This document shows, one piece after another, positions 1 to 64,000 of a stretch of DNA of 64,000 bases (the first letter of the stretch is position 1; the number at the start of each line of letters is the position of its first letter). Source of the DNA: Thermoplasmata archaeon (GTDB taxonomy: Archaea > Thermoplasmatota > Thermoplasmata > Lutacidiplasmatales > UBA184). The translations under genes were made by a program, and so were the position numbers. The stretch lies in NCBI GenBank assembly GCA_027314165.1, contig DAHVCH010000010.1, forward strand, positions 1 through 64,000. The letters are read 5' to 3'. The notes under the pieces are model-generated. The model was not told the origin of the DNA and did no database searches. It saw only the letters and a program-made list of their open reading frames with translations.

Positions 1-1
1 C

Positions 2-40
2 GAGGAGAAGGAGCCCTACGATGGTCGGGCCGCCCGATAG
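2..40 (+). CDS. 3' end of an upstream gene (partial, unidentified)
   Basis: An open frame enters from the left edge and stops at TAG 38-40, encoding only EEKEPYDGRAAR. The charged sequence would fit a protein C-terminus, but 12 residues do not allow recognition. It is kept because no other gene explains the first 40 bases; it could equally be non-coding. Confidence 0.3.
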   Translation, partial: EEKEPYDGRAAR

Positions 41-217
41 AAAGGAGCGCCCTCCTTCGGGTCGAATTGGAGGGGGGGAAAGGTGCCCTTTCCAATCGAA
101 ACGCACAAGCCACTACAAAGGACGATCCGCATAAATATCGAACGGCGGACGCAGAGAGGCAGGACGCACGCGGCTCGATCGGAACTTGAGAGTGCCGAGC
201 AGGGAGCTCGATGTCGG

Positions 218-1426
218 CTACGCGAACATGCCGACGGTCTCTTTGCCGGTGTCTTCCTCGCCGAGGACCTTCTCCACCGCGCGCTCGAAATCGGCCATGT
301 TGACCGCGTCGCGCTCCTCCCGGATGGCCCACATGCCGGCCTCCGTGCAGATCGACTTGATGTCCGCGCCGGTGCAGCCGTCGCACCGGGCGGCCAGCGC
401 CTCCCAGTCGACGGCGTCCTTCAGGCTCATCGCCTTCGAGTGGATCTTGAAGATCTCGACGCGGCCCTGGAACGTGGGCACAGGGATCTCGACGATGCGG
501 TCGAAGCGACCGGGGCGCAGCAGCGCCTCGTCCAGGATGTCGGGGCGGTTCGTCGCCGCGGTGATCTTCACGTTCGAGAGCGGCTCGAACCCGTCCATCT
601 CCGCGAGGAGCTGCATCAGGGTGCGCTGGACCTCGCGGTCACCGGAGGTCGCGACCTCCAGGCGCTTCGCGCCGATCGAATCGATCTCGTCGATGAAGAT
701 GATCGTCGGGGCCTTCTCCCGCGCCAGCTGGAAGAGCTCGCGCACGAGCCGGGCGCCCTCTCCGATGTACTTCTGGACGAGCTCGCTCCCCACGAGCCGG
801 ATGAAGGTCGCGTGGGTGTGGTGAGCGACGGCCTTCGCGATCATGGTCTTCCCCGTTCCCGGGGGACCGATCAGGAGGACGCCCTTCGGGGGTTCGACCC
901 CGACCTTCCGGTAGAGCTCCCCGCGCAGGAGGGGATACTCGACCGCCTCCCGGATCTCGCGGATCTGCTCGCCGAGCCCGCCGATGTCGTCGTAGGCGAT
1001 CGAGGGGCGGGAGACGATCTCGCTCGCGGTGACCAGCGGGTCGAGCGACGCCGGGAGGACGCCCATGACGGCCAGCGTCTGCTTGTTGAGCGCGACCCGG
1101 CTTCCCACCGAGATCTTCTCGTGCTCGACGGTCTCCGCCGCGTTCACGACGAAGTCCGGTCCCGTCGAGCTCTTCACGACGAGCCGTCCGTCCGTGAGCA
1201 CGTCGCGGACCGTCCCGACGATCAGCGGGGGGTAGCGGAGCCGGTCGAGCTCGGTCTTGAGACGCTTGACCTCGCGCTGGAGCCGGAGGATCTCCGCCTC
1301 CATGTAGTGCCGCTCGCTCTCGACGCGCTTGATCGCCTCGGCGAGCTGGTTGTTCCGGAGCTCGAGGAAGTTGAGACGGTCATCGGTCTCCTCCCGGTTC
1401 GGAGGGACCGCTTCATCCTCGGCCAT
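218..1426 (-). CDS. pan: Proteasome-activating nucleotidase (PAN), AAA+ ATPase
   Basis: Hexameric AAA+ unfoldase that feeds substrates to the 20S proteasome in the cytoplasm. From this start (402 aa) the protein has an N-terminal coiled coil (about 15-65), an OB domain (about 70-130) and one AAA+ module with Walker A GPPGTGKT, Walker B IIFIDEIDSI and the second-region-of-homology sequence LRPGRFDR. The start is placed at ATG 1426 because a TATA-like box lies just upstream at 1491-1498; an ATG at 1528 lies beyond that box. The C-terminus reads VGMFA, so the usual hydrophobic-Tyr-X tail is replaced by Met-Phe-Ala. It is divergent from the pantoate kinase gene. Family assignment is firm; the altered tail is read directly. 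Confidence 0.95.
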   Translation of the reverse strand: MAEDEAVPPNREETDDRLNFLELRNNQLAEAIKRVESERHYMEAEILRLQREVKRLKTELDRLRYPPLIVGTVRDVLTDGRLVVKSSTGPDFVVNAAETVEHEKISVGSRVALNKQTLAVMGVLPASLDPLVTASEIVSRPSIAYDDIGGLGEQIREIREAVEYPLLRGELYRKVGVEPPKGVLLIGPPGTGKTMIAKAVAHHTHATFIRLVGSELVQKYIGEGARLVRELFQLAREKAPTIIFIDEIDSIGAKRLEVATSGDREVQRTLMQLLAEMDGFEPLSNVKITAATNRPDILDEALLRPGRFDRIVEIPVPTFQGRVEIFKIHSKAMSLKDAVDWEALAARCDGCTGADIKSICTEAGMWAIREERDAVNMADFERAVEKVLGEEDTGKETVGMFA

Positions 1427-1490
1427 GTACGCGTCCGTGCCCCCGAGGGCCCTCTTCCGAGGCGCCCGCCCTCGAAGACACGTCTCTGGG

Positions 1491-1498
1491 CTATAAAG
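1491..1498 (-). promoter_or_regulatory. TATA-like box for pan
   Basis: The minus strand reads CTTTATAG here, in an otherwise GC-rich stretch, about 65 bases before the chosen PAN start, giving a predicted leader of roughly 40 nt. Confidence 0.6.
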
Positions 1499-1603
1499 CG
1501 GCGCTCCGATACTTGAGGATACGCTCAATTTTGACGACGCGAGGCCGCCAGGTGTGACCCGCCAGGACCTGGCGCGGTCGCGAGGGCCGCCCTCCGTTCA
1601 CCT

Positions 1604-1611
1604 TCTATAGC
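1604..1611 (+). promoter_or_regulatory. TATA-like box for pantoate kinase
   Basis: TCTATAGC ends 21 bases before ATG 1633. The spacing fits a leaderless transcript starting at that ATG and argues against the upstream ATG at 1618, which is only a few bases from the box. Confidence 0.55.
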
Positions 1612-1632
1612 TTTCCGATGGTGCGGGCCTCG

Positions 1633-2565
1633 ATGTTCCCTGCGGTCCCTGGGACCGGCTCCTGGGCGGCCGCTTTCGCTCCCGGACACGTGACCGGCAT
1701 CTTCGAGCCGGTCCTGACCTCCCGCGACCCGCTGGCCCGTGGGTCCATCGGGGCCGGGGTCGTCCTGGACATCGGAGCGAGGGCGCGGGCCGAGGTCTGG
1801 GCGGTCCGGCCCGGCCACGGACGGGTCGAGCTCTGGGAACGGGGACGGCCCACCCACCTTCCCATCACCGAGCGCGCGCTCTCCTGGCTGCCGGGGGCGC
1901 CCGACCATCTCCTCCGGGTCGACCTGACCCACGAACTGCCGGTGAGCCAGGGGCTCAGCATGAGCGCGGCCGGGGCTGTCGCCGCGACCCTGGCCGCGTC
2001 GGCGGCGATGGGGGCCCCTCCCGAGGCCGCGTTCTCCGCCGCCCATCGTGCCGAGCTCGAGATGCACGGCGGGCTGGGCGGGGTCCCGGCGATCCTCGGC
2101 GGAGGCCTCGAGGTCCGTCGCGCCCCCGGGCTGCCCCCGCACGGCCGGATCGAGCGCACCCCGCTGGAGATGGGGTTCTTCCTGGGGACCACCGGCGCCC
2201 CGATGCCCTCTCCTCCGCTCCTCTCCGACCCCGGCTTCCTCCAACGGGTCAGCGCAGCCGCGCGACGGTGGATCGACTCGCTGGGGTCCCCTCCCCTCTC
2301 GTGGGAGTCGACGATCCAGGTGTTCGAGCACTTCACGGACGACCTCGGTCTCGCCCCTCCGGCCCTCCGGTCCGTCATCGAGGAGCTGCGGCGAGGGGGC
2401 TGCCACGCGGCCCAGGCGATGCTGGGGAACACCCTCCTCGTCTGGGCGGCGGACGAAGACGGGGAGGCCCAGCTGCTCGCGACGCTCCGGCGCGCCCACC
2501 TCACGCCGTGGCGGGTGCACGTGGGCGACCGCGGCGCCGGCCTGGTCCCGCTCCACCCGCGCTGA
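1633..2565 (+). CDS. Pantoate kinase (GHMP kinase superfamily)
   Basis: Phosphorylates pantoate to 4-phosphopantoate in the archaeal route to coenzyme A. The N-terminus has AFAPGHVTGIFEP, the opening motif of archaeal pantoate kinases, and the GHMP phosphate-binding loop is PVSQGLSMSAAGAVAATLA (about 105-123). Length is about 310 aa, usual for the family. ATG 1633 is preferred over ATG 1618 because of TATA spacing; both give the same catalytic domain. The partner enzyme phosphopantothenate synthetase is not in this window. The gene is monocistronic by context, facing away from pan. Confidence 0.88.
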   Translation: MFPAVPGTGSWAAAFAPGHVTGIFEPVLTSRDPLARGSIGAGVVLDIGARARAEVWAVRPGHGRVELWERGRPTHLPITERALSWLPGAPDHLLRVDLTHELPVSQGLSMSAAGAVAATLAASAAMGAPPEAAFSAAHRAELEMHGGLGGVPAILGGGLEVRRAPGLPPHGRIERTPLEMGFFLGTTGAPMPSPPLLSDPGFLQRVSAAARRWIDSLGSPPLSWESTIQVFEHFTDDLGLAPPALRSVIEELRRGGCHAAQAMLGNTLLVWAADEDGEAQLLATLRRAHLTPWRVHVGDRGAGLVPLHPR

Positions 2566-2639
2566 TCCCGGGCCCCGAGACCCCCCGAACGGGGGTCACT
2601 ACCCCCCTTCCACCCCTCCGCCCGGCCGGGCGATTTCCG

Positions 2640-2647
2640 TTAAAAGG
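2640..2647 (+). promoter_or_regulatory. TATA-like box for the uL16 gene
   Basis: TTAAAAGG lies 33 bases before ATG 2680 and is the only A/T island between the pantoate kinase stop and the ribosomal gene. Confidence 0.55.
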
Positions 2648-2679
2648 CTCAAGAACCATTCGCTCTCACGGGGGGACCC

Positions 2680-3417
2680 ATGACCCGCAAGCCCAACCGC
2701 ATGTACCGGGAGATCGAGGGTCAGATCTACACCCGCACCGAGTACATGGGCGGTATCCCTCACTGCCGCATCACGCAGTTCGACACCGGCAACGTCCACC
2801 AGCAGTACAAGTTCCGCTTCACCCTGCGCGCCGAGGAGGCCGGGAACGTCCAGGACCGCGCGCTGGAAGCCGCCCGCGTCTCCATCGTCCGCGTCATGGA
2901 CAAGGCCGCTTCCAACAACTTCCACATCAAGGTGCGAAGGTACCCCCACGCGATCCTCCGCGAACACAAAATGGCCACGGGGGCGGGGGCTGACCGTATC
3001 TCGGACGGGATGCGCGGAGCCTTCGGCAAGCCCGTAGGGCACGCCGTGCGCGCCCAGATCGGCGAGCCGCTCATCACGCTCTCCTGCCGTTCCGAGAACA
3101 TCCCCGAGGCCAAGGAGGCCGTGAGGAAGGCCTCCTGCAAGCTTCCGATGCCCATCCGCGTCGAGGTCCTCGAGAGAAAGGACTTCGTCGAAGAGGTCCG
3201 CGCCGCCGCCGTCGCTCCCATCATCGAGGAGAAGAAGAAGGAGGAGGTCGCCCCGGTCGAGGGCGCCGCCGCCGAGGGCGCCACCGAGGAGAAGAAGGAG
3301 GAGGGCGCCGCGGGAAAGAAGGACGAGGCCGCCGCCGGGAAGAAGGGGGAGGCCGGCAAGAAGGCCGAGCCCGCCAAGGCCGAGGCTGCGAAGGCCCCGG
3401 CGAAGAAGGGGAAGTAG
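2680..3417 (+). CDS. rpl10e: Large-subunit ribosomal protein uL16 (L10e) with a long acidic/basic tail
   Basis: Structural protein of the 50S subunit near the tRNA acceptor sites. Residues 1 to about 172 match the archaeal/eukaryotic L10e family (RKPNRMYREIEGQIYTRTEY at the start, an ARVSIVRVMDKAA segment, MRGAFGKPVGHAVRA). Residues about 173-245 are an unusual low-complexity tail of Glu, Lys and Ala, which makes the protein about 70 aa longer than typical archaeal homologues. The tail is in frame with no stop and uses the same GC-rich codons, so it looks genuinely coded. It is followed by NMD3, a ribosome-assembly factor known to work with uL16. Confidence 0.95.
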   Translation: MTRKPNRMYREIEGQIYTRTEYMGGIPHCRITQFDTGNVHQQYKFRFTLRAEEAGNVQDRALEAARVSIVRVMDKAASNNFHIKVRRYPHAILREHKMATGAGADRISDGMRGAFGKPVGHAVRAQIGEPLITLSCRSENIPEAKEAVRKASCKLPMPIRVEVLERKDFVEEVRAAAVAPIIEEKKKEEVAPVEGAAAEGATEEKKEEGAAGKKDEAAAGKKGEAGKKAEPAKAEAAKAPAKKGK

Positions 3418-3539
3418 GCCTCCGGCCCGCTCCCCTCCTTCGCACCCGCTCCTTCCTCGCCCCCGACCACCGCGCAGGGTCGTCATCCTCCGGACCGGGC
3501 GGGATCTGGGGTCGGAGCTGGGTGCTCTCGGGCTCGCGC

Positions 3540-3552
3540 GAGGATTATCCTC
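3540..3552 (+). promoter_or_regulatory. Promoter box of nmd3 inside a 13-base palindrome
   Basis: GAGGATTATCCTC reads the same on both strands apart from the central base. It contains TTATCC, a box that recurs before mutS, the LMW phosphatase-like gene and cdc48 in this window. It lies about 50 bases before the NMD3 start. The symmetry may be chance or may mark a regulator site. Confidence 0.4.
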
Positions 3553-3601
3553 TCAGGCCACCTGACCCCCCATCGAACCCCTGGAGGAACGGTAGAGGAC
3601 C

Positions 3602-4750
3602 ATGGAGCTCGCGGACGAAGGGGCGACCTTCTGCGTGCGGTGCGGGTCGACGACCCCACCGTTCATCGGTGCGGAGTGCGTGCCCTGCTTCAGTCGCAAC
3701 ACCCCGCTCGCCTCCCTGCCCCCCTACGTCGATGTGGTGCTCTGTTCCACGTGCGGCTCTCGCCAGGTCGGCAACCACTGGGAGAAGGCCCGCGGTCCGA
3801 ACCCCGAGGAGGTCCGTCGCTCCGACCTGGATCCCCAGGTCCGCGTCTCGCCCCCCGGCAGGCTGCTCCGCGCGACCTGGGAGGTGTCCGGGCAGAACCC
3901 GAGACTACGCCAGGTGGACGCGAAGCTCCTGGTCGAGGTGGAGGGGAGCCAGATCGAGGTCCCCGCCCGGACCGAGGTGCACATCATCCTGCACAGTTGC
4001 CCGGAGTGCAGCCGTCGAGGGGGCCGCTACTTCACCTCCCGCATCCAGATCCGAAGCGCGGAGGAGGGCTCGCCGCGCGACCTCAAGGAGTTCAAGCCCT
4101 GGGCCCTCAAGATCTGGCATGCGCACCTGAAGGCCTGCTCCGAAGTGCAGCGCGAGGCGATCTCGCGTGAGGAGGAGCTCAAGGAAGGGTGGGACATCTT
4201 CTTCAGCGACACCGCGGCCGCCCGTGCCGTCGCGCGCTCCTTCAAGGCGCGCTCCAGCGCCCAGGTGAAGGAGTCCGCCTCGCTCTGGGGAGTGAAGAAC
4301 GGTCGCGAGGTCCACCGCGTGACGTTCCTCATGCGTCTGCCCCCCGTCGGGATCGGGGACCACCTGGAGCAGGCCGGGAGGCTGTGGGAGGTCTTCTCGT
4401 TGGGAGACAAGGGCGGGGTGGAGATGCGGGACGTCCAGGACGGCGCCCAGCGACGCGTCGAGAACAAGGAGGTGGCCCGGATGCGCCTGGTCTCCGGACC
4501 GGAGGGCCGCACCTCCCTCGCGCTCCTACGCCCCCCTCGGGGTCCTCCGTTCGTCCGAGACCCCACCTCCGGAGATCAGCTCCCTCTCCACGGAGACCTC
4601 CCGCCGGTACCGGCGGGAGCGGGGGGACTCCCTGCCGGGGAGACCGGAACGGAACCCCCGCTGCCCTTTATCCTGGGGAAGCGGGAAGCCTGGTGGGCCC
4701 CTCGCGGGGGCCGCCCGGCTCGTGACGCCCGGCACCAGTCGAAAAGATAG
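3602..4750 (+). CDS. nmd3: NMD3-like ribosome export/assembly factor
   Basis: Archaeal homologue of NMD3, which binds the nascent large subunit in eukaryotes; in archaea it presumably acts in late 50S assembly, since no export is needed. The 382-aa protein opens with paired Cys motifs typical of NMD3 zinc binding (CVRCG near 12, CVPC near 27, CSTCG near 49, CPEC near 133) followed by the NMD3 core. The last 70 residues are Pro/Gly/Arg-rich and poorly conserved in appearance. Direct neighbour of the uL16 gene, the ribosomal protein with which NMD3 cooperates in eukaryotes. The stop lies next to the sepF promoter box. Confidence 0.85.
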   Translation: MELADEGATFCVRCGSTTPPFIGAECVPCFSRNTPLASLPPYVDVVLCSTCGSRQVGNHWEKARGPNPEEVRRSDLDPQVRVSPPGRLLRATWEVSGQNPRLRQVDAKLLVEVEGSQIEVPARTEVHIILHSCPECSRRGGRYFTSRIQIRSAEEGSPRDLKEFKPWALKIWHAHLKACSEVQREAISREEELKEGWDIFFSDTAAARAVARSFKARSSAQVKESASLWGVKNGREVHRVTFLMRLPPVGIGDHLEQAGRLWEVFSLGDKGGVEMRDVQDGAQRRVENKEVARMRLVSGPEGRTSLALLRPPRGPPFVRDPTSGDQLPLHGDLPPVPAGAGGLPAGETGTEPPLPFILGKREAWWAPRGGRPARDARHQSKR

Positions 4751-4758
4751 TATTTTAA
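4751..4758 (+). promoter_or_regulatory. TATA-like box for sepF
   Basis: TATTTTAA begins immediately after the nmd3 stop and lies 36 bases before ATG 4794. It excludes the in-frame start at 4722, which lies upstream of it. Confidence 0.55.
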
Positions 4759-4793
4759 CGGCACCCTCGCTCGCTTACGCCAGGGAACCGCCC

Positions 4794-5168
4794 ATGTCGA
4801 AGATCAGCCTCCTCCGGAAGCACGACGACGAGACGCTCGAAGAGACCCAGGTGTTGGACCTAGGGTCCATGCACTGGGAGGACGAACAGGCCGCACTGGC
4901 CAACGCGCGGTCGACGATCCGCTGCGCGGAGATCTTCCGCTTCGAGGACCTGCAGACGATCACGAAGTACGCCTACGGCGGCGATGTCGTCCTTCTGGAC
5001 TACACCTCCATCGCCAACGACCAGGTGACGCTGAACCGGATGAACGCGGAGCTCAAGAACGTCATCCGCGACACCGGCGGCGACGTCGCCGGGATCGGAA
5101 AGAACCTGATCGCGATCACCCCCTCGGGGATCAAGATCGACCGGCACAAGGTGCGCGCGGGCTACTAG
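4794..5168 (+). CDS. sepF: SepF-like cell-division protein (FtsZ membrane anchor family)
   Basis: 124-aa protein matching the archaeal SepF/DUF552 fold: CAEIFRFEDLQTITKYAYGG, then GDVVLLDYTSI and LIAITPSGIKI near the end. In archaea with FtsZ, SepF dimerises and tethers FtsZ to the membrane at mid-cell. The N-terminus (MSKISLLRKHDDE) is short and charged; a membrane-targeting amphipathic helix is not obvious, though the first eight residues could form one. No ftsZ lies in the window. Monocistronic, ending 17 bases before a perfect UUCG hairpin. Confidence 0.85.
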   Translation: MSKISLLRKHDDETLEETQVLDLGSMHWEDEQAALANARSTIRCAEIFRFEDLQTITKYAYGGDVVLLDYTSIANDQVTLNRMNAELKNVIRDTGGDVAGIGKNLIAITPSGIKIDRHKVRAGY

Positions 5169-5185
5169 GGCCGCCGCGCGCCGGA

Positions 5186-5205
5186 GCGCTCCCTTCGGGG
5201 AGCGC
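5186..5205 (+). terminator. UUCG-capped hairpin after sepF
   Basis: GCGCTCCC-TTCG-GGGAGCGC forms a perfect 8-bp stem with a UUCG tetraloop, beginning 18 bases after the sepF stop and followed by a pyrimidine-rich stretch (about 5210-5250). It may stabilise the 3' end or assist termination; intrinsic hairpin termination is not general in archaea. Confidence 0.5.
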
Positions 5206-5465
5206 CCTGGCCAACCCTTTCCCGCCCTCCTTCTTCTCCTCGACCCTTCCGGAGCGCGACCGCTCCACTCGGGCGCGCGAGAAGGCGGGCCCCCTCCCGG
5301 CCGCGCGTCCGGTCCTCCCTCCCGATCCTCCCTCCCGTTCTTCGACCGTTCCTCGGTTCCCGGGGGGGTCTCGACCGTCCCGGCCATCGCGGGACCGCCT
5401 CACGGAGGCTCTCCGCAATTTTTTAGCCCATTCGGTCTCCCGACACCGGGTCGAGGGAACGAACG

Positions 5466-6992
5466 ATGCAGTGGACCGTGGACCGTAAGGACGCCTGGGA
5501 GACCGATGCGGACGTGGTCCTCGTGGGGCTCCTGGAGGCCGACAAGGACGCTCCCTTCCCGAAGTCCCTCGCGGCGGACGACGCCCGGAGCGGTGGGGCC
5601 CTCGCGGCGGCCTGGGCCCGGGGCGAGGTCCGGGGCAAGCGAGGAGAGATCACCGTGCTCACGCTCACCGGCGGGACCCGACGTCTGCTGGTCTTCGGGC
5701 TCGGCAAGGCCGAGCGCTACGACGCGGAGGCCTGCCGTGTCGCCGGGGGCTTCGTGACCAAGGCGCTCCGGGGCAAGGGCGGAAAGGTCGGAGCGGTCCG
5801 TGCGGCGTCGATCGCCGTCCGCCGCCTCGCCGTTCCCGACGCCCTCGCCGCGTTCGCGGACGGGGCGGAGCTCGCGAGCTACGAGTTCAAGCGCTACAAG
5901 ACGACCCCTCGCCCTGCCCCCCTCGACAACCTGGTCGGGGCGCTGGGCAAGGAGCACGCGGCCGCCGCCGCTTCGGTCCGCAAGGCCCTGGACCGGCAGC
6001 GTCTGATCACGGAGAGCGTGCTCTGGTCCCGCGACATCGGGAACCTCGCGGCGGACACCGCCACGCCGGAGTTCCTGGCCGAACAGGCCCTCTCGCTCGG
6101 GAAGGAGTTCGGGCTCAAGGTGACGGTCTTCGACGAGAAGCAGCTCGAGGAGATGGGCTGCGGGGGCATCCTTGCGGTCGGGGGCGGGTCCACCCACCAC
6201 CCGCCGAGGATGATCGCCATCGAGTACGCGGGGAAGGGAGCAAGGCCTCCCAAGACCGTGGCGCTCGTGGGGAAGGGGATCACCTTCGATTCCGGAGGGA
6301 TCTCGATCAAGCCCGCCCTCAGCATGGCGGAGATGAAGTTCGACAAGAGCGGGGCCGTCGCGGTCCTCGCCACGATGCGGGCGATCGCCCAGCTCAAGGT
6401 CGCCCCCCGCGTGGTGGGGGTCATGTGCTGCGCCGAGAACGTCCCGAGCGGGACGGCCTACCGCCCCGGCGACGTCGTTCGCACCTTCGGGGGGAAGACC
6501 ATCGAGGTGCTGAACACCGATGCCGAGGGGCGTGTGGTCCTCTCGGACGGGCTCTCCTGGGTGAACGCGACCCACAAGCCGAACGAGATCATCGACCTCG
6601 CGACCCTCACGGGCGCCTGCGTCGTCGCCCTCGGCTTCGACAACGCGGGGCTCCTGGCCACCGACGACCGGCTCGCGGGGGAGCTGCTGAAGGCCTCCAG
6701 CGCCTCGGGGGAACCCCTCTGGCGGATGCCGATCACCGCGCTCCACCACGAGATGGTGAAGAGCGAGGTCGCGGACGTGAGGAACTCCACGGAGTCCCCA
6801 CCCGCCGGGGCCCTCACCGCGGCCGCCTTCCTGTCGACGTTCGTGGGAGACACGCCCTGGGCCCACCTCGACATCGCGGGCACCGCCTACGTCAGCGGGG
6901 CCGGGGCCCGGTTCGCCCCCCCCTACAACCCGGGAGGGTTCAACGGGTTCGGGATCCGCCTCCTCTGCCGCTACCTCAGCGGCATGGGCTGA
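5466..6992 (+). CDS. pepA: Leucyl aminopeptidase, M17 family
   Basis: Cytosolic two-metal exopeptidase removing N-terminal residues from peptides, plausibly finishing the products of the proteasome encoded nearby. The 508-aa length is standard. The M17 signature NTDAEGRVVLSD (metal ligands and catalytic Arg) is near residue 344, and GKGITFDSGGISIKP carries the catalytic Lys and a metal-ligand Asp near residues 270-284. An A/T island (AATTTTTTAG, 5418-5427) precedes the ATG and is the likely promoter. It is followed by a strong C/G hairpin. Confidence 0.95.
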   Translation: MQWTVDRKDAWETDADVVLVGLLEADKDAPFPKSLAADDARSGGALAAAWARGEVRGKRGEITVLTLTGGTRRLLVFGLGKAERYDAEACRVAGGFVTKALRGKGGKVGAVRAASIAVRRLAVPDALAAFADGAELASYEFKRYKTTPRPAPLDNLVGALGKEHAAAAASVRKALDRQRLITESVLWSRDIGNLAADTATPEFLAEQALSLGKEFGLKVTVFDEKQLEEMGCGGILAVGGGSTHHPPRMIAIEYAGKGARPPKTVALVGKGITFDSGGISIKPALSMAEMKFDKSGAVAVLATMRAIAQLKVAPRVVGVMCCAENVPSGTAYRPGDVVRTFGGKTIEVLNTDAEGRVVLSDGLSWVNATHKPNEIIDLATLTGACVVALGFDNAGLLATDDRLAGELLKASSASGEPLWRMPITALHHEMVKSEVADVRNSTESPPAGALTAAAFLSTFVGDTPWAHLDIAGTAYVSGAGARFAPPYNPGGFNGFGIRLLCRYLSGMG

Positions 6993-7034
6993 GCGCCCCG
7001 GTCCGACCCGACTCCCCCCCCGCGCCCCCCTCCG

Positions 7035-7086
7035 CCCCCCTCCGCCCCCCCAAGCTCCCCGAGAAGATTCGGGGGGTGGAGGGGGG
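7035..7086 (+). terminator. 16-bp C-tract/G-tract hairpin downstream of pepA
   Basis: Bases 7035-7050 (CCCCCCTCCGCCCCCC) pair with 7071-7086 (GGGGGGTGGAGGGGGG), with a single G:U, around a 20-base loop. The left arm contains a repeated CCCCCCTCCG unit (7025-7034, 7035-7044). It probably marks the pepA 3' end or blocks read-through. Confidence 0.5.
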
Positions 7087-7130
7087 GCCCGGCCCAACTC
7101 CCATCTGGCAGGCCATCGGGAGTTTGTTGC

Positions 7131-7144
7131 TGGGGGGGGGGGGG
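7131..7144 (+). repeat. 14-base G homopolymer
   Basis: A run of 14 G flanked on both sides by TTGCT, 25 bases before the next start codon. Such tracts are slippage-prone in replication and in sequencing, and can form a G-quadruplex. Confidence 0.8.
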
Positions 7145-7169
7145 TTGCTGCATCCCTCGAGGCAAGGCC

Positions 7170-7600
7170 ATGCGTCTGGAGAAGGTCGGTAAGACCGAGC
7201 TCACCTACACCGACATCGACGTGGAGTTCCCCTTCAAGGAAGGGGGGCAGGTCTACGGGACGCTCACCGGGTCGCTCGAGGTGGGGGACCTTCGAGGGGA
7301 GTTGAACGCGACCGACCTCGCCCGACAGAGGCCGGACGACCAGTTCACCCCCGCCCTTCGCGGGATCCTCAAGACCCCGGGGGGGAGTACGTCTACTTCA
7401 CCATGGATGGGCTCTCGATCCTCGACGCGGGGGCGAAGCCGCCCCGGAGGATCGTGACCACCACCCTCACCCTGTGGTCCGTCGACCCGAGGCTGAAGCC
7501 CTGGAACGACGTCCTGCTCCTGACGGAGATGGTCGGGGGAAAGACGGGGAAGAGCTGGGGCGTCCACGGCTCGGTCTATCGCTGCATCCCGGAAGTGTAG
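7170..7600 (+). pseudogene. DUF3237-like protein, interrupted by a one-base frameshift
   Basis: Two overlapping frames together make one plausible protein of about 143 aa. The first frame (from ATG 7170) reads MRLEKVGKTELTYTDIDVEF and continues to LKTPGG. The second continues EYVYFTMDGLSILDAG to a stop at 7598-7600. The break falls in a G7 tract at 7379-7385; an eighth G would restore KTPGGEYVYF. The product resembles the small beta-barrel DUF3237 family, whose function is unknown. The cause could be a sequencing or assembly error in the homopolymer, a real mutation, or slippage. The sequence downstream of the break stays intact, which argues for error or a very recent event. Confidence 0.6.
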
Positions 7601-7642
7601 GGTAGACCGCGCGCCCGACCGCGCATCGAGGGGGCCCCCGGC

Positions 7643-9112
7643 TCACGAGGCCGGGACCACCTTCACCGACTCGCCGCCGTGGCGGCTGGCCCGGGGCCGC
7701 ACCTCGCAGAAGAGGGGGGTCTGGAACCCGCCGCCCGTGACCAGACACGTCCCGATGGGCAGCCCCTGGATGATCTCGGTCATCCCGTCGGTCAGCCCTT
7801 CGATGCTCTGGGCGATGGCGCGAACGTCCAGGGGGTTGGTCACCTGGAGGATGAGCTGCGTCGCGCACTGGGAGAGGACGCTCTTGTCCACCCGCGCCGG
7901 GCGCTGGCTCACGACGCACATGCCGAGCCCGAACTTCCTCCCCTCGCTGGCGATGGTCTTGAGGATCCTGGAACAGAGGGCCTGGCCCTGCTGAGGACAG
8001 AAGTTGTGGGCCTCCTCCAGGACCATGAAGAGGGGAGGGATCTTCCCCCGCTTCCGCTGCTCGAAGAAGCTCGTCGCGATCCGGGTCACGATGAGCTCCT
8101 GGACGTCGGGGGCGGACCCCCGTAGGTTGATGATCGTCATCTTGCCGGGGGAGACGAGCTCCGAGAGGCTCGTCCCCCGGGGGGCGAGCAGGTGGGTCTC
8201 GTCGACGTACTCGAGCCTCTCGGCGATGGCCTCGAGCAGCGGCGAGCGCTCCTCCCCGTGCCGGGCGGCCTGGATGAGGTCCCGGACCGTGTACTCCGGG
8301 TTGTCCACCGCCACCCGGTCGAGGAGCGCCTTCATCGGCGCGACGAACCCGCGGACGTTGGTGATCCCCATGAAAAGGAGCAGTTCCCGGGCGTCCAGGT
8401 GGCCCAGGGAGAAGGTGAGGGGCTTCGCCTCGGGGTTGAGGTTCGTGTCGGGGGAGAACTCCTGGACCTGGTCGCGGAACCCCTGGGCGTCGATGCCGAA
8501 GCGCGCGTGCTCGCGGGGGGCGTGCTCGGACCGGTAGCGGATCGAGCCGTACTCCCCGTGCGGGTCGATGATGACGCAGGTGACCTTGTGCTTCAGGAAC
8601 TCCTCGAGGAGGACCCCGACCAGGTAGCTCTTCCCGCCGCCGGTCTTCGACAGCACGCTCACGTGCCTCTGGCAGAGGGCGTTGATGTCGAGCTCGACCT
8701 TCAGGTCGTGGTTCCTGAGGAGCCCCAGGTAGGCCGAGGAGCCCCCGTTGCTCTTGAGCCCCAGGACCTGGGCGATCAGGGGCTCGTCGGCCCGGTACAC
8801 CGGCGAGCCGGGACGGAAAGGGATCTGGGGCACCCTCACGATGGGGCCCTCGCGGTACCCGAGGATCACCGAGCGTCCGAAGAAGGTCTCCTCGACAGGC
8901 ACCGCGTCCCCGTGGGCCAGGCGGTTGGCCTTCTCGAGGTTGAGGTCGCTCCTGCGCTCCACGTCGTCCAGCTGGCAGAGGACCGCCCGCTTCGACTCGT
9001 CCACGACCGCCAGGTACTCGCCCCGCTCCAGGGGGCGTGCGAGCGTGAGACGGAAGGTCCCGAGACCGACGTCCCCAAAGATCCGGCCGACCTCCTCGGC
9101 GGGCATCGCCAC
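7643..9112 (-). CDS. herA: HerA-like bipolar DNA translocase/ATPase (DUF87)
   Basis: Hexameric FtsK/HerA-family ATPase; archaeal HerA works with the NurA nuclease in end resection. The 489-aa protein has an N-terminal beta-barrel HAS domain (1 to about 110), Walker A KTGGGKS (about 155-161), DPHGEYG after it, Walker B FMVLEEAHNF (about 365) and a conserved SQRP segment near 400. The start is GTG 9112, or ATG 9106 two codons inside. nurA, mre11 and rad50 are not adjacent, so this is either the genomic HerA without its usual partners or a paralogue. Confidence 0.85.
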   Translation of the reverse strand: MAMPAEEVGRIFGDVGLGTFRLTLARPLERGEYLAVVDESKRAVLCQLDDVERRSDLNLEKANRLAHGDAVPVEETFFGRSVILGYREGPIVRVPQIPFRPGSPVYRADEPLIAQVLGLKSNGGSSAYLGLLRNHDLKVELDINALCQRHVSVLSKTGGGKSYLVGVLLEEFLKHKVTCVIIDPHGEYGSIRYRSEHAPREHARFGIDAQGFRDQVQEFSPDTNLNPEAKPLTFSLGHLDARELLLFMGITNVRGFVAPMKALLDRVAVDNPEYTVRDLIQAARHGEERSPLLEAIAERLEYVDETHLLAPRGTSLSELVSPGKMTIINLRGSAPDVQELIVTRIATSFFEQRKRGKIPPLFMVLEEAHNFCPQQGQALCSRILKTIASEGRKFGLGMCVVSQRPARVDKSVLSQCATQLILQVTNPLDVRAIAQSIEGLTDGMTEIIQGLPIGTCLVTGGGFQTPLFCEVRPRASRHGGESVKVVPAS

Positions 9113-9336
9113 GGTCTCCTCACTCGCGGTGCGCGAAAAAGGGTTCCGCTTTCTCTCGAGCCAGGTCGCTCGAGGGTGCGGAGGGTCGGTTGGCCTTCCC
9201 GGTGACCCCTGCGCGGCCTCTTCGCGGCGAGGTGAGGCGGTCGCCTCCGACGGTTGCGCTACGCCTTTATACTCTCGGTGTCAGGAGGCCCTGCGCTGTT
9301 TTCGTCTCGGCGCGAGCCTTGCCGGGCGCGGTGTGA

Positions 9337-10194
9337 ATGGCCGACGCGATCGAAGAACTCGAAAAGAAGAGGGCCGAGTGCAACACCCGTGCCGACGAGC
9401 ACCGGGCGAAGCGTGACAGGCTGAACGCGGAGGCCCATCAGTGGGCCGACAAGCGGGCCGCGGTCGTTGACGAGCTCCGGGCCAAGAGCGCGGAGGCCCA
9501 GGACCACCGCCGGATGCGGGACCAGCTCAACGAGGGGGTCCGAGAGGCGAAGCGGGCCCGGGAAGAGGCGAACCGCAAGGCCGACATGATGGCCGAGAAG
9601 GTCTCCGAGCTCAAGCGCACGCACGCTCCTCGGACGAACGGGCCGCCGGTCTGGCGGATGCGGAAGGAGCTCAAGGAGCTCGAGTTCCGCCACATGACGA
9701 GCTCCCTCACGAAGGACGCCGAGCTTCGGCTCATCGCCGACATGCAGCGGCTCCAGAAGGAGATCAAGTCCCAGGACGACCAGCTCCGGAAGGACCCCGA
9801 GGTGGAGTCGGCCCTCAAGGAGGCCGAGCAGGCCCGGGAAGAGGCCGAGTCGTGCCACAAGGCCGTGGAGGACCTCGCGGTGAGGGCCCAGAAGGAGCAC
9901 GAGTCGATGGTCCTTCTCTTCGAGGAGGTGGACCGCCTCCGTCGGGATGCCGACGAGGTGCACCAGAAGCTCGTCGAGGTCAAGACGGCCAGCGACGACG
10001 AGCACAAGGCCGCGATGGCCGCGATCGAGGAGGTCCGCGACCTCGAGAAGCTGCTCTACGCCGCGAAGACGAAGAGCGGGATCCCGGTGGCCCCGCTCGA
10101 GCCCCCGAAGGAGGAGGACCTCTTCGCGCGGTTCAGGAAGGGCGGGAAGATCTCCACAGAGGACATGCTCGCCCTCCAGAAGAGCGCGCGCTGA
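9337..10194 (+). CDS. Archaeal coiled-coil protein (COG1340-like)
   Basis: 285 aa, almost entirely alpha-helical heptad sequence rich in Arg, Lys, Glu and Ala, with few hydrophobic stretches. The opening pattern (RAECNTRADEHRAKRD, then RMRDQLNEGVREAKR) matches a widespread archaeal coiled-coil family often mislabelled as a phosphatase; no catalytic motif is visible. A conserved RMRKELKELEF segment sits near the middle. A TATA-like TTTATAC at 9266-9272 precedes it. It lies directly upstream of V4R and roadblock genes and may be a structural partner, but its role is unknown. Confidence 0.75.
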   Translation: MADAIEELEKKRAECNTRADEHRAKRDRLNAEAHQWADKRAAVVDELRAKSAEAQDHRRMRDQLNEGVREAKRAREEANRKADMMAEKVSELKRTHAPRTNGPPVWRMRKELKELEFRHMTSSLTKDAELRLIADMQRLQKEIKSQDDQLRKDPEVESALKEAEQAREEAESCHKAVEDLAVRAQKEHESMVLLFEEVDRLRRDADEVHQKLVEVKTASDDEHKAAMAAIEEVRDLEKLLYAAKTKSGIPVAPLEPPKEEDLFARFRKGGKISTEDMLALQKSAR

Positions 10195-10232
10195 GTGCCC
10201 CTCTCCGCGGGCGCCCGGCCCCTGACCGGGAG

Positions 10233-10240
10233 TTTATATT
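10233..10240 (+). promoter_or_regulatory. TATA box of the V4R-roadblock unit
   Basis: TTTATATT lies 26 bases before ATG 10267, the classical archaeal spacing for a near-leaderless transcript. Confidence 0.7.
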
Positions 10241-10266
10241 CACGGGCAGGGTGGGCACGCCGTCCG

Positions 10267-10668
10267 ATGCGGTGGGTCAGGATCAGCCAGACCGAACTGG
10301 CGAAGATCAAGGACCTCTACGAGGGGGTCATGTCGCACGCCTGCCACGGTCTTTTCTTTCGGGAGGGGGCGGTCCTCGGGAGCGACCTTGCGGAGCAAGG
10401 GCTCAAGAACCGGGAGAGGTACTTCCCCACCGTCGCCGATATCCTTAAGGAGAGGGGATGGGTCGAGGATATTCAGTTCTCGGAGAAGGCGGTTACCGTC
10501 CGGGGAAGTGTGGAGGTCGTACAAAGTGACATTCCGACATGCCACCGCCTCCGCGGTATCATCCGAGAGGTCTACGAGCGCCAGAAGGGCAATCGGGTGA
10601 ATTGCACCGAAGAGCAGTGTGCAAGTCTGGGTAAGGACGCCTGTCAGTTTCGTATCGAGGAGATGTAA
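10267..10668 (+). CDS. V4R (4-vinyl reductase-like) sensor-domain protein
   Basis: 133-aa single-domain protein. The C-terminal signature VNCTEEQCASLGKDACQF (about 113-130) is the cysteine-bearing end of the V4R fold, a small-molecule or metal-binding domain related to the NO-sensing/TRAPP fold. The N-terminal half contains the conserved MSHACHGLFFREGAVLGSDL helix. The start is set by the TATA box at 10233-10240. It is followed 18 bases later by a roadblock/LC7 gene, and the pair is probably cotranscribed. V4R and roadblock domains occur together in signalling, where V4R senses a ligand and roadblock proteins regulate small GTPases; here this is inference. Confidence 0.75.
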   Translation: MRWVRISQTELAKIKDLYEGVMSHACHGLFFREGAVLGSDLAEQGLKNRERYFPTVADILKERGWVEDIQFSEKAVTVRGSVEVVQSDIPTCHRLRGIIREVYERQKGNRVNCTEEQCASLGKDACQFRIEEM

Positions 10669-10686
10669 GGGAGGAAAACGAGAGAG

Positions 10687-11049
10687 ATGATGGCAGCGGC
10701 GGGAAATGTGGGCGCGGTCATCAAGGACCTAAAGGCCCGGATCGGAGCGGTAGCGAGCGCGCTCGTCTCTCGGGACGGGCTGGTACTGTACGCGGACGTG
10801 CCTGCGGGGGTCTACACTGAGACCTTCGCGATCATGTGCGCGACCATCCTCGGGGCGGCGGCGACCGCCAATACGGAGCTGAACCGCTCTCCACCGGAGC
10901 GGATCATCATCGAAGGGGCAGATTCCAAGACCGTCGTTGTCGGGAGCGGGAAGAAGGCGCTCCTGGTGGCCGTGGTCGACCAGAACCAGGACACGAAGCG
11001 TGTCCTGGACGAGGTCGTCAAGGTCGCCGAGATGGTCAAGACGAGCTAG
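10687..11049 (+). CDS. Roadblock/LC7-domain protein
   Basis: 120-aa protein with the roadblock fold pattern: a helix, then ALVSRDGLVLYADVP, a central helix FAIMCATILGAAATANTEL, the strand RIIIEGADSKTVVVGSG and ALLVAVVDQN. Roadblock proteins dimerise and usually act as GTPase regulators or scaffolds (MglB-type). No small GTPase is encoded in the window. It shares the promoter of the V4R gene upstream. The start could be either of the two tandem ATGs (10687 or 10690). Confidence 0.82.
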   Translation: MMAAAGNVGAVIKDLKARIGAVASALVSRDGLVLYADVPAGVYTETFAIMCATILGAAATANTELNRSPPERIIIEGADSKTVVVGSGKKALLVAVVDQNQDTKRVLDEVVKVAEMVKTS

Positions 11050-11221
11050 ACCGCGCGGTCTCGCCCTCTATCTCCGCCCGCGCTGGCCCTCGAGGCCGTT
11101 ACTGGAGCGTGAGCGCCGCCTTCCTCCCTCCGCGCCGTAGCGTTAGAACCCTCCTTCCCCACCCGTCCCCCCCGCGATACCGCGTAGGTCGGCGGTCGCC
11201 CTGCGAGTTCGGAGCCTGACC

Positions 11222-12121
11222 TCAGGCCCGACCGGGCTTCTTCCCTCCCCTTGACGGGGCCGGGACCTCGACATTCTCGGGGGGGATCCTCCCCGGCGTC
11301 TGGCTGACGGTGACCAGGCGGGTGAAGTATCCCACGAGCGCCGCCACGAGCCTCGCGTAGGCGAGGGGGGTCGCCTGGGTCCGGATCATCCGGCGGTACT
11401 GGTAGTTGGCCCAGAGCTGGCCGTGCTTCTCGGTCAGCTGCTTCCTTCCGTAGCCGTTCCAGAAGGCCTGGAGAAGGAAGCGCGGCACGGTGTCCCGGGT
11501 CCGATGCAGGACGACCGCCCCCGGCAGGTAGCGGATGCTCGCGCCCGAGCGCACCGCCCGTAGGTTGAGGTCGATGTCCTCCGCGGTGATGAACCTCCCG
11601 TCGAAGCCCCCCAGGCGGAGGAACATCTCGCGGCGGTAGGCGAGGTTGCAGGAGGGATACGTCACGTCGACCCCGCTCTGGAGGAGCTCGACACGCTCGA
11701 GCTGCTGGAAGGCCCGGGGGCCCTCGACCACGGTCCGTCCGGCCAAGACGCACGAGGGGGCGAATCCCTTCCGCAGCTCGGAGAGCCAGTTGGGGTCGGC
11801 CTTGCAGTCGCCGTCGATGAACGCGACCCATTCCCCCCGCGAGGCCTCCACGGCCACGTTGCGGCCCTTCCCGCGGTGTCCCCGCTGCTGGAACGCCCGG
11901 ATCAGAGACGGATAGCGGAGCGCGAACTCCTGGGCGATCTCCCAGGTGCGGTCATCGGAGAATGCGTCGACGACAACGATCTCGAACGGAGGGGTCTGGA
12001 CGAGCAGGCTGTCCAGAAGAGCGGCGAGATGCCGCTCCTCGTTGCGGACAGTGAGGGCGATGGAAACGAAGGGGGGCTCGTCCTTCCTATCTGCCTGCAA
12101 GCTCCATGACCACCACGTCAC
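11222..12121 (-). CDS. Glycosyltransferase family 2
   Basis: 299-aa GT-A fold enzyme that transfers a sugar from a nucleotide or lipid donor. Seen: SIALTVRNEERHLAALLDSL at the N-terminus, DAFSDDRTWEIA, the metal-binding DGD-type motif FIDGDCKADPNW and an acceptor-site ED (TAEDIDLNLR). There is no clear transmembrane helix, except possibly the weakly hydrophobic LVAALVGYF near residue 255. The N-terminus overlaps the PRC-barrel gene by 35 bases in another frame; a start slightly inside is possible. Likely substrate is surface glycan, judged only by the presence of other such enzymes in the window. Confidence 0.88.
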   Translation of the reverse strand: MTWWSWSLQADRKDEPPFVSIALTVRNEERHLAALLDSLLVQTPPFEIVVVDAFSDDRTWEIAQEFALRYPSLIRAFQQRGHRGKGRNVAVEASRGEWVAFIDGDCKADPNWLSELRKGFAPSCVLAGRTVVEGPRAFQQLERVELLQSGVDVTYPSCNLAYRREMFLRLGGFDGRFITAEDIDLNLRAVRSGASIRYLPGAVVLHRTRDTVPRFLLQAFWNGYGRKQLTEKHGQLWANYQYRRMIRTQATPLAYARLVAALVGYFTRLVTVSQTPGRIPPENVEVPAPSRGGKKPGRA

Positions 12122-12332
12122 GGACCGCCCGCATGCTCTTGAAGGGTAGGATAAGGCGGCCGTCGCCGTCCGTCTGGAACAGACGGGCGTCGACCTCGTT
12201 GTGGGGCATCACGAGGACGTGATGGATGTTACCGGTGGACGTGTCCATGACGAAGTTGTCGATGAACCCGAGGATGTCGCCCTCGTTGGTCATCACCGTC
12301 TTTCCCCGGAGCTCTGAGAAGAACTTGCGCAT
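12087..12332 (-). CDS. PRC-barrel domain protein
   Basis: 81-aa protein covering one PRC-barrel: FFSELRGKTVMTNEGDILGF, then VMDTSTGNIHHVLVMP and a strand-rich end (RLILPFKSMRAVRDVVVMEL). PRC-barrels act as small binding modules in RNA processing and photosynthetic proteins. In archaea, stand-alone copies are common, and some interact with the FtsZ/SepF division machinery. It overlaps the start of the downstream glycosyltransferase by 35 bases, suggesting translational coupling. Confidence 0.85.
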   Translation of the reverse strand: MRKFFSELRGKTVMTNEGDILGFIDNFVMDTSTGNIHHVLVMPHNEVDARLFQTDGDGRLILPFKSMRAVRDVVVMELAGR

Positions 12333-12489
12333 GAGTCTGGCCTCTCTCGAGGAAAGCCGAGCGGTCTGAGGCTAATTAAGCGTTTTCCTTCACTCGCATC
12401 TCGAGGGTGCGAGACCCCTTCCGCGAGCGTGCGGGAGCGGCGGGCCGCTCGGGTCGGACAGTTCAAGGAGGAGCGCGCTTCGGGGGGGC

Positions 12490-13125
12490 GTGGCGAGCGA
12501 CGCGATCCTGCGGGACCTCCGCAGCAAGGACCGAGAGGACCTCATCCGGGGCTACCTCGATCTTTACCGCGAGAGGGAAGCGGGGGAGCCGATCGGGATC
12601 CTCCTGTTCACGACGCCTCCGCTCTGGGAGGAGGAGCTCAAATGGTTCGAGAGCGTCCAGAGGTCCGTCGCCAGCGGCGCGAAGATCGCCGTGGTCGCCG
12701 AGGTGGACGGTCACGCCGTCGGGCTCTGCGAGGCGACGCGTCACGGTCCTTCCTCTCCGAACCATGAGATGGCCCACGTGGCCGACCTCGGCATCCTCGT
12801 TCAGCGCGCCCACCGAGGGCGCGGCGTCGGAGAGGCCCTCCTGCGCGAGGTCCTGGCTCGCTGCCAGGGGAGGTTCGAGATCGTCATCCTCTCCGTCTTC
12901 GCGGACAACGCTCGAGCGAAGCGCCTCTATCGGAAGCTGGGCTTCCGCCCGTACGGCTCGCTCCCCGGCGGCCTCAAGCGTGGGAACCGGTACATCGACT
13001 CCGACCTGATGTTCCTCGACCTTCGGACCGCCGCGCCCGAGGGCGCACCGAGAGGAAAATCCTCACGTAAGCTTAATAGGGGGACCCTAAGTGCCTCGGC
13101 TCCCTCGCCGATCCATGGTGGCTGA
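12490..13125 (+). CDS. GNAT-family N-acetyltransferase
   Basis: 211 aa. The acetyl-CoA-binding motif A is ADLGILVQRAHRGRGVGEAL (about 98-117) with Q/RxxGxG/A read as RGRGVGEAL; motif B follows as FADNARAKRLYRKLGF. The protein is preceded by GTG 12490 as the best start. The last 30 residues run over the eL18 promoter and 11 bases into the eL18 gene, so the C-terminus is unlikely to be conserved. Substrate unknown; a ribosomal-protein or N-terminal acetyltransferase is possible because of the neighbour but is not shown. Confidence 0.82.
   Translation: MASDAILRDLRSKDREDLIRGYLDLYREREAGEPIGILLFTTPPLWEEELKWFESVQRSVASGAKIAVVAEVDGHAVGLCEATRHGPSSPNHEMAHVADLGILVQRAHRGRGVGEALLREVLARCQGRFEIVILSVFADNARAKRLYRKLGFRPYGSLPGGLKRGNRYIDSDLMFLDLRTAAPEGAPRGKSSRKLNRGTLSASAPSPIHGG
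13073..13080 (+). promoter_or_regulatory. TATA-like box of the eL18-uL13-uS9-rpoN operon
   Basis: TTAATAGG lies 35 bases before ATG 13115 and inside the 3' end of the preceding acetyltransferase frame. Confidence 0.55.
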
Positions 13126-13477
13126 GAACAAGAACAATCCGGAGCTGCGCAAGCTCATCCGGCGGCTCCATCGCCACGGCCGCCAGGAGAGCGTGCCCCT
13201 CTGGATCGCAGCGGCAGAGCACTTGGACGGGTCGCGGCACTCTCGTCGCCCGGTCAACGTCGGGCACTTGGAGCGCATCGCCCATCCGAAAGAGATCCTG
13301 GTCGTCCCCACGAAGCTGCTCGCCTCCGGCAGGCTCCGCAAGCCCCTCACCGTGGCCGCTCTCGCCTATTCTCCCGGGGCCCGGGAGAAGGTCCTGGCCG
13401 CTGGCGGCACCGTTCTCTCTCTTGAAGAGATGCTCACGAAGCACGCGGATGCGAAGGGGGTGCGTCTCATTGCCTGA
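13115..13477 (+). CDS. rpl18e: Large-subunit ribosomal protein eL18
   Basis: 120-aa protein: NNPELRKLIRRLHRHGRQES at the N-terminus, the central VNVGHLERIAH and the C-terminal GAREKVLAAGGTVLSLEE are hallmarks of archaeal L18e. It is the first gene of the archaeal eL18-uL13-uS9-rpoN cluster. The start at ATG 13115 gives the usual family length; the frame also stays open back to 13091. Its stop (13475-13477) overlaps the presumed TTG start of uL13. Confidence 0.95.
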   Translation: MVAENKNNPELRKLIRRLHRHGRQESVPLWIAAAEHLDGSRHSRRPVNVGHLERIAHPKEILVVPTKLLASGRLRKPLTVAALAYSPGAREKVLAAGGTVLSLEEMLTKHADAKGVRLIA

Positions 13478-14231
13478 AAACTCGACCACCACCACCACCA
13501 CGACCGCGTCCTCGCCTCCGCCCGCCTCTTCGACCCCCAAGACCGCGGGAACGCCTCCGAAGTCCGCGCCGGCGGCGAAGCCCAAGCCTGCATCTCCCTC
13601 GACTCCAGCTTCCCCCTCCACATCGACCTCGACCTCGACCTCGGCCCCGGCGAAGCCCACCCCCACGACGACGCCAGTGTCGAAGGGCACCGCCAAGCCC
13701 GCGGAGAAGAAGCCCGCGGCGAAGGTCGAGACCAAGCCCTCCGAGAAGAAGAGCGCCCCCGCTCCTCGCAAGTGGGAGAAGAAGGCGCCCGCCCCCGCCG
13801 GTCCCCTACCGAAGGTCGTGGACGCGAGCGGTCTCGTGCTGGGCCGGGCCGCGAGCCTCATCGCGAAGCGTCTCCTCCAGGGCGAGCACATCGCCGTGGT
13901 CAACACCGAGCGTGCGGTGGTCCTGGGCGGCTACGCCAGCCTGCTCGAGGAGTACCGTCTCGCCGTCGCCCGAGGCTCCGTCCGGAAGGGCCCTCACTAT
14001 CCTCGACGCCCCGACCGGATGTTCCGACGCACGGTCCGCGGCATGTTGCCCTTCCGTCACACGAAGGGGCACGAGGCCTGGGCCCGACTGATCACTTACG
14101 TGGGGATCCCCCCGGAGCTGGAGAAGCTCCCCCGGGAGACCTTGGAAGGCGCGCGCCCCCGCCCCTCCCTCCGGGCGCCCATGACGCTGGGAGAGATCTC
14201 GCGTCGGATGGGAGGTGCCGGTCCATGGTGA
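13470..14231 (+). CDS. rpl13: Large-subunit ribosomal protein uL13 with a long low-complexity N-terminal extension
   Basis: The C-terminal 140 residues are uL13 (VDASGLVLGRAASLIAKRLL, then VRKGPHYPRRPDRMFRRTVR and LPFRHTKGHEAW). Upstream the frame stays open for about 110 codons encoding Thr, Ser, Pro, Ala and Lys repeats (T7 tract, STSTSTST, several KP/KPA units), starting at TTG 13470 that overlaps the eL18 stop by 8 bases. There is no ATG in the extension; an alternative is GTG at 13818, just before DASGLVLGRA, which would give the normal length. The Lys/Pro/Ala codon pattern makes translation of the extension plausible. Confidence 0.9.
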   Translation: MPENSTTTTTTTASSPPPASSTPKTAGTPPKSAPAAKPKPASPSTPASPSTSTSTSTSAPAKPTPTTTPVSKGTAKPAEKKPAAKVETKPSEKKSAPAPRKWEKKAPAPAGPLPKVVDASGLVLGRAASLIAKRLLQGEHIAVVNTERAVVLGGYASLLEEYRLAVARGSVRKGPHYPRRPDRMFRRTVRGMLPFRHTKGHEAWARLITYVGIPPELEKLPRETLEGARPRPSLRAPMTLGEISRRMGGAGPW

Positions 14232-14641
14232 AGAAGCTGCCCAATCCGATGGTCCAGACCAGCGGCAAGCGCAAGACCTCCATCGCCCGGGCGGTGTTCA
14301 ACCCCGGTCAAGGCCGCGTTTGGATCAACCAGAGGCCGCTCGAGCTCTGGGAGCCCGAGTTCGCACGCTGGAAGATCCAGGAACCTCTCGTTCTGGCGGG
14401 CGAGCGCGCCCTTGGCCTGGACGTCCAGGTGCTCGTCGAGGGTGGCGGCATCATGGGCCAGGCTTCCGCGGCCCGCACGGCGATCGCCCGGGGCTTGGTG
14501 GATTACCTCAAGGACCCCGCCCTGGCAGAAATGTTCAAGCACCACGACCGCTCCCTGCTCGTGAACGACCCGCGCCGCAAGCTCCCGAAGCGTCCCCAGG
14601 GACGCGGTGCCCGGAAGCGCCGGCAGAAGTCGTACCGTTAG
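14225..14641 (+). CDS. rps9: Small-subunit ribosomal protein uS9
   Basis: 138-aa protein with QTSGKRKTSIARAVF at the N-terminus and the invariant basic tail ending RKRRQKSYR, which reaches the P-site tRNA in the 30S subunit. The middle has VEGGGIMGQASAARTAIARG. Its ATG overlaps the uL13 stop (ATGGTGA, 14225-14231), so the two are translationally coupled. Confidence 0.96.
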   Translation: MVKKLPNPMVQTSGKRKTSIARAVFNPGQGRVWINQRPLELWEPEFARWKIQEPLVLAGERALGLDVQVLVEGGGIMGQASAARTAIARGLVDYLKDPALAEMFKHHDRSLLVNDPRRKLPKRPQGRGARKRRQKSYR

Positions 14642-14684
14642 ACCAGGGGCGAGCGGCGGAGAACCTCAGGAGGAAGGAACGACC

Positions 14685-14876
14685 ATGATGATGCCCGTCC
14701 GATGCTTCACCTGCGGCAGCCTCGTCGGCCAGCACTGGGACTCCTACCGCGAGCGCACTGCGCGAGGGGAGAAGCCCCGGATCATCCTGGACGAGCTCGG
14801 CGTGAAGCGGTACTGCTGCCGCCGGATGCTCCTCTCCCACGTCGACCTTCTGGACGACGTAGGGCCCTACGGCTGA
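14685..14876 (+). CDS. rpoN: DNA-directed RNA polymerase subunit N (Rpb10-like)
   Basis: 63-aa zinc protein: PVRCFTCGSLVGQHWDSY supplies CxxC, and GVKRYCCRRMLLSHVDL supplies the CC pair followed by RRM. It helps assemble the RpoD-RpoL platform of RNA polymerase. Three ATGs in a row (14685, 14688, 14691); an AGGAGG ribosome-binding site at 14668-14673 supports this start. In many archaea rpoK, eno and rps2 follow; here the synteny stops and an opposing gene overlaps its 3' half. Confidence 0.95.
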   Translation: MMMPVRCFTCGSLVGQHWDSYRERTARGEKPRIILDELGVKRYCCRRMLLSHVDLLDDVGPYG

Positions 14877-15672
14877 TCGGGAGATCCCAGGGGTCCCGTC
14901 CCGCCGCGCGGGCGACCAACCCCACCACTTCCCGCTGGTTCGGGGTGAGCAGGTCCCGGAAGGCCCGCGCGGTGCTGAAATAGAGGTCCACGGCCGCCTC
15001 GCAGGAGGCCTCCAGGCCTTCGCCGCCTGCTGCAAGGGCGCGGAGCTGCAGACGGTGCCAATCGGGGCCCATACGCCTCCCGGCGAGCTCCCAGAGGTGG
15101 TTCTGGTCGTACCGGAGACGATCCCTCGCCGCGACGAGGAGCGCCAGGGCGTCCACGAGCAGGTTCCTCTGGACGGCGGCGGTCTCCGGCAACCCCTCGC
15201 CCATCGCACGGGTGAGCTTGACGACCTCCTCGCCCCACTCGACGAACGATCGGGCCACGTACCGGTCCCACTTCGGCCGGAAGGCGGGGTCCCACGGTCG
15301 GAGCGCCTCGGTCCGGACACGCCGGGCGGCCCCTTGGGGGTCCCAGAGCGCGATCGCGTACCTCCAGGCCGCCCGGGCCTGGCCCCCGTACGGAGGCTCC
15401 CGGAGGGCCCTGAGCTCTCCGGGGACCGTGCGGCGCGCGACCGAGAGGATGTGCCCACCCCGGGAGAAGAAGTCGTGCCGGGACCGTCCTCCTAGGACCC
15501 AAAGGTCCACGTCCGAGCCCGCGCGTGCGTCGCCCCGCGCCCAGCTCCCGGCGAGCAGCACGGCCAGCGCGCCTTTCCTCGCCTCTTCCCGGGCGAACGC
15601 ACGAGCCAGTTCGAGGACCTCCCGGCGGAGGACGAGGTCCGCCCGGGGATTCCGCCGCTCCCACCGGTTCAT
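14782..15672 (-). CDS. Nucleotidyltransferase-domain protein (MNT/Pol-beta fold)
   Basis: 296 aa. The N-terminal third has LLAGSWARGDARAGSDVDLW, the GSxxxGxxxxxSDxDL signature of minimal nucleotidyltransferases with its two metal-binding Asp residues (about 40-59). The rest is helical and may be an accessory HEPN-like or substrate domain (RDRLRYDQNHLWELAG). Its last 30 codons overlap rpoN antisense. That C-terminal tail is Arg/Gly/Ser-rich, and the true stop is fixed by sequence. Candidate roles include aminoglycoside-type modification or protein AMPylation; none is demonstrated. Confidence 0.7.
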   Translation of the reverse strand: MNRWERRNPRADLVLRREVLELARAFAREEARKGALAVLLAGSWARGDARAGSDVDLWVLGGRSRHDFFSRGGHILSVARRTVPGELRALREPPYGGQARAAWRYAIALWDPQGAARRVRTEALRPWDPAFRPKWDRYVARSFVEWGEEVVKLTRAMGEGLPETAAVQRNLLVDALALLVAARDRLRYDQNHLWELAGRRMGPDWHRLQLRALAAGGEGLEASCEAAVDLYFSTARAFRDLLTPNQREVVGLVARAAGRDPWDLPISRRALRRPEGRRGRGASGGSSTASRRARPG

Positions 15673-15778
15673 GGCGTAGTCCTGGCCTCAGGCCCGCAAA
15701 GGGGCCGTGCCCCGCCTCCGGCGAGGCGGGAGCCGCGGCGCGGCCGAGGTCCGTGAGCGAGGGTGGGAAGGAGCGGGC

Positions 15779-18700
15779 TCAGTCGTCGTCTTCGTCCCGA
15801 CTGGACTTCCCGCCCTTCGGGGAGGACTCTTCCTCGTCCTCATCCTCGTCGAGCGCGGCCTTCTTGGCCTTCCCGCTGGAGGGCTTCTTGGACCCGCCCT
15901 TCGAGCGGCGGCGGTAGACGAAGAACACGATCGCCAGGACCGCGATCACCGCAGCGGAGGCGATGATCGCCACCAGGTACTGCTGGAGCGTGGACTGGTT
16001 GATCGTGACCGTGGTGCAGCCGATGTTGGCGCCGGTCTTGTAGCTGCCCGGGTACTCGTTCGCCGCGGTCGCGTTCCCGCAGATCTTGTACTGGCCCGAG
16101 GCGATACCGCCCGTGATCCCGCCACCGGGGACGGTCCATTTGATCTCGGCACGGTAGCTCACGTTGTAGTGCAGGTTGCACTGGGTGTTGCAGCTCTCGG
16201 CTGAGCTGTTGAGGACCCCGCCGGTGAACCCGTAGAGCGCGCCGTAGCCGATGGTCTTCTGCGAGCCACCGGCGGTGGTCTCGTAGTAGAACTGCACCTG
16301 AGTGCCGTTCGCGATCGACTGGACCCCGCCCACGTCCGTGACGTTGCCATACAGGGTGTACTGCTGTCCCTCGGTGAGGGTGCTCGTGCCCTGCACCGTG
16401 AGGTTGAGCAGCTGCAGGATCGGGGCGATCGTGCTGTTGAGCTGGCAGGTGAACTGGTAGGTCACGTTCGCGAAGTTCCCCGCGGCGTCGGTGATGTTCA
16501 GCGTGAGGTTGTAGGCCGCGCTCTTCACCGTGGATGCGGTCTGGGGCACCGGCAGCTTCGTCTGGGTGTCGTTGGCGGTGCTGCTGTTGAACCAGCGGGG
16601 CGTGAAGGCCGACCAGCCCGCGTTGGTGACGTGCCAGGAGTAGGTGGCGACGGTCCCGTTGTGCGGGTCGAACGACCACTTGTCCACCAGGTTGATCGGG
16701 CAGGAGTTCGCGACGGCGACCCCGCTCGTCACGTTCTTGCCGGCCTGGTTGGCGGGGCTGAAGTAGGAGCCTCCCTGCGGGTGGCCGATGGGGACAGGCT
16801 TCTCCGTGTCGTTGACGATCACGTAGAGGGTAGAGTAGCCCTTGTTCCCGCCGGCATCGAACTCCTGGAGCGCGATGCGGTAGACCCAGCCGTTGACCTT
16901 GTAGGTCGTCCCGTCGATCGTCTGGGAGGTGAGCCAGGCCCCGGCGCCGTTGAACGTGTAGGTCACGTTCCCGTACACGCTCGCCGCCTGCCGGCCGATC
17001 GAGAAGTTGGTGCTCGAGTACGAGGAGGAGTAGGTCGGACCCGCCGAGATGTTCCAGATCGCGACCGAGATGCGCCCGGGGGGGAGCCACGGTTCGGAGG
17101 AGGCGATCGCGTCCGAGCTGTGCGTGGCGTTCATCTGGATCGAGGTGCCCCAGTTCACGTAGAGCAGCGAGTCGTTCGCGCTGATCGACTTGACGTGGGT
17201 GTTGTTGGTCGTGATCATGGGGGTGGGCGCGACGTTGTCGACCAGGACCTCGAAGCTCTGCTGGTTCCGCTGGCCGCCGTTGGCCAGGACGGACAGGTTC
17301 CCGTGCATGAGTCCCGCGGTCCTGTAGGTGTGGTACGCGGTGGTGTTCAACCGGTAGGTGGTGTTGAAGGCCCCGTCGCCGAAGTCCCAGGTGTAGCTGG
17401 TCGCGTTGAACCCGCTCGGGAAGAGCGAGCCCGCCGAGGAGAAGCTCACGTTCTGGTTCTCACCGACGATGACGGTGTAGTTCGAGTGCGTCGGTCTGAC
17501 CACGTTGGTCTTGTTCGCGAAGGCGAAGTTCGGGGAGTTGATGTTCACCACGGCCGTCACGTTCTGGATCTTGACCAGGTTGAACGTGGCGGTCCCGTTG
17601 GTCGCTCCGTTGGGGGAGTGCTGGGACGAGAGCGTGAACGAGGACCAGGTGCCGCCCGGACCCGCCGGGGTGAGCGAGGTGCCCGCCGGGACGGGGGTGT
17701 TGGCCTGCAGGACCCAGTTGGTGGGGAGCTGGACGGTGTAGGTCAGGGCCTCGGTGGACATCGGGTAGCGGAAGCCCATCGTCAGGGTGTGCGTGGAGGT
17801 CTTGGTGGTCAGGCCCTTCGCGAGCTGGTAGGACTCGTTGGTCCCGAACGCGAACTTGCTCGCGCTGGAGAGCGAGAGGTCGGAGGGGGTGGGGCCGTCG
17901 TGGAAGGCCACCGCGCCCGTCTGGTTCCCGTACTCGGTGTAGCTCGTCGCGTTGACCATCAGGTTCGCCTGCTGGGCGGGGTAGATCGCACCGCTGTCGT
18001 TGAGCCAGTTCTCGAAGGCGTGCCACGCGGTGGGGGTCGCGTTGAGCGCGCCGCCCGCGAAGTCCATCCCGACCTGGGAGTAGAGGTCGCTCACGTAGGC
18101 GTTGGGCAGCTGGGCGATGGTGCTGCCTCCCGAGAGGCTCTCCGTGCTGTTGACCCAGGCGTTAGCGAAGGAGGCGTTGAACGCGAGGTTCGTGCTCTCC
18201 GTCGTGGGGGGGCTCCCGGCCCAGGGGGACGTCAGGATCGAAAGGTCCTGGGTGCGCTGGGTGGGGGAGACCGTGAAGTAGGTCCAGGCGGGGGAGTTCC
18301 CCTGCGGGGCCACCAGCAGCGCGAAGTGCGTGGGGCCCGCGCGGTTGCCGGTCAGTCCGCTGTAGCTGCCGAACTGGAAGAAGGTGTTCCTGGCGTTGGT
18401 CTGGGACGCCGGGATCGGGAAGTTGTAGGCGTTCGAGTTCGTGAGGTCATACAGGGTGAGGTTCGTCCCGTTGTAGAACGTCGCCTGCCCCTGGGGGACG
18501 AAGAATCCCTGGACCAGGTAGGAGGCGAGGGTGATGTTGAACACGTTGCGGGCCGCGGGAACGGTGACCTGGCTGTAGTTGGTCTCCGTCGAGCCGTTGT
18601 AGAGGGTGCTCGCCGCGTAGACCGTCCACGTCCCCGCTGGGAGGTTGTGGAAGGAGTACGACGAGACCGCGGTCTGCTGCGCGAGAACGAGGCCGGGGAA

Positions 18701-19231
18701 GGCCGGGTCCAGGACCTGGATCGCGGTGGTGTTCCCCGCGTTCGAGCCCAGGGTGTTGTTGATCGCGCCCGTGAGCGTGAAGGTCATGGGGAGCGCCGTG
18801 AGCCCACTGAGGTAGGTGATGTACCCACTGTTGAGCTGGCTCTGCGTGGCGTTGAACGTCGAGGAGCTGCCGCCTCCGGGGAGGACCGCGATGGGGATGG
18901 AGGCGCCGCTCGATCGGTCGACCTCGGCCGGAACGGAGACCGTAAACCAGCCCGGGAAGAGCCAGCAGGTCTGGCCGAAGACGTCCTTCTGGCCGTTCAC
19001 GAAGGTGTAGACGCCGCCCAGGGAGGTGGTCCCCGTGCAGCTCTCGCCGGTCGCTCCGACCGTGAGCGTCACGTTGACCCCGACGGGGGCAAAGCTCCCT
19101 CCGGCGGTTCGGACGATGACGGATACGGTGGCATTGCTCGCGGGCATCGCTTGGCCGGTCGGGGCCATAATGCTCACAAACAACATCACCAGGGTGGCGG
19201 CAAGGGCCCAGCGCTGCGCCCCGGATGGCAT
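15779..19231 (-). CDS. Large secreted, membrane-anchored surface protein with a PKD domain
   Basis: 1150 aa from ATG 19231. A signal peptide (ALAATLVMLFVSIMAPTGQA) begins near residue 8. The ectodomain is rich in Asn, Ser, Thr, Gly and Tyr and carries dozens of N-x-S/T sequons. It contains a carboxypeptidase-regulatory-like segment near the start and a PKD repeat (TSYTWDFGDGAFNTTY) near the middle. It ends in a single transmembrane helix (LVAIIASAAVIAVLAIVFF), a basic stop-transfer RRRSKGG and a very acidic DEDEDEEESSPKGG tail. It is probably an S-layer or adhesion-type protein, but no enzymatic domain is recognised. The start is supported by a TATA box at 19296-19304. The frame is open further upstream, but that part lacks protein-like sequence. 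Confidence 0.85.
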   Translation of the reverse strand: MPSGAQRWALAATLVMLFVSIMAPTGQAMPASNATVSVIVRTAGGSFAPVGVNVTLTVGATGESCTGTTSLGGVYTFVNGQKDVFGQTCWLFPGWFTVSVPAEVDRSSGASIPIAVLPGGGSSSTFNATQSQLNSGYITYLSGLTALPMTFTLTGAINNTLGSNAGNTTAIQVLDPAFPGLVLAQQTAVSSYSFHNLPAGTWTVYAASTLYNGSTETNYSQVTVPAARNVFNITLASYLVQGFFVPQGQATFYNGTNLTLYDLTNSNAYNFPIPASQTNARNTFFQFGSYSGLTGNRAGPTHFALLVAPQGNSPAWTYFTVSPTQRTQDLSILTSPWAGSPPTTESTNLAFNASFANAWVNSTESLSGGSTIAQLPNAYVSDLYSQVGMDFAGGALNATPTAWHAFENWLNDSGAIYPAQQANLMVNATSYTEYGNQTGAVAFHDGPTPSDLSLSSASKFAFGTNESYQLAKGLTTKTSTHTLTMGFRYPMSTEALTYTVQLPTNWVLQANTPVPAGTSLTPAGPGGTWSSFTLSSQHSPNGATNGTATFNLVKIQNVTAVVNINSPNFAFANKTNVVRPTHSNYTVIVGENQNVSFSSAGSLFPSGFNATSYTWDFGDGAFNTTYRLNTTAYHTYRTAGLMHGNLSVLANGGQRNQQSFEVLVDNVAPTPMITTNNTHVKSISANDSLLYVNWGTSIQMNATHSSDAIASSEPWLPPGRISVAIWNISAGPTYSSSYSSTNFSIGRQAASVYGNVTYTFNGAGAWLTSQTIDGTTYKVNGWVYRIALQEFDAGGNKGYSTLYVIVNDTEKPVPIGHPQGGSYFSPANQAGKNVTSGVAVANSCPINLVDKWSFDPHNGTVATYSWHVTNAGWSAFTPRWFNSSTANDTQTKLPVPQTASTVKSAAYNLTLNITDAAGNFANVTYQFTCQLNSTIAPILQLLNLTVQGTSTLTEGQQYTLYGNVTDVGGVQSIANGTQVQFYYETTAGGSQKTIGYGALYGFTGGVLNSSAESCNTQCNLHYNVSYRAEIKWTVPGGGITGGIASGQYKICGNATAANEYPGSYKTGANIGCTTVTINQSTLQQYLVAIIASAAVIAVLAIVFFVYRRRSKGGSKKPSSGKAKKAALDEDEDEEESSPKGGKSSRDEDDD

Positions 19232-19295
19232 TCTTCGTTCACTCCTTCGGTTCGATGGCCCCCTATCGAGGGCCGCGCGGCCCAATTTGGCCCCG

Positions 19296-19304
19296 TTTAT
19301 ATAG
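19296..19304 (-). promoter_or_regulatory. TATA box of the surface-protein gene
   Basis: The minus strand reads CTATATAAA, the strongest TATA-like element in the window, about 65 bases before ATG 19231, giving a leader of roughly 40 nt. Confidence 0.75.
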
Positions 19305-19725
19305 TTTGACTGAGGACGGCGACCGAATCGCCCCACGACCGCGCGAGACCCCCCCAGGGGGCGCTGGGGCCCCCCAAGTGTCGGGGAGGGATAGCCTAGT
19401 CGACCGGATCGGAAGAGGTCGAGTCGGTCCCGTTGGGTGGAGGCTCCTCCGAGGAGCCCACAGGGTCGGTCGAGGGGGACGGAGCGGGATCCGTCGTGGC
19501 CGTCTCGGGCGTACCGGCCTGGTCCCTCGGTCAGGCAGAACTGGGGCTGCGACCTGCGCGAAGCGCCCATTGGGGCGGGGGGGTGCGCGCTGCACAGGCC
19601 CACAGCACCGTTCGGGTCCTGCGAGCGGGCTCTGTGCGGCCCTTCCTTGGTGCGCGCCTGGCATCGGCCAGGGGGAGGGGAACGACGCCGCAGCATTGAT
19701 GGGGACCTAGACCCATCCGTAAGGC
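19305..19725. other. Intergenic region between two divergent surface-protein genes
   Basis: About 420 bases with no convincing gene. The open frames here are arginine/proline-rich shadows. It includes a G/C-tract inverted repeat near 19350-19376 (GGGGGC and GCCCCC arms). No clear TATA element was found for the plus-strand gene at 19726. Confidence 0.5.
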
Positions 19726-20373
19726 ATGGGGTCGTCCTACGGCCCGCCCGCGCCCATCCGCTCGAACCCTGCGCCTGCGCTTGGTGGGCTCCCGAACGTC
19801 GTGGCGATCGTGCTGATCGTAGGGGTGGTCCTCGGATCGTTCCTCGCCATCGACTACTACCAGGCTACGGTCGAGGCGAGCCAGGGGGGCGGTGGAAGTG
19901 GAAGCGGCATCCCCCCTGGAGGTCCTCCCACGGTCGGACTGGGCCAGATCCAGTTGAACGTCGGGGGACAAGGCGCGGGGGCCTTCATGCAGATCTCCTA
20001 TCCCACCTGCAACCCCACGTCAGGGGGGGACACGGTCTGCTTCGTCCCCCAGGCCGGCGGTGACTGCACGTTCACGGGGAACCCCAACCCGTACGAGCTC
20101 CAGGTCACGGTGCTCGACCAGAACGGGAATGCAATGGCGGGCGTCAGCGTGTCCCTCGCCGGGGGGGGGGTCTCCATCAGCGTCACGCCGTCCGCGAGCC
20201 TGTACACCAACGCCGCCGGCGTGGTCCAGTTCTCCCAGATCACGGGGGACGTGCCCGCGAACGACCCGGCGGGAGGGTACGTCAGCGTGAACGCCTTGTA
20301 CTCCTCGGGCAGCTCGACCTCGACCGGGAGCGCGCAGGTCCAAGTGGAGCCCCCGTCCTCCGCGAACTGCTGA
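19726..20373 (+). CDS. Membrane-anchored protein with an Ig-like/invasin-type domain
   Basis: 215 aa. The N-terminal transmembrane segment (VVAIVLIVGVVLGSFLAIDYY, about 25-45) is followed by a Gly/Ser linker (GGGGSGSG), then an extracellular part with four Cys and a Big_1-like beta domain (ELQVTVLDQNGNAMAGVSVS, then TNAAGVVQFSQ). That pattern is typical of archaeal pilin-like or surface proteins, and the N-terminal helix could be a type IV pilin-like segment, though no clean class III cleavage motif is seen. The product is extracytoplasmic; function unknown. The neighbouring divergent gene is also a surface protein. Confidence 0.7.
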   Translation: MGSSYGPPAPIRSNPAPALGGLPNVVAIVLIVGVVLGSFLAIDYYQATVEASQGGGGSGSGIPPGGPPTVGLGQIQLNVGGQGAGAFMQISYPTCNPTSGGDTVCFVPQAGGDCTFTGNPNPYELQVTVLDQNGNAMAGVSVSLAGGGVSISVTPSASLYTNAAGVVQFSQITGDVPANDPAGGYVSVNALYSSGSSTSTGSAQVQVEPPSSANC

Positions 20374-20402
20374 GGGGTGAGGGGAGGGTCCGCCCTCCCG
20401 CC

Positions 20403-22625
20403 CTACCGGTAGATGACCTCTTCCGCGCTCTCCCGGCGGGTGGTCACCCGGACCGAAGAGACCGAGCGGGCGAACTGCTCGTAGAACTTGAGCGTCTCCT
20501 TGTCCACGCTCGCGTGGGCGTTCTGGAGCGCGAGGTCGAAGTGTCGGCCCGTGACCTTCTTCGCGTTCGGGGTCTCGCGCAGCGCCTGGAGCCCGGCCTC
20601 CCGGCAAATCGACGCGAGGTCGCTTCCGACGAACCCGTCGGTGCGTGAGGCCAGCTCCTGGATGTCCACGCCCTCGAGCGGCATCTTCTTCGTGTGGACC
20701 TTCAGGATCGCCACGCGGGCGGTGAGGTCGGGAGGCGCGACGTAGATGAGCCGGTCGAAGCGGCCCGTCCGAAGGAGGGCCTCGTCGATGATGTCCGGGC
20801 GGTTGGTGGCCGCGAGGACCACCACGCGCTCGAGCGTCTCCAGACCATCGATGGAGGTGAGCAGCTGGTTCACGATCCGCTCGGTCACGCCGCTCGAGTT
20901 CTGGAGCCCGCGCTTCGGGGCGATGGCGTCCGCCTCGTCGATGAAGACGACGGCGGGCGAGGCCTGACGCGCCTTCTTGAAAATGACCCGGATGGCCTTC
21001 TCGCTCTCCCCGACCCACTTGCTCATCACTTCGGGGCCCTTGACCGAGATGAAGTTCGCCTGGCTCTCGGTGGCGACCGCCTTGGCGAGGAGGGTCTTCC
21101 CGACGCCGGGGGGGCCGAAGAGCAGGATCCCGCGGGGCGGGTCGATCCCGAGGTTCTTGAAGGCGTTCGGGTTCTTGAACGGAAGCTCGACGGACTCGCT
21201 CAGGTCCTGCTTGACCCGGTCGAGCCCCCCCACCTCCTCCCAGCGGACCGAGGGGACCTCGATCGTGACGTCGCGGAGCGAGGAGGGTTCGATCTGCTTG
21301 AGCGCCTCCCGGAAGTCCACCGGGGTGACCTTCATCCGCTCGAGGAGCGAGACGCTGATCGGCCGGTCGAAGTCGATCTCGGGTAGGTAACGGCGCAGGG
21401 CGCGCATGGCCGCCTCGCGGGCGAGCGCCGCCAGGTCCGCGCCGACGAAGCCGTGCGTGATGCCTGCGAGCTCGTCCTGGAGCTTCTCCCGCTCCTTGTC
21501 GCTCCCTTCGATGGGCATCCCTCGGGTGTGGATCTGGAGGATCTCCCGTCGTCCTTCCACCGTGGGCACGCCGATCTCGATCTCCCGGTCGAACCGGCCG
21601 GGGCGTCGCAGCGCAGGGTCGATCGCCTCCTCGCGGTTGGTGGCGGCGATGACGATGACGTTCCCCCGACCGGACAGCCCGTCCATCAGCGTCAGGAGCT
21701 GGGCGACGACGCGGCGCTCCACCTCCCCGACGACCTCGTCGCGGCGCGGGGCGATGGAGTCGAGCTCGTCGATGAAGATGACCGAGGGTGCGTGCTTCTC
21801 GGCCTCCTCGAACTTCTCGCGGAGCTCCTTCTCGCTCTCCCCGTAGTACTTCGAGATGATCTCGGGCCCGGCGATGGAGATGAAGTGCGCTCCAGCCTCG
21901 CTCGCCACGGCCTTGGCGATGAGCGTCTTCCCGGTCCCCGGGGGACCGTACAGCAGGACCCCCTTCGGGGGGGAGATGGCCAGGCGGTCGAACAGCTCCG
22001 GGTGCTTGAGCGGGAGCTCGATCATCTCCCGGACCCGGGAGAGCTTCTCGCGGAGCCCCCCGATGTCCTCGTACGAGACGCGGGGGGCGGTGATCTCCGC
22101 CTCGTTGACGGTCTCCTCCCGGATCGTGACCAGGGTGTTCGGCCCGACGACGACGATCCCCTTCGGGGTCGTGGAGATGACGAGGAAGAGGAGCGAGCCT
22201 CCCATGAGGAACACTCCGGGCACGACGAACGCGTCGCCGCGGACGAACGGGCGGCGGGAGAGCGCCTTGGCCACGAAGGCCTCGAGGCCCGGCCCGAGGT
22301 CCATCTTGGGGGCTCCCGAGTAGATCGGAGCGATGGTGATGGCCTCCGCGGTCGGGGCCTCGACACGGGCGACCTCGACGCGATCGCCGATGGAGACCCG
22401 CGCGTTCCGGCGGATCACGGCCTCCAGGCGGATGACGTTCTTCCCCTCGTCCTCGGGGTTCGCCTTCTGGACCACCGCCGCGGTGGTCTTCCGCCCTCGG
22501 ACCTCGACCACGTCGCCCACGGCCACCTTGAGCCGCTGGCGGGTCGCGGAGTCGACACGGGCCACCCCGAAGCCGACGTCGTTCTGCGTCGCCTCCATGA
22601 CCTTGAGGTTCACCATGTCCGCCAT
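20403..22625 (-). CDS. cdc48: CDC48/VAT AAA+ ATPase
   Basis: 740 aa. An N-terminal double-psi barrel domain (about 1-180, opening [20 protein letters not shown]) precedes two AAA+ modules, D1 (GPPGTGKT, Walker [11 protein letters not shown]) and D2 (GPPGVGKT, Walker [11 protein letters not shown]). It extracts and unfolds proteins. The C-terminus ends VIYR, a perfect hydrophobic-Tyr-X motif able to dock on the 20S proteasome, so here CDC48 is at least as well equipped for proteasome binding as PAN. The start is placed at ATG 22625, 31 bases after a TTATCC box on the minus strand. Confidence 0.95.
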
Positions 22626-22650
22626 GATGTCCGGTCGAACCCGTTCCGTT

Positions 22651-22656
22651 GGATAA
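22651..22656 (-). promoter_or_regulatory. TTATCC promoter box of cdc48
   Basis: The minus strand reads TTATCC starting 31 bases before ATG 22625, which would give a nearly leaderless mRNA. The same hexamer precedes three other genes here. Confidence 0.5.
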
Positions 22657-22759
22657 GCGTATCGTGACGACTGCGGGCCCCTCGCGCGGTCCTGAAGGGC
22701 ATCCCGCCCCGCGGCTCGAGCTTCCCGTTTCATAACCTGAGGACCTCCTTCCCCCTACG

Positions 22760-23953
22760 ATGCCCCACCCCCAGACCAGCTCCGGCTTCCTCCGGCGACT
22801 CTTCGTCGCGGCAGGCTGGAAGGTCGAGGACATCCCCGCAGGCTGGAGGGCGCGCCGAGGCCCCGAGGGCACCACCGTCCTGGCCTACCTGGATGGGGGG
22901 CTACCTGCGGGGTTCCAGCGGCACTACCCCTCGGACGCCCAGGACATCCTCGTGCTCTTCGGACACGCTCCCGACCACCGGGACCGCGACCGGGTCGAGA
23001 TCACCGGGGCCCGGGCCATCGACCCCGAGGAGGTTCCCGGGACCGTCGTGGCGCTCCTGCACCTGGCCTCGGAACCCCACGAAGGGGAGGTGTCGACGAC
23101 GGGGACGGCGCGGGCTTCCGGGGCCCCCGCCCTCCTGCAGCCTGAGGTCCGGACCCCGGAGGCGGTGGGGGTCGAAGAGGGCGGCCTCCCCCTCGAGGGC
23201 CCCTCCCTCCTCGAGCCCGCGACCTCCGCCGCGCAGCCCGTGCCCCCTCCTCTCCTGGAGGGCACCGACTCCCGGCCGGGCTCCTCCGCCCCGGCCCCCC
23301 CTCCGCCCCCGGCCGACTCCCCCCCCCCGCCGGCGCAGAAGCCGCTCCTCCTTCGTCGGGAGTCCCCGCTGCCCATGCTGCCCGGCGAGCCCTCCCTCTT
23401 CCCGGCCCAGGTCTTCGAGTCCGACCGGATCGTCCGGCCCCGCCTCCACGAGGAGGACATCCATCAGATGGCGCACAGCCGCTGGAGGGGCGGGTCCCCC
23501 CGGCTCGTCCTCGTGCCCTTCTACCTCTTCGCCTACGCCCTGCCGGAGGACGAGGAGAGCTCCTCGACGCCCCCGCGCCTCGTGGCGGTCCCGACCGTGG
23601 GCGGCGCCCCTCAGTTCTGGCCGCCCGGGGAGCGCGAGATCGTCTCGGCCCTGCCGCAGCCCTACCACCGGATACGCGGGCGCATCCGACAGGACGAAGC
23701 GCGCAGGCTCGCCCTGGAGGCGGTCCGCGAGCGGCACGCCCGGAGCGAGGAGCGCGCCGAGAAGGTCCACGGGGTCCTGGTCATCGACCACCACCGGCAT
23801 CCGCTGGAGGCCGGAGAGGTTCGAATGGGGGCCCACGCGCTGGTCTGGGTCCCGCACTGGATCGTGGAGGCCTGGAACGGGCGTGAGGTGCTGGACGCGG
23901 TCACGGGCCTCTCCGCCCATCTCGACATGGACCCGGGCGAGGCGGCAGAATAG
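22760..23953 (+). CDS. Unknown two-domain protein with a proline-rich linker
   Basis: 397 aa, not recognised. The N-terminal domain (1-115) begins FLRRLFVAAGWKVEDIPAGW and has an alpha/beta look, weakly recalling restriction-endonuclease-like N-termini but with no metal-binding motif I can defend. Residues about 150-215 are a Pro/Ala/Ser linker with P5-P6 tracts. The C-terminal domain (about 225-385) is conserved in appearance: RLVLVPFYLFAYALP, a basic helix region, then VWVPHWIVEAWNGREVLDAV. It may be cytoplasmic; there is no signal peptide. Divergent from cdc48, with 134 bases between starts. Confidence 0.6.
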   Translation: MPHPQTSSGFLRRLFVAAGWKVEDIPAGWRARRGPEGTTVLAYLDGGLPAGFQRHYPSDAQDILVLFGHAPDHRDRDRVEITGARAIDPEEVPGTVVALLHLASEPHEGEVSTTGTARASGAPALLQPEVRTPEAVGVEEGGLPLEGPSLLEPATSAAQPVPPPLLEGTDSRPGSSAPAPPPPPADSPPPPAQKPLLLRRESPLPMLPGEPSLFPAQVFESDRIVRPRLHEEDIHQMAHSRWRGGSPRLVLVPFYLFAYALPEDEESSSTPPRLVAVPTVGGAPQFWPPGEREIVSALPQPYHRIRGRIRQDEARRLALEAVRERHARSEERAEKVHGVLVIDHHRHPLEAGEVRMGAHALVWVPHWIVEAWNGREVLDAVTGLSAHLDMDPGEAAE

Positions 23954-24065
23954 CCGCCCTCCCGCGGCCGGCTCCGCGTCGAGCCCTCCGGGACCCTGCC
24001 TACCCTGTACCTCCGTGTACCTCCGCCTCCGGGCGGCGTTTTCCGCTCCAAGGGATGGCCCCCCC

Positions 24066-24677
24066 GTGCTGCTGAAGACGTTCCAGATCGGTCCCTATCA
24101 GAACTTCACGTACATCGTGGCGGCGAAGGAGGGGGGCGAGGGCGTGGTCATCGACCCGTCGTTCGGGATCGACCCCGTGCTGAAGGCCATCGATGACCTC
24201 GGGGTCAAGGTGCGCTACATCCTGAACACCCATGCCCACCCGGACCACATCGCGGGGAACCAGGACGTCCGCGCGAGGACGGGGGCGAAGGTGGGCGCCC
24301 ACAAGGCGGCCAAGCTCGAGCAGGACCTCCCCTTCTCGGACGGGGACGAGCTCACGGTCGGCGGGATCCCGTTCCGGGTGCTCCACACGCCGGGCCACAC
24401 TCCCTGCAGCGTCGTGTACCTCTTCGAGGGCCGCGCAGCGACGGGGGACACCCTCTTCGTCGGGGAGTGCGGTCGGACCGACCTTCCAGGGGGGAGCAAC
24501 GAGGACCTGTACGACAGCCTGTTCGGCAAGGTCCTGAAGCTCGACGACGCGACGGTGGTCCTCCCGGGTCACGACTATGGACGGACCCCGAGCTCCACGA
24601 TCGCGTTCGAGCGTCTCAACAACTACGTGCTGAAGCCGCGCACCAAGGCCGAGTTCGTCCGGTTCATGAGGACATGA
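24066..24677 (+). CDS. Metallo-beta-lactamase-fold hydrolase (glyoxalase II/ETHE1-like)
   Basis: 203 aa starting at GTG 24066. The metal motif NTHAHPDHIAGN gives HxHxDH (about 57-63). HTPGHTPCSVVYLF and GDTLFVGECGRTDLPGG provide the second metal-binding His and Asp, and LPGHDYG the last His. The GRTDLPGG sequence is typical of glyoxalase II and persulfide dioxygenase relatives. It probably hydrolyses thioesters or oxidises persulfides; substrate not resolved. Its stop overlaps the cgi121 start (ATGA), so the two genes are coupled. A tandem TGTACCTCCG repeat lies upstream near 24005-24025. Confidence 0.85.
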   Translation: MLLKTFQIGPYQNFTYIVAAKEGGEGVVIDPSFGIDPVLKAIDDLGVKVRYILNTHAHPDHIAGNQDVRARTGAKVGAHKAAKLEQDLPFSDGDELTVGGIPFRVLHTPGHTPCSVVYLFEGRAATGDTLFVGECGRTDLPGGSNEDLYDSLFGKVLKLDDATVVLPGHDYGRTPSSTIAFERLNNYVLKPRTKAEFVRFMRT

Positions 24678-25297
24678 GCGCGGACGACCGCACGCCACCC
24701 CAGGGGCAGGAGCCCGCGGTGCCCGACGCCCCGGTGCCTCTCATGGCCCCTCCGTTCGTCGCCGTCGGCGCCCGTCGCGCGCCCTCGGACCACCGGGGCC
24801 CGGAGGAGCTTCGGGCGGCGCTCAGGGAGGCGGTGCGCCTCCTTCGACCGGACCCCGAGGCCATGACCCAGCTGGTCGACGCCGCTGCCGTTGCGGGGGA
24901 ACGCCACCTCGCCGCGGCCCTGGCCCGGGCCGCTCGGGCGAGGGCCAAGGGTCGGGCGCACCTCTCGGACCCGGGGGCGGAGTTTCTCCTCTACCTGGCG
25001 GGCTCCGACCAGTTCCCCGAGGCCGTCCAACGGGCGGGGGTGCGGGCGGAGACCCGCGAGGTCGTGCTCGTCCTCTCCCCTCCCGGACCGCTGCACGGGC
25101 TTCTGGTCCGCGCGGGGCTCGAGGAGGACCCCTCGGTCTATCCCCGCCCTCCCACCGAGGAGGTCCTTGCCCGTCTGGGCCTCGACCCGGCGGCCCACGA
25201 GCGAGTGCCCCGGGGGTCCTGGGAGCTCCTCGCGATCGAGGCGGGGGCCATGGTGGAGCTGCCGCGCGGGGGCGGAGCGAAGAGAGGCAAGGGTTAA
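24674..25297 (+). CDS. cgi121: KEOPS complex subunit Cgi121
   Basis: 207 aa. The region from about residue 74 (HLAAALARAARARAKGRAHL, then AEFLLYLAGSDQFPEAVQRA) matches Cgi121, which binds the Bud32 kinase and delivers tRNA to KEOPS for t6A synthesis at position 37 of ANN-decoding tRNAs. The first 40 residues are a Pro-rich extension. ATG 24674 overlaps the previous stop. kae1 and bud32 are not in the window. Confidence 0.75.
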   Translation: MSADDRTPPQGQEPAVPDAPVPLMAPPFVAVGARRAPSDHRGPEELRAALREAVRLLRPDPEAMTQLVDAAAVAGERHLAAALARAARARAKGRAHLSDPGAEFLLYLAGSDQFPEAVQRAGVRAETREVVLVLSPPGPLHGLLVRAGLEEDPSVYPRPPTEEVLARLGLDPAAHERVPRGSWELLAIEAGAMVELPRGGGAKRGKG

Positions 25298-25335
25298 TCC
25301 CACGACCTCTGTGGGCCGCCGGCCGAGGGTGGCGA

Positions 25336-25437
25336 GCAGGCGTAATCTAGTGGCAGGATTTCAGCCTTCCAAGCTGACTACCCGGGTTCGAAGCGGCTCC
25401 TGGTCATCCCAGGCGCGCGGAACTCCCGGCGCCTGCA
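25336..25437 (+). tRNA. tRNA-Gly (TCC anticodon) with an insert in the T loop
   Basis: Acceptor arms GCAGGCG (25336-25342) and CGCCTGC (25430-25436) pair perfectly. The D arm is ATCT/GGAT and the anticodon stem TCAGC/GCTGA encloses CTTCCAA, giving anticodon TCC at 25368-25370. The T stem is CCGGG (25382-25386) and CCCGG (25425-25429), but the region between is 38 bases instead of 7. Removing 31 bases restores a loop such as TTCGAAT. Discriminator A; the CCA is not encoded. The insert is therefore read as an archaeal intron near position 59/60. Confidence 0.85.
25393..25423 (+). other. Presumed 31-nt intron in the T loop of tRNA-Gly
   Basis: Boundaries are uncertain by one or two bases. The insert contains a hairpin CCTGG-TCATC-CCAGG (25399-25413). 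Removal by the archaeal splicing endonuclease would need a relaxed bulge-helix-bulge formed with flanking GTTC/GAAC; I could not draw a canonical one with confidence. Confidence 0.6.
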
Positions 25438-25504
25438 TGCCCCCCTCGGCCCGTCCCCGCTCCGTGCTCGGGTTTTTCCGCCTCGCACGTTCCCCCCGCG
25501 TCGC

Positions 25505-25587
25505 GCTGAGGTAGCCTAGCCCGGCAAGGCGCCGGCCTTGAAAGCCGGTGGGGCAACCCCTCGGGAGTTCAAATCTCCCCCTCAGCG
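25505..25587 (+). tRNA. tRNA-Ser (TGA anticodon)
   Basis: Class II tRNA. Acceptor GCTGAGG/CCTCAGC, anticodon stem CCGGC/GCCGG around CTTGAAA (anticodon TGA 25539-25541), a long variable arm GGGG-CAA-CCCC, and T arm GGGAG-TTCAAAT-CTCCC. Discriminator G. No CCA encoded and no intron. It decodes UCA (and UCN by wobble). Confidence 0.95.
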
Positions 25588-25673
25588 TGCTCCAGGGAGA
25601 GCCCGGGGGCCCTTCCTCGTCCCCCCCGCAGGGGGCCCGGGGGGGGTCTTTGCCCACCGTCCAAGGCGTGGAC

Positions 25674-25679
25674 TTATCC
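25674..25679 (+). promoter_or_regulatory. TTATCC promoter box before the LMW phosphatase-like gene
   Basis: TTATCC begins exactly 27 bases before GTG 25701, the same spacing as for mutS, and indicates a leaderless mRNA starting at that GTG. Confidence 0.5.
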
Positions 25680-25700
25680 TTTGAAGTTGTGGGGGATGCC

Positions 25701-26123
25701 GTGCCCACCTGCCTCTTCCTCTGCTCCGACCACGCGCTGACCTCGCGTCTCGCCGAGTCGCTCTTCAACGCCCAAGCTCCCCGAGGATGGCGCGCGACCT
25801 CGGCGGGACTGGTGGCGGCCTCCGAGCCCGACCCTCGGGCGGAGCGGACGCTCGCCTCCCTGGGCTATCGGGCCCCGGAGGCCGTCACGCGGGCGGTGGA
25901 GAAGGACCTCGTGAGCTTCATGCGCGTGGTCATCGCGGTCGCGCTCCCCACCGACGCGGCCCTTCCCGACTGGCTCACCCCCAAGATCGACCTGCGGGTC
26001 GAGATCGCGGACCCGAGACCGCTCCCGGAGGCCCAGCTCCAGGAGTGGATGACGCAGCTCAACCAGAAGATGGACGCCGTCCTCACGCTCTGCCGCGAGA
26101 GGACGCCGCGGCCTTTCGGCTGA
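25701..26123 (+). CDS. Low-molecular-weight tyrosine phosphatase/ArsC-like protein, catalytic loop degenerate
   Basis: 140 aa from GTG 25701 (GTG 25689 is also possible). The fold signature is clear: TCLFLCSDHALTSRLAESLF followed by WRATSAGL and a C-terminal helix. Aligned with the LMW-PTP/ArsC loop CxGNxCRSxMAE, the nucleophile Cys is kept (CSDHALTS), but Asn is His and the essential phosphate-binding Arg is Thr. The late catalytic DP pair appears only as ADPRP near residue 110. It is probably not an active phosphatase, perhaps a binding protein; a divergent active site cannot be excluded. It overlaps the convergent Nudix gene by 41 bases. Confidence 0.65.
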   Translation: MPTCLFLCSDHALTSRLAESLFNAQAPRGWRATSAGLVAASEPDPRAERTLASLGYRAPEAVTRAVEKDLVSFMRVVIAVALPTDAALPDWLTPKIDLRVEIADPRPLPEAQLQEWMTQLNQKMDAVLTLCRERTPRPFG

Positions 26124-26670
26124 GATGGGACGGCGGGCGCAGCCAGTCGTCGCGGAAGGCCGTCTCCTTCGGTAGGCCGCGGAACCACCGCGCCTCGGCG
26201 ATCTCCTCGGGCACGTTGGACCGGACCGTGCCGGAGGCCCGCCTTGCGGTGAACTGCAGGAAGTCCCACGCGATGGAGCCGCCGCCCCGCGGGCCCCGCA
26301 CCACCTCATGGTAGACCTTCCAGAGGCGGAGGTCGGAGATCCGGAGGTTCGTCTCCTCCTTGACCTCGCGCAGGGCGGCGGCGCGGGGGGACTCCCCCTC
26401 CTCCGCTCCCCCGCCCGGGACCACCCATCCCCGGGTCCAGGCCTTGCCGGGGGCCATGCGGACCAGAAGGACGCGGCCCCGGACGTCGTGGATCCGCACC
26501 GCGACGCCGAACCCTCCGCGGCGCGCCCGGCGGGCCGCGCTCTCGAACGCTTTCCGGGAGACCGTCCTCGACCGCTCGATCCACACCGCCCCTGGAGAGC
26601 GAGCGAACTCCCGAACGACCCCCGGGTCCGACGCCCCGCGCCCCCCCTTCGGCCGGCGTGAGCGCCCCAC
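26083..26670 (-). CDS. Nudix hydrolase
   Basis: 195 aa. The Nudix box GGAEEGESPRAAALREVKEE plus TNL fits GX5EX7REUXEEXGU, with Asn in place of the last Gly. The box lies near residue 86, inside the usual fold (GVAVRIHDVRGRVLLVRM before it, VYHEVVRGP after it). It hydrolyses a nucleoside-diphosphate-linked substrate that cannot be named from sequence. The N-terminal 50 residues are basic and may be partly untranslated. The 3' end overlaps the LMW phosphatase-like gene on the other strand. Confidence 0.85.
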   Translation of the reverse strand: MGRSRRPKGGRGASDPGVVREFARSPGAVWIERSRTVSRKAFESAARRARRGGFGVAVRIHDVRGRVLLVRMAPGKAWTRGWVVPGGGAEEGESPRAAALREVKEETNLRISDLRLWKVYHEVVRGPRGGGSIAWDFLQFTARRASGTVRSNVPEEIAEARWFRGLPKETAFRDDWLRPPSHLSRKAAASSRGRA

Positions 26671-26747
26671 GGTGAACCGGGAGCTCCCCCCCCGATTGAC
26701 GCTTCCGGTCGCCCTGCCCCGTCGGGTCTTCCGCGGCCGAAGGGGAA

Positions 26748-26753
26748 TTATCC
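26748..26753 (+). promoter_or_regulatory. TTATCC promoter box of the mutS operon
   Basis: TTATCC begins 27 bases before GTG 26775 inside a near-palindrome GGGGAATTATCCCC (26742-26755). It predicts a leaderless mutS-mutL operon transcript. Confidence 0.55.
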
Positions 26754-26774
26754 CCTCCTCCCGTCTCGGGCTTC

Positions 26775-29597
26775 GTGCCGGAACCCTCCCCCATGATGGC
26801 CCAGTACCGGGGGGTCAAGGACCGGTACCCGGGCCATCTCGTCCTCTTCCGGGTGGGGGACTTCTACGAGACCTTCGGGGAGGATGCCCAGCTGCTCTCC
26901 CGGGACGCGGAGGTGACCCTCACGAGCCGGCAGCTCGACCCCCAGGGCCAAAGGATCCCGCTTGCGGGCGTGCCCTACCACGCGGTCGAGGGATACCTGG
27001 CCAAGCTCGTGCGCAAGGGCCACCGCGTCGTCGTCGTCGACCAGATGGAGGATGCCCGGGCGGCCAAGGGCCTCGTCCGACGAGAGGTCACGCGCGTGGT
27101 CACTCCCGGCACGGTACTGGAGGAGACGCTCCTGCCCCACGGGGCCAACAACTTCCTGTGCACCTGGGGCGCCAGCGAAGGGGGTCCCCAAGAGGGGCCG
27201 GCGAAGGGGGAGTGGTGCGCCGCGCTCGTCGACATCTCGACGGGCGAGACGCTGCTCCGGGCGCGTCCTCTCGGAGAGGCCGTCTCCCTCTTCGAGGACC
27301 TTGCACCCTTCCAGCCCGCGGAGGTCCTTCTCCCGAGAGATGCGAAAGAGGGCGGGATCCCGCTGGAGGAGCTCTGCGCCGTGCACTGCCCGGGCTCGCG
27401 ACGGGCGGAAGCCCCGCTCCCCGCCGCGCTCACCGAGCTGCCCGCGCCCTGGCGGGAGGAGGCGGCCCGTTCCTCCGCCGTGGCCGACGCGCTCGGAAGG
27501 GCGGCGGCCTACGCGCGGGGGACGGAGCCCCGGATCCTGCCGTTCCTGGCCCCGCCCGTCTGGCGACGGAGCGGGGAGAGGATGGGACTGGACCTCAAGA
27601 CGCTCCGACACCTCGAGATCACGGAGCCGATGAACCCCGGGCCGGACCGGTCGCCGACCCTCCTAGACGTGGTGAACGAGGCCTTGACGGCTCCCGGCAG
27701 GAGGGCCGTCGAGATGTGGGTGCGCTCGCCCCTCTCCGACGTGCGGGCCATCGACGAGCGGCTGGATGCCGTCGAGGCCTTGCTCCAACAGCGGACGACG
27801 CTGCTGACCCTGACGGCCCGCCTCAAGGGGATCGGGGACGTCTCGAGGCTGACGGCGCGGCTGGTGGCCCGGCGCGGGGGCCCGCGGGAGCTCCTGCATC
27901 TCGCCCGGTCCCTGCAGGCCCTCCCCGAGCTCCGCGCCCTGCTGCTCTCCTCCCGCGAGGCGGGCGCGCTACCGGCGCTCCTGCAGACGATCCTCCAGGA
28001 CCTCGACCCGCGGTCGGCCCTGGCCGAGCGCCTGGGCAGCGCGGTCCGCCCCGACGCCCCCGCCCACGCTCGCGACGGGGGCGTCCTCCGCTCCGAGGCC
28101 TTCCCCGAGCTGGAGGCTTTGCGCTCGGTCGAACGTCGGGCGAGGGGGGCGCTCGCCGAGCTCGAGCAGCGCGAGGCCCAGGCGACCGGGATCAAGAGCC
28201 TGAAGATCGGCTACACCCAGGTCTTCGGCTACTACTTCGAGGTCACTCGCGCGCACCTCTCGAAGGTCCCGGAGGGCCGCTGGAGACGGAAGCAGACCCT
28301 CGCCGGGGGGGAACGGTTCACGAGCGAGGAGCTCTCCCACTGGGAGGCCGAGGTGCTCCAGGCCGAGGACCGTTCGCGCGTCCTGGAGACGAAGCTCTAC
28401 GAGCAGCTCCTGGAGGAGGTCGACCGGGAGGCGCCGTCGCTCCAGGCGACGAGCGAGGCCCTGGGTCGGCTGGACGCGGTCGCGAACTTCGCCCGCATCG
28501 CGCTAGAGCGCTCGTGGGTCCGGCCCCGCGTGCACGAGGGGACGCGGCTCAAGGTCCGCGAGGGCCGCCACCCGATCCTCGAGCGGACGCTCGGCCCCGC
28601 CTTCGTCCCCAACGACGTCGACCTCGACGCGGGGGAGGAGGGCCCCCGGCTGCTGCTCCTCACCGGTCCCAACATGGCCGGGAAGTCCACCTACATGCGG
28701 CAGGTGGGGCTCCTGGTCGTGCTGGCCCAGGCGGGCTCCTTCGTCCCCGCGAAGTACGCCGAGATCGGCCGGGTGAGCTCCCTGCACACCCGAATGGGCT
28801 TCACCGACGACATCGGTCGCGGGAAATCGAGCTTCATGGTGGAGATGAGCGAGGTGGCGGAGATCCTCGACCGCTCCGACGCCCGGAGCCTGGTCCTCCT
28901 GGACGAGGTGGGACGAGGCACCAGCACCTCCGACGGGCTCGCGCTCGCCTGGGGGGTCATCCGCTACCTTCACGACGGCAAGAGGGCCCGCTCGCTCGTC
29001 GCGACGCACTACCACGCGCTCACGGAGTTCGTGGACGGTCTCCCCGCGGCCCGGAACGCCCACCTGGCGGTCCGGGAGGAGAAGGGCCGGATCACGTTCC
29101 TGCGCACGCTCCTCCCCGGAGGGACGGAGAAGAGCTACGGTGTCCACGTCGCGCAGCTCGCCGGGGTCCCCGCCCCCGTGCTCGAGGAGGCGCGTCGGGT
29201 GCTGCGCCAGAGCGCCGCCGAACGGGCGCCGCCCACGGAGAAGGGACGGGGGGGCCGCCGACCTGGGCCATCCTCCTCCTCGGCCTCCGGGGGAGGTCGG
29301 TACACCCAGGCCCTCTTCCTCGACGACCCGGAGACCGAGCGGGGCCGGGAGCTCCTCCACGAGATCCGTGCGATCGACGTGGACCGGCTGACCCCGGTGG
29401 AGGCGCTGACCCGGCTCCACCAGATCGTTCAGCGGGCACGTCCCGAAGCGGCGGCTCGACGGGCGGGCAGCGGCGGGGAGGGACCCGAGGCCACCGACAC
29501 CGCCGACACCCCCGACACCACCGAAGCCCCCGAGGGTACCGGGACCTCCGGCCGAGAAGCCGAGCCCAGCGAGCCGAGGCGCACCCGCGGCGCGTGA
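26775..29597 (+). CDS. mutS: DNA mismatch repair protein MutS
   Basis: 940 aa. The mismatch-recognition domain has the FxE motif (FRVGDFYETFGEDA, about 24-37). The ATPase has Walker A TGPNMAGKST, Walker B SLVLLDEVGRGTSTSDG and the HYHALTE segment. It is a bacterial-type MutS1, which recognises base mismatches and small loops and recruits MutL. Such genes are patchy in archaea and usually explained by transfer from bacteria. The start is GTG 26775, supported by the promoter spacing; ATG 26793 is an internal alternative. The C-terminal 60 residues are Thr/Asp/Pro/Glu-rich low complexity. First gene of a four-gene unit. Confidence 0.95.
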   Translation: MPEPSPMMAQYRGVKDRYPGHLVLFRVGDFYETFGEDAQLLSRDAEVTLTSRQLDPQGQRIPLAGVPYHAVEGYLAKLVRKGHRVVVVDQMEDARAAKGLVRREVTRVVTPGTVLEETLLPHGANNFLCTWGASEGGPQEGPAKGEWCAALVDISTGETLLRARPLGEAVSLFEDLAPFQPAEVLLPRDAKEGGIPLEELCAVHCPGSRRAEAPLPAALTELPAPWREEAARSSAVADALGRAAAYARGTEPRILPFLAPPVWRRSGERMGLDLKTLRHLEITEPMNPGPDRSPTLLDVVNEALTAPGRRAVEMWVRSPLSDVRAIDERLDAVEALLQQRTTLLTLTARLKGIGDVSRLTARLVARRGGPRELLHLARSLQALPELRALLLSSREAGALPALLQTILQDLDPRSALAERLGSAVRPDAPAHARDGGVLRSEAFPELEALRSVERRARGALAELEQREAQATGIKSLKIGYTQVFGYYFEVTRAHLSKVPEGRWRRKQTLAGGERFTSEELSHWEAEVLQAEDRSRVLETKLYEQLLEEVDREAPSLQATSEALGRLDAVANFARIALERSWVRPRVHEGTRLKVREGRHPILERTLGPAFVPNDVDLDAGEEGPRLLLLTGPNMAGKSTYMRQVGLLVVLAQAGSFVPAKYAEIGRVSSLHTRMGFTDDIGRGKSSFMVEMSEVAEILDRSDARSLVLLDEVGRGTSTSDGLALAWGVIRYLHDGKRARSLVATHYHALTEFVDGLPAARNAHLAVREEKGRITFLRTLLPGGTEKSYGVHVAQLAGVPAPVLEEARRVLRQSAAERAPPTEKGRGGRRPGPSSSSASGGGRYTQALFLDDPETERGRELLHEIRAIDVDRLTPVEALTRLHQIVQRARPEAAARRAGSGGEGPEATDTADTPDTTEAPEGTGTSGREAEPSEPRRTRGA

Positions 29598-29652
29598 GCC
29601 CCCGGGAAAGGCTCTTGGGGGCGCCTCCCTCGACGCCCATCCCTCCTACGCG

Positions 29653-31554
29653 ATGACCGCAGGTGCAGGCCCCGACGCCCCCCCCGTCCCACCGAACCGG
29701 CCCCGCATCCGGAAGCTGGACGAGCGCACGATCCACGAGATCGCCGCCGGGGAGGTGATCGAGCGCCCCGCTTCCGTCGTGAAGGAGCTGGTGGAGAACG
29801 CGCTCGACGCCGGAGCCCACGAGGTCGGGGTCCGGGTCCGGTCCGGAGGCCTCGAGCTCATCGAGGTCGCCGACGATGGTTGCGGCCTCCTCCCCACCGA
29901 CCTCCCCGTCGCCTTCGAGCGGCACGCCACGAGCAAGCTCTCCGACGCCCGCGACCTTCCCACCGTCCGGACGCTCGGGTTCCGAGGGGAGGCGCTCGCG
30001 GCGATCGCCGCCGTGAGCCGCGTCACCCTGACGACGCGGACCCCGGGTTCTCCGGAAGGGTCCCGCCTGCGCGTGGAGGGCGGGGTCCAGAGCGAGGTCG
30101 AGCCGGCGGCGAGGTCCCTCGGGACAACGGTGGAGGTCCGCGACCTCTTCTTCAACACCCCGGCACGGCGCAAGTTCCTGCGGTCGGGCACGACGGAGGG
30201 CCTCCGCATCGTCGAGGTCCTGGAGGGGCTCTACCTCGCGCACCCGGACGTCTCCTTCCGCATCGCCCAGGACGACCGCCCCGAGGTCCGCTACCCCGCC
30301 TCGACCTCGCGAAAGGAGGCCGCGGCCCGGGTCTTCGGGGTCAGGTTCGTGGAGGGAGCGTTCGACTTCTCCGGAGCGGCCGGCCCGGGGCTCTGGGCGG
30401 AGGGGGTCGCCTCCCATCCGGCCTTCTCGCGAGGCACGGGCCGAGGGATCGTCCTATGCGTCGACGGGCGTGTCATCGCCTCGAAGGCGCTGCAGGACGG
30501 CGTGCGCTTCGCCTACCACGAGGTGCTGCCCTCCGGCCGGTTCCCCGTCGTACTGCTCCATCTGCGCACGGAGCCCGGGCGGGTCGACGTCAACGTCCAT
30601 CCCGCCAAGCGGGAGGTCCGGTTCGAGCGGGAGGGAGAGCTCCGCGACGCTCTCCAATCCCTCATCCGCTCGCGCCTGCGCGATCAGCCCCGGGACGCAC
30701 CGGCCCAGGGTCGGTTCCCCTCCTCGGGCCTCCCGAGCGGCAAGGAAGGCGCCGAATCCTCTCCTTCCTCCTCTTCCTCCCTCTCTCCCGGGCACCAAAC
30801 GCCCGACGAGCTCGGGCCCGTGCCGTTGACCCGGCCCCTGGGCTCGGAAGCGGGCATGGCTCCTCCCGCGGGAGTTCGCCCCTTCCTCTCGCCATCCGAG
30901 CGCCCCCTCGCTCTCACGAGGGCCCGACCGCTGGACGGAGCGGGTCCGCCCGTCGTCGTGGGAGCGACCGCGGTCCACCCGGGCCTGCTGGTGCTCGGAC
31001 AGGTCGGGGACCTCTACATCGTCGGCGAGTCGCAGTCCTCCCCGCGTGCCCTGGTCCTGGTCGATGCCCACGCCGCCTCCGAGCGCGTGCTCTACGAGCG
31101 TCTTCGCTCCGCCGAGCCTCCGGCCCGACAGGAGCTCCTCTCTCCCTTCGAGGTGGAGCTCACGCCGCGTCAGCGGGCGACCTTCGAGAGCTACGGCACG
31201 GAGCTGCTGCGCGCCGGCTTCGTGCTCGAGCCCTTCGGCCGGACGAGCTTCCGCCTTCGCTCCGTGCCCTTCTTCCGTGGTCACCGGGCGAAGCCGGAGG
31301 CCATCCTTCGGCTCCTGGACGAGCTCGCCGATTCGGGCCGAGGCTCCCCGCGCGACCCGCTCCGCGAGCGGGTGGCGAAGAGCGCCGCGTGCCACATGGC
31401 GATCCGAGGGGGCGACGTGCTCTCGATGAACGAGATGCACCGGCTGCTGGAGGACCTCTACGCCTGTCCGGAGAGCTTCACCTGCCCGCACGGGCGGCCC
31501 ATCATGCTCACGCTTCCCCGCGACCGGTTGGACCGGTGGTTCCTGCGACCATGA
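29653..31554 (+). CDS. mutL: DNA mismatch repair protein MutL with endonuclease motifs
   Basis: 633 aa. The N-terminal GHKL ATPase has ENALDAGA, DDGCGL and TLGFRGEALAAI. A Ser/Pro-rich linker (about 345-430) leads to a dimerisation/endonuclease domain. The metal motif usually written DQHAxxExxxxE reads DAHAASERVLYE (Gln replaced by Ala). ACHMAIRGG and CPHGRP near the C-terminus complete the zinc/metal site, so a nicking MutL is likely. It follows mutS by 55 bases. Its stop overlaps the next start (ATGA). Confidence 0.95.
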   Translation: MTAGAGPDAPPVPPNRPRIRKLDERTIHEIAAGEVIERPASVVKELVENALDAGAHEVGVRVRSGGLELIEVADDGCGLLPTDLPVAFERHATSKLSDARDLPTVRTLGFRGEALAAIAAVSRVTLTTRTPGSPEGSRLRVEGGVQSEVEPAARSLGTTVEVRDLFFNTPARRKFLRSGTTEGLRIVEVLEGLYLAHPDVSFRIAQDDRPEVRYPASTSRKEAAARVFGVRFVEGAFDFSGAAGPGLWAEGVASHPAFSRGTGRGIVLCVDGRVIASKALQDGVRFAYHEVLPSGRFPVVLLHLRTEPGRVDVNVHPAKREVRFEREGELRDALQSLIRSRLRDQPRDAPAQGRFPSSGLPSGKEGAESSPSSSSSLSPGHQTPDELGPVPLTRPLGSEAGMAPPAGVRPFLSPSERPLALTRARPLDGAGPPVVVGATAVHPGLLVLGQVGDLYIVGESQSSPRALVLVDAHAASERVLYERLRSAEPPARQELLSPFEVELTPRQRATFESYGTELLRAGFVLEPFGRTSFRLRSVPFFRGHRAKPEAILRLLDELADSGRGSPRDPLRERVAKSAACHMAIRGGDVLSMNEMHRLLEDLYACPESFTCPHGRPIMLTLPRDRLDRWFLRP

Positions 31555-32489
31555 CCGCCGATGCCGATTCCTCCCGCAGGTCACCCCCTCGTCCCCTCGT
31601 GGAGGGGCGGACCACCCTGCGGATGCTCGACGCCCAGGCCGACCGAGCGCAGGTCGACCGCCTCCTGGCGCGCGCCGTGCCGGGCGACTACCTCCTCTCG
31701 ATGCTCGACCGGTGGCTCGCCGTCGGAGGCGTGATGGGCGGGTTCGACGCGGACGAGCTCGTGGCCATCCAGCGCCTGGACGACCTCGGGGAGGGCGAAG
31801 GCTGGATCGGGGCGATCCGTGTCGCCCCCGAACGGCGCAGGGAGGGCTGGGGGCGCCGGCTGACCCAGTGGGCCATGGACGTCGCGAGGGGGATGGGGAT
31901 GAGCACGGTCCGTCTGGTGATCGAGGACGACAACGTCGCCTCGAGGGCCCTCGCGAAGAGCAGCGGGTTCCGCTCCGTCGCCTCCATGTCGCACTCGGTG
32001 GGGATCGCCCCCGCGGCCCCGAACGCCACCGGCCTCGCGGCCGCTTCCCTGAGACCGGTGGACCCCCGAGAGGTCCCCGACCCGCGCGAGCTTCGGGGCA
32101 TCCGGGCGATGAACGGCCTCCTGCTCATCACCACGCCTCGTCCGATGCGTTTCGTACGGGCGAGCCGGGAACGGCTGGTCCGGATGGCGGAGGCGGGTCA
32201 CCTTCTCGTCGCCGGGGACGACCTCCGCGCCGGGCTCTGCGTGGTCGGACCTCCCGGTCCGTCGAGCCGGGCGGAGAGTCGGGCGATGCGCCTCTTCGCT
32301 ACGCTCGGGGAGGACGACCTCGGGACCTTCGAGGCGGCCAGCGCCGCGTACCGGTCCGAGGGTGCGGAGCTCGAGGGGTTCCCTCCCATCGAGGGAGAAC
32401 GGCTCCCGCGCCTTCGCGCGGCGGGGTGGCGGTCGGGCGAGCACGCCTTCTGGGGCGAACAGGTCCAGCTCTACGAGGTCCGGACGTGA
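31551..32489 (+). CDS. GNAT-family acetyltransferase, possibly two-domain
   Basis: 312 aa in the mutSL operon. The first domain (to about 160) has the acetyl-CoA motif IRVAPERRREGWGRRLTQWA followed by VIEDDNVASRALAKSSGF. The second half (about 170-312) is another alpha/beta region without a clear acetyl-CoA motif and may be a degenerate GNAT repeat. ATG 31551 overlaps the mutL stop and the 3' end overlaps the next gene (GTGA), so it is coupled to both. No repair-related substrate is known; the context is the only link. Confidence 0.8.
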   Translation: MTADADSSRRSPPRPLVEGRTTLRMLDAQADRAQVDRLLARAVPGDYLLSMLDRWLAVGGVMGGFDADELVAIQRLDDLGEGEGWIGAIRVAPERRREGWGRRLTQWAMDVARGMGMSTVRLVIEDDNVASRALAKSSGFRSVASMSHSVGIAPAAPNATGLAAASLRPVDPREVPDPRELRGIRAMNGLLLITTPRPMRFVRASRERLVRMAEAGHLLVAGDDLRAGLCVVGPPGPSSRAESRAMRLFATLGEDDLGTFEAASAAYRSEGAELEGFPPIEGERLPRLRAAGWRSGEHAFWGEQVQLYEVRT

Positions 32490-33181
32490 GAGAAGAGGAG
32501 CTGCGTGCTCCCTTGGAGGCCCACCTGGCCCCGAGGGGGTTCCGGCTCCACTTCGACCCGGACGGATCCGGGTACTTCGACGCGGTCGCGCTCCGGGGGG
32601 AGGAGGTGGGGCTCGTCGAGCTCAAGGTCGCGGACTGGCGCCGGGTCTTCGAGCAGGCTCTCGTTCGGCGCGGCTGGGGAGACTGGGTCGCGGTGCTCCT
32701 GCCGCGTCGGAGCCTCGCGGAGAAGGTCCTCGGGCTGCGCGCGCCCCCGGCGGCCAAGGCCGTGGGGGTATGGTACCTCGAATCCGGCCAGGTCCAGGAA
32801 CTCCGCGAGGTCGGACCTTTCCCCGCCGCCCGAGAAGAGGAGGCGTTCGGCCCGCTCAAGCGCCACCTGGTCGAATCCCTCGCGATGCTCGAGAGCGGCC
32901 TGCTCCCCCCGGGAGTCGAGTGGCGCATCGTTCGTCGCCCCCGTCGTCGGGGCCCCCGCGGGCGACCGATCGACCCCCGCCTATGGAGGATCGAGGAGCT
33001 CGCCTCCGACCCGGATCCTGAGGCAGGGGGGTCGAGGGGTGCGGGTGGGGCCGAGAGCCCCGAGGACGCGGGGAGGTCCGAACGTGCCCAAGATGCAGGG
33101 GGGACGGAGGGCGCGCGTCGCGCGGGAGCCCCCGGGGGAAGCCCCGGGTCCGGTCCCGGCCGGGGGACATCTCCGTCCTAG
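32486..33181 (+). CDS. Unknown protein with a D...ELK nuclease-like motif, last gene of the mutSL unit
   Basis: 231 aa from GTG 32486. Residues about 24-47 read DGSGYFDAVALRGEEVGLVE then LKVADW, giving the spacing of a PD-(D/E)XK core: Asp in FDAVA, then ELK on the next strand, followed by the helix RRVFEQALVRRGW and the strand DWVAVLLPRR. This is how small RecB/archaeal Holliday-type nuclease folds look. The C-terminal 50 residues are Gly/Glu/Ala-rich low complexity. A mismatch-repair-linked nuclease is attractive but unproven. Its TAG stop overlaps the opposing glycosyltransferase stop by 3 bases (33178-33181). Confidence 0.6.
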   Translation: MREEELRAPLEAHLAPRGFRLHFDPDGSGYFDAVALRGEEVGLVELKVADWRRVFEQALVRRGWGDWVAVLLPRRSLAEKVLGLRAPPAAKAVGVWYLESGQVQELREVGPFPAAREEEAFGPLKRHLVESLAMLESGLLPPGVEWRIVRRPRRRGPRGRPIDPRLWRIEELASDPDPEAGGSRGAGGAESPEDAGRSERAQDAGGTEGARRAGAPGGSPGSGPGRGTSPS

Positions 33182-34380
33182 ATCGTCGAGCTGAGCCCCC
33201 GCCGGAACAACGAGAGGTACTCCTCCGCCTGGGCCTCGTAGGTCCGGGTGCCGAGCGTCCTTCGCCCGCGCTCGCCCATGTTCCACAGCTCGGAGGGGTC
33301 CTTGAGGGCCTCGAGGAGGGCGGCCGAGTGCGCGTCGACGGTGTTCGGTCGCACCTCGATGAAGTCGCGGCCCGGGGTCCCCAGCTCCACGTTCGCCTCT
33401 CCTGAGGTCACGACAGGGATGGCCCGTGCGGCCGCTTCCTGGACGACGGCGGGGAACCCCTCGTACCTGGTGGGGAGGAAGAACGCGTCGCAGGCGTCCA
33501 TCAGGGCGGCGCGGTCCGCCTCCGAGACCGAGCCCAGGGTGCGCACCCCCTCCTCCGACGCCTCGTCATTGCCGGCGTTCAGGAGAAGGAGGGGGATCCC
33601 TTCCTTCCGCAGGCGGGACACGGTGCGCCGAGCGATGTCCAGCCCCTTGCGGTAAGGGTCCCGACCGAGGAAGGAGAGCACCCGGGTCCCCTGAGGGATC
33701 CCCAGCCGCTGGCGGGCGCGCTCGTACTCCTCCCGGGTCCGCGGCTGCCGCGGGGTCACCCCGTTGTAGATGACGTGGATCCGGCGCGGGTCGACGTGGT
33801 AGACCGATCGCAGGTCCTCCTTCACCGCCTTCGAACAGGCGATGCAGACCTCCACCTCTCGCGCGCCGCCTCCCTCGAGCCGTCGTAGAAAGAAGCGGTC
33901 GGCCCAGAAGCCCGCGTAGTAGGTGCGGAAGGTCCTCGGGCGCGTGGCCCTTCCGACCTCCAGGAAGCGGAGGCCGAGCCCGTGCAGGACGTCGACCGCC
34001 AGGGGGTGTCCACCTCCCGGGGCGCGGTCCATCCGGAGCGCCTGCCGGACGACGCCCGCCCCTCCCTGCTCGTTGTTCACGACCACCACGTCGAGGTCGC
34101 TCTCGAGCAGACGCGCCACGCGGCGCGAGAAATGGGTCTCGGGGCCGAACGGCCAGAAGGACTCCCGCGGGGTAGGGACCCCGACGGTCTCCACCTTGTC
34201 GTGGGTCCCCCTCGTGGCGACCTGGCCGGCGCCGGTCGCCCCGTAGGTGGGGTAGTACACCCGGACGGCGTGCCCGTCCTTCGCCATGCACCGGGAGAGG
34301 GCGGAGACGATGTGCGCGAGCCCCATCGCCTGCTCCGCGGGATGATGGGAGGAGACGAACGCGATCCGGAGGCTCTCCAT
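33178..34380 (-). CDS. Glycosyltransferase, GT4 family (copy 1)
   Basis: 400-aa GT-B fold enzyme. The N-terminal domain starts RIAFVSSHHPAEQAMGLAHI. The donor-binding domain has VIYNGVTPRQP, VLSFLGRDPYRKGLDIA and the E-x7-E region LPTRYEGFPAVVQEAAARA. It transfers a nucleotide-activated sugar, probably to a lipid or surface glycan. It shares layout and many local motifs with the gene at 38950-40128 (HPAEQ/HPSDH, ALHGL or LHGLGLRF, RYEGFP), so the two are paralogues flanking this locus in opposite orientation. Confidence 0.9.
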   Translation of the reverse strand: MESLRIAFVSSHHPAEQAMGLAHIVSALSRCMAKDGHAVRVYYPTYGATGAGQVATRGTHDKVETVGVPTPRESFWPFGPETHFSRRVARLLESDLDVVVVNNEQGGAGVVRQALRMDRAPGGGHPLAVDVLHGLGLRFLEVGRATRPRTFRTYYAGFWADRFFLRRLEGGGAREVEVCIACSKAVKEDLRSVYHVDPRRIHVIYNGVTPRQPRTREEYERARQRLGIPQGTRVLSFLGRDPYRKGLDIARRTVSRLRKEGIPLLLLNAGNDEASEEGVRTLGSVSEADRAALMDACDAFFLPTRYEGFPAVVQEAAARAIPVVTSGEANVELGTPGRDFIEVRPNTVDAHSAALLEALKDPSELWNMGERGRRTLGTRTYEAQAEEYLSLFRRGLSSTI

Positions 34381-34470
34381 CGAAGTGCTTCCCTGACCTC
34401 CCCTTGTGAGGAAAAAGGTTCGTGCGAGCCGCCGAGAGGGCCCCGCGCACGACCGGGTCGCGCGCCTCGC

Positions 34471-35988
34471 TCAGCCGCCTCGCGCCATCTTGAGCAGCGG
34501 AGCGAACGGGGTGGAGTCCGCCTGCGAGATGGGAGGCAAGCCCCAGAGGTCGAGCAGCGTCGGGGCCATCGAGAGGAGCGGCATGGTTTGGGCGAGCTCG
34601 CCGGCGAGCACGCCGGGCCCCGAGAGCGCCACGATCCCGTCCGGTCGGTGGGTCCCCTGCCGTCCGAAGAAGCTCGGGCGCCGGTTCAGGAATGTGCGGT
34701 GGTGGTTGAAGTGCCCGTGGGTCTCCCACGCGTGGTCCTCCGCGTAGATGAGCAGCAGAGGGTCGCGGGGGCCGCTCGGCCGGCCGTACGCGACCTCGGG
34801 GTCGACGATGTCGATCTTGGCCCCCGCGAACCCCCGGAGGGCGCGAGCGAGCTCCTCCTTCAGAGCGCGCCGCTCCGCTTCCGTCGGCTCCCCACGGTAG
34901 AAGTTGGCGTAGATCCCCTCCGGTATCGGGAAGCTGAAGGCGCGCGTGCGCTCCCAGTCGACGAACTGGCTGTACCATCCGAACGTCCGGTCCCCCTTCC
35001 CGCCGTCCTCCGCGCCCTGCTCCAGGGGCTTGGGGAGCTCCTCGTCGTGGTCGTCCTGCGGCACCCGACGCCGGCGCAGCTTTCCGATGGGTAGGAGCCG
35101 GTCGACGAACGCCGCCAGGTCCCGAAGGCGGGGACCGAGCTCTCCCGGGGCCGAGGGGCCCACTTCAAGGAACCCCGCGCGCTGGAGGAACCGGTTCGTG
35201 TAGAACTCCCCGGTCTGGCTGCCGAAGCCGTGGTCGGAGAGCAGGAGCGTGTATCCCTCTCGATCCCCGTGGAACGCACGGACGAGCCGGTCGACGGTGG
35301 CGTCCAGCGCCCCCCAGTATCGGTCGATCTCCGCGTCCGGGACCCGGAGCGACCGAACGAGGTCGTCGTAGAGGTCGTGCTGGACCCGGTCGGTCTCGCA
35401 CAGCAGGACGAAGAGCAGGTCGGAGGGAGCTTCCTTCTCGAGGGCCTCGATCAGGCGGGCCTTCTGGCCCAGGGACCGGACCGCCCCGCCGAGCTTGCCG
35501 CGACCCGTCCCGGGCACGTCGTAGAGCCAAGGGCCGAACTCCCTGGCCAGCCGCTCCGCGAGCGAGGCCGGATAGGTCGCGGCCCGGCTCCCCGGAGGCC
35601 CGAGCATCCCGCCCACGTAGTATCCGTGCACCGACGGAGCTGGCAGCGCGGGGAAGTTCACGACGCCGACCCGGGACCCTCGGCGCGAGAGCAGGTCCCA
35701 GAGCGCCTCCTGAGGTCGGTACGTGGAGACGAGCTCCATCTTGCCGGGGCGCTCTCCGGGCGCGCTGAACCCCCACGCGCCGAGAGCGGGGGGCGACCGC
35801 CCCGTCATGGCGCAGTACCACGCGGGGATCGTCACGGGGGGGTCGACAGACCTGAGCTTCCCCCGGGCCGACCGTGCGAGGAGGGCGCGCAGTTTCGGGA
35901 GCTTCCCCGCCGCGCCGGCGGGCGTGATCAGGTCCCAGGTCGCCCCATCGAGGCCGATGAGGAGGGTCCTGGGCCTCTCCCCTGCCAT
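34471..35988 (-). CDS. Alkaline-phosphatase-superfamily phosphodiesterase/transferase
   Basis: 505 aa. LLIGLDGATWDL gives the first metal-binding Asp (D14), DPPVTIPAWYCAMTG the Thr nucleophile (about T53), and LLLSDHGFGSQTGEFYTN the Asp-His metal pair. GIVALSGPGV completes the type I phosphodiesterase/nucleotide pyrophosphatase pattern. No signal peptide or membrane helix is visible, so it should act in the cytoplasm or peripherally. It could hydrolyse or transfer a phosphoester in glycolipid or glycan metabolism, given the GT4 neighbour. Its start overlaps the aCPSF1 stop by one base, so the two are cotranscribed. Confidence 0.85.
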   Translation of the reverse strand: MAGERPRTLLIGLDGATWDLITPAGAAGKLPKLRALLARSARGKLRSVDPPVTIPAWYCAMTGRSPPALGAWGFSAPGERPGKMELVSTYRPQEALWDLLSRRGSRVGVVNFPALPAPSVHGYYVGGMLGPPGSRAATYPASLAERLAREFGPWLYDVPGTGRGKLGGAVRSLGQKARLIEALEKEAPSDLLFVLLCETDRVQHDLYDDLVRSLRVPDAEIDRYWGALDATVDRLVRAFHGDREGYTLLLSDHGFGSQTGEFYTNRFLQRAGFLEVGPSAPGELGPRLRDLAAFVDRLLPIGKLRRRRVPQDDHDEELPKPLEQGAEDGGKGDRTFGWYSQFVDWERTRAFSFPIPEGIYANFYRGEPTEAERRALKEELARALRGFAGAKIDIVDPEVAYGRPSGPRDPLLLIYAEDHAWETHGHFNHHRTFLNRRPSFFGRQGTHRPDGIVALSGPGVLAGELAQTMPLLSMAPTLLDLWGLPPISQADSTPFAPLLKMARGG

Positions 35989-37892
35989 CAGAGGACCCGA
36001 ACGGTCTCCAGGTTGTAAGGGGCCCGGGTCTCCAACCCGAAGCGCTTGTGAAGGCTGGAGGCGAGGTCCAGCGCCTTCTGCTCCTCACCGTGGCATAGGA
36101 GGACCCTCTGCGGCCGAGGCTCGACCGTCGCGATGTAGTTCATCAGCTGCACCCGGTCGGAGTGGCCGCTGAACCCCTCGCAGTTCGTGATCTCGAACCG
36201 GACCGGGACGGAGATCGACCGGCCGCCGTCCATGAGCGTGGCCTCGTTCATCCCCTGCTTGAGACGCCGCCCGAAGGTCCCCTCCGCCTGGTAACCGGCG
36301 AAGACCATCCCGTTCTTCTCCTGTGGCGCCCAGGCCTTGAAGTACTCCAGGACCGGCCCGCCGCTCATCATCCCGCTCGTCGCGAGGACGATGGACGGGT
36401 CGTTGTCGTCGATGACGCTCATCCGCTTCTGCTGGGACTCGACACGGTGGAAGACGTCGGAGAGGAACGGGTTGTCCCCCTGCTGGAAGATCTGGGTCCG
36501 CAGCTGGCTGTTCAGGTACTCGGGGTAGGCGGTGTGGATCGAGGTGGCCTCGAAGATCATGCCGTCCAGCCAGACGGGGACGCGCGGGATGCGTCCCTCC
36601 CGCATCTTCGCCTCGAGCACGAGCATGACCTCCTGGCTCCGCCCGACGGCGAAGACCGGGATGAGCACGTGCCCTCTCCGGCCGATGATCTTCTCGACGA
36701 AGTGCCCAAGCTCCTCGGCACCCTGCTGACGCGGGGGCTGGACGTCGCGGAACCCGCCGTAGGTGGACTCCATGATGAGCGTCTCCAGGCGCGGGAACCG
36801 GTTGGTCGCGGGGTTGAACAACCAGCTCCGCTCGAACTTGAGGTCCCCCGTGTAGGCCATGTTGTAGTCGCCGTCGCCCAGGTGGAAGTGGCACATCGAA
36901 GAGCCCAGGATGTGCCCCGCGTTGTGCAGCGTGAGGCGGAGGTCGGGGGCGATGTCGGTGGTCTCCCCGTAGCGGAGCGGGATCGTGTGGGAGACGAGCT
37001 CCCGGACGTGGCTCGACTCGTAGAGCCCCTTGCGGGCCTCCTGGTTGGAGACCTTGATCGCGTCCAGCAGCATGAGCGTCATCAGGTCCCTCGTCGGCGG
37101 CGTGCAGTAGATCGGCCCGTCGTAGCCGTACTTGAGCAGGACCGGCACGAGACCGCAGTGGTCCAAGTGCGCGTGGGTCACGACGACCGCGTCCAGGCTG
37201 TCGAGCGGCATCGCTTCGGGAGCGGAGAAGTAGGGGGTTCGCTCGGAACCCGGGTCGATCCCGCAGTCGATGAGGACGCGGGAGTTCTGGGTCGTCAGCA
37301 GATGGGCGCTGCGGCCCACCTCGCGGTAGCCTCCGAGGGAGGTGTTCCGCGCCCACAGCTTCTCCGGTAGGCGGTCGCGGACGATGCGCGTGCCCACCTT
37401 CTTCAGCATCTTCCGCCGCTCGTCGAAGACGCTGCGGAGGTAGGTGCGGACCTCCTCCACCGTCTTCGAGGGGATGGGCGGGGTACGGACGACCGTGGGC
37501 ACCCAGCCGATGCGCCGCTTGATCTCGTTCAGGACGGCGGCCTGGCGCCCGATGGCGGCCCCGGGGTTCGCCGCTTCCACGGTGACCTCCCCGGTCTCGG
37601 GCTCGAAGAAGATCTGGTTGACCTCGGCCTCCGGCGGCACGAGCTCGCGGATGACCGCCTCGGCCTCCTTCGGGTCGACGAGGACGGAAGGGTCGCTGCG
37701 GATCAGGACCCGGCGATGGAGACGCTGGGCGATCTGGCGGAGCAGCTCACCGCCGGAGAGGAAGGCGTCGAGCTGCTTCGTGTAGACCACCACATGGGGG
37801 CCCTCGAGCTCGATCGTCGTGACCTCGATACCTTCGGGCAGTACATCGTTCAGGCATTCCCGCGTCTGCTGGAGGAGTCCTTCTACGCTCAT
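35988..37892 (-). CDS. aCPSF1/FttA, KH-MBL-beta-CASP ribonuclease
   Basis: 634 aa. Two N-terminal KH-type domains (about 1-145) precede the metallo-beta-lactamase core with VVVTHAHLDHCGLVPV, a beta-CASP insertion, and SGHSDRVQLMNYI near the end. aCPSF1 is the general archaeal transcription-termination factor: it cleaves nascent RNA at U-rich sites and is present in essentially all archaea. Length and domain order are standard. It lies 173 bases downstream of psmB on the same strand and is coupled to the downstream phosphodiesterase gene. Confidence 0.95.
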   Translation of the reverse strand: MSVEGLLQQTRECLNDVLPEGIEVTTIELEGPHVVVYTKQLDAFLSGGELLRQIAQRLHRRVLIRSDPSVLVDPKEAEAVIRELVPPEAEVNQIFFEPETGEVTVEAANPGAAIGRQAAVLNEIKRRIGWVPTVVRTPPIPSKTVEEVRTYLRSVFDERRKMLKKVGTRIVRDRLPEKLWARNTSLGGYREVGRSAHLLTTQNSRVLIDCGIDPGSERTPYFSAPEAMPLDSLDAVVVTHAHLDHCGLVPVLLKYGYDGPIYCTPPTRDLMTLMLLDAIKVSNQEARKGLYESSHVRELVSHTIPLRYGETTDIAPDLRLTLHNAGHILGSSMCHFHLGDGDYNMAYTGDLKFERSWLFNPATNRFPRLETLIMESTYGGFRDVQPPRQQGAEELGHFVEKIIGRRGHVLIPVFAVGRSQEVMLVLEAKMREGRIPRVPVWLDGMIFEATSIHTAYPEYLNSQLRTQIFQQGDNPFLSDVFHRVESQQKRMSVIDDNDPSIVLATSGMMSGGPVLEYFKAWAPQEKNGMVFAGYQAEGTFGRRLKQGMNEATLMDGGRSISVPVRFEITNCEGFSGHSDRVQLMNYIATVEPRPQRVLLCHGEEQKALDLASSLHKRFGLETRAPYNLETVRVL

Positions 37893-38065
37893 GGCGTGCT
37901 TCTCTGGGGAGGTGGATGGCTTCCCGCCCCGCGCGTCTGACGCGCTGGGGCTGGGCGGTCGGGGAAGGGGTTTCGACCCACCCGCGACGGGCCGACTCGT
38001 TCCTGTCGGGAACGTGGCGCTCGTCGGGCGAGGGGCGGGTCAGGCGTGGATCTTGAGGTCAGAGC

Positions 38066-38761
38066 TCAGTCGAGCTTGAGCTTCGTGAGGCGCTTCTTGA
38101 TCTCGTCGTCGGAGTACTCCCGGTACTCCTTCTCCGTGATCGTCGAGAGGAGGTAGCCGTCGCCGCTGTTGGAGTCCCGCTTCATGGCGACGGTCAGCGC
38201 CCGGAGCGCGATGTCGACGCCCTCGGAGACGGTGAGGTTCTCCTTGTACGCCTCCTCCAGGACGCCGTAGGCGATGGCGGAGCCGCTGCCGACGGAGACG
38301 AAGTTGTCCGCGATGCTCCCGCCCGCGGGGTCGACGGAGAACAGATGGACGCCCTTCCCGTCCACGCCGCCGATGAGCACCCACGCGAGGTAGGGCATCA
38401 TCCGGTTGCCGGACAGGATGTTCGCGAGCATCGTCGCGGAGCCTTCCACGGAGATCGGGGCGGCCCGGCGGAGCCGGTAGAGGTTCACCTCGGCGCGAAG
38501 GTAGCGCACCAGGGCCTGGGCATCGCCCACCCACCCGGCGATCGTCATGCCGATGTGGTCGTCGATCTTGAACAGCTTCTGGGCGACCTTGTTGGCGATG
38601 AATCCCCCGCCCAGGGTGGCCCGCCGCTCGGTGGCGAGGACGACCCCGTCCCGGCAGACGATACCTACCGTGGTTGTGCCTTTGAGCGCGCCGTCCGGGA
38701 GACCTACAGGGTTCCCAGAGGTCGGAAACGCTACCGCGTCCGATGAGAACATCAGAACCAT
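38066..38761 (-). CDS. psmB: Proteasome beta subunit
   Basis: Catalytic subunit of the 20S proteasome. The precursor cleaves between Gly28 and Thr29 (GALKG/TTTVGIV), exposing the nucleophilic Thr. LATERRATLGGGF and the downstream FIANKVAQKLF provide the position-17 acidic residue (Glu rather than the common Asp) and Lys33. The TERR variant is what I recall from Thermoplasma. Start ATG 38761 or ATG 38752, three codons inside; a TATA box (TATAAAAAGG, 38781-38790) precedes both. The alpha subunit is elsewhere. Confidence 0.96.
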   Translation of the reverse strand: MVLMFSSDAVAFPTSGNPVGLPDGALKGTTTVGIVCRDGVVLATERRATLGGGFIANKVAQKLFKIDDHIGMTIAGWVGDAQALVRYLRAEVNLYRLRRAAPISVEGSATMLANILSGNRMMPYLAWVLIGGVDGKGVHLFSVDPAGGSIADNFVSVGSGSAIAYGVLEEAYKENLTVSEGVDIALRALTVAMKRDSNSGDGYLLSTITEKEYREYSDDEIKKRLTKLKLD

Positions 38762-38780
38762 CGGTGCTTAGGGTGGCCGG

Positions 38781-38790
38781 TATAAAAAGG
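38781..38790 (-). promoter_or_regulatory. TATA box of psmB
   Basis: The minus strand reads CCTTTTTATA, 20-30 bases before the alternative starts of psmB, within the 180-base divergent region shared with the GT4 copy 2 gene. Confidence 0.7.
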
Positions 38791-38949
38791 GTCGCTGGGT
38801 CGGTACCGGGTCACGTAGCAGGGCCCTCCGCCGTGGTGGAGAGCGATAGGGGTGTCCCCCCTCCCCCCCCTTCTGTCGGGAGGGCCTGCGGGCGGACCAT
38901 ACCCTGATGGGGACGGGGCCTCTCGGCCCCACCACCCGGGCCGGTGAGC

Positions 38950-40128
38950 ATGGAGACGCTGCGCATCCGCATCCTTTCCCCCCGCCATCCTTCGGACCAT
39001 TCCACCGGGGTGGCCCACGTGGCTGCCAGGGTCTCCGCGGTCTGGGCGAAGCAGGGGCATACTGTGAGCGTCTGCTTCCCGCGGGGGCCGGACGACCGGG
39101 AGCTCCCACGGAGCTGGGAGGGCGTCGAGGCGGTCCCGATGGAGGTACGGCCCCGCGCCCACGTCCCGAAGAGCCTGGAGGCCGAGACGGGGCGCGCCTT
39201 CGCGCGCGAGGTGGAGCGCGGCGCCGACGTGGCGATCGCGAACAACGAGTTCGGGGCGTTCCTGCCCTCCCACCGGCAGGGAGGCGCCTCCCTCGGGGTC
39301 GTGGCGCTGCACGGCCTCGCGCTCCGCTTCATGCAGCTCGAGCGCGCCACGCGACGAGGGCTCCGCCCTCGAGCGGGGTTCTATGCGGACCTCCGGGCCG
39401 TGAAACAGCTGGAACGCCAGGCGATCGAGCGTGCCGACCGGGTCGTCGCGATCTCCCGGCGGGTGCTGGAGGACGCGGAGGCGACCTACGGAGTGCCGAA
39501 AGGGCGAGCGCGGGTCATCTACAACGGCACCGACCCGGTCCGTCCGGCGGAGACGGGGGAGCGCCTGAACGCCCGCGCGGCGCTCGGGCTGCGCGACGAC
39601 GAGCGGTACGCGATCGTCGTGGGGGCTGACGCCTACCGAAAAGGCCTGGACGTGGCCGAGGCCGCGGTCCGCCGACTGCGAGGAGAGGGCCGACGGGTGA
39701 CCCTGCTCGAGATCGGACATGCCGGTCCCTCGGAGGAGGGGGTGGTCCGGCTGGGCCGCGTGAGCGAGGAGCGGAAACGGCAGGCCCTGCTCTCCGGGGA
39801 CGTGTTGCTCCTGCCCAGCCGATACGAGGGATTCCCCGGCATCGCGCAGGAGGCGGCGGCGCTCGGTCTCCCGCTCGTCGCGAGCCGCGAGAGCGGGCTC
39901 GACACCGGACGACCCGGAGAGGACTTCCTCGAGGTGCCGGGCCCTGAGCCCGCGGCGTGGGCGCAAGCGCTGCTCTCGCTCCTCGGAGACGAGACCCGTC
40001 GCCGCCGACTCGCGGAGCGAGGCTCGAGGCTGCTCTCGGAACGGACGTGGCAGGCGATGGCGGACGATTACCTGTCGATGGTACGCGGTGAGAAGGACGG
40101 CGCCGGCCCCGCGGTTCCTCCGCGCTGA
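38950..40128 (+). CDS. Glycosyltransferase, GT4 family (copy 2)
   Basis: 392 aa from ATG 38950 (a GTG two codons upstream is possible). It starts [20 protein letters not shown] and carries [35 protein letters not shown] and [19 protein letters not shown] of the GT-B donor domain. A paralogue of the gene at 33178-34380; the donor and acceptor are unknown. It has its own promoter region divergent from psmB and is followed by the sdh operon after 86 bases. Confidence 0.9.
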
Positions 40129-40214
40129 GCCGCGGCTCTCGTGCGCTCCTACGTACCCGTTCGGTCCGCAGGTCTTATGGTCACTCTCTTCTCACGCGCG
40201 ACCGGGGCGATCGG

Positions 40215-41891
40215 GTGCAGAAGCACGATGTCCTCGTGGTCGGCGCCGGCCTGGCCGGGCAACGGGCCGCGTTGGAAGCGGTCCGGGCGGGCCGAAGTGT
40301 CGGGGTGCTTTCCAAGCTCCACCCGCTCCGTTCCCACTCGGCAGCCGCCCAGGGCGGGATCAACGCGTCCCTCGGCCCCCAGGACTCCCCGAAGGACCAC
40401 ATCTTCGACACGGTGAAGGGCTCCGACTACCTGGCCGACCAGGACGCCGTGGAGGTCCTCTGCAACGATGCCGGTCCCACGGTCATCGAGATGGAGCATT
40501 TCGGCACCATCTTCAACCGGGCCCCGGACGGCTCGCTCGACCGCCGCGCCTTCGGCGGGGCTTCCTACAACCGCACCATCTTCTCGGCGGACCGGACCGG
40601 TCTCGCCCTCCTCCAGGGGCTCTACGAGGAGCTCTCGCGCGAGAAGCGGATCCACGTCTTCGAGGAGTGGACCGCGATCGACATCGTCGCCCGCCAGGGC
40701 GTCGTGCAGGGGGTCGTCGCGCTGGACCGGAAGAACGGGGCCATCGAAGGGTTCTCCGCCCGCGCCGTCGTCGTCGCCACGGGCCCCTTCGGGCGGATGT
40801 ACCCCAACACCACCAACTCCCACGCCTCCACCGGGGACGGCACCGCGCTCGCCTACCGGGCCGGGGCGTTCCTCAAGGACATGGAGATGGTCCAGTTCCA
40901 CCCCACCTGCCTCCCCGGCTCCTGGATCCTCATCACCGAGGGGGCCCGCGGCGAGGGCGGGATCCTGAAGAACGCGAAGGGGGAGCGCTTCATGACGCGC
41001 TACGCCCCGAACAAGCTCGAGCTCGCTTCCCGCGACGTCGTCTCCCGCGCCATCGCGACCGAGGTGAAGGAGGGCCGGGGCTTCCCCGACGGGACCTGCC
41101 ACCTGGAGCTCATGCATCTCGGCAAGGAGAAGGTCATGACGAAGCTCCAGGAGATCGTGGAGTTCTGTCGGAACTTCGCCGGCATCGACCCCGTGGTCGA
41201 GGCCATCCCGGTCTACCCCGGCCAGCACTACATGATGGGCGGGGTGAGCACCAACCCCCGCGCGGAGACCAACATCACCGGGCTCTACGCCGCAGGGGAG
41301 GCCGCCTGCGTCTCCGTGCACGGGGCGAACCGGCTCGGAGCGAACTCGCTCCTGGAGACGCTCGTCTACGGGAAGATCGCGGGCGCGAACGCCGCCACGT
41401 ACGCCGCGAAGGCGCCCGAGAGCGGGCTGACGCAGGCGGACGTCGACCTCGCGACCAAGAAGCTCCACGTCATCTGGGACCGCACGCAGGGGGAGTCCCC
41501 CGCGAAGATCCGCCAGGACCTCCAGAAGGTCATGAAAGAGAACGTGGGGATCTACCGCACTCCGGAAGAGCTCCTCACGGCGCAGAAGAAGGTCGCCGAG
41601 CTCAAGGGGCGCTACGCGAACGTCTACGTCCAGGACAAGTCCACCACCTACAACGTCAACCTGACCGACGCGCTGGAGCTGGGCTACCTCCTCGACCTCG
41701 CGGAGTGCATCGTCGCCGCCGCCATCCTCCGGACCGAGTCCAGGGGCGCGCACGTCCGGCTCGACTTCCCGAAGCGTGACGACGCGAACTGGCTCAAGCA
41801 CATCCTCGTCCAGGCCTCTCCCGCGGGCCCGAAGCTCTCTTTCCTGCCCGTGACCGTCACGAGCTACCAGCCGATGGAGCGACACTACTGA
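40215..41891 (+). CDS. sdhA: Succinate dehydrogenase flavoprotein subunit
   Basis: 558 aa from GTG 40215. The FAD-binding N-terminus ([20 protein letters not shown]) is followed by [17 protein letters not shown], where the His attaches FAD covalently. The active-site HPTCLPGSW and [15 protein letters not shown], and the C-terminal [17 protein letters not shown], match SdhA. It oxidises succinate to fumarate in the TCA cycle and passes electrons to SdhB. First gene of the sdhA-sdhB-sdhE unit. Confidence 0.95.
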
Positions 41892-41931
41892 GTCGGTGGG
41901 CCGAGGCGGAAAGGGAAGGGAGGGAAGAACC

Positions 41932-43020
41932 ATGGTGCGCGTGCCCATCGAGGTGTTCCGGGGAGGGGCAGGGACCCCGAACCGATTCGACAAGTTCGAG
42001 CTCGAGCTGGAGGAGCATACCCCCATCCTGACCGCGCTCCTCAAGATCCGCGACGAGATCGACCCGACGCTCGCCGCCCGCTACTCCTGCCGCCAGGCGA
42101 TCTGCGGCTCGTGCGCCGTGCGCGTGAACGGGAAGAGCCGGCTCGCCTGCGTGACCCAGGTCGGACCCGAGCTCGCGAAACGCGGAAAGCTCCGCATCGA
42201 GCCCATGGGTAACCAGCCGGTCCTCCGCGACCTGGTCGTCGACCAGAAGCCGTTCTGGGACCGCTACCACCGCATCGAGCCCTACCTCATCCCGGACCCC
42301 GCGCACCCGATGCCGGTGGGAAAGGAGAACCCGATGTCCCCCGAGCAGGTCGCCCAGTTCCAGGAGACCCCCCGGTGCATCGCCTGCGCCTCCTGCTTCT
42401 CCGCCTGCCCCGCCCTCGACTCCGACCCGGATTTCCTGGGCCCGATGGCGCTCGCGAAGCTCTTCCGGTTCGTCGTGGACCCTCGCGACGGGGCGTTCCA
42501 TCAGCGCCTGGAGACGGTGCAGAACCAGTCGCTCTGGCTCTGCCTGCGCTGCAACCTCTGCGTCGAGGCCTGCCCGAAGGACGTTCGACCCGCCGAGCGG
42601 ATCGTCGACCTCAAGTGGATGGCCAACCAGGAGATCGGCAAGCGCGAGGCGGGCAGCAAGCACTCCATCGGGTTCGCCGAGAACATCCAGGAGGGTGGCG
42701 TCCTCAACGAGCGCCGCCTGGCGATGGACTCGCTCGGCCTCCTCGGGACGCTCGGCCAGCTCCCGAAGGCCATCACCATGATGCGGCACGGCCGGTCGAT
42801 CAAGAAGCACCCCCCGATCCAGGGCCGCGAACAGCTCGACGTCATCTACAACGCCATGAGCGGGCGTGAGGACCTCCAGCACCGCCCGATGTCCGGTGAG
42901 GGAGGGGTCCGGGGGAAGGCCCCCCCGCCGACCCCACCTGCGGCGTCCCCGCCTGCGGCCACGGCCCCGACCGCGGCGAAGCCCCGCCCCTCCGGCGAGA
43001 CGAAGGAGGCCCATCCATGA
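41932..43020 (+). CDS. sdhB: Succinate dehydrogenase iron-sulfur subunit
   Basis: 362 aa. A [2Fe-2S] ferredoxin domain (CRQAICGSCAVRVNG, with a later Cys in LACVTQ) is followed by two clusters bound by CIACASCFSACP and CLRCNLCVEACPKD. The C-terminal 60 residues beyond the conserved core are Pro/Ala-rich. ATG 41932 is chosen; the upstream in-frame 12 residues lack an RBS context. Its stop overlaps the sdhE start (ATGA). Confidence 0.95.
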   Translation: MVRVPIEVFRGGAGTPNRFDKFELELEEHTPILTALLKIRDEIDPTLAARYSCRQAICGSCAVRVNGKSRLACVTQVGPELAKRGKLRIEPMGNQPVLRDLVVDQKPFWDRYHRIEPYLIPDPAHPMPVGKENPMSPEQVAQFQETPRCIACASCFSACPALDSDPDFLGPMALAKLFRFVVDPRDGAFHQRLETVQNQSLWLCLRCNLCVEACPKDVRPAERIVDLKWMANQEIGKREAGSKHSIGFAENIQEGGVLNERRLAMDSLGLLGTLGQLPKAITMMRHGRSIKKHPPIQGREQLDVIYNAMSGREDLQHRPMSGEGGVRGKAPPPTPPAASPPAATAPTAAKPRPSGETKEAHP

Positions 43021-43913
43021 AGGTCGCTTACTACCCTGGCTGCGTCGCGCAGGAGTCGGGCAAGGAGCTCGACATGGCCACGCGCGCCGTCGCGCCCCGC
43101 CTCGGGATCGAGCTCCAGGACTTCCCCAGCTTCTCTTGCTGCGGTAGCGGGTTCATCGACGAGTCGAACTACGCGCTGAACACCGCGCTGAACGCCAGGA
43201 ACCTGGCGATCGCGGAGAAGGCCGGGCTGGCGACGGTGATGACCGTCTGCTCCACCTGCCAGGGGATGCTGAAGCTCGCCCAACGGAACCTTGCGGAGAA
43301 CAAGGTCCTCCGGGCCCGGGCGGACAAGGTCCTCGCCCAGATCGGCATGGAGTACCGCGGCACCGTCGAGCCCAAGCACATGCTCCAGCTCATCGTCGAG
43401 GACCTCGGGGGCGCGGAAAAGCTCCGACCGCTCGTCAAGCGGCCGCTGAAGGGGCTGAAGGTGGGCGCCTTCTACGGCTGCCACATCCTCCGCCCTCACG
43501 ACACGATGAACTTCGAGGACCCGGAGGACCCGCACAGCTTCGAGGACGTGATCCGGGCGCTCGGGGCCGAGCCGGTCGACTATCGCGGCCGGGTCATGTG
43601 CTGCGGCTTCCCGATCCAGTTCGTTCGGCCCAAGACCGGCCAGAAGCTCGCGGGGAAGCAGATCCTGGACGCGAAGCGGAACGGCGCGAACGCCATGGCC
43701 ACCCCGTGTCCTCTCTGCCACATCTCGCTCGACACCTACCAGAAGGAAGCCGGCCGCGAGGTCGGCGACGACCTCCAGATGCCCGTCTTCCACTTCCCGC
43801 AGCTGGTGGGGCTCGCCCTGGGCATGGACCCCATCGCGCTGGGCGTGAAGCGCCACCTGGTCGACACCTCGAGCGCTCTCGCGAAGCTCGGGACCGTGGG
43901 CGTCCCGGCGTAG
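43017..43913 (+). CDS. sdhE: CCG-domain (SdhE/HdrB-like) subunit of a type-E succinate dehydrogenase
   Basis: 298 aa with two CCG domains: CVAQE, FSCCGSGF and CSTCQG in the first; GCHILRP, MCCGFPIQ and CPLCH in the second. Such HdrB-like subunits replace the transmembrane anchors in non-classical type-E succinate:quinone reductases of archaea and some bacteria, attaching peripherally. No hydrophobic anchor gene follows, so this complex appears to be A-B-E with a possible SdhF missing or elsewhere. Confidence 0.9.
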   Translation: MKVAYYPGCVAQESGKELDMATRAVAPRLGIELQDFPSFSCCGSGFIDESNYALNTALNARNLAIAEKAGLATVMTVCSTCQGMLKLAQRNLAENKVLRARADKVLAQIGMEYRGTVEPKHMLQLIVEDLGGAEKLRPLVKRPLKGLKVGAFYGCHILRPHDTMNFEDPEDPHSFEDVIRALGAEPVDYRGRVMCCGFPIQFVRPKTGQKLAGKQILDAKRNGANAMATPCPLCHISLDTYQKEAGREVGDDLQMPVFHFPQLVGLALGMDPIALGVKRHLVDTSSALAKLGTVGVPA

Positions 43914-43927
43914 GGCGAGGGCGCCGC

Positions 43928-45334
43928 GTGGCGGATCCTCGGCGGGCGCCCGTCCCCGAGAGCCCCCGGCTCCGTCGGCTCCTGCGCGACCTGGGTCGAG
44001 CGCCCAAGCGGGCCCCCGGTCGGTTCTGGCAGGAGATCGAGCGGAGAGGGACCCCGCTCGTCGAGCCGGTGGCCCGGAACGACCCGAGGGCGGTCGGGGG
44101 GTCCACCGACCCGGACCGGCTGGTCACGGACCACGACCATCTCGTGACGCTCCTGTTCCGGGGAAAGAGCGACGTCCGGACGGTGGAGGTGCAGTGCTCG
44201 TTCGGCAGCGAGTTTCCCACGCGGCTCGAACTCCTGCCCGGCACCGACGTGTGGTACCGCACCTGGCGACTGAGCGACCGGTTCCGCGGCTCGTACCGGT
44301 TCGTGGTGAACCTGCCCGAGGGTGGCCCGCTCTCGTACCCGTCCTGGATCGAGCGGACGCGCCGGTCGATCACGGACCCGTGGAACCCTCGGCGGTTCCT
44401 CGATCCCACGGACCCCGGAGACCCCGGGGGCCCGCACGGCTTCGCCTCCTCCGAGATCGTCATGCCCCGGGCCCCGGACCGCCCCTGGCTCCGCGAGGCG
44501 TTCACCGGTCGGGTCCAGGGCCGGCTGGTGGAGGAGCGCATCGAGAGCCGCGCCCTTCGGCGCCAGCTTCCGCGCCCGCGGTGGGAGAAGCGCAGGATCC
44601 CCGGTCGACACGACCGACGTCGGGTCTGGGTCTATCTTCCGGGCGGCGCAGGGGCAGGCCCTCGGGCCGTCGACCCCAGGAACCTGGTGGTCTTCCTCGA
44701 CGGTTTCGACTACGCTCACGTTCTCGCCGCCCCCGCGACCCTCGAGGCGCTCGCCCGGCGCGGGTCGATCGGACCCACCGCGGCCCTCTTCGTCGAGCAC
44801 GGGCCGAAGAACTACCGAGGGGTGGACCTCTGGTGGAACGAGCCTTTCGGGGAGTTCCTGGCCGACGAGCTCCTCTCCTGGGCCCGCGGCCGCTTCGGGT
44901 GGTCGAAGCTCTCCGCTCCCCGGACCGTGCTGGTCGGCGCGAGCCTGGGCGGTCAGACCGCGATGCTCTGGGCGCTGCGGCGCCCCGAGGTCTTCGGCGC
45001 GGTGCTCTCCCAATCCGGATCGTTCCAGAACGCCCCCGACCCTTTCCGGGAGGAGCCGAACTGGACCGCGCGCTGGGTCGCGGACCACCCTCGGGTGCCG
45101 ATCCGGGTCCACCTCGAGGTCGGACTACGGGAGACGGTGCTGCCCTTCGGAGCGACGCGGTACCCGACGATCCTGTCCTCGAACCGCCACTTGCGAGACG
45201 TGCTGCGGGCCAAGGGGTACCCGCTCAGCTACTCCGAGTTCGATGGGGGCCACGACGACGCGTGCTGGAGGCAGACGCTGGCGGAGGGGCTTCTCGCCCT
45301 TCTGGGGCGCCCCTCGGCGCGTCCGAAGCGCTGA
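43928..45334 (+). CDS. Enterochelin-esterase-like alpha/beta hydrolase
   Basis: 468 aa from GTG 43928, 14 bases after sdhE. The N-terminal domain (to about 200) looks like the immunoglobulin-like substrate domain of Fes proteins (HDHLVTLLFRG, VWYRTWRLSDRFRGSY). The hydrolase domain has the nucleophile elbow GASLGGQTAMLW, and the C-terminal FDGGHDDACWR provides the His. True Fes enzymes hydrolyse ferric-enterobactin. Here no siderophore genes are near, so an esterase of unknown substrate is the safer call. Likely cotranscribed with sdh. Confidence 0.75.
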   Translation: MADPRRAPVPESPRLRRLLRDLGRAPKRAPGRFWQEIERRGTPLVEPVARNDPRAVGGSTDPDRLVTDHDHLVTLLFRGKSDVRTVEVQCSFGSEFPTRLELLPGTDVWYRTWRLSDRFRGSYRFVVNLPEGGPLSYPSWIERTRRSITDPWNPRRFLDPTDPGDPGGPHGFASSEIVMPRAPDRPWLREAFTGRVQGRLVEERIESRALRRQLPRPRWEKRRIPGRHDRRRVWVYLPGGAGAGPRAVDPRNLVVFLDGFDYAHVLAAPATLEALARRGSIGPTAALFVEHGPKNYRGVDLWWNEPFGEFLADELLSWARGRFGWSKLSAPRTVLVGASLGGQTAMLWALRRPEVFGAVLSQSGSFQNAPDPFREEPNWTARWVADHPRVPIRVHLEVGLRETVLPFGATRYPTILSSNRHLRDVLRAKGYPLSYSEFDGGHDDACWRQTLAEGLLALLGRPSARPKR

Positions 45335-45344
45335 GGTCGAACGC

Positions 45345-45614
45345 CTACGGGCCCGCTTCCCGCGTCCCCGCGGGTCCGGGGAGCACCGCGGTGGCCCCTT
45401 TCGTGACGAAGTAGTGCAGACGGTCGCACTGTTTCTGGAAGTACCCGCTCCCCTCCTTCGCGAACTCCGATAGGAGCGCGGGGAGCTCCTCCTCCTTCGC
45501 CGAAGCGTCGAGGACGGGAGAGAACATGCAGGGGAAGACGACCACGAGCCGCTCGTCCATGACGAGGCGCTCGGTCTCGGGGGCGCCGCAGAAGGGACAG
45601 TTCAGCTTCGGCAT
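45345..45614 (-). CDS. Small zinc-binding protein, unknown
   Basis: 89 aa from ATG 45614. It begins KLNCPFCGAPETERLVMDE, with one CxxC pair and another Cys downstream (VFPCMF, QCDRLHYF). A small zinc-ribbon-like or thiol protein; no known family recalled. It converges on the esterase gene 10 bases beyond the latter's stop. Confidence 0.55.
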   Translation of the reverse strand: MPKLNCPFCGAPETERLVMDERLVVVFPCMFSPVLDASAKEEELPALLSEFAKEGSGYFQKQCDRLHYFVTKGATAVLPGPAGTREAGP

Positions 45615-45752
45615 GGGGGCTCCGACCCGGAAGAGGGACCGGGCTTCGACACGGCTCACCCGCCGGAGCTCAAAGGGTTCGCGCCCCTCGGGAGGCCCGT
45701 GCCGCCCCGTCCCGTCACGCCCTCGGGGGGCTCGCCGGAGGACGAGGACCCT

Positions 45753-45992
45753 TCAGACGAGGCTGCCCATCTCCCAGGCCCAGCCGGGGGCCGGGTCGTC
45801 GGGGCGGATGTCCACTCGCGGGGGCGCGTGGCCGGACCCGCCGCAGTAGGTGCAGGAGCGGGTGACCTCCTCCAGTACGCTCGCGCGCTCATCGTAACGC
45901 CATCGCCGCTCCACGCCCTCTCCCCGACAGATCGGGCAGGGTGAGGTCTCCTGCGCGGGGTTCGATGCGGGCGAGCGGCCCTTGCTCTCCAT
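45753..45992 (-). CDS. Small protein with two CxxCxGxG zinc motifs
   Basis: 79 aa. CPICRGEGVERRW and CTYCGGSGHAPP are DnaJ-type zinc-finger repeats separated by 27 residues, enough for one zinc site. The rest is unremarkable. A minus-strand TTAAATAC box at 46024-46031 precedes the ATG. A chaperone-like or RNA-binding zinc finger is possible; function unknown. Confidence 0.65.
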   Translation of the reverse strand: MESKGRSPASNPAQETSPCPICRGEGVERRWRYDERASVLEEVTRSCTYCGGSGHAPPRVDIRPDDPAPGWAWEMGSLV

Positions 45993-46133
45993 ACGTACTC
46001 CTACATACTACTTCCACGCGGGGGTATTTAACCGCAATTCTACAGTGGAACGTTATACGCCGTGAGGAGCGGGCTCTTCGACGGCCCTGGCCCTCCGGCG
46101 ACCGGCCCATGCGCAGCCGGTGCCGAGGGTTCC

Positions 46134-47684
46134 TCAGATCCCTTCCCAACGGAAGCTGCCGGGACGCTGAGAGAAGAGGACCCCTTGTTCGGAGAGCTGG
46201 AGCAAGTGCTCCTCGAGCTCCTCGCGGTCGGACCAGAGCCCTTTCGAGCGCAGATGCGCCCACAGGTCCGCGAGCGACATGTCCCCGCCCTCCATCAACA
46301 CCGCGCGCAGGACGAAGTAGCGCGCCTGCGATCTCCTCGACCGCAGGCGCCCGCCCCTCGAGAGGAGCTCGCGTGTCGCGCGGGAGCTCCCGAGCGCCGG
46401 GTCGGAGACCGCGGCCACCAACCTGTCGGCGATCGCAAGGAGGTCGTCCGGGAGGACCGCAGCGCGACCGACGAGCTTCGCCCGTCCGGTCCCGGCTTGG
46501 ACGAGATGGTCGCGGAGCCCCCGGGCGTGGAGCAGGACGCCATCGAGGTCGGATCGCGGGAGCCCCAGCTGGGTCGGCAGGTCGGTGAGCGCCTCGCGCA
46601 CCTTCCCCAGGGCGAGGTCGAGGCACCGGTGGAGCTCCTCCGTCTCGGGCAGCTGCGGCTCGTGGAAGTGCGCCCGGACGAGATGGTCCGCCCACTCCCC
46701 CGCCGCCTCCTCGGGGACCCGGGTCATGGCGAGCTCCTGCCATCGGTCCGCCGGCTCCATGAGCGGGACGTGCGGGTCGAACAGCACCCGGTAGAGGTCG
46801 TCGCCGTCGGCCCCTCCGTAGAGGAGGTGCGAGGACTCGAAGCCGCTCCCCTTGCTCTTCACCCGGTCCCACGCGCGGGAGCCAAGGGTGTCGATCACCA
46901 CGGAGTAGGGCGCCGAGTAGGAGGGGCCGAGCGACCCCCGCGACCCTCGCGCTCCACGGCCCTTCCCTCGGGCCAGTCGGACCTGCCAGGGGGGAAGCAG
47001 CGCACGCAGCGGCGCCACCGCCGGCGAGAGCACCCCGGAGGGAACCCCCCAGCTGCCCATCACGACGTCCAGCCCTGGGGGACGTCCGTGAAACGGAGGC
47101 GCCCCGACAAAGGGCAGTAGCAGGAGCGGCGCGAGTCCCGGGTCGAGGCCCGTCGCGTCGGAGAAGCCCCGCACCGCCTCTTCCGCTTCGCGCGCGGAGA
47201 GGGTGGGCGGGGGGAAGAACTCGGACTCCGCGACCCGCTCGGGGCTCTCCGCCCAGAGGACGTCCTCGGAGAGCAGCCCGCGCTTCTCGTCCTTCCAGAC
47301 CACCACCCGTCGGCGGGGCCGGGGGACCCGGTAGCATCGGCCTTCGTGGGGCCGTTCCTCCGGGTCCTCGAGGACGATCCAGGGGCCCTCGACCGGTCGG
47401 GCCGGGAGAGGGTAGGCCCGGAACGTCGCTCGGCGGCCGACGGCGCGGAAGAGCCCGGGGGGCGCGGGCGCCTCCCGCAGGACCGCGACGAGGTCGGAAG
47501 GGACCCTCTGACCCAACGGGGTCTGCCGGTAGCTGTGGAGCCAGGAGGTCCACCTCTCCCGCAGTTCGCGCTCGTACGGCAGGTAGGTCGACCCCAGCTC
47601 CAGCAGGCTCGGGGGGTCTCCCGGGAGGACCGGGGCCCAGCCTTGCAGTCGGGGCCTCGTGAGCCCGCTCGGAAGCGCGGCCAC
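46134..47684 (-). CDS. Unknown protein; possibly a degenerate MCM-like AAA+ with a winged-helix C-terminus
   Basis: 516 aa from GTG 47684, two bases after the sat stop. No family is certain. The order recalls an MCM: a helix LSAREAEEAVRGF (about 162-174), a hydrophobic LAPLLLLPFVG (184-194), a strand then the P-loop position GSWGVPSGVLS (210-220) without Lys, a basic GKGRGARGSRG (240-250), DDLYRVLFDPHVPLMEPADRW (295-315), EWADHLVRAHF (330-340) and a final winged helix (SLADLWAHLRSKGL, then HLLQLSEQGVLFSQRPGSFR; 470-512). The conserved Walker A Lys and Walker B are missing, so it should not hydrolyse ATP. Coupling to sat argues for a role there, or merely for readthrough. Confidence 0.45.
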   Translation of the reverse strand: MAALPSGLTRPRLQGWAPVLPGDPPSLLELGSTYLPYERELRERWTSWLHSYRQTPLGQRVPSDLVAVLREAPAPPGLFRAVGRRATFRAYPLPARPVEGPWIVLEDPEERPHEGRCYRVPRPRRRVVVWKDEKRGLLSEDVLWAESPERVAESEFFPPPTLSAREAEEAVRGFSDATGLDPGLAPLLLLPFVGAPPFHGRPPGLDVVMGSWGVPSGVLSPAVAPLRALLPPWQVRLARGKGRGARGSRGSLGPSYSAPYSVVIDTLGSRAWDRVKSKGSGFESSHLLYGGADGDDLYRVLFDPHVPLMEPADRWQELAMTRVPEEAAGEWADHLVRAHFHEPQLPETEELHRCLDLALGKVREALTDLPTQLGLPRSDLDGVLLHARGLRDHLVQAGTGRAKLVGRAAVLPDDLLAIADRLVAAVSDPALGSSRATRELLSRGGRLRSRRSQARYFVLRAVLMEGGDMSLADLWAHLRSKGLWSDREELEEHLLQLSEQGVLFSQRPGSFRWEGI

Positions 47685-47686
47685 GG

Positions 47687-48832
47687 TCAGGCCACGAACG
47701 GGGCGGGGAACCGGAGGATCGCGTCGGCGACCTCCGGGCGCATCACCTCGGGCCGGGGGCGCTCCCCCCTCAGGATCTGCTCCCGGACCTCGGTTCCCTT
47801 GAACGTGACCCGCGCGGAGGCGGGGTGCGGGCAGGTCTTCTCGGTGGAGATCCCCATGCACTTCGTGCACCAGAAGGTGTTGGTGTAGAAGAGCGGGGTC
47901 ACTCCGAGGTCGTCGTACTCCCCGAAGATCGCCCAGGAGTCGTAGGGCCCGTAGAAGTTCCCGACCCCCGCCGCGTCGCGCCCGACGATGAAGTGGGTGC
48001 AGCCGTAGTTCCTTCGCACGAGGGCGTGGTAGAGCGCCTCCCGGGGCCCGGCGTAGCGCATGAAGGTCCGGAAGTAGGAGAAGAAGACCCGCTCGGGCGG
48101 GAAGTAGTTCTCCACCAGAGCGTCGTACGCGGAGGCGATGACCTCGTCCTTGAAGTCGCCGCTCTTCTTTTCGCCGATGAGCGGGTGGACGAACAGCCCA
48201 TCCGTGAGCTCGAGCGCGTGCCGCTGCAGGTACTCGTGCCCGACGTGCGGCGCGTTCCGGGTCTGGAACCCGACGACCTTCTTCCACCTCCTTCGGGCGA
48301 ACTCGGCCCGGACGGCTTCCGGGGAGAGCGAGCGAGAGGCGTACGGGTCGGCCGGAGCCTTCTCGAGCCGGAAGCTTCCCCCGACCATCTCCGTTCCCAG
48401 CGTGTCGAGCCGCCGGACCCCCGGGTGCTCCCTCGAGGTGGTACGGTAGACGCCGCTGGCGCAGGCCTCCTTGTCCCACGAGAAGATCTCCTCGACCTTC
48501 AGCACGGCCGAGGCCTCGGTCCCAGCGACCCCCAGGAGGATCTCGTCGCCCTCCCTCCATCCGGCTTCCCGCCCTCCTACGTCCTGGAGCGGGAAGTTCA
48601 CCGGCAGTGGCCAGGGCTTGTCGTTCTCAAGCCGTCCTTCCTTGACCACACGGTCGTGGTCGTTGCGGACCAGGAACCCGTGAAGCGGGGCGTACACCCC
48701 TGTGGCCAGGTTGACGCCTTCCTGGAAGAGGAGAGGGCTCACCGCGGTGACGCCACGGGTGGCCGGAGCTTGGGGGGGGGTCGCAGCTTGGCGGTGGCTG
48801 GGGTTGTGGCTCATGGAGTACCGGGCCACCAT
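47687..48832 (-). CDS. sat: Sulfate adenylyltransferase
   Basis: 381 aa. QTRNAPHVGHEYLQ (the HxGH-like ATP-binding motif) and GRDAAGVGNFYGPYD are diagnostic. The enzyme forms adenylyl sulfate from sulfate and ATP, the entry step to sulfate assimilation or dissimilation; no aprAB or kinase is nearby. The first 30 residues are a basic Pro-rich extension; ATG 48814 is an alternative start. Confidence 0.92.
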   Translation of the reverse strand: MVARYSMSHNPSHRQAATPPQAPATRGVTAVSPLLFQEGVNLATGVYAPLHGFLVRNDHDRVVKEGRLENDKPWPLPVNFPLQDVGGREAGWREGDEILLGVAGTEASAVLKVEEIFSWDKEACASGVYRTTSREHPGVRRLDTLGTEMVGGSFRLEKAPADPYASRSLSPEAVRAEFARRRWKKVVGFQTRNAPHVGHEYLQRHALELTDGLFVHPLIGEKKSGDFKDEVIASAYDALVENYFPPERVFFSYFRTFMRYAGPREALYHALVRRNYGCTHFIVGRDAAGVGNFYGPYDSWAIFGEYDDLGVTPLFYTNTFWCTKCMGISTEKTCPHPASARVTFKGTEVREQILRGERPRPEVMRPEVADAILRFPAPFVA

Positions 48833-48917
48833 CCCGAAGGGGATATTCGGCCTTTTCGCACGGCGGAGCCCTCCGCCAGGTGAGGGTCTGGCCGCCTGCC
48901 GAGGGCCGGAGGGCGGG

Positions 48918-49136
48918 TCAGTCGATGTACCCCAGCGCCTTCAGGCGGTCCTTCACCCGGGCCTCGTCGCGAGCCGAGAGCGGCTCGCCGTCCTGAGCCG
49001 CGGCTTCGGTCAGGCGGGCCAGCACGAAGGCCACGAAGTCGTCGACGGAGGCGAACCCCGTGCCCTTGATCCGCGCCTGGATACGGTCCCGGAGCTCCCT
49101 GGGGATCTGGACCGGGACGGTGGTGGGCTCCGGCAT
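48918..49136 (-). CDS. Small ribbon-helix-helix-type protein
   Basis: 72 aa: VPVQIPRELRDRIQARIKGT, then FASVDDFVAFVLARLTE and the C-terminal ARVKDRLKALGYID. The beta-strand plus two-helix layout of CopG/RHH DNA-binding domains is clear. A DNA-binding or protein-pairing role is likely; target unknown. It lies on the same strand between sat and tfb, 19 bases downstream of the tfb stop. Confidence 0.65.
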   Translation of the reverse strand: MPEPTTVPVQIPRELRDRIQARIKGTGFASVDDFVAFVLARLTEAAAQDGEPLSARDEARVKDRLKALGYID

Positions 49137-49155
49137 GGGGACCCTTTCGAGGGCC

Positions 49156-50082
49156 CTATTCCTTGCTGCCTATAATGCGTCCCAGACGCCGGAACGCGTG
49201 GCGGAGCGTGACGTCGGTCACCTGCGCCACCCGGGCCACGTCGCTCTGACGTCGCGGCTCGCCGCACTCGACGGACGCGAGGTACAACGCGGCCCCCGCG
49301 AGCCCGTTCGGAGAGACTCCGCAGGCGTCCGGATGGTCGCCGATCCCGTCCAGGATGTTGAGGGCCTTGCCCAGGGTCTGGGAGGAGAGCTTCAGCTCGG
49401 TGGAGAACCGCCGGACGTAGGTCGCGAGCCCGACCGGGGGGAGGTCGAGGTTGAGGCCGCGTCTCAGCGCCATGTAGGCGCGTCCGAACTCGGCACGGGT
49501 GATGCTTGACGCCTCGGAGATCTCGCTCCAGGTGCGAGGCAGGGAATAGCGCCGGCACGCGGCGTAGACCGAGGCGGCGGCCGCGGCGGCGGCGGAGCGC
49601 CCGCGGAAGAGCCGGGCCTCGCCCCCCTTCGCCAGGACCAGCAGCGCGGCGTCCTGCACCAGCGGGGGCAGGCTCAGGCTCGTCGACAGGCGACGGACGA
49701 TCTCCTCGCCCTTGAGGCTCATCCCCGGACGGGCGTGGATCCGGGCGGAGCCTTCCCGCGCGCGGCGGCGCAGCAGGCGGAACTCCCGCTGGGTGGCGGC
49801 GGGCAGCCGGTTCCCCTGGGCGTCGCGGTTGCCGGGGAAGACGGTGTCCGCGCGCCTCTTGGGAGAGAAGGGCGCCTGCGAGGGCCCGTGTCCCTGCGGG
49901 GTCTTGGCGACGGTCCCGTCGCGGGTGAAGGTGGGGCCCATGTCGAGGACCGTGGCCTCGAGAACGAGTCCGCAATGGGGACAGACGAGCTCCCCCGTGC
50001 GTCCCTCGCGAACGGCGCGCGGGTGTCCGCACCCCGGGCAGGTCCCCCCATTAGGGCCTGCAGAAGCGGTAGGGGCCGACAT
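49156..50082 (-). CDS. tfb: Transcription initiation factor TFB
   Basis: 308 aa. The zinc ribbon (CPGCGHPRAVREGRTGELVC and PHCG), the B-reader/linker region and two cyclin repeats (LFRGRSAAAAAAASVYAACR, then LAGAALYLASVECGEPRRQ and VAQVTDVTLRHAFRRL) are present. TFB binds the BRE next to the TATA box and recruits RNA polymerase. Sequence is diverged from standard TFBs in the first cyclin repeat and may be one of several paralogues. Confidence 0.92.
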   Translation of the reverse strand: MSAPTASAGPNGGTCPGCGHPRAVREGRTGELVCPHCGLVLEATVLDMGPTFTRDGTVAKTPQGHGPSQAPFSPKRRADTVFPGNRDAQGNRLPAATQREFRLLRRRAREGSARIHARPGMSLKGEEIVRRLSTSLSLPPLVQDAALLVLAKGGEARLFRGRSAAAAAAASVYAACRRYSLPRTWSEISEASSITRAEFGRAYMALRRGLNLDLPPVGLATYVRRFSTELKLSSQTLGKALNILDGIGDHPDACGVSPNGLAGAALYLASVECGEPRRQSDVARVAQVTDVTLRHAFRRLGRIIGSKE

Positions 50083-50560
50083 GGGGGATCGGGGCGCGAG
50101 CTCCTCGTTCGCCCTACCCCTGAACCGGCGATTCAGGTAGTTAGCTTTTGTTCCATTATCGAAGGTGACGCATGCCACGGTGGGTCCGGGGGTTCCGTGG
50201 CCCGTGGAGCGGGGAAACCGTTCCCCTGGCAAGCACCGCTGACGGCGCCCTGGGGCGGTCCGGAGGACAGATCTCACCCCTGAGAGGGAGGGGGGAGGGG
50301 AGGGGAGCGGAAGGGCGGGGAGGGGTGCGGTAGGGCGGGGATGGGGGGGGGCACCCCCCGGCAAGGGTCCCGTCGGCTCCGGTCGGTCGCTTGGGGATAG
50401 GATTTGGGAAGGGATCGGACCTCGTTGCAGGGGGAGGAACAGGAACCGTTGGCGCCCGGGCCAAGGGGTAGGCCCGGTTCCAGGGCGCTCTTGCGCGCCT
50501 CGATACGCCCGGGACCCGCTTTCCCCCCGCGCGCGCGGAGGGTCCGCGCTCCTGGGGGGG
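50083..50560. other. Intergenic region with a G-rich block
   Basis: 478 bases without a convincing gene. Bases 50281-50360 are a G-rich, almost C-free stretch on the plus strand with repeated GGGG tracts, including two similar 20-base units (GCGGAAGGGCGGGGAGGGGT and GCGGTAGGGCGGGGATGGGG). It may fold as G-quadruplexes. An AAAAGC element on the minus strand near 50145 is a weak tfb promoter candidate. Confidence 0.5.
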
Positions 50561-51514
50561 CTACTCCCACTCGATGGTGGCGGGGGGCTTGTCGGTCACG
50601 TCGTAGAGCACGCGCGTGACCTTGCCCGAGAGCTCCCGCGTGATCCGCTCGGAGATGCGACGGAGGATCTCGGTGGGCACCGCGAGCGAGGTCGCCGTCA
50701 TCGCATCGATGGACTCCACGATCCGGACCGAGACCGCGTCGCCGTACGTCCGAGCATCCCCGATCACCCCGACCGTGCGGACGGGGAGCAAGCTCGCGAA
50801 GTACTGCCACGGGCGCGGGATCTTCCCCTCGCTCACGGCACGCTCGACCTCCTCCTCGACGACGGCACATGCGACGCGCGTGGTCTCCGTGCGCTCGGGA
50901 GTGACCTCTCCCACGACCCGGACGGCGAGGCCGGGGCCGGGGAAGGGCTGCCGCTCGGGCTGGGGGACGTGGAGGTGCCTGGCGAGCGCCCGCACCTCGT
51001 CCTTGTAGAGGTCGCGTAGCGGCTCGACGACCTTGAGGTGCATGTCCGGGGGGAGTCCGCCCACGTTGTGGTGCGTCTTGATCGTGTCCCTCAAGCTCCC
51101 GCCGCTCTCGATCCAGTCGGGCGCGATGGTCCCCTGCACGAGGTAGTCGGCCTGGAGCGCCTTCGCTTCCTCCTCGAAGACCCGGACGAAGGTCTCCCCG
51201 ACGATCTTGCGCTTCCGTTCGGGGTCGGCGACCCCCTTGAGCGCGGAGAAGAACCGCGGGGCGGCCGGGACCACCCGGTGCTTCACGCCCGCTCCGGAGA
51301 GGACCTCTTCGGTCCGCTCGATCTCCCCCTTGCGGAGCAACCCGTTATCGACGAAGAGCGCGGTGGCCCGGTCGCCGATCGCCTGGGCCACGACGACCGC
51401 GGCGACCGTGCTGTCGATCCCGCCGGAGGCGGCCACGATCGCCCGCTTCGGCTCGGGGATCTGGGACCGGACCTTCGGGACGGCCTCCTCGAGGAATCGC
51501 TTCGGGTCGTTCAC
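50561..51514 (-). CDS. guaAB: GMP synthase, ATP pyrophosphatase subunit
   Basis: 317 aa. The ATP pyrophosphatase P-loop AASGGIDSTVAAVVV is near residue 28; KTHHNVGG and RQPFPGPGLAVRV complete the synthase domain, and the C-terminus ends ATIEWE. Archaea usually split GMP synthase into a glutaminase and this synthetase subunit; the glutaminase gene is not nearby. It converts XMP to GMP. A minus-strand TTTATGGG at 51536-51543 gives a nearly leaderless transcript. Confidence 0.95.
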   Translation of the reverse strand: MNDPKRFLEEAVPKVRSQIPEPKRAIVAASGGIDSTVAAVVVAQAIGDRATALFVDNGLLRKGEIERTEEVLSGAGVKHRVVPAAPRFFSALKGVADPERKRKIVGETFVRVFEEEAKALQADYLVQGTIAPDWIESGGSLRDTIKTHHNVGGLPPDMHLKVVEPLRDLYKDEVRALARHLHVPQPERQPFPGPGLAVRVVGEVTPERTETTRVACAVVEEEVERAVSEGKIPRPWQYFASLLPVRTVGVIGDARTYGDAVSVRIVESIDAMTATSLAVPTEILRRISERITRELSGKVTRVLYDVTDKPPATIEWE

Positions 51515-51606
51515 GCGCCGCCCCAGGGGCGTGGACCCATAAACGTGCGGGAGCGGCGCCCTCGCCTTTTTGGGTCGGGGCCCCGTGCGCCCCGCAGTAG
51601 GTGGTC

Positions 51607-51978
51607 ATGGCGCCAAAGATGAGGCCGACGAGCGTGGCCGTGGTGGTGAAGGACCGGAAGAAGGCGCTGAAGTGGTACACGCGCGCGCTCGAGCTCAAGG
51701 TGCTCGAGGACCACGGGCACTGGGTGGTGGTGGGGTCCAAGCGCTCGGGGATGGCGCTCCATCTCTGCCAGCCGTCGGACTACGATCCCCACGCCAAGCT
51801 CGAGAAGGGCAACACGGGGATCATGTTCCGGACCGGTCGGGGCATGACGCGGACCTACCAGCGGATGAAGAAGAACGGCGTGAAGTTCACCCACCCCCCC
51901 GAGAAGGTCGAGTGGGGCTGGTACTGCACCTTCCAGGACCCCGACGGCAACGAGTTCTGGCTCACCCCTGAGGGGTGA
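51607..51978 (+). CDS. Glyoxalase/VOC-superfamily protein
   Basis: 123 aa from ATG 51607. VAVVVKDRKKALKWYTRALE opens the VOC fold and FQDPDGNEFWLTPEG closes it with the typical Glu ligand. Vicinal-oxygen-chelate proteins include glyoxalase I, dioxygenases and resistance proteins; the substrate is not assigned. The stop overlaps the next start (GTGA). Confidence 0.85.
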   Translation: MAPKMRPTSVAVVVKDRKKALKWYTRALELKVLEDHGHWVVVGSKRSGMALHLCQPSDYDPHAKLEKGNTGIMFRTGRGMTRTYQRMKKNGVKFTHPPEKVEWGWYCTFQDPDGNEFWLTPEG

Positions 51979-52730
51979 GGTCCCGCCGACCGGGCTCGAA
52001 CGTGGGAGAGGAGGCGGAGACGAGCCCGGAGCCGCCTCCCGGGCAAGGCGAGGACGCCTCTCCCTCCCCCTTCCCCTCCCCCCATCCACACCCCCACCCA
52101 CACCCCCACGCCCGTCGCGACGCGTTCCTCCGCCGGGGGCTGAAGTTCGCCGGGCTGCTCATCCTCGTCTACTACCTCCTGCCGAAGAAGGTCTTCGGGG
52201 TCCCGGTCTACTGGGCCATCCCCCTGGGGGCGGCGATCGTCCTGGTGGTGGAGGTTGCGCGCGTCACAGGGGTGCTCCCCATCCCCGCCCTCCGGGCCTA
52301 CGAGCACCACCGTCCGGCCGGGTACGTCTACTGGGGCGCTGCGCTCGCGCTGCTCGTCGCCTTCTTCCCGGAACCGTTCGCGGTCAGCGCCCTCATCGCG
52401 GCCTCCGTGGCGGACGTCCTCGCGGGGGAGCTCCGTCGCGGGTGGAAGATGTCCGGGGGAAGGAGCCGGGCGATCGGCGCCTTCGTCCCCTTCACCGCCG
52501 TGGCCGGCGCGCTCCTCTTCTGGCTCTCCCCGGAGGGGGCGGTCCTCAGCCTGCTGCTGGGCGCAACGGGCGCGGTCCTCGCGGCAGCCGTGGAGGGGAA
52601 GGTCATGGGGTGGCTCGACGACGACCTCTTGATGCCCATCCTCCCGGCCCTGCTCTGGGTCGGGCTCGTGGCGGTCCTCCCGGGAGCCACACCGCTCGGT
52701 TTCCACCTGCCCTGGATGAGCCGGGGCTGA
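51975..52730 (+). CDS. Dolichol/phytol kinase-like integral membrane protein
   Basis: 251 aa from GTG 51975. About seven transmembrane segments start near residue 55 (FAGLLILVYYLLPKKVF). The motif YEHHRPAGYVYWGAALALL, followed by FAVSALIAASVADVLAGELR and EGKVMGWLDDDLLMPI, is shared by the SEC59/VTE5 polyprenol kinase and CTP:phosphatidate family. It likely phosphorylates an isoprenoid alcohol with CTP, relevant to dolichol-type carriers for glycosylation. The N-terminal 50 residues are low complexity with an HPHPHPHPHP tract. Coupled to the VOC gene. Confidence 0.7.
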   Translation: MRSRRPGSNVGEEAETSPEPPPGQGEDASPSPFPSPHPHPHPHPHARRDAFLRRGLKFAGLLILVYYLLPKKVFGVPVYWAIPLGAAIVLVVEVARVTGVLPIPALRAYEHHRPAGYVYWGAALALLVAFFPEPFAVSALIAASVADVLAGELRRGWKMSGGRSRAIGAFVPFTAVAGALLFWLSPEGAVLSLLLGATGAVLAAAVEGKVMGWLDDDLLMPILPALLWVGLVAVLPGATPLGFHLPWMSRG

Positions 52731-52851
52731 CCGAAGGCCACCGCAACGCTACCAGGAGCCCGGCTCGTGGAGAGACCTGGGGGCCCTGGGGGCGGGGAGA
52801 CCCTTCAGGGGTCCCCCCTCGTTCGGCCTCGGGGGCCCGTCCCCGCGCACT

Positions 52852-54417
52852 TCAGACGATCGGTGTCAGCCGAGCGTGCGGCGGGCCCTTCTCCGTGTCC
52901 ACGCTCATGGCGTAGACCATCGTCCTCGGACGGATCCCGTAGACGCACGGGCTGTTGTCGATGTTGACGATGCGGAAGTACGTGTCCATCATGTTGATCA
53001 TCTCGGAGGTGACCAGGAGCCCCGGCTTCAGCAGCCCGATGCCCAGGTCGCCCATGATCTTCGTCCGCTCGACGCCCATGAACAGGCTCTTGATCGCGAG
53101 CTGGTCGCCCTGGAGGTACTCCAGGGTGTCGAACCCGGTGTACTCGATGAAGGGCTTGCCCTCGCCACCGCGCACGGCGCGCTCGGCGCCCTGCAGGGTC
53201 CTCTGGGCCTCCTCGCGGCCGGCGCGGAGCATCGGCAGGATGTAGGGCGCCTTCGCCTCCGTCGCGAAGTAGTCCGTGATCCGCACCCGGTCGTCGAAGG
53301 TCTGGGTGGGGATGTGCTGCGTGAGCAGCTCCCGGAGCTTCTCGGGGGATTCCCCTCCAGAGAGGACGCCCAGGATCCCGCCGCCTCGGCCGAGGAAGTT
53401 CATGAACGTCGGGGCGAAGAGCAGGTAGTAGTCGTCGATCGAGACCTGGACGTCGATCTCGAACCCGTTGTAGGACCCGCGCTTGTACCCTCCTCCGAGG
53501 AGGGCGTCGAAGTCGGGGATACCGGTGGAGAAGTGCCGCTCGGTGTCGGGGATCGCCTTCCAGGGCTTGGGGGCGGCCGGCCCGGTCTCGGGGCGGGGGG
53601 CGATGCCCAGCGCCTCGAAGCGGCCTCCGGCGAGGGTGACCGCGTAGCGGGGGCGTGGGATGGCCGTCGCCCGGAGCTTGTCCAGGCGCATGTGGCGGAC
53701 GCGCCTCTCGTCGAGCTCCTCACGGGAGAAGGAGATGAGCCCGTCCACCAGGTACTCGATCCCGCCCGCTTCGGGCTTCTCGAGGATCATGACCACGTTG
53801 GTGTTCGAGTTCTCGACCAGGTCCTTCTGCAGGCACATGACGAGCTCTTCCATTTCGAGCCCGTACTTGTGCGTCACACCCTCGAGGGAGTCGACGACGA
53901 GGAGCGCCTTGTCCGGGAGCACGCGCTCGACACGGTCGTACATGTGCTCGAGCTCGGGCATCCGGGTGCGCTGGAGCAGCGACTGGAGCTGGCCGCGGTC
54001 GACCTTGGTCGGAGCGCCCCGCTCCTCCCCCACGGCGCGGAGGAAGTCGCGGGCCTGCTGGAGCTTCTGCTTGACCTCGGCGGAGGGCTCGGGAGCGGTC
54101 TCCTTGTCCCGGCCGACCAGCGTCTCCAGGAAGATCTTCCCCGCATCGAAGACGCGGGTGCGCATCTCGGTGGTCTTGAGCCAGGGGAACTGTCGGTAGA
54201 GCGCCTCGTCGGAGACGCGCGTCGAGAGGTAGAAGCTCTGGCCAGGTCGGCCGGCCTTCTCGAGCAGCTCGAGCCCGAAGGTGGTCTTACCGGTACCGGC
54301 CCCACCTTTGACGATGAGGCTGCGGCCCCCCTTACCACTCAAGAACGTGACAACTTCTGGCGGAATCCCGGCGCGCTGACGGGTCCCTGCGTCCAAAGTA
54401 CTCTCCCCCGGAGACAC
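52852..54417 (-). CDS. GvpD/KaiC-like P-loop ATPase
   Basis: 521 aa. The N-terminal RecA-like domain has KGGAGTGKTTFGLELLEKAG (about 37-56) and Walker B-like ALLVVDSLEGV near 170. The second domain (from about 290, STGIPDFDALLGGGYKRGSY) resembles a KaiC repeat but lacks the Walker A GKT. This layout matches archaeal GvpD-like/KaiC-family ATPases implicated in regulation; no gas-vesicle genes are nearby. It is transcribed from a strong minus-strand TATATAT element just upstream. Confidence 0.75.
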   Translation of the reverse strand: MSPGESTLDAGTRQRAGIPPEVVTFLSGKGGRSLIVKGGAGTGKTTFGLELLEKAGRPGQSFYLSTRVSDEALYRQFPWLKTTEMRTRVFDAGKIFLETLVGRDKETAPEPSAEVKQKLQQARDFLRAVGEERGAPTKVDRGQLQSLLQRTRMPELEHMYDRVERVLPDKALLVVDSLEGVTHKYGLEMEELVMCLQKDLVENSNTNVVMILEKPEAGGIEYLVDGLISFSREELDERRVRHMRLDKLRATAIPRPRYAVTLAGGRFEALGIAPRPETGPAAPKPWKAIPDTERHFSTGIPDFDALLGGGYKRGSYNGFEIDVQVSIDDYYLLFAPTFMNFLGRGGGILGVLSGGESPEKLRELLTQHIPTQTFDDRVRITDYFATEAKAPYILPMLRAGREEAQRTLQGAERAVRGGEGKPFIEYTGFDTLEYLQGDQLAIKSLFMGVERTKIMGDLGIGLLKPGLLVTSEMINMMDTYFRIVNIDNSPCVYGIRPRTMVYAMSVDTEKGPPHARLTPIV

Positions 54418-54436
54418 AGGTTGGGAGTGAACGCCG

Positions 54437-54448
54437 CATATATATTCG
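54437..54448 (-). promoter_or_regulatory. TATA element of the GvpD/KaiC-like gene
   Basis: The minus strand contains ATATATAT about 25 bases before ATG 54417, in contrast with the GC-rich surroundings. Confidence 0.7.
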
Positions 54449-54476
54449 CTGAGGCGGGGCTCCGGAGAGCCCGTAC

Positions 54477-57086
54477 TCAGCTACCGGAGCCCTGCGCGAG
54501 CTGCCTGGCCGTTGCGAGCGCGGCGTCCAGGGCGCCCTGGACCGCCGGGCCCTTGGGTCCGGAGGCCGTCGCCGCGGAGGGGTTCCCCCCACCCTTGCCG
54601 CCCCAGGCCTTGAGGGCGGGCGCGAGCAGGTCCCGCGCGGGAAGCTCCTTCGGGTTCGCGGAGGCGAAGAAGAGCACGGCCCCCTTCTCGTCCTCGCCGC
54701 AGAGGAGCGCGACCCCACCGGGGTGGGAGGTGATCTCTCGGGCGAGCGCCTGCAGACCGTCGCGGTCCAGGTCGGTGGTGCCCACCACGATCCGATAGCG
54801 GCCACCTGCGAGCGGGTGGGCGGAGGTCGGGGAGTTCCAGAGCCCTTCCGCGATCGAACGAACGTCGGCCTTCGCGGCCGCGCGCGCCTCCTTGTGCCCC
54901 TCCTTCAGGCGCTCCTGGAGATGGTCCACCGCATGGGGGACCTCCTCGAAGGGGACCGCGAGCTTCTGCGAGGTCTCCGTGAGGATCGCGTCGTGCTGCT
55001 GCATGAGCTCAAGAGCGCGCTCTCCGGCGGCGAAGTTCAACCGGACCATGCCGTCCTGGATGCGCTCGGTGGAGAGGACCTTGACGAACCCGACCTCGGA
55101 GGTGTGCGTGCAGTGGGTCCCTCCGCAGGCCTCGACGTCGAAGTCGGGGATCTCGATGATGCGCAGCTCCTTTCCCGGGACGGCCCCGCCCTGGTAGAGC
55201 CCGAAGCCGAACTTCTCCTCCGCTTTCGGCCGGGGCTCGAAGTAGCTCTTCACGGGGCGGTCCTCCCGGACGATCCGGTTCACGAGGCGTTCGGCCGCGC
55301 GCACCTCCTCCGGCCGCAGGGCCTGCCAGTGGGTGATGTCCAGCCGGGCCCCTTCGAGCCCCTTGTAGGCGCCCGCCTGCCAGACGTGGGGCCCGAGGAT
55401 CTGCCGCAGCGCGCCGTTCAGCAGGTGCGTCGCGGTGTGGTGCTGCATGAGCTGCCGGCGGCGGTCGGAGTCGATCTTCCCCTCGCTGGCCTGGCCGACC
55501 TCGGGGAGAGGCGACTCGGGGGTCGAGAGCCGGTGGAGGACCCAGGGGCCGTGCCGGACGACCTCTTCCACGGGGACGCCCGCGAGATGGCCGCGGTCGG
55601 TGATCTGTCCGCCGCCCGTGGGATAGAAGTACGTCTGGTCGAGGATGACCCAGGGCCCCGACCGCCAGAGGACCTTCCCGGTGAACGTGTGCGTGTAGGG
55701 GTCGCGGTGGTAGTGGACCACGGTCCCCGGCAGGTTCGCCGGCGGCTCCGGGACCCGGGTCTCGGCCGCGGCGTCCGCGCCGTACCCTCCCCACCCCGCG
55801 GCCTCCGTCGCGTCGCGCGTGTGGAGCTCCGCCACCTTCGCGAAGAAGTCGGGAGGTACCTCCACGCGGTGGGAGAGCTCCTCGACGGCGACGTCGGGGG
55901 TGACCCCGAGAGAGTCGTACACCATGACCAGGTCGTCCACGCCGGGGGTCCGCCCCTCCTTCTTCAGCCGCTCCTCGAGCTTCCGGATCTGGCTGCGTCC
56001 CCGGGTGATCGCCTCGGAGAAGCGCTCCTCCTCGATGCGGAGGACCTGCTCCAACCCCTTCGGGTCTCCCGCGAGCTCCGGGAAGTCCTTGGAGACGTGG
56101 CGCAGGACCACGTCCATGAGCTTCGGGAGCGCGAGGGCTCCCGGATGCTTCTCGAGCGTCCGGAGCATCCGACGCAGGAGGAGACGGGCGAGGTACCCCT
56201 CCTTGACGTTGGAGGGGACGATGCCGTCCGTGAACAGGAAGAGGAAGTTCTTCGCGTGGTCTGCGAGGACGGCGGCCTCGGGAAGCGAGAAGTCGGAGGG
56301 CAGGTCCTTCAGGATCCCGGGGAAGACCGCCTCGTAGATCGTGGGGGTCCCCTGGGACATGTGGGTGAACCGCTCGAGCCCGTACCCGGTGTCGACCACC
56401 CGCAGCGGCATCGGCCGGAGCTTGTCGCCGTCGCGGACGTACTGCATGAAGACGAGCGTCGCGATCTCGAGCCCACGGAGCCCCACGGAGACCGAGGGGC
56501 CGAGGTTCCCGCCGCCCTCCCACGCCTCCTCCTTGTAGGAGACCTCCCCGGGAGCGGCCCCGAGCTCGCTCGTCACGAGCTCGTGGCAGAGCTCGATGCA
56601 CCGGTCCTTCCAGTAGACCTCGTGCTCGGAGGAGTTGAACGCGTGGTGGGCCATCATCTCGAACATCGTGAGGTGGCGCCCGGTGACCCCCACGTTCTCG
56701 ATGTCGGTGAAGCGCATGCAGGGCTGGGAGATCGTCAGCGGGTTCGCCGGAGGGGGGATGGCGCCGGAGGTCACCCAGGGCTGGAAGTCGTAGATCGAGG
56801 CCTGGACGAACATCACGTCGTTCCGCCAGCGGGGCACGACGGGGTACCTCCGAAGGCGGGTGTGCCCGTGCTTCTCGAAGTAGGAGAGGTAGAGCTCCCG
56901 GAAGGAGGAGAGGTCGTAGGCGCGCTTGAACGGGGAGTTGTTCTGGAAGGAGTACGGGGTGCAGGGGGTCTCCGAGCACACCTCCTGTTCGCCCTGGGAC
57001 CAGAAGGCCTCCCCGCACTTCTTGCAGGCCCGGCGGCGGAAGCCGGCCTTCGAGAAGTAGGGGTTCTCGTACTCTCGGGGCTCCAT
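54477..57086 (-). CDS. alaS: Alanyl-tRNA synthetase
   Basis: 869 aa. Archaeal-type AlaRS: the N-terminal extension CKKCGEAFWSQGEQEVC is a zinc-like motif absent from bacterial enzymes, followed by the class II core. The editing domain has HHTATHLLNGAL and CGGTHCTHTSEVG. It charges tRNA-Ala and edits Ser/Gly. The C-terminal domain keeps the Gly-rich GGKGGGNPSAATASG. A small conserved gene lies divergently upstream. Confidence 0.97.
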   Translation of the reverse strand: MEPREYENPYFSKAGFRRRACKKCGEAFWSQGEQEVCSETPCTPYSFQNNSPFKRAYDLSSFRELYLSYFEKHGHTRLRRYPVVPRWRNDVMFVQASIYDFQPWVTSGAIPPPANPLTISQPCMRFTDIENVGVTGRHLTMFEMMAHHAFNSSEHEVYWKDRCIELCHELVTSELGAAPGEVSYKEEAWEGGGNLGPSVSVGLRGLEIATLVFMQYVRDGDKLRPMPLRVVDTGYGLERFTHMSQGTPTIYEAVFPGILKDLPSDFSLPEAAVLADHAKNFLFLFTDGIVPSNVKEGYLARLLLRRMLRTLEKHPGALALPKLMDVVLRHVSKDFPELAGDPKGLEQVLRIEEERFSEAITRGRSQIRKLEERLKKEGRTPGVDDLVMVYDSLGVTPDVAVEELSHRVEVPPDFFAKVAELHTRDATEAAGWGGYGADAAAETRVPEPPANLPGTVVHYHRDPYTHTFTGKVLWRSGPWVILDQTYFYPTGGGQITDRGHLAGVPVEEVVRHGPWVLHRLSTPESPLPEVGQASEGKIDSDRRRQLMQHHTATHLLNGALRQILGPHVWQAGAYKGLEGARLDITHWQALRPEEVRAAERLVNRIVREDRPVKSYFEPRPKAEEKFGFGLYQGGAVPGKELRIIEIPDFDVEACGGTHCTHTSEVGFVKVLSTERIQDGMVRLNFAAGERALELMQQHDAILTETSQKLAVPFEEVPHAVDHLQERLKEGHKEARAAAKADVRSIAEGLWNSPTSAHPLAGGRYRIVVGTTDLDRDGLQALAREITSHPGGVALLCGEDEKGAVLFFASANPKELPARDLLAPALKAWGGKGGGNPSAATASGPKGPAVQGALDAALATARQLAQGSGS

Positions 57087-57208
57087 GGACGAGGGCGGCT
57101 ACGTCGGGAGAGAGAAAAGCCCTCGCAGCCCCTGCCTTCGCGCGTCACGCGACCCTCCGAAGGGTTTAAGGCACCGTTCGCGCGCTCGCCCTTCCGGGGA
57201 CGACCACC

Positions 57209-57424
57209 ATGAGGACCTACGTCAAGTTCTACTTCAGCAGCGAGGGCGCCGGACCGCTCGACCTTGTCGACCAGATGCGAAACATCGGTTTCCGCGCGGA
57301 GGTCGGCGACTTCGACTTCTCCGTCGAGTGGCACACCCCCGAGCAGTACGGGAACACGGTCCGCAAGATGCACAGCCTGCTCGCAGGCTCGCGCGTGCGC
57401 TACACCCTGATGACCAAGACCTGA
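57209..57424 (+). CDS. Small conserved-looking protein, unknown
   Basis: 71 aa: RTYVKFYFSSEGAGPLDLVD, then GFRAEVGDFDFSVEWHTP and a helix-strand end. An alpha/beta ferredoxin-like profile without catalytic motifs. A TTTAAG island at 57165-57170 precedes the ATG. Its position, divergent from alaS, may reflect shared regulation; function unknown. Confidence 0.7.
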   Translation: MRTYVKFYFSSEGAGPLDLVDQMRNIGFRAEVGDFDFSVEWHTPEQYGNTVRKMHSLLAGSRVRYTLMTKT

Positions 57425-57476
57425 GGGGCCCCCGCGGCCCTCAGCCCCCCCGCCCCTCCCTTGCCGTGCCTTCGGG

Positions 57477-58271
57477 CTACGGTCGGGGCGCGCGCTTCGG
57501 TCGTTTCCGGGGCCGCCCGCTCGAGGCGCTTCCGCGCCTCTCCCCCTGGGCCGACCCCTCCCGCGCGCTCCGCCCGGTCTCGCAGAGCTCGACGATGGGG
57601 CAACGGGAGCACTGGGGGCCGATGGGCCGGCAGACGTTCTGCCCGTGCTGGACGAGGAGCGGGTTGACCGGGACCCAGAGGTCCATCGGGATGACCCGCA
57701 TGAGCGCCTCCTCGGTCTCCTCCGGCGTCCGCGTCCTCACCGCGCCCAGCCGGTTCGCGATCCGGTGCACGTGGGTGTCCACCGGCACGGCGGGGATCCC
57801 GTACCCGAAGACGAGGGTGCAGTTCGCGGTCTTCCGCCCGACCATCGGCAGCGAGAGGAGCTCCTCCCTCGAGGCCGGGACCTTCCCCCCGAAGCGGTCG
57901 AGGATCTCGCGCGCGCAGTCCCGAACGCCCTTCGCCTTGGTGGCGTAGAACCCCACGGGCCGGATGAGACGGAGGACCTTCGGGACGGGCGCTCGGGCCA
58001 GCGCCTCGGGGGTCGGGAACTCCCGGAAGAGCCGCTCGGAGGCCCCGTCCGTGGTCTCGTCGCGGGTGCGCTGGGAGAGGATGGTCCCGACCAGGACCTG
58101 GAAGGGGGTCTCGGCATGCGCTCGGAGGTAGGGGACACGCCAGTCCCCTCCGTCCTTGTAGAAGTGGCGCAGCGTCGTGAGGAGCTGCTCCCACGGGACC
58201 TCGATGGGCGCGGGCCTGCGGGGCCTTGGCCCTGTCGCGGCGCTCCGCGTTCGGCGCTTCCCCGCGCTCAA
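57477..58271 (-). CDS. nth: Endonuclease III (HhH-GPD DNA glycosylase/AP lyase)
   Basis: 264 aa. LPMVGRKTANCTLVFGYG holds the catalytic Lys, VPVDTHVHRIANRLG the Asp, and CRPIGPQCSRCPIVELC the C-x6-C-x2-C-x5-C iron-sulfur ligands. It removes oxidised pyrimidines and cuts AP sites. N- and C-terminal tails are basic and low complexity. The start overlaps the folC stop (ATGA), so it is in one operon with folC. Confidence 0.95.
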   Translation of the reverse strand: MSAGKRRTRSAATGPRPRRPAPIEVPWEQLLTTLRHFYKDGGDWRVPYLRAHAETPFQVLVGTILSQRTRDETTDGASERLFREFPTPEALARAPVPKVLRLIRPVGFYATKAKGVRDCAREILDRFGGKVPASREELLSLPMVGRKTANCTLVFGYGIPAVPVDTHVHRIANRLGAVRTRTPEETEEALMRVIPMDLWVPVNPLLVQHGQNVCRPIGPQCSRCPIVELCETGRSAREGSAQGERRGSASSGRPRKRPKRAPRP

Positions 58272-59776
58272 CCCGGGCTCCCGCGGGCCGAGTCCGACGA
58301 GCGGCGGCGGGCGACCGCCTTGGATCGCCCTGCGGGCGGGGCCCGGGGAGAGGCGGCACGCGCGGGGGAGACGGCCCGAGGGGTCTTCCGGCTCGGAGCC
58401 GTCCGCGGCTCCTCCCAGAGGGAACGACCCACGGGGTCGGAGAGGTCAGGGCCCTCCGGCGGGATGCCGCGCATGTCGGAGAGGACCGCTCCGGCGAGGT
58501 ACACGCCCCCGACCGCGAGGAGGAGCCCGCGGTCCCCCACCGTCGCCCTCGCCATCGAGAGCGCATCCCGGGCGTTCGGGGCCACGATGACCTTCGAGAA
58601 CGCGGCCCGCGCGGCGATGTTCAGGTCCTTGATCGGAAGGGCCCGCTCGGCGGAGAGCGGGAAGACCACCGCCTGGTGCGCCAGGACCGAGAGCTCGGCC
58701 AGCATCTCCCGGACGTGCTTGTCCGCGAGACAGGAGAAGAGGACCGTGCTCTCCTCAGGCAGGACCTGGGGATGCAGGGCGCGCAGGGCGGCCACCACCT
58801 CGCTCGTGCTCTCCGGGGTGTGGGCCGCGTCGACGTAGGTCGGGGGGCGCGCGCCCACGCGCTCGAGCCGGCCCGGCCAACGGGTACGGGCGAGCCCGCG
58901 GCGGACGGCCTCGGGGGGGACGGAGAGGCCCGTCCCGCGGGAGAAGAGCTGCAGGGCCGCGACGGCGAGCGCGGCGTTCCGGGCCTGGAAGGCGCCCAGG
59001 AGCGGCAGCCGGAGGTCTTCGAACCGGCCTGCCGGGGTCTCGATGCTCACGAGCTGCCCCCGGTCGTCGCCCGCGCCGCTCGCCAGGAGCCGGACCTCCC
59101 GTCCGAGCTCCCAGAGGGGCACGCCCTGGCGGAACGCCTGGTGGCGCAGCTCCTCGAGCCCCGGGCCCTGGGTGGCGCCGGTCACGCCCCACGCCTTCGG
59201 ATGGAAGATCCCCGACTTTTCCCGCGCCACGTCCTGCAGGGTGGGGCCGAGGAGCTCCGTGTGCTCCAGCTCGAGGGTCGTGACCACCGCGACGGGAGCC
59301 TGCAGCACGTTCGTGGAGTCGAGCCGCCCTCCGAGCCCCACCTCGATCGCGGCCACTTCCACCCCCCGGCGGTGGAACAGGTCGAACGCCCAAGCGGTGG
59401 TGACCTCGAAGAAGGTGGGGTCGCGGTCGAGCAGCCCCTTGCGTCGCACCTTCGCGACCGCGTCGCGCACCCGCCGGAGCCCCACGACCAGGTCCTCGGG
59501 GGTGGCCATCTCCCCATCGACCCGCGCGCGCTCCCGGAAGGAGAGCAGGTGGGGGGAGGTGTAGAGCCCCGTGCGGTAGCCGGCCTCCTGGAGGACCGCG
59601 GCGCACATGGCCGCCGTCGAGCCCTTCCCCTTGCTCCCCGTGATGTGGATGGCCCGGAAGGAGCGGTGGGGGTCCCCCAGAGCCTTCAGCACCGCCGCCG
59701 TGGTCTCCGGCCCGGGCCGCGTTCCGAGGCGTTTCAGTCCCCAGAGGTACGAGAGGGCCTCCTGGAACTCCTTCAC
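58268..59776 (-). CDS. folC: Folylpolyglutamate/dihydrofolate synthase (Mur ligase family)
   Basis: 502 aa from GTG 59776 (an in-frame ATG at 59914 overlaps the next gene). GSKGKGSTAAMCAAVLQEAG is the Mur-ligase P-loop; GLGGRLDSTNVLQAPV and ATNRPDI-like later motifs are FolC-like. It adds glutamate to folate derivatives; in archaea with tetrahydromethanopterin the homologue has other roles. The C-terminal 60 residues are Ser/Arg/Ala-rich low complexity. Coupled to nth. Confidence 0.85.
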   Translation of the reverse strand: MKEFQEALSYLWGLKRLGTRPGPETTAAVLKALGDPHRSFRAIHITGSKGKGSTAAMCAAVLQEAGYRTGLYTSPHLLSFRERARVDGEMATPEDLVVGLRRVRDAVAKVRRKGLLDRDPTFFEVTTAWAFDLFHRRGVEVAAIEVGLGGRLDSTNVLQAPVAVVTTLELEHTELLGPTLQDVAREKSGIFHPKAWGVTGATQGPGLEELRHQAFRQGVPLWELGREVRLLASGAGDDRGQLVSIETPAGRFEDLRLPLLGAFQARNAALAVAALQLFSRGTGLSVPPEAVRRGLARTRWPGRLERVGARPPTYVDAAHTPESTSEVVAALRALHPQVLPEESTVLFSCLADKHVREMLAELSVLAHQAVVFPLSAERALPIKDLNIAARAAFSKVIVAPNARDALSMARATVGDRGLLLAVGGVYLAGAVLSDMRGIPPEGPDLSDPVGRSLWEEPRTAPSRKTPRAVSPARAASPRAPPAGRSKAVARRRSSDSARGSPG

Positions 59777-59819
59777 GGGGGGGCTCGACCTCGACGGTCC
59801 TTTGAGGCTTGCCGGAGGC

Positions 59820-62800
59820 TCAGCCGGTGGGGGGAGGGGCCGGAGGACCGCCTCCGGGACCGTACGGGCCGCTCGCGGGCGGGCCGCCCCAGTTGACCGC
59901 CGTCGGGGGAGCACCGTAGCCGGGGTAGGGGGTCATCTCGGCGGGGGGAGGGGAGCGCTTCGACCGGCGACGGAGCAGCAGGGCCGCGGCGACGGCCGCG
60001 ACGATCACCACGGCGACGATCCCGAGGACCACGAGCGACAGGCCCTGGGACCCCTGTTGCTGGACCATCAAGGTGGCCGTCACGTCCACCGGGAACGGAG
60101 GGGCGCTCGTGGCGATCGACCCGGCCGAGTCGGTCACGGTGACCGTGACCTCGCAGGTGCACGTCGAGGTGTAGACGTGGGTCGTGGTGTTCGCCGAGGA
60201 GGTCGAGGCGGTCTGCCCGTCCCCGAAGGACCAGAAGTAGCTGTAGCTCCCGGTGCCCCCGGTCGCCTCCGCCCACAGGCTCGCGGGCGAACCGACATGG
60301 ACGCTCCCGGTCCCGCCCATCGTCACGACCAGCGGGGCGACGGAGGCGACCTTCACGCTGAGCGTCGTGGCCACGGAGGAGACTCCCGCGCTGTCCGTCG
60401 CCACCACCGTCACCGGGAACGTGCCGACGCTGGCGTAGCTGTGCGAGGGGTACTGCAGGGTGGAGGTCGCCCCATCCCCGAAGGTCCAGGCGAAGGTGTA
60501 GGGCGCCACTCCCCCAGAGCCGTTCACCGCGAAGTGCCCGGGGGCTCCCACCGTGAGGACGGTCGGCCCCGTGGCGGTGGCGGTCACCGTGTACGGGTTC
60601 ACGGTGATCGTGAGCGACGTGCCGGTGGCGACCGTCCCCTTCGAGTCGGTCACCGTGAGGGTGGCCGTGTAGGTGCCGACCGTCGCGTAGACGTGCGAGG
60701 GGTTCTGCAGGAGCGACGCGGCGGACCCGTCGCCGAAGTTCCAGCTCCAGGTGTACGGGGCGACCCCACCGTACCCCGTCCCGTTGAAGGTCACCGCGAG
60801 CGGGGCGGTCCCGGCCTGGGGTAGCGCGGAGGCGTTGACCAGGAGCGGAGCGGGCGTGACGGTCACGTTGAGGTAGGCGTAGGCCGTCACCGGCTGCTGG
60901 TCCGTGACCGCGACGACCACCGGGAAGGTCCCGGTCGTAAGGTAGGTGTGCGTGGGGGACTGGACGGTGGAGGTGCCCCCGTCGCCGAACTTCCACGCCC
61001 ATGCGTAGGTGCCGTATCCTCCGGTCGCGCCGCCGGTGAAGGCCACCGCGAGGGGCACGGGTCCCGTGCCGGCGGAGGCGGTGGCGGTCGCGACGAGGAG
61101 CGGATAGTTCAGCACCGTGATGTTCGTGTAGGCGTAGGCGAGGTTCGACAGGCTGTCGGATATCCGCAGGACCACCGGGTACGTCCCCGAGGCGTTGTAG
61201 ATGTGGCTGGGGTCCTGCGCCTGCGACCCTGGAGCGCCGTCGCCGAAGCTCCAGAGGAAGGTGTAGGCGGGAGTGCCGCCGGTGTGGGCCGAAGTGAAGC
61301 TCACCGTGAGGGGTTTCTGCCCCGTGGTCGGGGTCGCGACCAGGCTCGCGGTGAGGGGCGGCGAGGCGACCGTGATGTTCCAGGGCGTGGCCCCGACGGT
61401 CGTCGCGGCGCTGTCCGAGACGGTGAGGTTCGCCTGGAACGTGCCCGGGCGGGTGTACACGTGGGACGGGTAGGCCAGCACCGACGGGGTCGAGCCGTCG
61501 CCGAAGGTCCACGTGTAGGTGTACGGGCCCGTTCCACCGCTCACGGTGGAGGTGAAGTTCACGTGCAGCCAGGCGGTCCCGCTGGAGGCCGAAGGGACGA
61601 AGGAGGCCGACAGGGCCCCGGGGGCCCCTCGGGTCACCGTGACGCAGGGCGCCTTGGCCCAGCCCCCGTCGGTCGTCGCGGCGCTGTCCAGGACCTCGAC
61701 CGTCGCGCAGTAGGTCCCGGTGGCGTAGTAGGTGTGGATCCCCGTGGCGGTCTCGTTGTACCCGTAGCTGCCGTCGCCCCACTGGTAGGTGTACAGGTAG
61801 GGTCTCGTCCCTCCGCTCACCGTCGTGGTGTACGCGACGGGGCTCCCGAGGGTGACCGACGTGCTCGTGACGGCGAGCGTGGGCGTCAGCACGGTCCCTC
61901 CGATCTCCACCTGCTGGGGGAAGGACTGGGTCCAGTTCCCGTGGGCGTCCCAGACCTCGACGACCGGGAAGAACGTCCCGGTCCCGGTGTAGGTGTAGTT
62001 GAGCACCGACTTCGTGCTCCACTGCCCGGCGTAGAGGGTGGGGACGTAGTCGTATCGGTACGGCGCGGTCCCGCCGACGACGGTGGTCGTGAACCGTTCC
62101 GTCGCGGTGTTGCCGGGGGAAACGGCGAGGCTCGCGGAGAACGTGCCCGGCTGCGGAGGCTGGCTCTGGTTCCGGAACAGGTCCGGGATGAGGTTGGCGA
62201 TGTTGGGGCTGCCCATCCCGGAGTCCTCGTCCCAGGCGCGCCCCGCGGCGTAGCCGTTGTTCCCGACCAGGATGTCGTGGAAGTCCTTGGTGTAGTGGGA
62301 GGAGCGGAGGATCGAGTAGAGGGAGGGCCCCAGGAGCCCGAGCCCCGTGCCGCCGTGCGCTTCGTCCGCGACGGCGGTGAGCCCGGCCCAGATCGGGGTC
62401 GCCTCGCTCGTCCCGTCGGAGGAGGAGGCCGCGACGTCCGGGGTCATCCGTTGGGTGCTCCCGGTGGGGATCCCCGGACCGTACTGCCAGAAGGGCCTGC
62501 CCCAGAGGGCGGGTCCGCCCCCGCCGTCGTCCCCGGCGTTCCCTCCGCAGTTCTTCCCGTTCCCGTTCGAGCCGACCTCTCCCCCGTAGGTGGTCCCGGT
62601 ATTGTTGAAGGCCGTCCCGCCGATGTCGGTCACGTACGGGTCGCTGGCGGGATAGTCGGTGGTCAGGATGCCCGTCCCGTCGTACGCCCCGCAGTCCCCC
62701 GAGGCCGCGAACGGGCTGATGCCCTCCGCGACGGCCTCCGCGAAGACGGGGTGGAGGAACTCGTAGGAGCCGTCCCAGGAGGCATTGCAGGAGTAGAACG

Positions 62801-63914
62801 CGAGGCAGGGCGGGGGGAAGGCCGCCATCGTGCCGGAGTCGGGCTCGCCCCAGGACATCGAGATGGTCTGGGTCACGTTGTGGGCGACCAGGAAGTCCAC
62901 GGACTCGTAGACCGCGAGGGAGCTGTCCGAGGCGAAGGTGAGGTCGATCGTGGCCCCGGGGGCCATGGTGTCGACGACCTCGATGTCGAGCTGGGTCTCC
63001 CCGCCCCATCCGCTCGTGGTGGTGTTGTTGAGGTTGGCGGTGGTGCGCTCCGGGTAGAGGAAGTTGATCTTGGGGGTCGGAAGGCCGCATCCGGAGGCGA
63101 AGCCCGTGATGTCGCTCTGAGCCTGGGCCTGGGTGAAGCCGCTGTCGTAGGCGTCCACGATCCCCACCGTGACCCCTGCGCCGTTGTCCGTGGCGAGCAC
63201 GGGGGTCTCGTTGTACTGGCCCTCGAGCTGGGAGACGGTGTTCCCGCCGGGGAGGGAGCTGCAGGCGGCCGGGACCCCGGGGGGCGAAGGGGCGCGCAGG
63301 ATGGGCGGGGCGGTGTCGAGCGGTTGGATCCCCATGTGGTTGGTGAACCCGGTGAGCCCCGAGATGCCCAGCCCGCGCGGGACGACGACGCTCGAGGCGG
63401 GGCCGTAGGCCTCCGACCCGTCGGCGAGACGGTACCGGTCGAAATGGGTGTGGAACGCGGCCCCGACGGAGGTCGACGGGCCGGAGATGGAGAACATCAT
63501 GCGGTCGGCGCTGGGCGTCGCCTGGAGCCCGTAGGACGCGTAGTACTGCTGGAGAGCCGAGACCTGGGCCGGGGTGGGGGAGAAGAGCGCTCGGTACTCG
63601 CTCGGGGTGAGGAAGTGGTGGTAGGAGGGAGAGCCCGGCGTGTAGAGGGTCTGGATGAGCTGGTCGAGGGCGCCCGGGTCCTGCGGGGGCAACGAGACCC
63701 CCACGGTGACGGGGGTGGTGCCGGGCAGAACTCCCTGGTCGACCGAGCCGGGGAACGACTGCACGAAGGAGGGAAGCATCGCCTCCACGGCCCCCTGCAG
63801 CGGCTCCTCGACAGGCGCGAGGAAGTTCGGAGATCCCGGGAAGACGACGGGGAGTGCCGCCAGGACGACGAGGCACACGGTGAAGCCGGTCAGGGCCGAG
63901 CGGAGGGTGCGCAT
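59820..63914 (-). CDS. Secreted S53 (sedolisin/kumamolisin) peptidase with PKD repeats and a membrane anchor
   Basis: 1364 aa. A signal peptide (CLVVLAALPVVFPGSP, near 14-30) leads into a pro-kumamolisin domain (about 65-200). The peptidase has the E306/D310 pair in GGETQLDIEVV, oxyanion Asp407 in ASGDCGA and the nucleophile Ser503 in DGTSEATPIWAG. The calcium site follows (FHDILVGNNGY, DEDSGMGSP). About eight PKD-like repeats (FGDG motifs) occupy residues 590-1270, then one transmembrane helix (VVLGIVAVVIVAAVAAALLL) and a Pro/Gly tail. It degrades protein outside the cell at low pH, while anchored. A minus-strand CTAAAATA box (63938-63945) precedes the start. Confidence 0.93.
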   Translation of the reverse strand: MRTLRSALTGFTVCLVVLAALPVVFPGSPNFLAPVEEPLQGAVEAMLPSFVQSFPGSVDQGVLPGTTPVTVGVSLPPQDPGALDQLIQTLYTPGSPSYHHFLTPSEYRALFSPTPAQVSALQQYYASYGLQATPSADRMMFSISGPSTSVGAAFHTHFDRYRLADGSEAYGPASSVVVPRGLGISGLTGFTNHMGIQPLDTAPPILRAPSPPGVPAACSSLPGGNTVSQLEGQYNETPVLATDNGAGVTVGIVDAYDSGFTQAQAQSDITGFASGCGLPTPKINFLYPERTTANLNNTTTSGWGGETQLDIEVVDTMAPGATIDLTFASDSSLAVYESVDFLVAHNVTQTISMSWGEPDSGTMAAFPPPCLAFYSCNASWDGSYEFLHPVFAEAVAEGISPFAASGDCGAYDGTGILTTDYPASDPYVTDIGGTAFNNTGTTYGGEVGSNGNGKNCGGNAGDDGGGGPALWGRPFWQYGPGIPTGSTQRMTPDVAASSSDGTSEATPIWAGLTAVADEAHGGTGLGLLGPSLYSILRSSHYTKDFHDILVGNNGYAAGRAWDEDSGMGSPNIANLIPDLFRNQSQPPQPGTFSASLAVSPGNTATERFTTTVVGGTAPYRYDYVPTLYAGQWSTKSVLNYTYTGTGTFFPVVEVWDAHGNWTQSFPQQVEIGGTVLTPTLAVTSTSVTLGSPVAYTTTVSGGTRPYLYTYQWGDGSYGYNETATGIHTYYATGTYCATVEVLDSAATTDGGWAKAPCVTVTRGAPGALSASFVPSASSGTAWLHVNFTSTVSGGTGPYTYTWTFGDGSTPSVLAYPSHVYTRPGTFQANLTVSDSAATTVGATPWNITVASPPLTASLVATPTTGQKPLTVSFTSAHTGGTPAYTFLWSFGDGAPGSQAQDPSHIYNASGTYPVVLRISDSLSNLAYAYTNITVLNYPLLVATATASAGTGPVPLAVAFTGGATGGYGTYAWAWKFGDGGTSTVQSPTHTYLTTGTFPVVVAVTDQQPVTAYAYLNVTVTPAPLLVNASALPQAGTAPLAVTFNGTGYGGVAPYTWSWNFGDGSAASLLQNPSHVYATVGTYTATLTVTDSKGTVATGTSLTITVNPYTVTATATGPTVLTVGAPGHFAVNGSGGVAPYTFAWTFGDGATSTLQYPSHSYASVGTFPVTVVATDSAGVSSVATTLSVKVASVAPLVVTMGGTGSVHVGSPASLWAEATGGTGSYSYFWSFGDGQTASTSSANTTTHVYTSTCTCEVTVTVTDSAGSIATSAPPFPVDVTATLMVQQQGSQGLSLVVLGIVAVVIVAAVAAALLLRRRSKRSPPPAEMTPYPGYGAPPTAVNWGGPPASGPYGPGGGPPAPPPTG

Positions 63915-64000
63915 CGTCCCGTCCGACCGACGCGTGCTATTTTAGCGCATGGTCGGGCGGCGCGGCCCCGTCCCCCGGAGCGTAGGGGGGCGCGATACGC

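Follow-up and report, generated by a model that had tools for sequence, protein, structure and literature searches.

Several described systems contain relatives of the two proteins considered here. In TRAPP, the Bet3 and longin subunits jointly form the Rab site (PMC10152722). The V4R domain was named as the likely ancestor of Bet3 in 2008 (PMC2253512). Roadblock proteins are described as kin of the longin subunits in PMC10933270, which also presents structures of Asgard TRAPPC3, roadblock and Rab proteins. According to the same source, the small GTPase genes of MK-D1 are generally not located in operons with the roadblock, longin and TRAPPC3 genes. MglA is reported to be mostly coupled to MglB (404/488 sequences; PMC4316618). 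Roadblock proteins have also been recorded in archaeal type IV pilus loci (PMC4858521), and Rab-like proteins in a Thermoplasmatales archaeon and an Aciduliprofundum (PMC4915359). In sensors of the PoxR/MopR type, zinc is held by three cysteines and one glutamate (PMC10715001). For MsvR, redox-dependent DNA binding is reported to change with the substitution C206A, whereas it is less clear what C232 and C240 do (PMC3729527).

The window, a 64,000 nt stretch of contig DAHVCH010000010.1 from a Thermoplasmata archaeon, contains a V4R gene followed by a roadblock gene. Unlike the arrangement reported for MK-D1, the V4R gene shares a unit with the roadblock gene, and a sister V4R adjoins GTPases. 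No report of V4R–roadblock or V4R–GTPase gene pairs in Thermoplasmatota was found in the open-licence literature searched. Within that literature, the original prediction that no such system had been described holds for the gene arrangement; it does not hold for the kinds of protein involved, which have been studied in Asgard archaea (PMC10933270).

Organization of the V4R/roadblock gene pair

The two genes are arranged in tandem, with boundaries exactly as originally predicted. The unit comprises the following features:

10233–10239, plus strand: TATA-like element TTTATAT, read from the sequence, 34 nt 5′ of the V4R start codon
10267–10668, plus strand: V4R-domain gene, 133 aa, single domain (Pfam V4R, E 5e-11; structure model)
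10540–10644, plus strand: codons of the predicted zinc site C92, E115, C118 and C126 within the V4R gene (MopR alignment)
10669–10674, plus strand: GGGAGG, located in the 18-nt gap and probably serving the roadblock gene as ribosome-binding site
10687–11049, plus strand: roadblock/LC7 gene, 120 aa, MglB-like (Pfam Robl_LC7, E 2.9e-10; fold)

The region upstream of the V4R gene was compared among 73 relatives. The A+T fraction rises to 0.84–0.92 at positions −32 to −29 relative to the V4R start, whereas most positions farther away have about 0.2–0.3, the surroundings being otherwise G+C-rich. A TATA-like hexamer is found in 34 of the 73 upstream stretches (−50 to −16), compared with 13 of 2372 control windows of equal length inside or just after the V4R gene. 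Because of the 18-nt spacing, the TATA-like element and the A+T peak in the relatives, the V4R and roadblock genes look like one transcription unit behind a conserved TATA box, in agreement with the shared promoter originally predicted. The genome of the window (G000) is 85.7% complete and contains one Pfam match to V4R and one to roadblock, both in the window.

Conservation of the gene pair

A scan of public genomes yielded the 73 loci of the relatives sample; two of these end inside the V4R gene, which leaves 71 usable. The roadblock gene directly follows the V4R gene on its 3′ side in 70 of the 71 relatives, with a gap of 0–28 nt (median 15), and L070 is the sole relative whose V4R gene has no adjacent roadblock gene. 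The V4R protein of one relative (L002) is identical to that of the window. The profiles used in the searches were prepared from these loci by leaving out near-copies and then choosing by hand: profile A1 (V4R) consists of the window's sequence and those of 32 of the 71 relatives, and profile A2 contains 25 of 70 plus the window.

A wider sample covered 294 genomes of the phylum, each at least 80% complete. The window-type V4R, called at E≤1e-15, is present in 29 of the 294 genomes. All of these but G057 and G067 have the roadblock gene next to it, giving 27 of 29. Outside the window, 21 adjacent pairs were read, and they represent 15 families. The outer neighbours mostly change between these families, while the V4R–roadblock order persists. 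The conservation in relatives on which the original prediction hinged is thus found for the pair. In the set of 41 genomes around that of the window, V4R was matched in 37 and roadblock in 39; these counts take in weaker matches to proteins of other kinds, one example being the V4R-DUF835 protein of G028. Three genomes of one genus of the window's family (G011, G253 and G289; 93–97% complete) gave no match to the window-type V4R, and for this reason the pair seems dispensable in that genus.

Several observations were made on individual loci. The record of L063 (DAIDCO010000002.1) is titled 'bacterium' and bears an archaeal V4R–roadblock locus; the assembly is probably misnamed. A protein with two CBS domains is encoded directly 5′ of the pair in families f9, f15 and f16 (L112, L118 and L119; Pfam), and a CBS-domain protein, recognized by sequence only, occupies the same position in L129 and L130. 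In a genome of the family that lacks the pair, a gene (L212:2261-3088) encodes a protein of different architecture, whose C-terminal part is V4R-like and whose N-terminal region appears ACT-like by eye.

The V4R protein

The V4R protein of the window scores 43 bits against Pfam V4R (PF02830; cut-off 31), which is its only Pfam match over the cut-off. A PDB sequence search with the single protein returned no V4R structure (best E 0.24), and with profile A1 MopR reached only E 0.47. Since these sequence and profile searches were weak, the V4R assignment rests on the Pfam match and the fold search.

The structure model of the protein (pLDDT 84.6, pTM 0.74) has its best fold match in the V4R protein MJ1460 (2oso; Z 12.7, rmsd 5.1, 103 aligned residues). 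The phenol-sensor domains of PoxR, DmpR and MopR follow with Z 11.3–12.5, PoxR 5frx giving Z 12.5 with rmsd 3.2 over 114 residues. The match to this fold does not single out ligand sensors: subunit D of cellulose synthase is nearly as close (3a8e, Z up to 11.9) and H-NOX domains reach Z of about 9. The Bet3-type fold of the TRAPP core is also shared, at lower similarity than PoxR: Bet3/TRAPPC3 chains give Z 8.0–8.8, among them Bet3 2j3w_E (Z 8.8, rmsd 3.8, 112 aligned) and Thor-TRAPPC3 7yh3_D (Z 8.4, rmsd 3.4, 107 aligned).

Residues 83–128 of profile A1 align with MopR 146–191 over 46 columns free of gaps; the match itself is weak (E 0.47), and the evidence for a zinc motif is the register of the alignment and not the E-value. 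In this register C92, E115, C118 and C126 fall on MopR positions 155, 178, 181 and 189, which we take to be the zinc-ligand positions of MopR. All four residues are present in 22 of 22 roadblock-paired V4R proteins. C113 is found in 16 of the 22, and the additional set H24, C26 and H27 is not conserved (6, 10 and 11 of 22, respectively). The V4R protein is thus predicted from its sequence to bear a Cys-Glu-Cys-Cys zinc motif of the PoxR/MopR type, and the one-domain V4R protein with a conserved cysteine pattern that was originally described is recovered. The fold and the motif in the MopR register are common to PoxR, MopR, DmpR, MJ1460 and the window's protein. Unlike PoxR, MopR and DmpR, the window's V4R is a single domain lacking an AAA+ or DNA-binding output, and its neighbour is a separate roadblock protein.

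The best NCBIfam match of the V4R protein is MsvR (E 7.8e-5), with 22.5 bits against a cut-off of 220. MsvR contains a V4R domain with the same cysteine spacing and, in contrast to the 133-aa single-domain protein of the window, a helix-turn-helix domain. A transcription factor of the MsvR kind was ruled out, as there is no DNA-binding domain and the MsvR model is matched far below its cut-off.

The roadblock protein

The roadblock protein of the window scores 40.2 bits against Robl_LC7 (PF03259; cut-off 23). In the model of the two proteins read through as one chain, the fold of the roadblock part is closest to MglB and the Asgard roadblock proteins. The MglB fold is therefore a feature shared with the MglA/MglB system, whereas the neighbour of the roadblock gene is here a V4R gene, and no GTPase gene is found in any of the 73 relatives' V4R loci. 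The pairing also differs from that of the TRAPP core, in which Bet3 is combined with longin subunits; by both profile and fold, the neighbour of the window's V4R is a roadblock protein.

On the tree the paired roadblock proteins group together, with 3 label changes where shuffling gives 15.4. Their placement as one clade is not rejected (AU p 0.16), the tree containing several long branches. Of the paired roadblock proteins, 16 of 21 have the cysteine of an MCA motif in the central helix; of the unpaired ones, 1 of 23 has it.

In family f15 (L119, L129, L130 and L131) the N-terminal helix of the paired roadblock proteins seems by eye to be missing; it might be replaced by a helix of the partner. 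A second, unpaired roadblock protein is encoded in L139, L151, L152 and L153, which belong to genus g6 of the window's family and to genomes that have no detectable Ras-family GTPase.

Co-occurrence with Ras-family GTPases

The original prediction regarded the pair as a module acting on a distant GTPase. The genome of the window does hold one strong Ras/Roc-family GTPase gene outside the locus (G000:C11:196912-197415; PF08477, E 3.5e-28). Its nearest PDB sequence is the Thorarchaeota Rab 7ezb (E 2.5e-24), followed by Rab8A. The relatives sample includes 20 genomes of the window's family from outside genera g1 and g2. The V4R gene is present in 18 of them, each time beside a roadblock gene. In none of the 20 was PF00071 matched at E≤1e-3, and at E≤0.01 PF08477 gave one sub-cut-off match in each of four genomes, in ORFs of 698–834 aa.

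In the phylum sample, Ras-family GTPases were called by PF00071 at E≤1e-8. Among the 29 genomes with the window-type V4R, 17 have a Ras-family GTPase and 12 have no detectable one; 59 of the 265 genomes lacking this V4R have one. The window-type V4R is thus commoner in genomes with a GTPase (17/76) than in the others (12/218; Fisher p 8e-5, uncorrected for kinship), an excess with which an ancestral role for a GTPase would be compatible. Each of the 15 pair-bearing families, except f3 with its one genome, includes a sampled genome with a Ras-family GTPase. The pair is enriched together with GTPases, yet a detectable GTPase is not needed. The predicted co-occurrence is accordingly seen as enrichment and not as dependence. 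Of the proposed action on a distant GTPase, the presence of one Rab-like GTPase elsewhere in the genome stands, and the 12 V4R genomes with no detectable GTPase speak against such action as the defining role of the pair. An obligate regulator of a GTPase is ruled out by this distribution; regulation in GTPase-bearing genomes is considered below.

A sister V4R subfamily beside Rab-like GTPases

Reading of the GTPase neighbourhoods revealed that V4R genes adjoin many of the Rab-like GTPase genes. A V4R gene or a V4R-DUF835 gene lies beside a Rab-like GTPase gene in L160, L161, L162, L164, L167–L181, L191 and L202, the V4R being fused to DUF835 in L167. Profile A4 was built from 23 GTPase-adjacent V4R sequences, with the V4R of the window's own genome kept out; Pfam V4R matches 20 of the 23 seeds at E≤0.01. 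Strong A4 matches, at a cut of E≤1e-18 that was chosen after the match list had been viewed, occur in 32 of the 294 phylum genomes, every one of which has a Ras-family GTPase. The V4R lies within 1 kb of such a GTPase on the same strand in 30 of these genomes, and within 91 nt in 27 of the 30; the GTPase positions used here were picked near V4R matches, among the matches listed. Seeds of A4 had been supplied by 17 of these 30 genomes. Of the 15 non-seed genomes, 13 show the adjacency, five of which (G000, G237, G249, G281 and G287) had been seen to be adjacent before A4 was built, and the exceptions are G039 and G095. At E≤1e-8 the profile matches 52 genomes; of the 20 weaker ones, some of whose matches are other V4R kinds or cross-matches to the window's kind, only G055, G217 and G239 have a Ras-family GTPase. 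No strong A4 match was obtained in 44 of the 76 genomes with a Ras-family GTPase. The 30 adjacent genomes represent 15 families, and G028, G031, G034 and G036 add four more, so that a V4R or V4R-DUF835 protein beside a GTPase is known from 19 families.

The window's own genome has a similar arrangement. A gene for a DUF835-like protein, with DUF835 below the Pfam cut-off, lies directly 5′ of the single GTPase gene (locus L076). Pfam found no V4R in this protein, and profile A4, of which it is not a seed, matches a V4R-family stretch (G000:C11:198155-198508, E 2e-19). The cysteines of the stretch are confined to its first half, and it therefore does not have the zinc set.

In the V4R tree, the roadblock-linked and GTPase-linked proteins are separated by a branch with 100/99 support. 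The roadblock-linked group itself is weak (80/63) and includes L132, a V4R that has no adjacent roadblock. The GTPase-linked V4R of the window's genome forms a long branch. The profiles of the two groups are related (hhalign probability 97%). The GTPase interpretation is partly right and suits the sister V4R better than the V4R of the window.

Association with KaiC and DUF835 proteins

A third kind of V4R gene is followed by a gene for a KaiC-like ATPase in L121 and L122 (Pfam). This kind also occurs with a DUF835 protein, in L122 by Pfam and in L120 by sequence. KaiC-linked V4R proteins fall on the roadblock-linked side of the main split in the tree. In G055, one run contains genes for a roadblock protein, a V4R protein, a KaiC-GTPase fusion and KaiC (L207, G055:C86, 1405-4682, minus strand). 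Upstream of this run lies a 155-aa ORF with no Pfam match. In G057 the run consists of V4R, a KaiC-like gene (by sequence), a KaiC-GTPase fusion and roadblock, and in G076 of roadblock, a KaiC-GTPase fusion and a KaiC-like gene. The GTPase parts of the fusions match Ras and Arf models about equally and are for this reason not clearly Rab-like. The domains met in these neighbourhoods look like a shared, reshuffled signalling set of the phylum.

Proposed function of the pair

We propose that the two genes encode a sensor-plus-platform unit for which a GTPase is optional, with a probability of roughly 0.5. Our best reading is that this unit was drawn from a pool of V4R, roadblock, Rab-like and KaiC genes that resembles TRAPP in parts. 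The V4R protein is probably a homodimer, and its predicted zinc-braced pocket probably takes a small, likely hydrophobic molecule, by analogy with PoxR and MopR, which sense phenols. For the roadblock protein, an MglB-like homodimer is likewise probable. The two proteins are likely to bind each other, since their genes appear to share one promoter and have a fixed neighbourhood. It is also plausible that a Bet3-type protein would touch a roadblock-type one, because Bet3 and longin subunits form the Rab site of TRAPP together. The ligand state, or the redox state, of the V4R dimer would alter which client is bound to the roadblock platform. This client need not belong to the Ras-family GTPases: since none is detectable in many pair-bearing genomes of the family, a GTPase would be at most an optional client where present.

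The pair might instead be an exchange factor or a GTPase-activating protein for the single Rab-like GTPase of the genome, comparable to TRAPP with Rab1 or MglB with MglA. The MglB fold of the roadblock protein, the strong GTPase of the window's genome with its nearest relative in the Thorarchaeota Rab, the GTPases sampled in all pair families but f3, and the runs of G055 and G057, which unite V4R, roadblock and a KaiC-GTPase fusion, are consistent with such a role. We nevertheless consider it unlikely, since a Ras-family GTPase is undetectable in all 18 pair-bearing family genomes outside g1 and g2 and in 12 of the 29 phylum genomes with the V4R, GTPase genes are missing from the relatives' loci, and the genome's own GTPase adjoins another protein of the V4R family.

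It is likewise improbable that the V4R senses redox state or metal, in the manner of MsvR, and not hydrophobic ligands, with the roadblock protein relaying the signal. The spacing of C92, C118 and C126 (26 and 8 residues) is that of C206, C232 and C240 in MsvR, which is also the best NCBIfam match despite its low score, and the MCA cysteine is largely confined to paired roadblock proteins. The same residues are, however, in register with the MopR zinc ligands, a DNA-binding domain is missing, and the H24/C26/H27 set varies across the paired V4R proteins. Mere co-expression, with products that make no contact and each serve other partners, is quite unlikely. The AlphaFold read-through model of the V4R and roadblock proteins (pTM 0.49, weak linker region) has no confident interface, which would suit this explanation but is equally compatible with contact; G067, G057 and L070, in its favour, carry a V4R gene that has no roadblock gene beside it. 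Against it stands the V4R–roadblock order, retained in 27 of 29 phylum genomes and read in 15 families, among which the outer neighbours are mostly not the same.

TRAPP is a Rab exchange factor, whereas the V4R–roadblock pair is conserved with no need of a GTPase. As in TRAPP and the Asgard TRAPPC3, roadblock and Rab proteins, a neighbour from the roadblock superfamily and, in many genomes, Rab-like GTPases are present here too. It is tentatively suggested, as a possibility that we hold to be somewhat doubtful, that Thermoplasmatota, outside the Asgard archaea, possess in gene pairs and operons the functioning parts of a primitive TRAPP-like system, namely Bet3-related V4R with either a roadblock protein (15 families) or a Rab-like GTPase (19 families), together with the combined run of G055, and that the pair of the window represents a branch that lost the GTPase or does not need it. 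If this is true, a sensor-regulated Rab switch with a V4R/roadblock regulator would predate both eukaryotes and Asgard archaea. The question addressed is how Bet3-type and longin-type parts came to work together and with Rab. The domains are ordinary; their deeply kept pairing is unexpected and makes the question of the origin of TRAPP testable. The V4R–roadblock and V4R–GTPase pairs are small, expressible pairs from outside the Asgard archaea that can be used to ask whether platforms and Rab-like switches were under the control of Bet3-type proteins before eukaryotes arose. The pair-bearing genomes in which no Ras-family GTPase is detectable offer a natural experiment on V4R and roadblock acting alone.

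Genes neighbouring the pair

A coiled-coil gene upstream of the pair had originally been counted as a third member of the unit. The gene at 9337–10194, 5′ of the V4R gene, matches Pfam DUF7121 (E 1.9e-31) and appears coiled-coil by eye. A DUF7121 coiled-coil gene lies upstream on the same strand in 68 of the 73 relatives' loci, but directly upstream of V4R (<250 nt) in only 13; in 55 it is farther off, with a median gap of 850 nt. In five loci that were read, a HAD-like gene, recognized by a sequence motif, sits between the coiled-coil gene and V4R. No match to the coiled-coil gene was obtained in 5 of the 73 loci; none lies around the pair in L066, L068 and L070, or around the distant-family pairs examined (blastp, E≤1e-6). 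Since direct adjacency is limited to the 13 loci, a three-gene unit is ruled out; the three-gene order is not kept, and the coiled-coil gene is not a member of the unit.

A gene encoding a HerA-like ATPase (7643–9112, minus strand) is located upstream of the coiled-coil gene in the window and in most loci of the family that reach this position. A 1305-aa ORF on the minus strand of the window (15779–19696) appears by eye to encode a surface protein whose C-terminus bears a transmembrane segment and an acidic tail.

Follow-up and report, generated by a model that had tools for sequence, protein, structure and literature searches.

A probable MCM-fold protein without catalytic motifs in a family of Thermoplasmata archaea

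Archaeal MCM is normally viewed as a simple homohexamer. Among the relatives of this helicase that have been described, the archaeal MCM2 of Methanopyrus kandleri (mkaMCM2; PDB 3F8T) is catalytically inactive, contains internal deletions and has a non-conserved Walker A motif (PMC2933578, PMC3972481). In eukaryotes, MCMBP resembles MCM but lacks Walker A; it binds MCM3 and promotes assembly of the MCM2-7 hexamer (PMC9018068). Haloarchaea encode extra diverged MCM relatives beside their core MCM, and these outliers are of two sorts, those in which the Walker and SRF motifs are preserved and those that consist of an N-terminal fragment only, some 312 residues long (PMC3972481).

In the window, by which we mean the whole 64,000-nucleotide stretch of DNA that was analysed, an open reading frame of 516 amino acids runs on the minus strand from a GTG start at 47684 to a TGA at 46136-46134 (whole gene, 46134..47684). 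Its GTG lies two bases past the TGA of sat (TGACCGTG), so that a preliminary description of this DNA was right about the length of the protein and about its start; the coordinates add the strand. Because the source genome is GC-rich and the majority of its frames are open, the openness of this frame is in itself no proof of a gene. We found that its codon-use score is positive, that it is present in 11 genomes, and that none of the eight pairs tested has a dN/dS as high as 1, and therefore it is a real gene, whose protein is under purifying selection. When the window gene was compared with its nearest relative, the dN/dS values were 0.009/0.12 and codon positions 1, 2 and 3 differed at 9, 3 and 46 sites, respectively, the third position thus accounting for 46 of 58 differences. 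No internal stops were present in the full-length copies.

The family to which this protein belongs, here called MCM-like, is one that Pfam misses and for which the remaining annotation libraries give nothing above noise. None of its 10 members matched any Pfam model, those for MCM included, at E up to 10, and the matches in NCBIfam, PADLOC, and PHROGs were all noise, in agreement with the initial view of a protein of no obvious family. Several nominal identities were rejected: RsbA_anti_sig (E=0.036) scored well short of the cut-off for that model, only one member matched AbiEi (E=0.029), and the mevalonate kinase, antibody, and three-helix-bundle chains found among PDB sequences had E-values of about 1, which is noise.

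To characterize the fold, we ran AlphaFold2 without templates on two orthologues that are 26% identical, the window protein and one from another genus (L008, genus g6). The first model was of moderate quality (pLDDT 64, pTM 0.50) and the second was good (pLDDT 81, pTM 0.74). In Foldseek searches of the PDB, MCM came out on top for both clades of the family. The best match of the window model had E=2.8e-5 and its first 23 matches were all MCM, with SSB/OB chains also present among its matches; the L008 model reached E=1.1e-12, and 50 of the 50 matches listed were MCMs, from yeast, human, worm, and archaea, with alignments that span most of the protein. Against whole MCM chains, TM-scores were low (about 0.2-0.5) and rmsd was large, as would be expected of flexible multidomain chains whose domains shift against one another. 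As far as these models go, the claim of an MCM fold stands on the E-values and on the exclusivity of the matches rather than on close superposition. Both models were built from the same ten sequences, reordered, and are therefore not fully independent. In the predicted secondary structure and the Foldseek alignments, an OB fold, an AAA+ core, lid helices, and a C-terminal winged helix follow one another in this order. Based on these predictions, the 516-residue protein very probably has an MCM fold and would be a highly diverged relative of MCM, the replicative helicase of archaea.

Profile comparison points in the same direction. With 12 canonical Thermoplasmata MCMs as the reference and 60 column shuffles as the null, hhalign scored the family at 50.2 (P=2.7e-5), far above the null (14.7±2.0, maximum 21) and above a reversed-profile control (20.4), and each clade on its own scored 43-44 against nulls near 16.5. 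As read from these profiles, the signal is carried by the C-terminal winged helix and the lid. The winged helix alone scored 43.5 against a null of 13.5±1.7, and the other domains (core, lid) scored at noise level against MCM when taken singly; the best local matches of core and lid nonetheless fell at the expected MCM positions. No alignment was obtained with hhalign in global mode. An hmmsearch of 177,635 PDB sequences returned an archaeal MCM first (E=0.086), in an alignment that covers lid and winged helix and extends to both C-termini. In plain HMM scoring, the family profile fits unrelated winged helices better than it fits MCM, and the winged helix is therefore not MCM-specific by itself. 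Since the domains other than the winged helix are at noise when tested one at a time, sequence alone is insufficient for the assignment to MCM, which draws on fold, colinearity, and profile together and on no single one of them.

The individual features, all on the minus strand, can be placed along the chain as follows. Residues 36-160 (47205..47579) form a long helix and five to six strands that, from the AlphaFold2 secondary structure and the SSB/OB matches, resemble an OB fold and MCM N-terminal subdomain C. Zinc-binding cysteines and subdomain B are absent from this segment; the 10 members have 0-2 cysteines each, which rules out a zinc ribbon. Two pre-core helices (residues 164-193, 47106..47195) follow, with LLLPFVG on the position of ...LQLFGG in MCM according to the alignment and the model. 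The next region (residues 194-234, 46983..47105) contains the invariant HG...G.D motif and the first core strand and helix. It was placed by hhalign on the ..LAP stretch of MCM, with which it shares D206 and P231, and its best local match, at a noise-level score, falls on MCM 328-353. Within it, GVPSGVLS (residues 213-220, 47025..47048) occupies a degenerate P-loop position with leucine in place of the catalytic lysine, a correspondence derived from the hhalign path for the g6 clade and carried over to the window protein through the family alignment. Residues 234-258 (46911..46985) make up a flexible basic loop, as judged from low pLDDT and from counts of K/R/H, of which every homologue has 5-12 in a sequence that is itself variable; this loop is a candidate nucleic-acid contact.

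Further along, SSHLLYGG (residues 284-291, 46812..46835) is predicted to be the strand of the core on which Walker B would be expected, a placement suggested by strand order in the model and by the alignment; it has no DE, and a conserved aromatic/histidine-Gly is found there. ADHLVRAH (residues 332-339, 46668..46691) resembles A.HIL..H of MCM. The pattern A.H[IL][LV].[AS]H, which was picked post hoc after sight of this segment, occurs in 603,593 amino acids of six-frame ORFs only at the MCM-like gene and at canonical MCM loci, and in the family as a whole only D333 and H339 are invariant. The helical lid (residues 349-432, 46389..46640) carries RD...Q.A...A+L on the RQLEALIRLSEASARxRLS stretch of MCM in hhalign, hmmsearch, and the AlphaFold2 model. 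The C-terminal winged helix (residues 448-516, 46137..46343) is the part with clear profile similarity to MCM (the 43.5 given above). The features kept throughout the family are L[LY].[PA].VG, HG...[GS].D, the basic loop, H339, RD...Q.A, and the winged helix. The MCM landmarks first proposed from the sequence alone, namely the P-loop position GVPSGVLS, the basic loop, ADHLVRAHF (residues 332-340), and the winged helix, thus lie where they had been named.

The motifs required for catalysis have been lost. In all 10 members examined, the Walker A lysine is absent and its position is occupied by L, V, H, Y, or Q; the acidic DE is absent from the presumed Walker B strand, and so is the SRF arginine finger from every sequence. 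A lone GK[ST] at residue 278 of L005 is far from the P-loop position and a lone Walker B-type match, ALADE in L009, lies past the presumed strand; we take both as chance. The preliminary description had called the protein an MCM relative without the catalytic lysine and Walker B, and had proposed to see whether homologues keep the P-loop: the lysine is found in 0 of 10, and the fold search, the P-loop survey, and the hhalign comparison all support an ATPase-dead MCM relative. An identity as an active MCM helicase was rejected, given that Walker A, Walker B, SRF, and zinc subdomain B are all missing.

We put the probability of this explanation as a whole, an ATPase-dead MCM relative that likely acts as an accessory, at roughly two in three. 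Because every part needed for ATP use is lost, the protein is unlikely to be a motor and probably helps in a structural or regulatory way. It would follow a shortened MCM plan, comprising an N-terminal helix and OB fold without a zinc ribbon, a reduced AAA+-like core, lid helices, and a C-terminal winged helix. Such a protein would have no motor activity, could contact DNA via the OB fold, the winged helix, and the basic loop, and might pair with canonical MCM subunits, or cap or regulate MCM assembly or loading. Its specific role as a non-catalytic accessory that binds DNA, MCM, or both is proposed tentatively. More doubtful still is the idea that it is an archaeal counterpart of MCMBP, that is, an MCM-fold protein without catalysis, dedicated to chaperoning, capping, or unloading the homohexamer, or present in the ring as an inert subunit.

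A canonical MCM on which such a helper could act is found in this lineage. Of the relatives that we searched, carriers of the MCM-like gene included, nearly all have an MCM domain with a strong score, with P-loops such as GDPGLAKS, GDPGVAKS, and GDPGTAKT (examples from genera g1, g2, and g6). The window's own genome bin (85.7% complete) yielded no canonical MCM, only weak matches to other AAA+ proteins. As its sister genome has a canonical MCM, 80 kb from the MCM-like gene on the same contig, this absence is probably a gap in an incomplete bin. In three other genomes (G018:C12, G005:C32, and G027:C80), the MCM domain is in two parts about 1.1 kb apart within single frames of 1095-1180 amino acids, and the inserts are probably inteins, close to the P-loop of MCM; on another contig, G018 has a second, unsplit MCM.

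Of the 103 genomes of one Thermoplasmata family, 11 have the MCM-like gene, counting the window's own. The carriers are named Thermoplasmata archaea in public records and are archaea of soil and sediment; one of them, SubAcS15-31, appears in a paper on Lutacidiplasmatales (PMC9287336). They fall into the window's genus (g1), g2, and g6, and ten orthologues form two deeply separated clades that are about 26% identical to each other. Between g1 and g6, identity is 29% for the MCM-like protein against 50% for canonical MCM and 67% for a neighbouring protein, a pattern of fast but constrained evolution. In the alignment of 10 sequences, 29 columns are invariant. Among 400 genomes of the class, we found only short matches (in G135, G143, G213, G218, G234, G273, and G060); the six inspected proved to be wHTH-like segments that belong to other frames or to very short ones, and were rejected as homologues. 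In G273, a zinc-ribbon protein (L061 650-1327, minus strand) has a C-terminal winged helix resembling that of the MCM-like family, with a PERYRTA end, and is possibly a small archaeal protein with the same winged-helix domain. No relatives were found in viral contigs.

Upstream of the MCM-like gene, at two bases' distance, lies sat (47687..48832, minus strand), which encodes an ATP sulfurylase (PF01747, PF14306). Beyond it is a 72-residue gene (48918..49136, minus strand) without a Pfam match, whose product looks, from its sequence, like a ribbon-helix-helix (RHH) protein and which by synteny keeps its place upstream in most relatives, whether or not they have the MCM-like gene. The fixed downstream neighbour in relatives (45345..45659, minus strand) encodes about 90 residues with an initial C..C pair, is zinc-ribbon-like, and likewise has no match in Pfam. 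Between this gene and the MCM-like gene, a 79-residue frame (45753-45992, minus strand; also L046 2289-2789, minus strand) has a DnaJ-like zinc-finger pattern, CPICRGEG...CTYCGGSG; since a comparable frame stands in this position in G009, a g7 genome that has no MCM-like gene, it appears to be a genuine small gene. In the carriers of g2 and g6, the MCM-like gene is flanked by the RHH-like gene and the small C..C gene, at a locus that adjoins a succinate dehydrogenase-like operon and GMP synthase. A TFIIB-type gene is also nearby, and no replication gene adjoins the MCM-like gene.

The position of sat between the RHH-like and MCM-like genes is particular to g1. The coupling to sat initially proposed therefore holds in the window's genus and fails in g2 and g6, where sat is not beside the MCM-like gene; elsewhere among the genera, sat lies on a different contig, for which reason a link to sulfate metabolism was rejected. 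An outgroup has the RHH-sat adjacency without the MCM-like gene. There (L064 16-2782, in a genome from another family of the order), RHH-like, sat-like, and alkaline-phosphatase-like genes, identified by eye, stand in a row, and the RHH-sat pair is thus probably older than the place of the MCM-like gene beside it. The link to sat is incidental, and sat does not belong to the system.

In g4 and g5 the neighbouring genes are there but the MCM-like gene is not. In genomes that lack it, either the flanking genes are adjacent or, as in g7, the gap between them contains no recognisable MCM-like frame. In a tree of two flanking proteins, g1 and g2, both carriers, group with g3 and g7 (support 1.0), and the carriers of g6 group, with weaker support (0.78), with g4 and g5. 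The gene occupies the same syntenic site on either side of the deepest split of this tree, for which the simplest history is ancestral presence followed by several losses. We conclude that the gene was probably in the ancestor of the family, at the same chromosomal site, and was lost in several genera; transfer by homologous flanks is the alternative.

These data bear on the main rival to the accessory reading, an unlikely one, according to which an MCM-derived DNA-binding protein left replication and now serves as a transcription or chromatin factor. This would fit the winged helix being the best conserved MCM-like part, the metabolic neighbourhood (GMP synthase, sat, the succinate dehydrogenase-like operon) with RHH-like and TFIIB-type genes nearby, and the existence of genera that do without the gene. 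The protein has, however, retained the whole MCM plan, lid helices included, and not the winged helix alone, and gene order is the same with and without the gene, which indicates no regulatory partner. Less probable again is an independent joining of an OB fold, a P-loop-less core, and a winged helix, with AlphaFold2 and Foldseek drawn to MCM by its dominance in the PDB. The lack of single-domain sequence support beyond the winged helix, the fit of that helix to other wHTH proteins, and the presence of other helicases among the viral structure matches (BFVD; best match an unnamed protein, 1.1e-11) speak for such an assembly. The PDB is also rich in AAA+ initiators that have winged helices, Orc1/Cdc6 for example, and yet every listed match of L008 was an MCM; the order OB, core, lid, and winged helix is colinear with MCM, and among the sequences searched, the A.H[IL][LV].[AS]H pattern is common only to the MCM-like gene and MCM loci. 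That the gene is a decaying, functionless pseudo-paralogue of MCM is very improbable, since its low g1-g6 identity and repeated loss are set against dN/dS below 1 in every pair, intact full-length frames, and the 29 invariant columns.

Considered as a relative of MCM, then, the family can be set beside the known systems. Canonical MCMs of the lineage (e.g. L065 and L067) have the same predicted domain order and fold, with lid and winged helix alike by profile, but they are about 700 residues long and contain GDPG.AK[ST], DE.D, SRFD, and CxxC, whereas the MCM-like family has none of the four. Unlike the haloarchaeal outliers, it keeps the C-terminal half without the motifs. mkaMCM2 is closer in type: its solved chain, of 459 residues, likewise has the architecture of MCM, naturally shortened by internal deletions, and the MCM-like family shares its combination of a predicted MCM fold, a degenerate Walker A, and internal deletions, a likeness of type that makes no claim of orthology. 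The mkaMCM2 structure, 3f8t, was the sixth match of the window model (E=7.3e-4) and was absent from the 50 matches listed for the L008 model; in sequence searches at E up to 10 it did not appear, so that no sequence relationship was detectable. In contrast to mkaMCM2, the MCM-like family is conserved over several genera and has its own invariant HG...G.D and RD...Q motifs. MCMBP, a non-catalytic member beside an active ring, is the model for the proposed role; it is eukaryotic, we saw no sequence relationship to it, and MCM3 binding and hexamer assembly are known from MCMBP. An ATPase-less family of predicted MCM fold, maintained under selection while an archaeal family diverged, would imply that archaea too may have evolved a non-catalytic MCM partner, as known in eukaryotes from MCMBP, and if the MCMBP-like reading is true, it would be a helper in archaea otherwise believed to rely on homohexamers of MCM only. 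The family also offers a small, testable system for the action of inert MCM-fold proteins on the ring. The precedents for such a family are mkaMCM2, which is inactive, and MCMBP.
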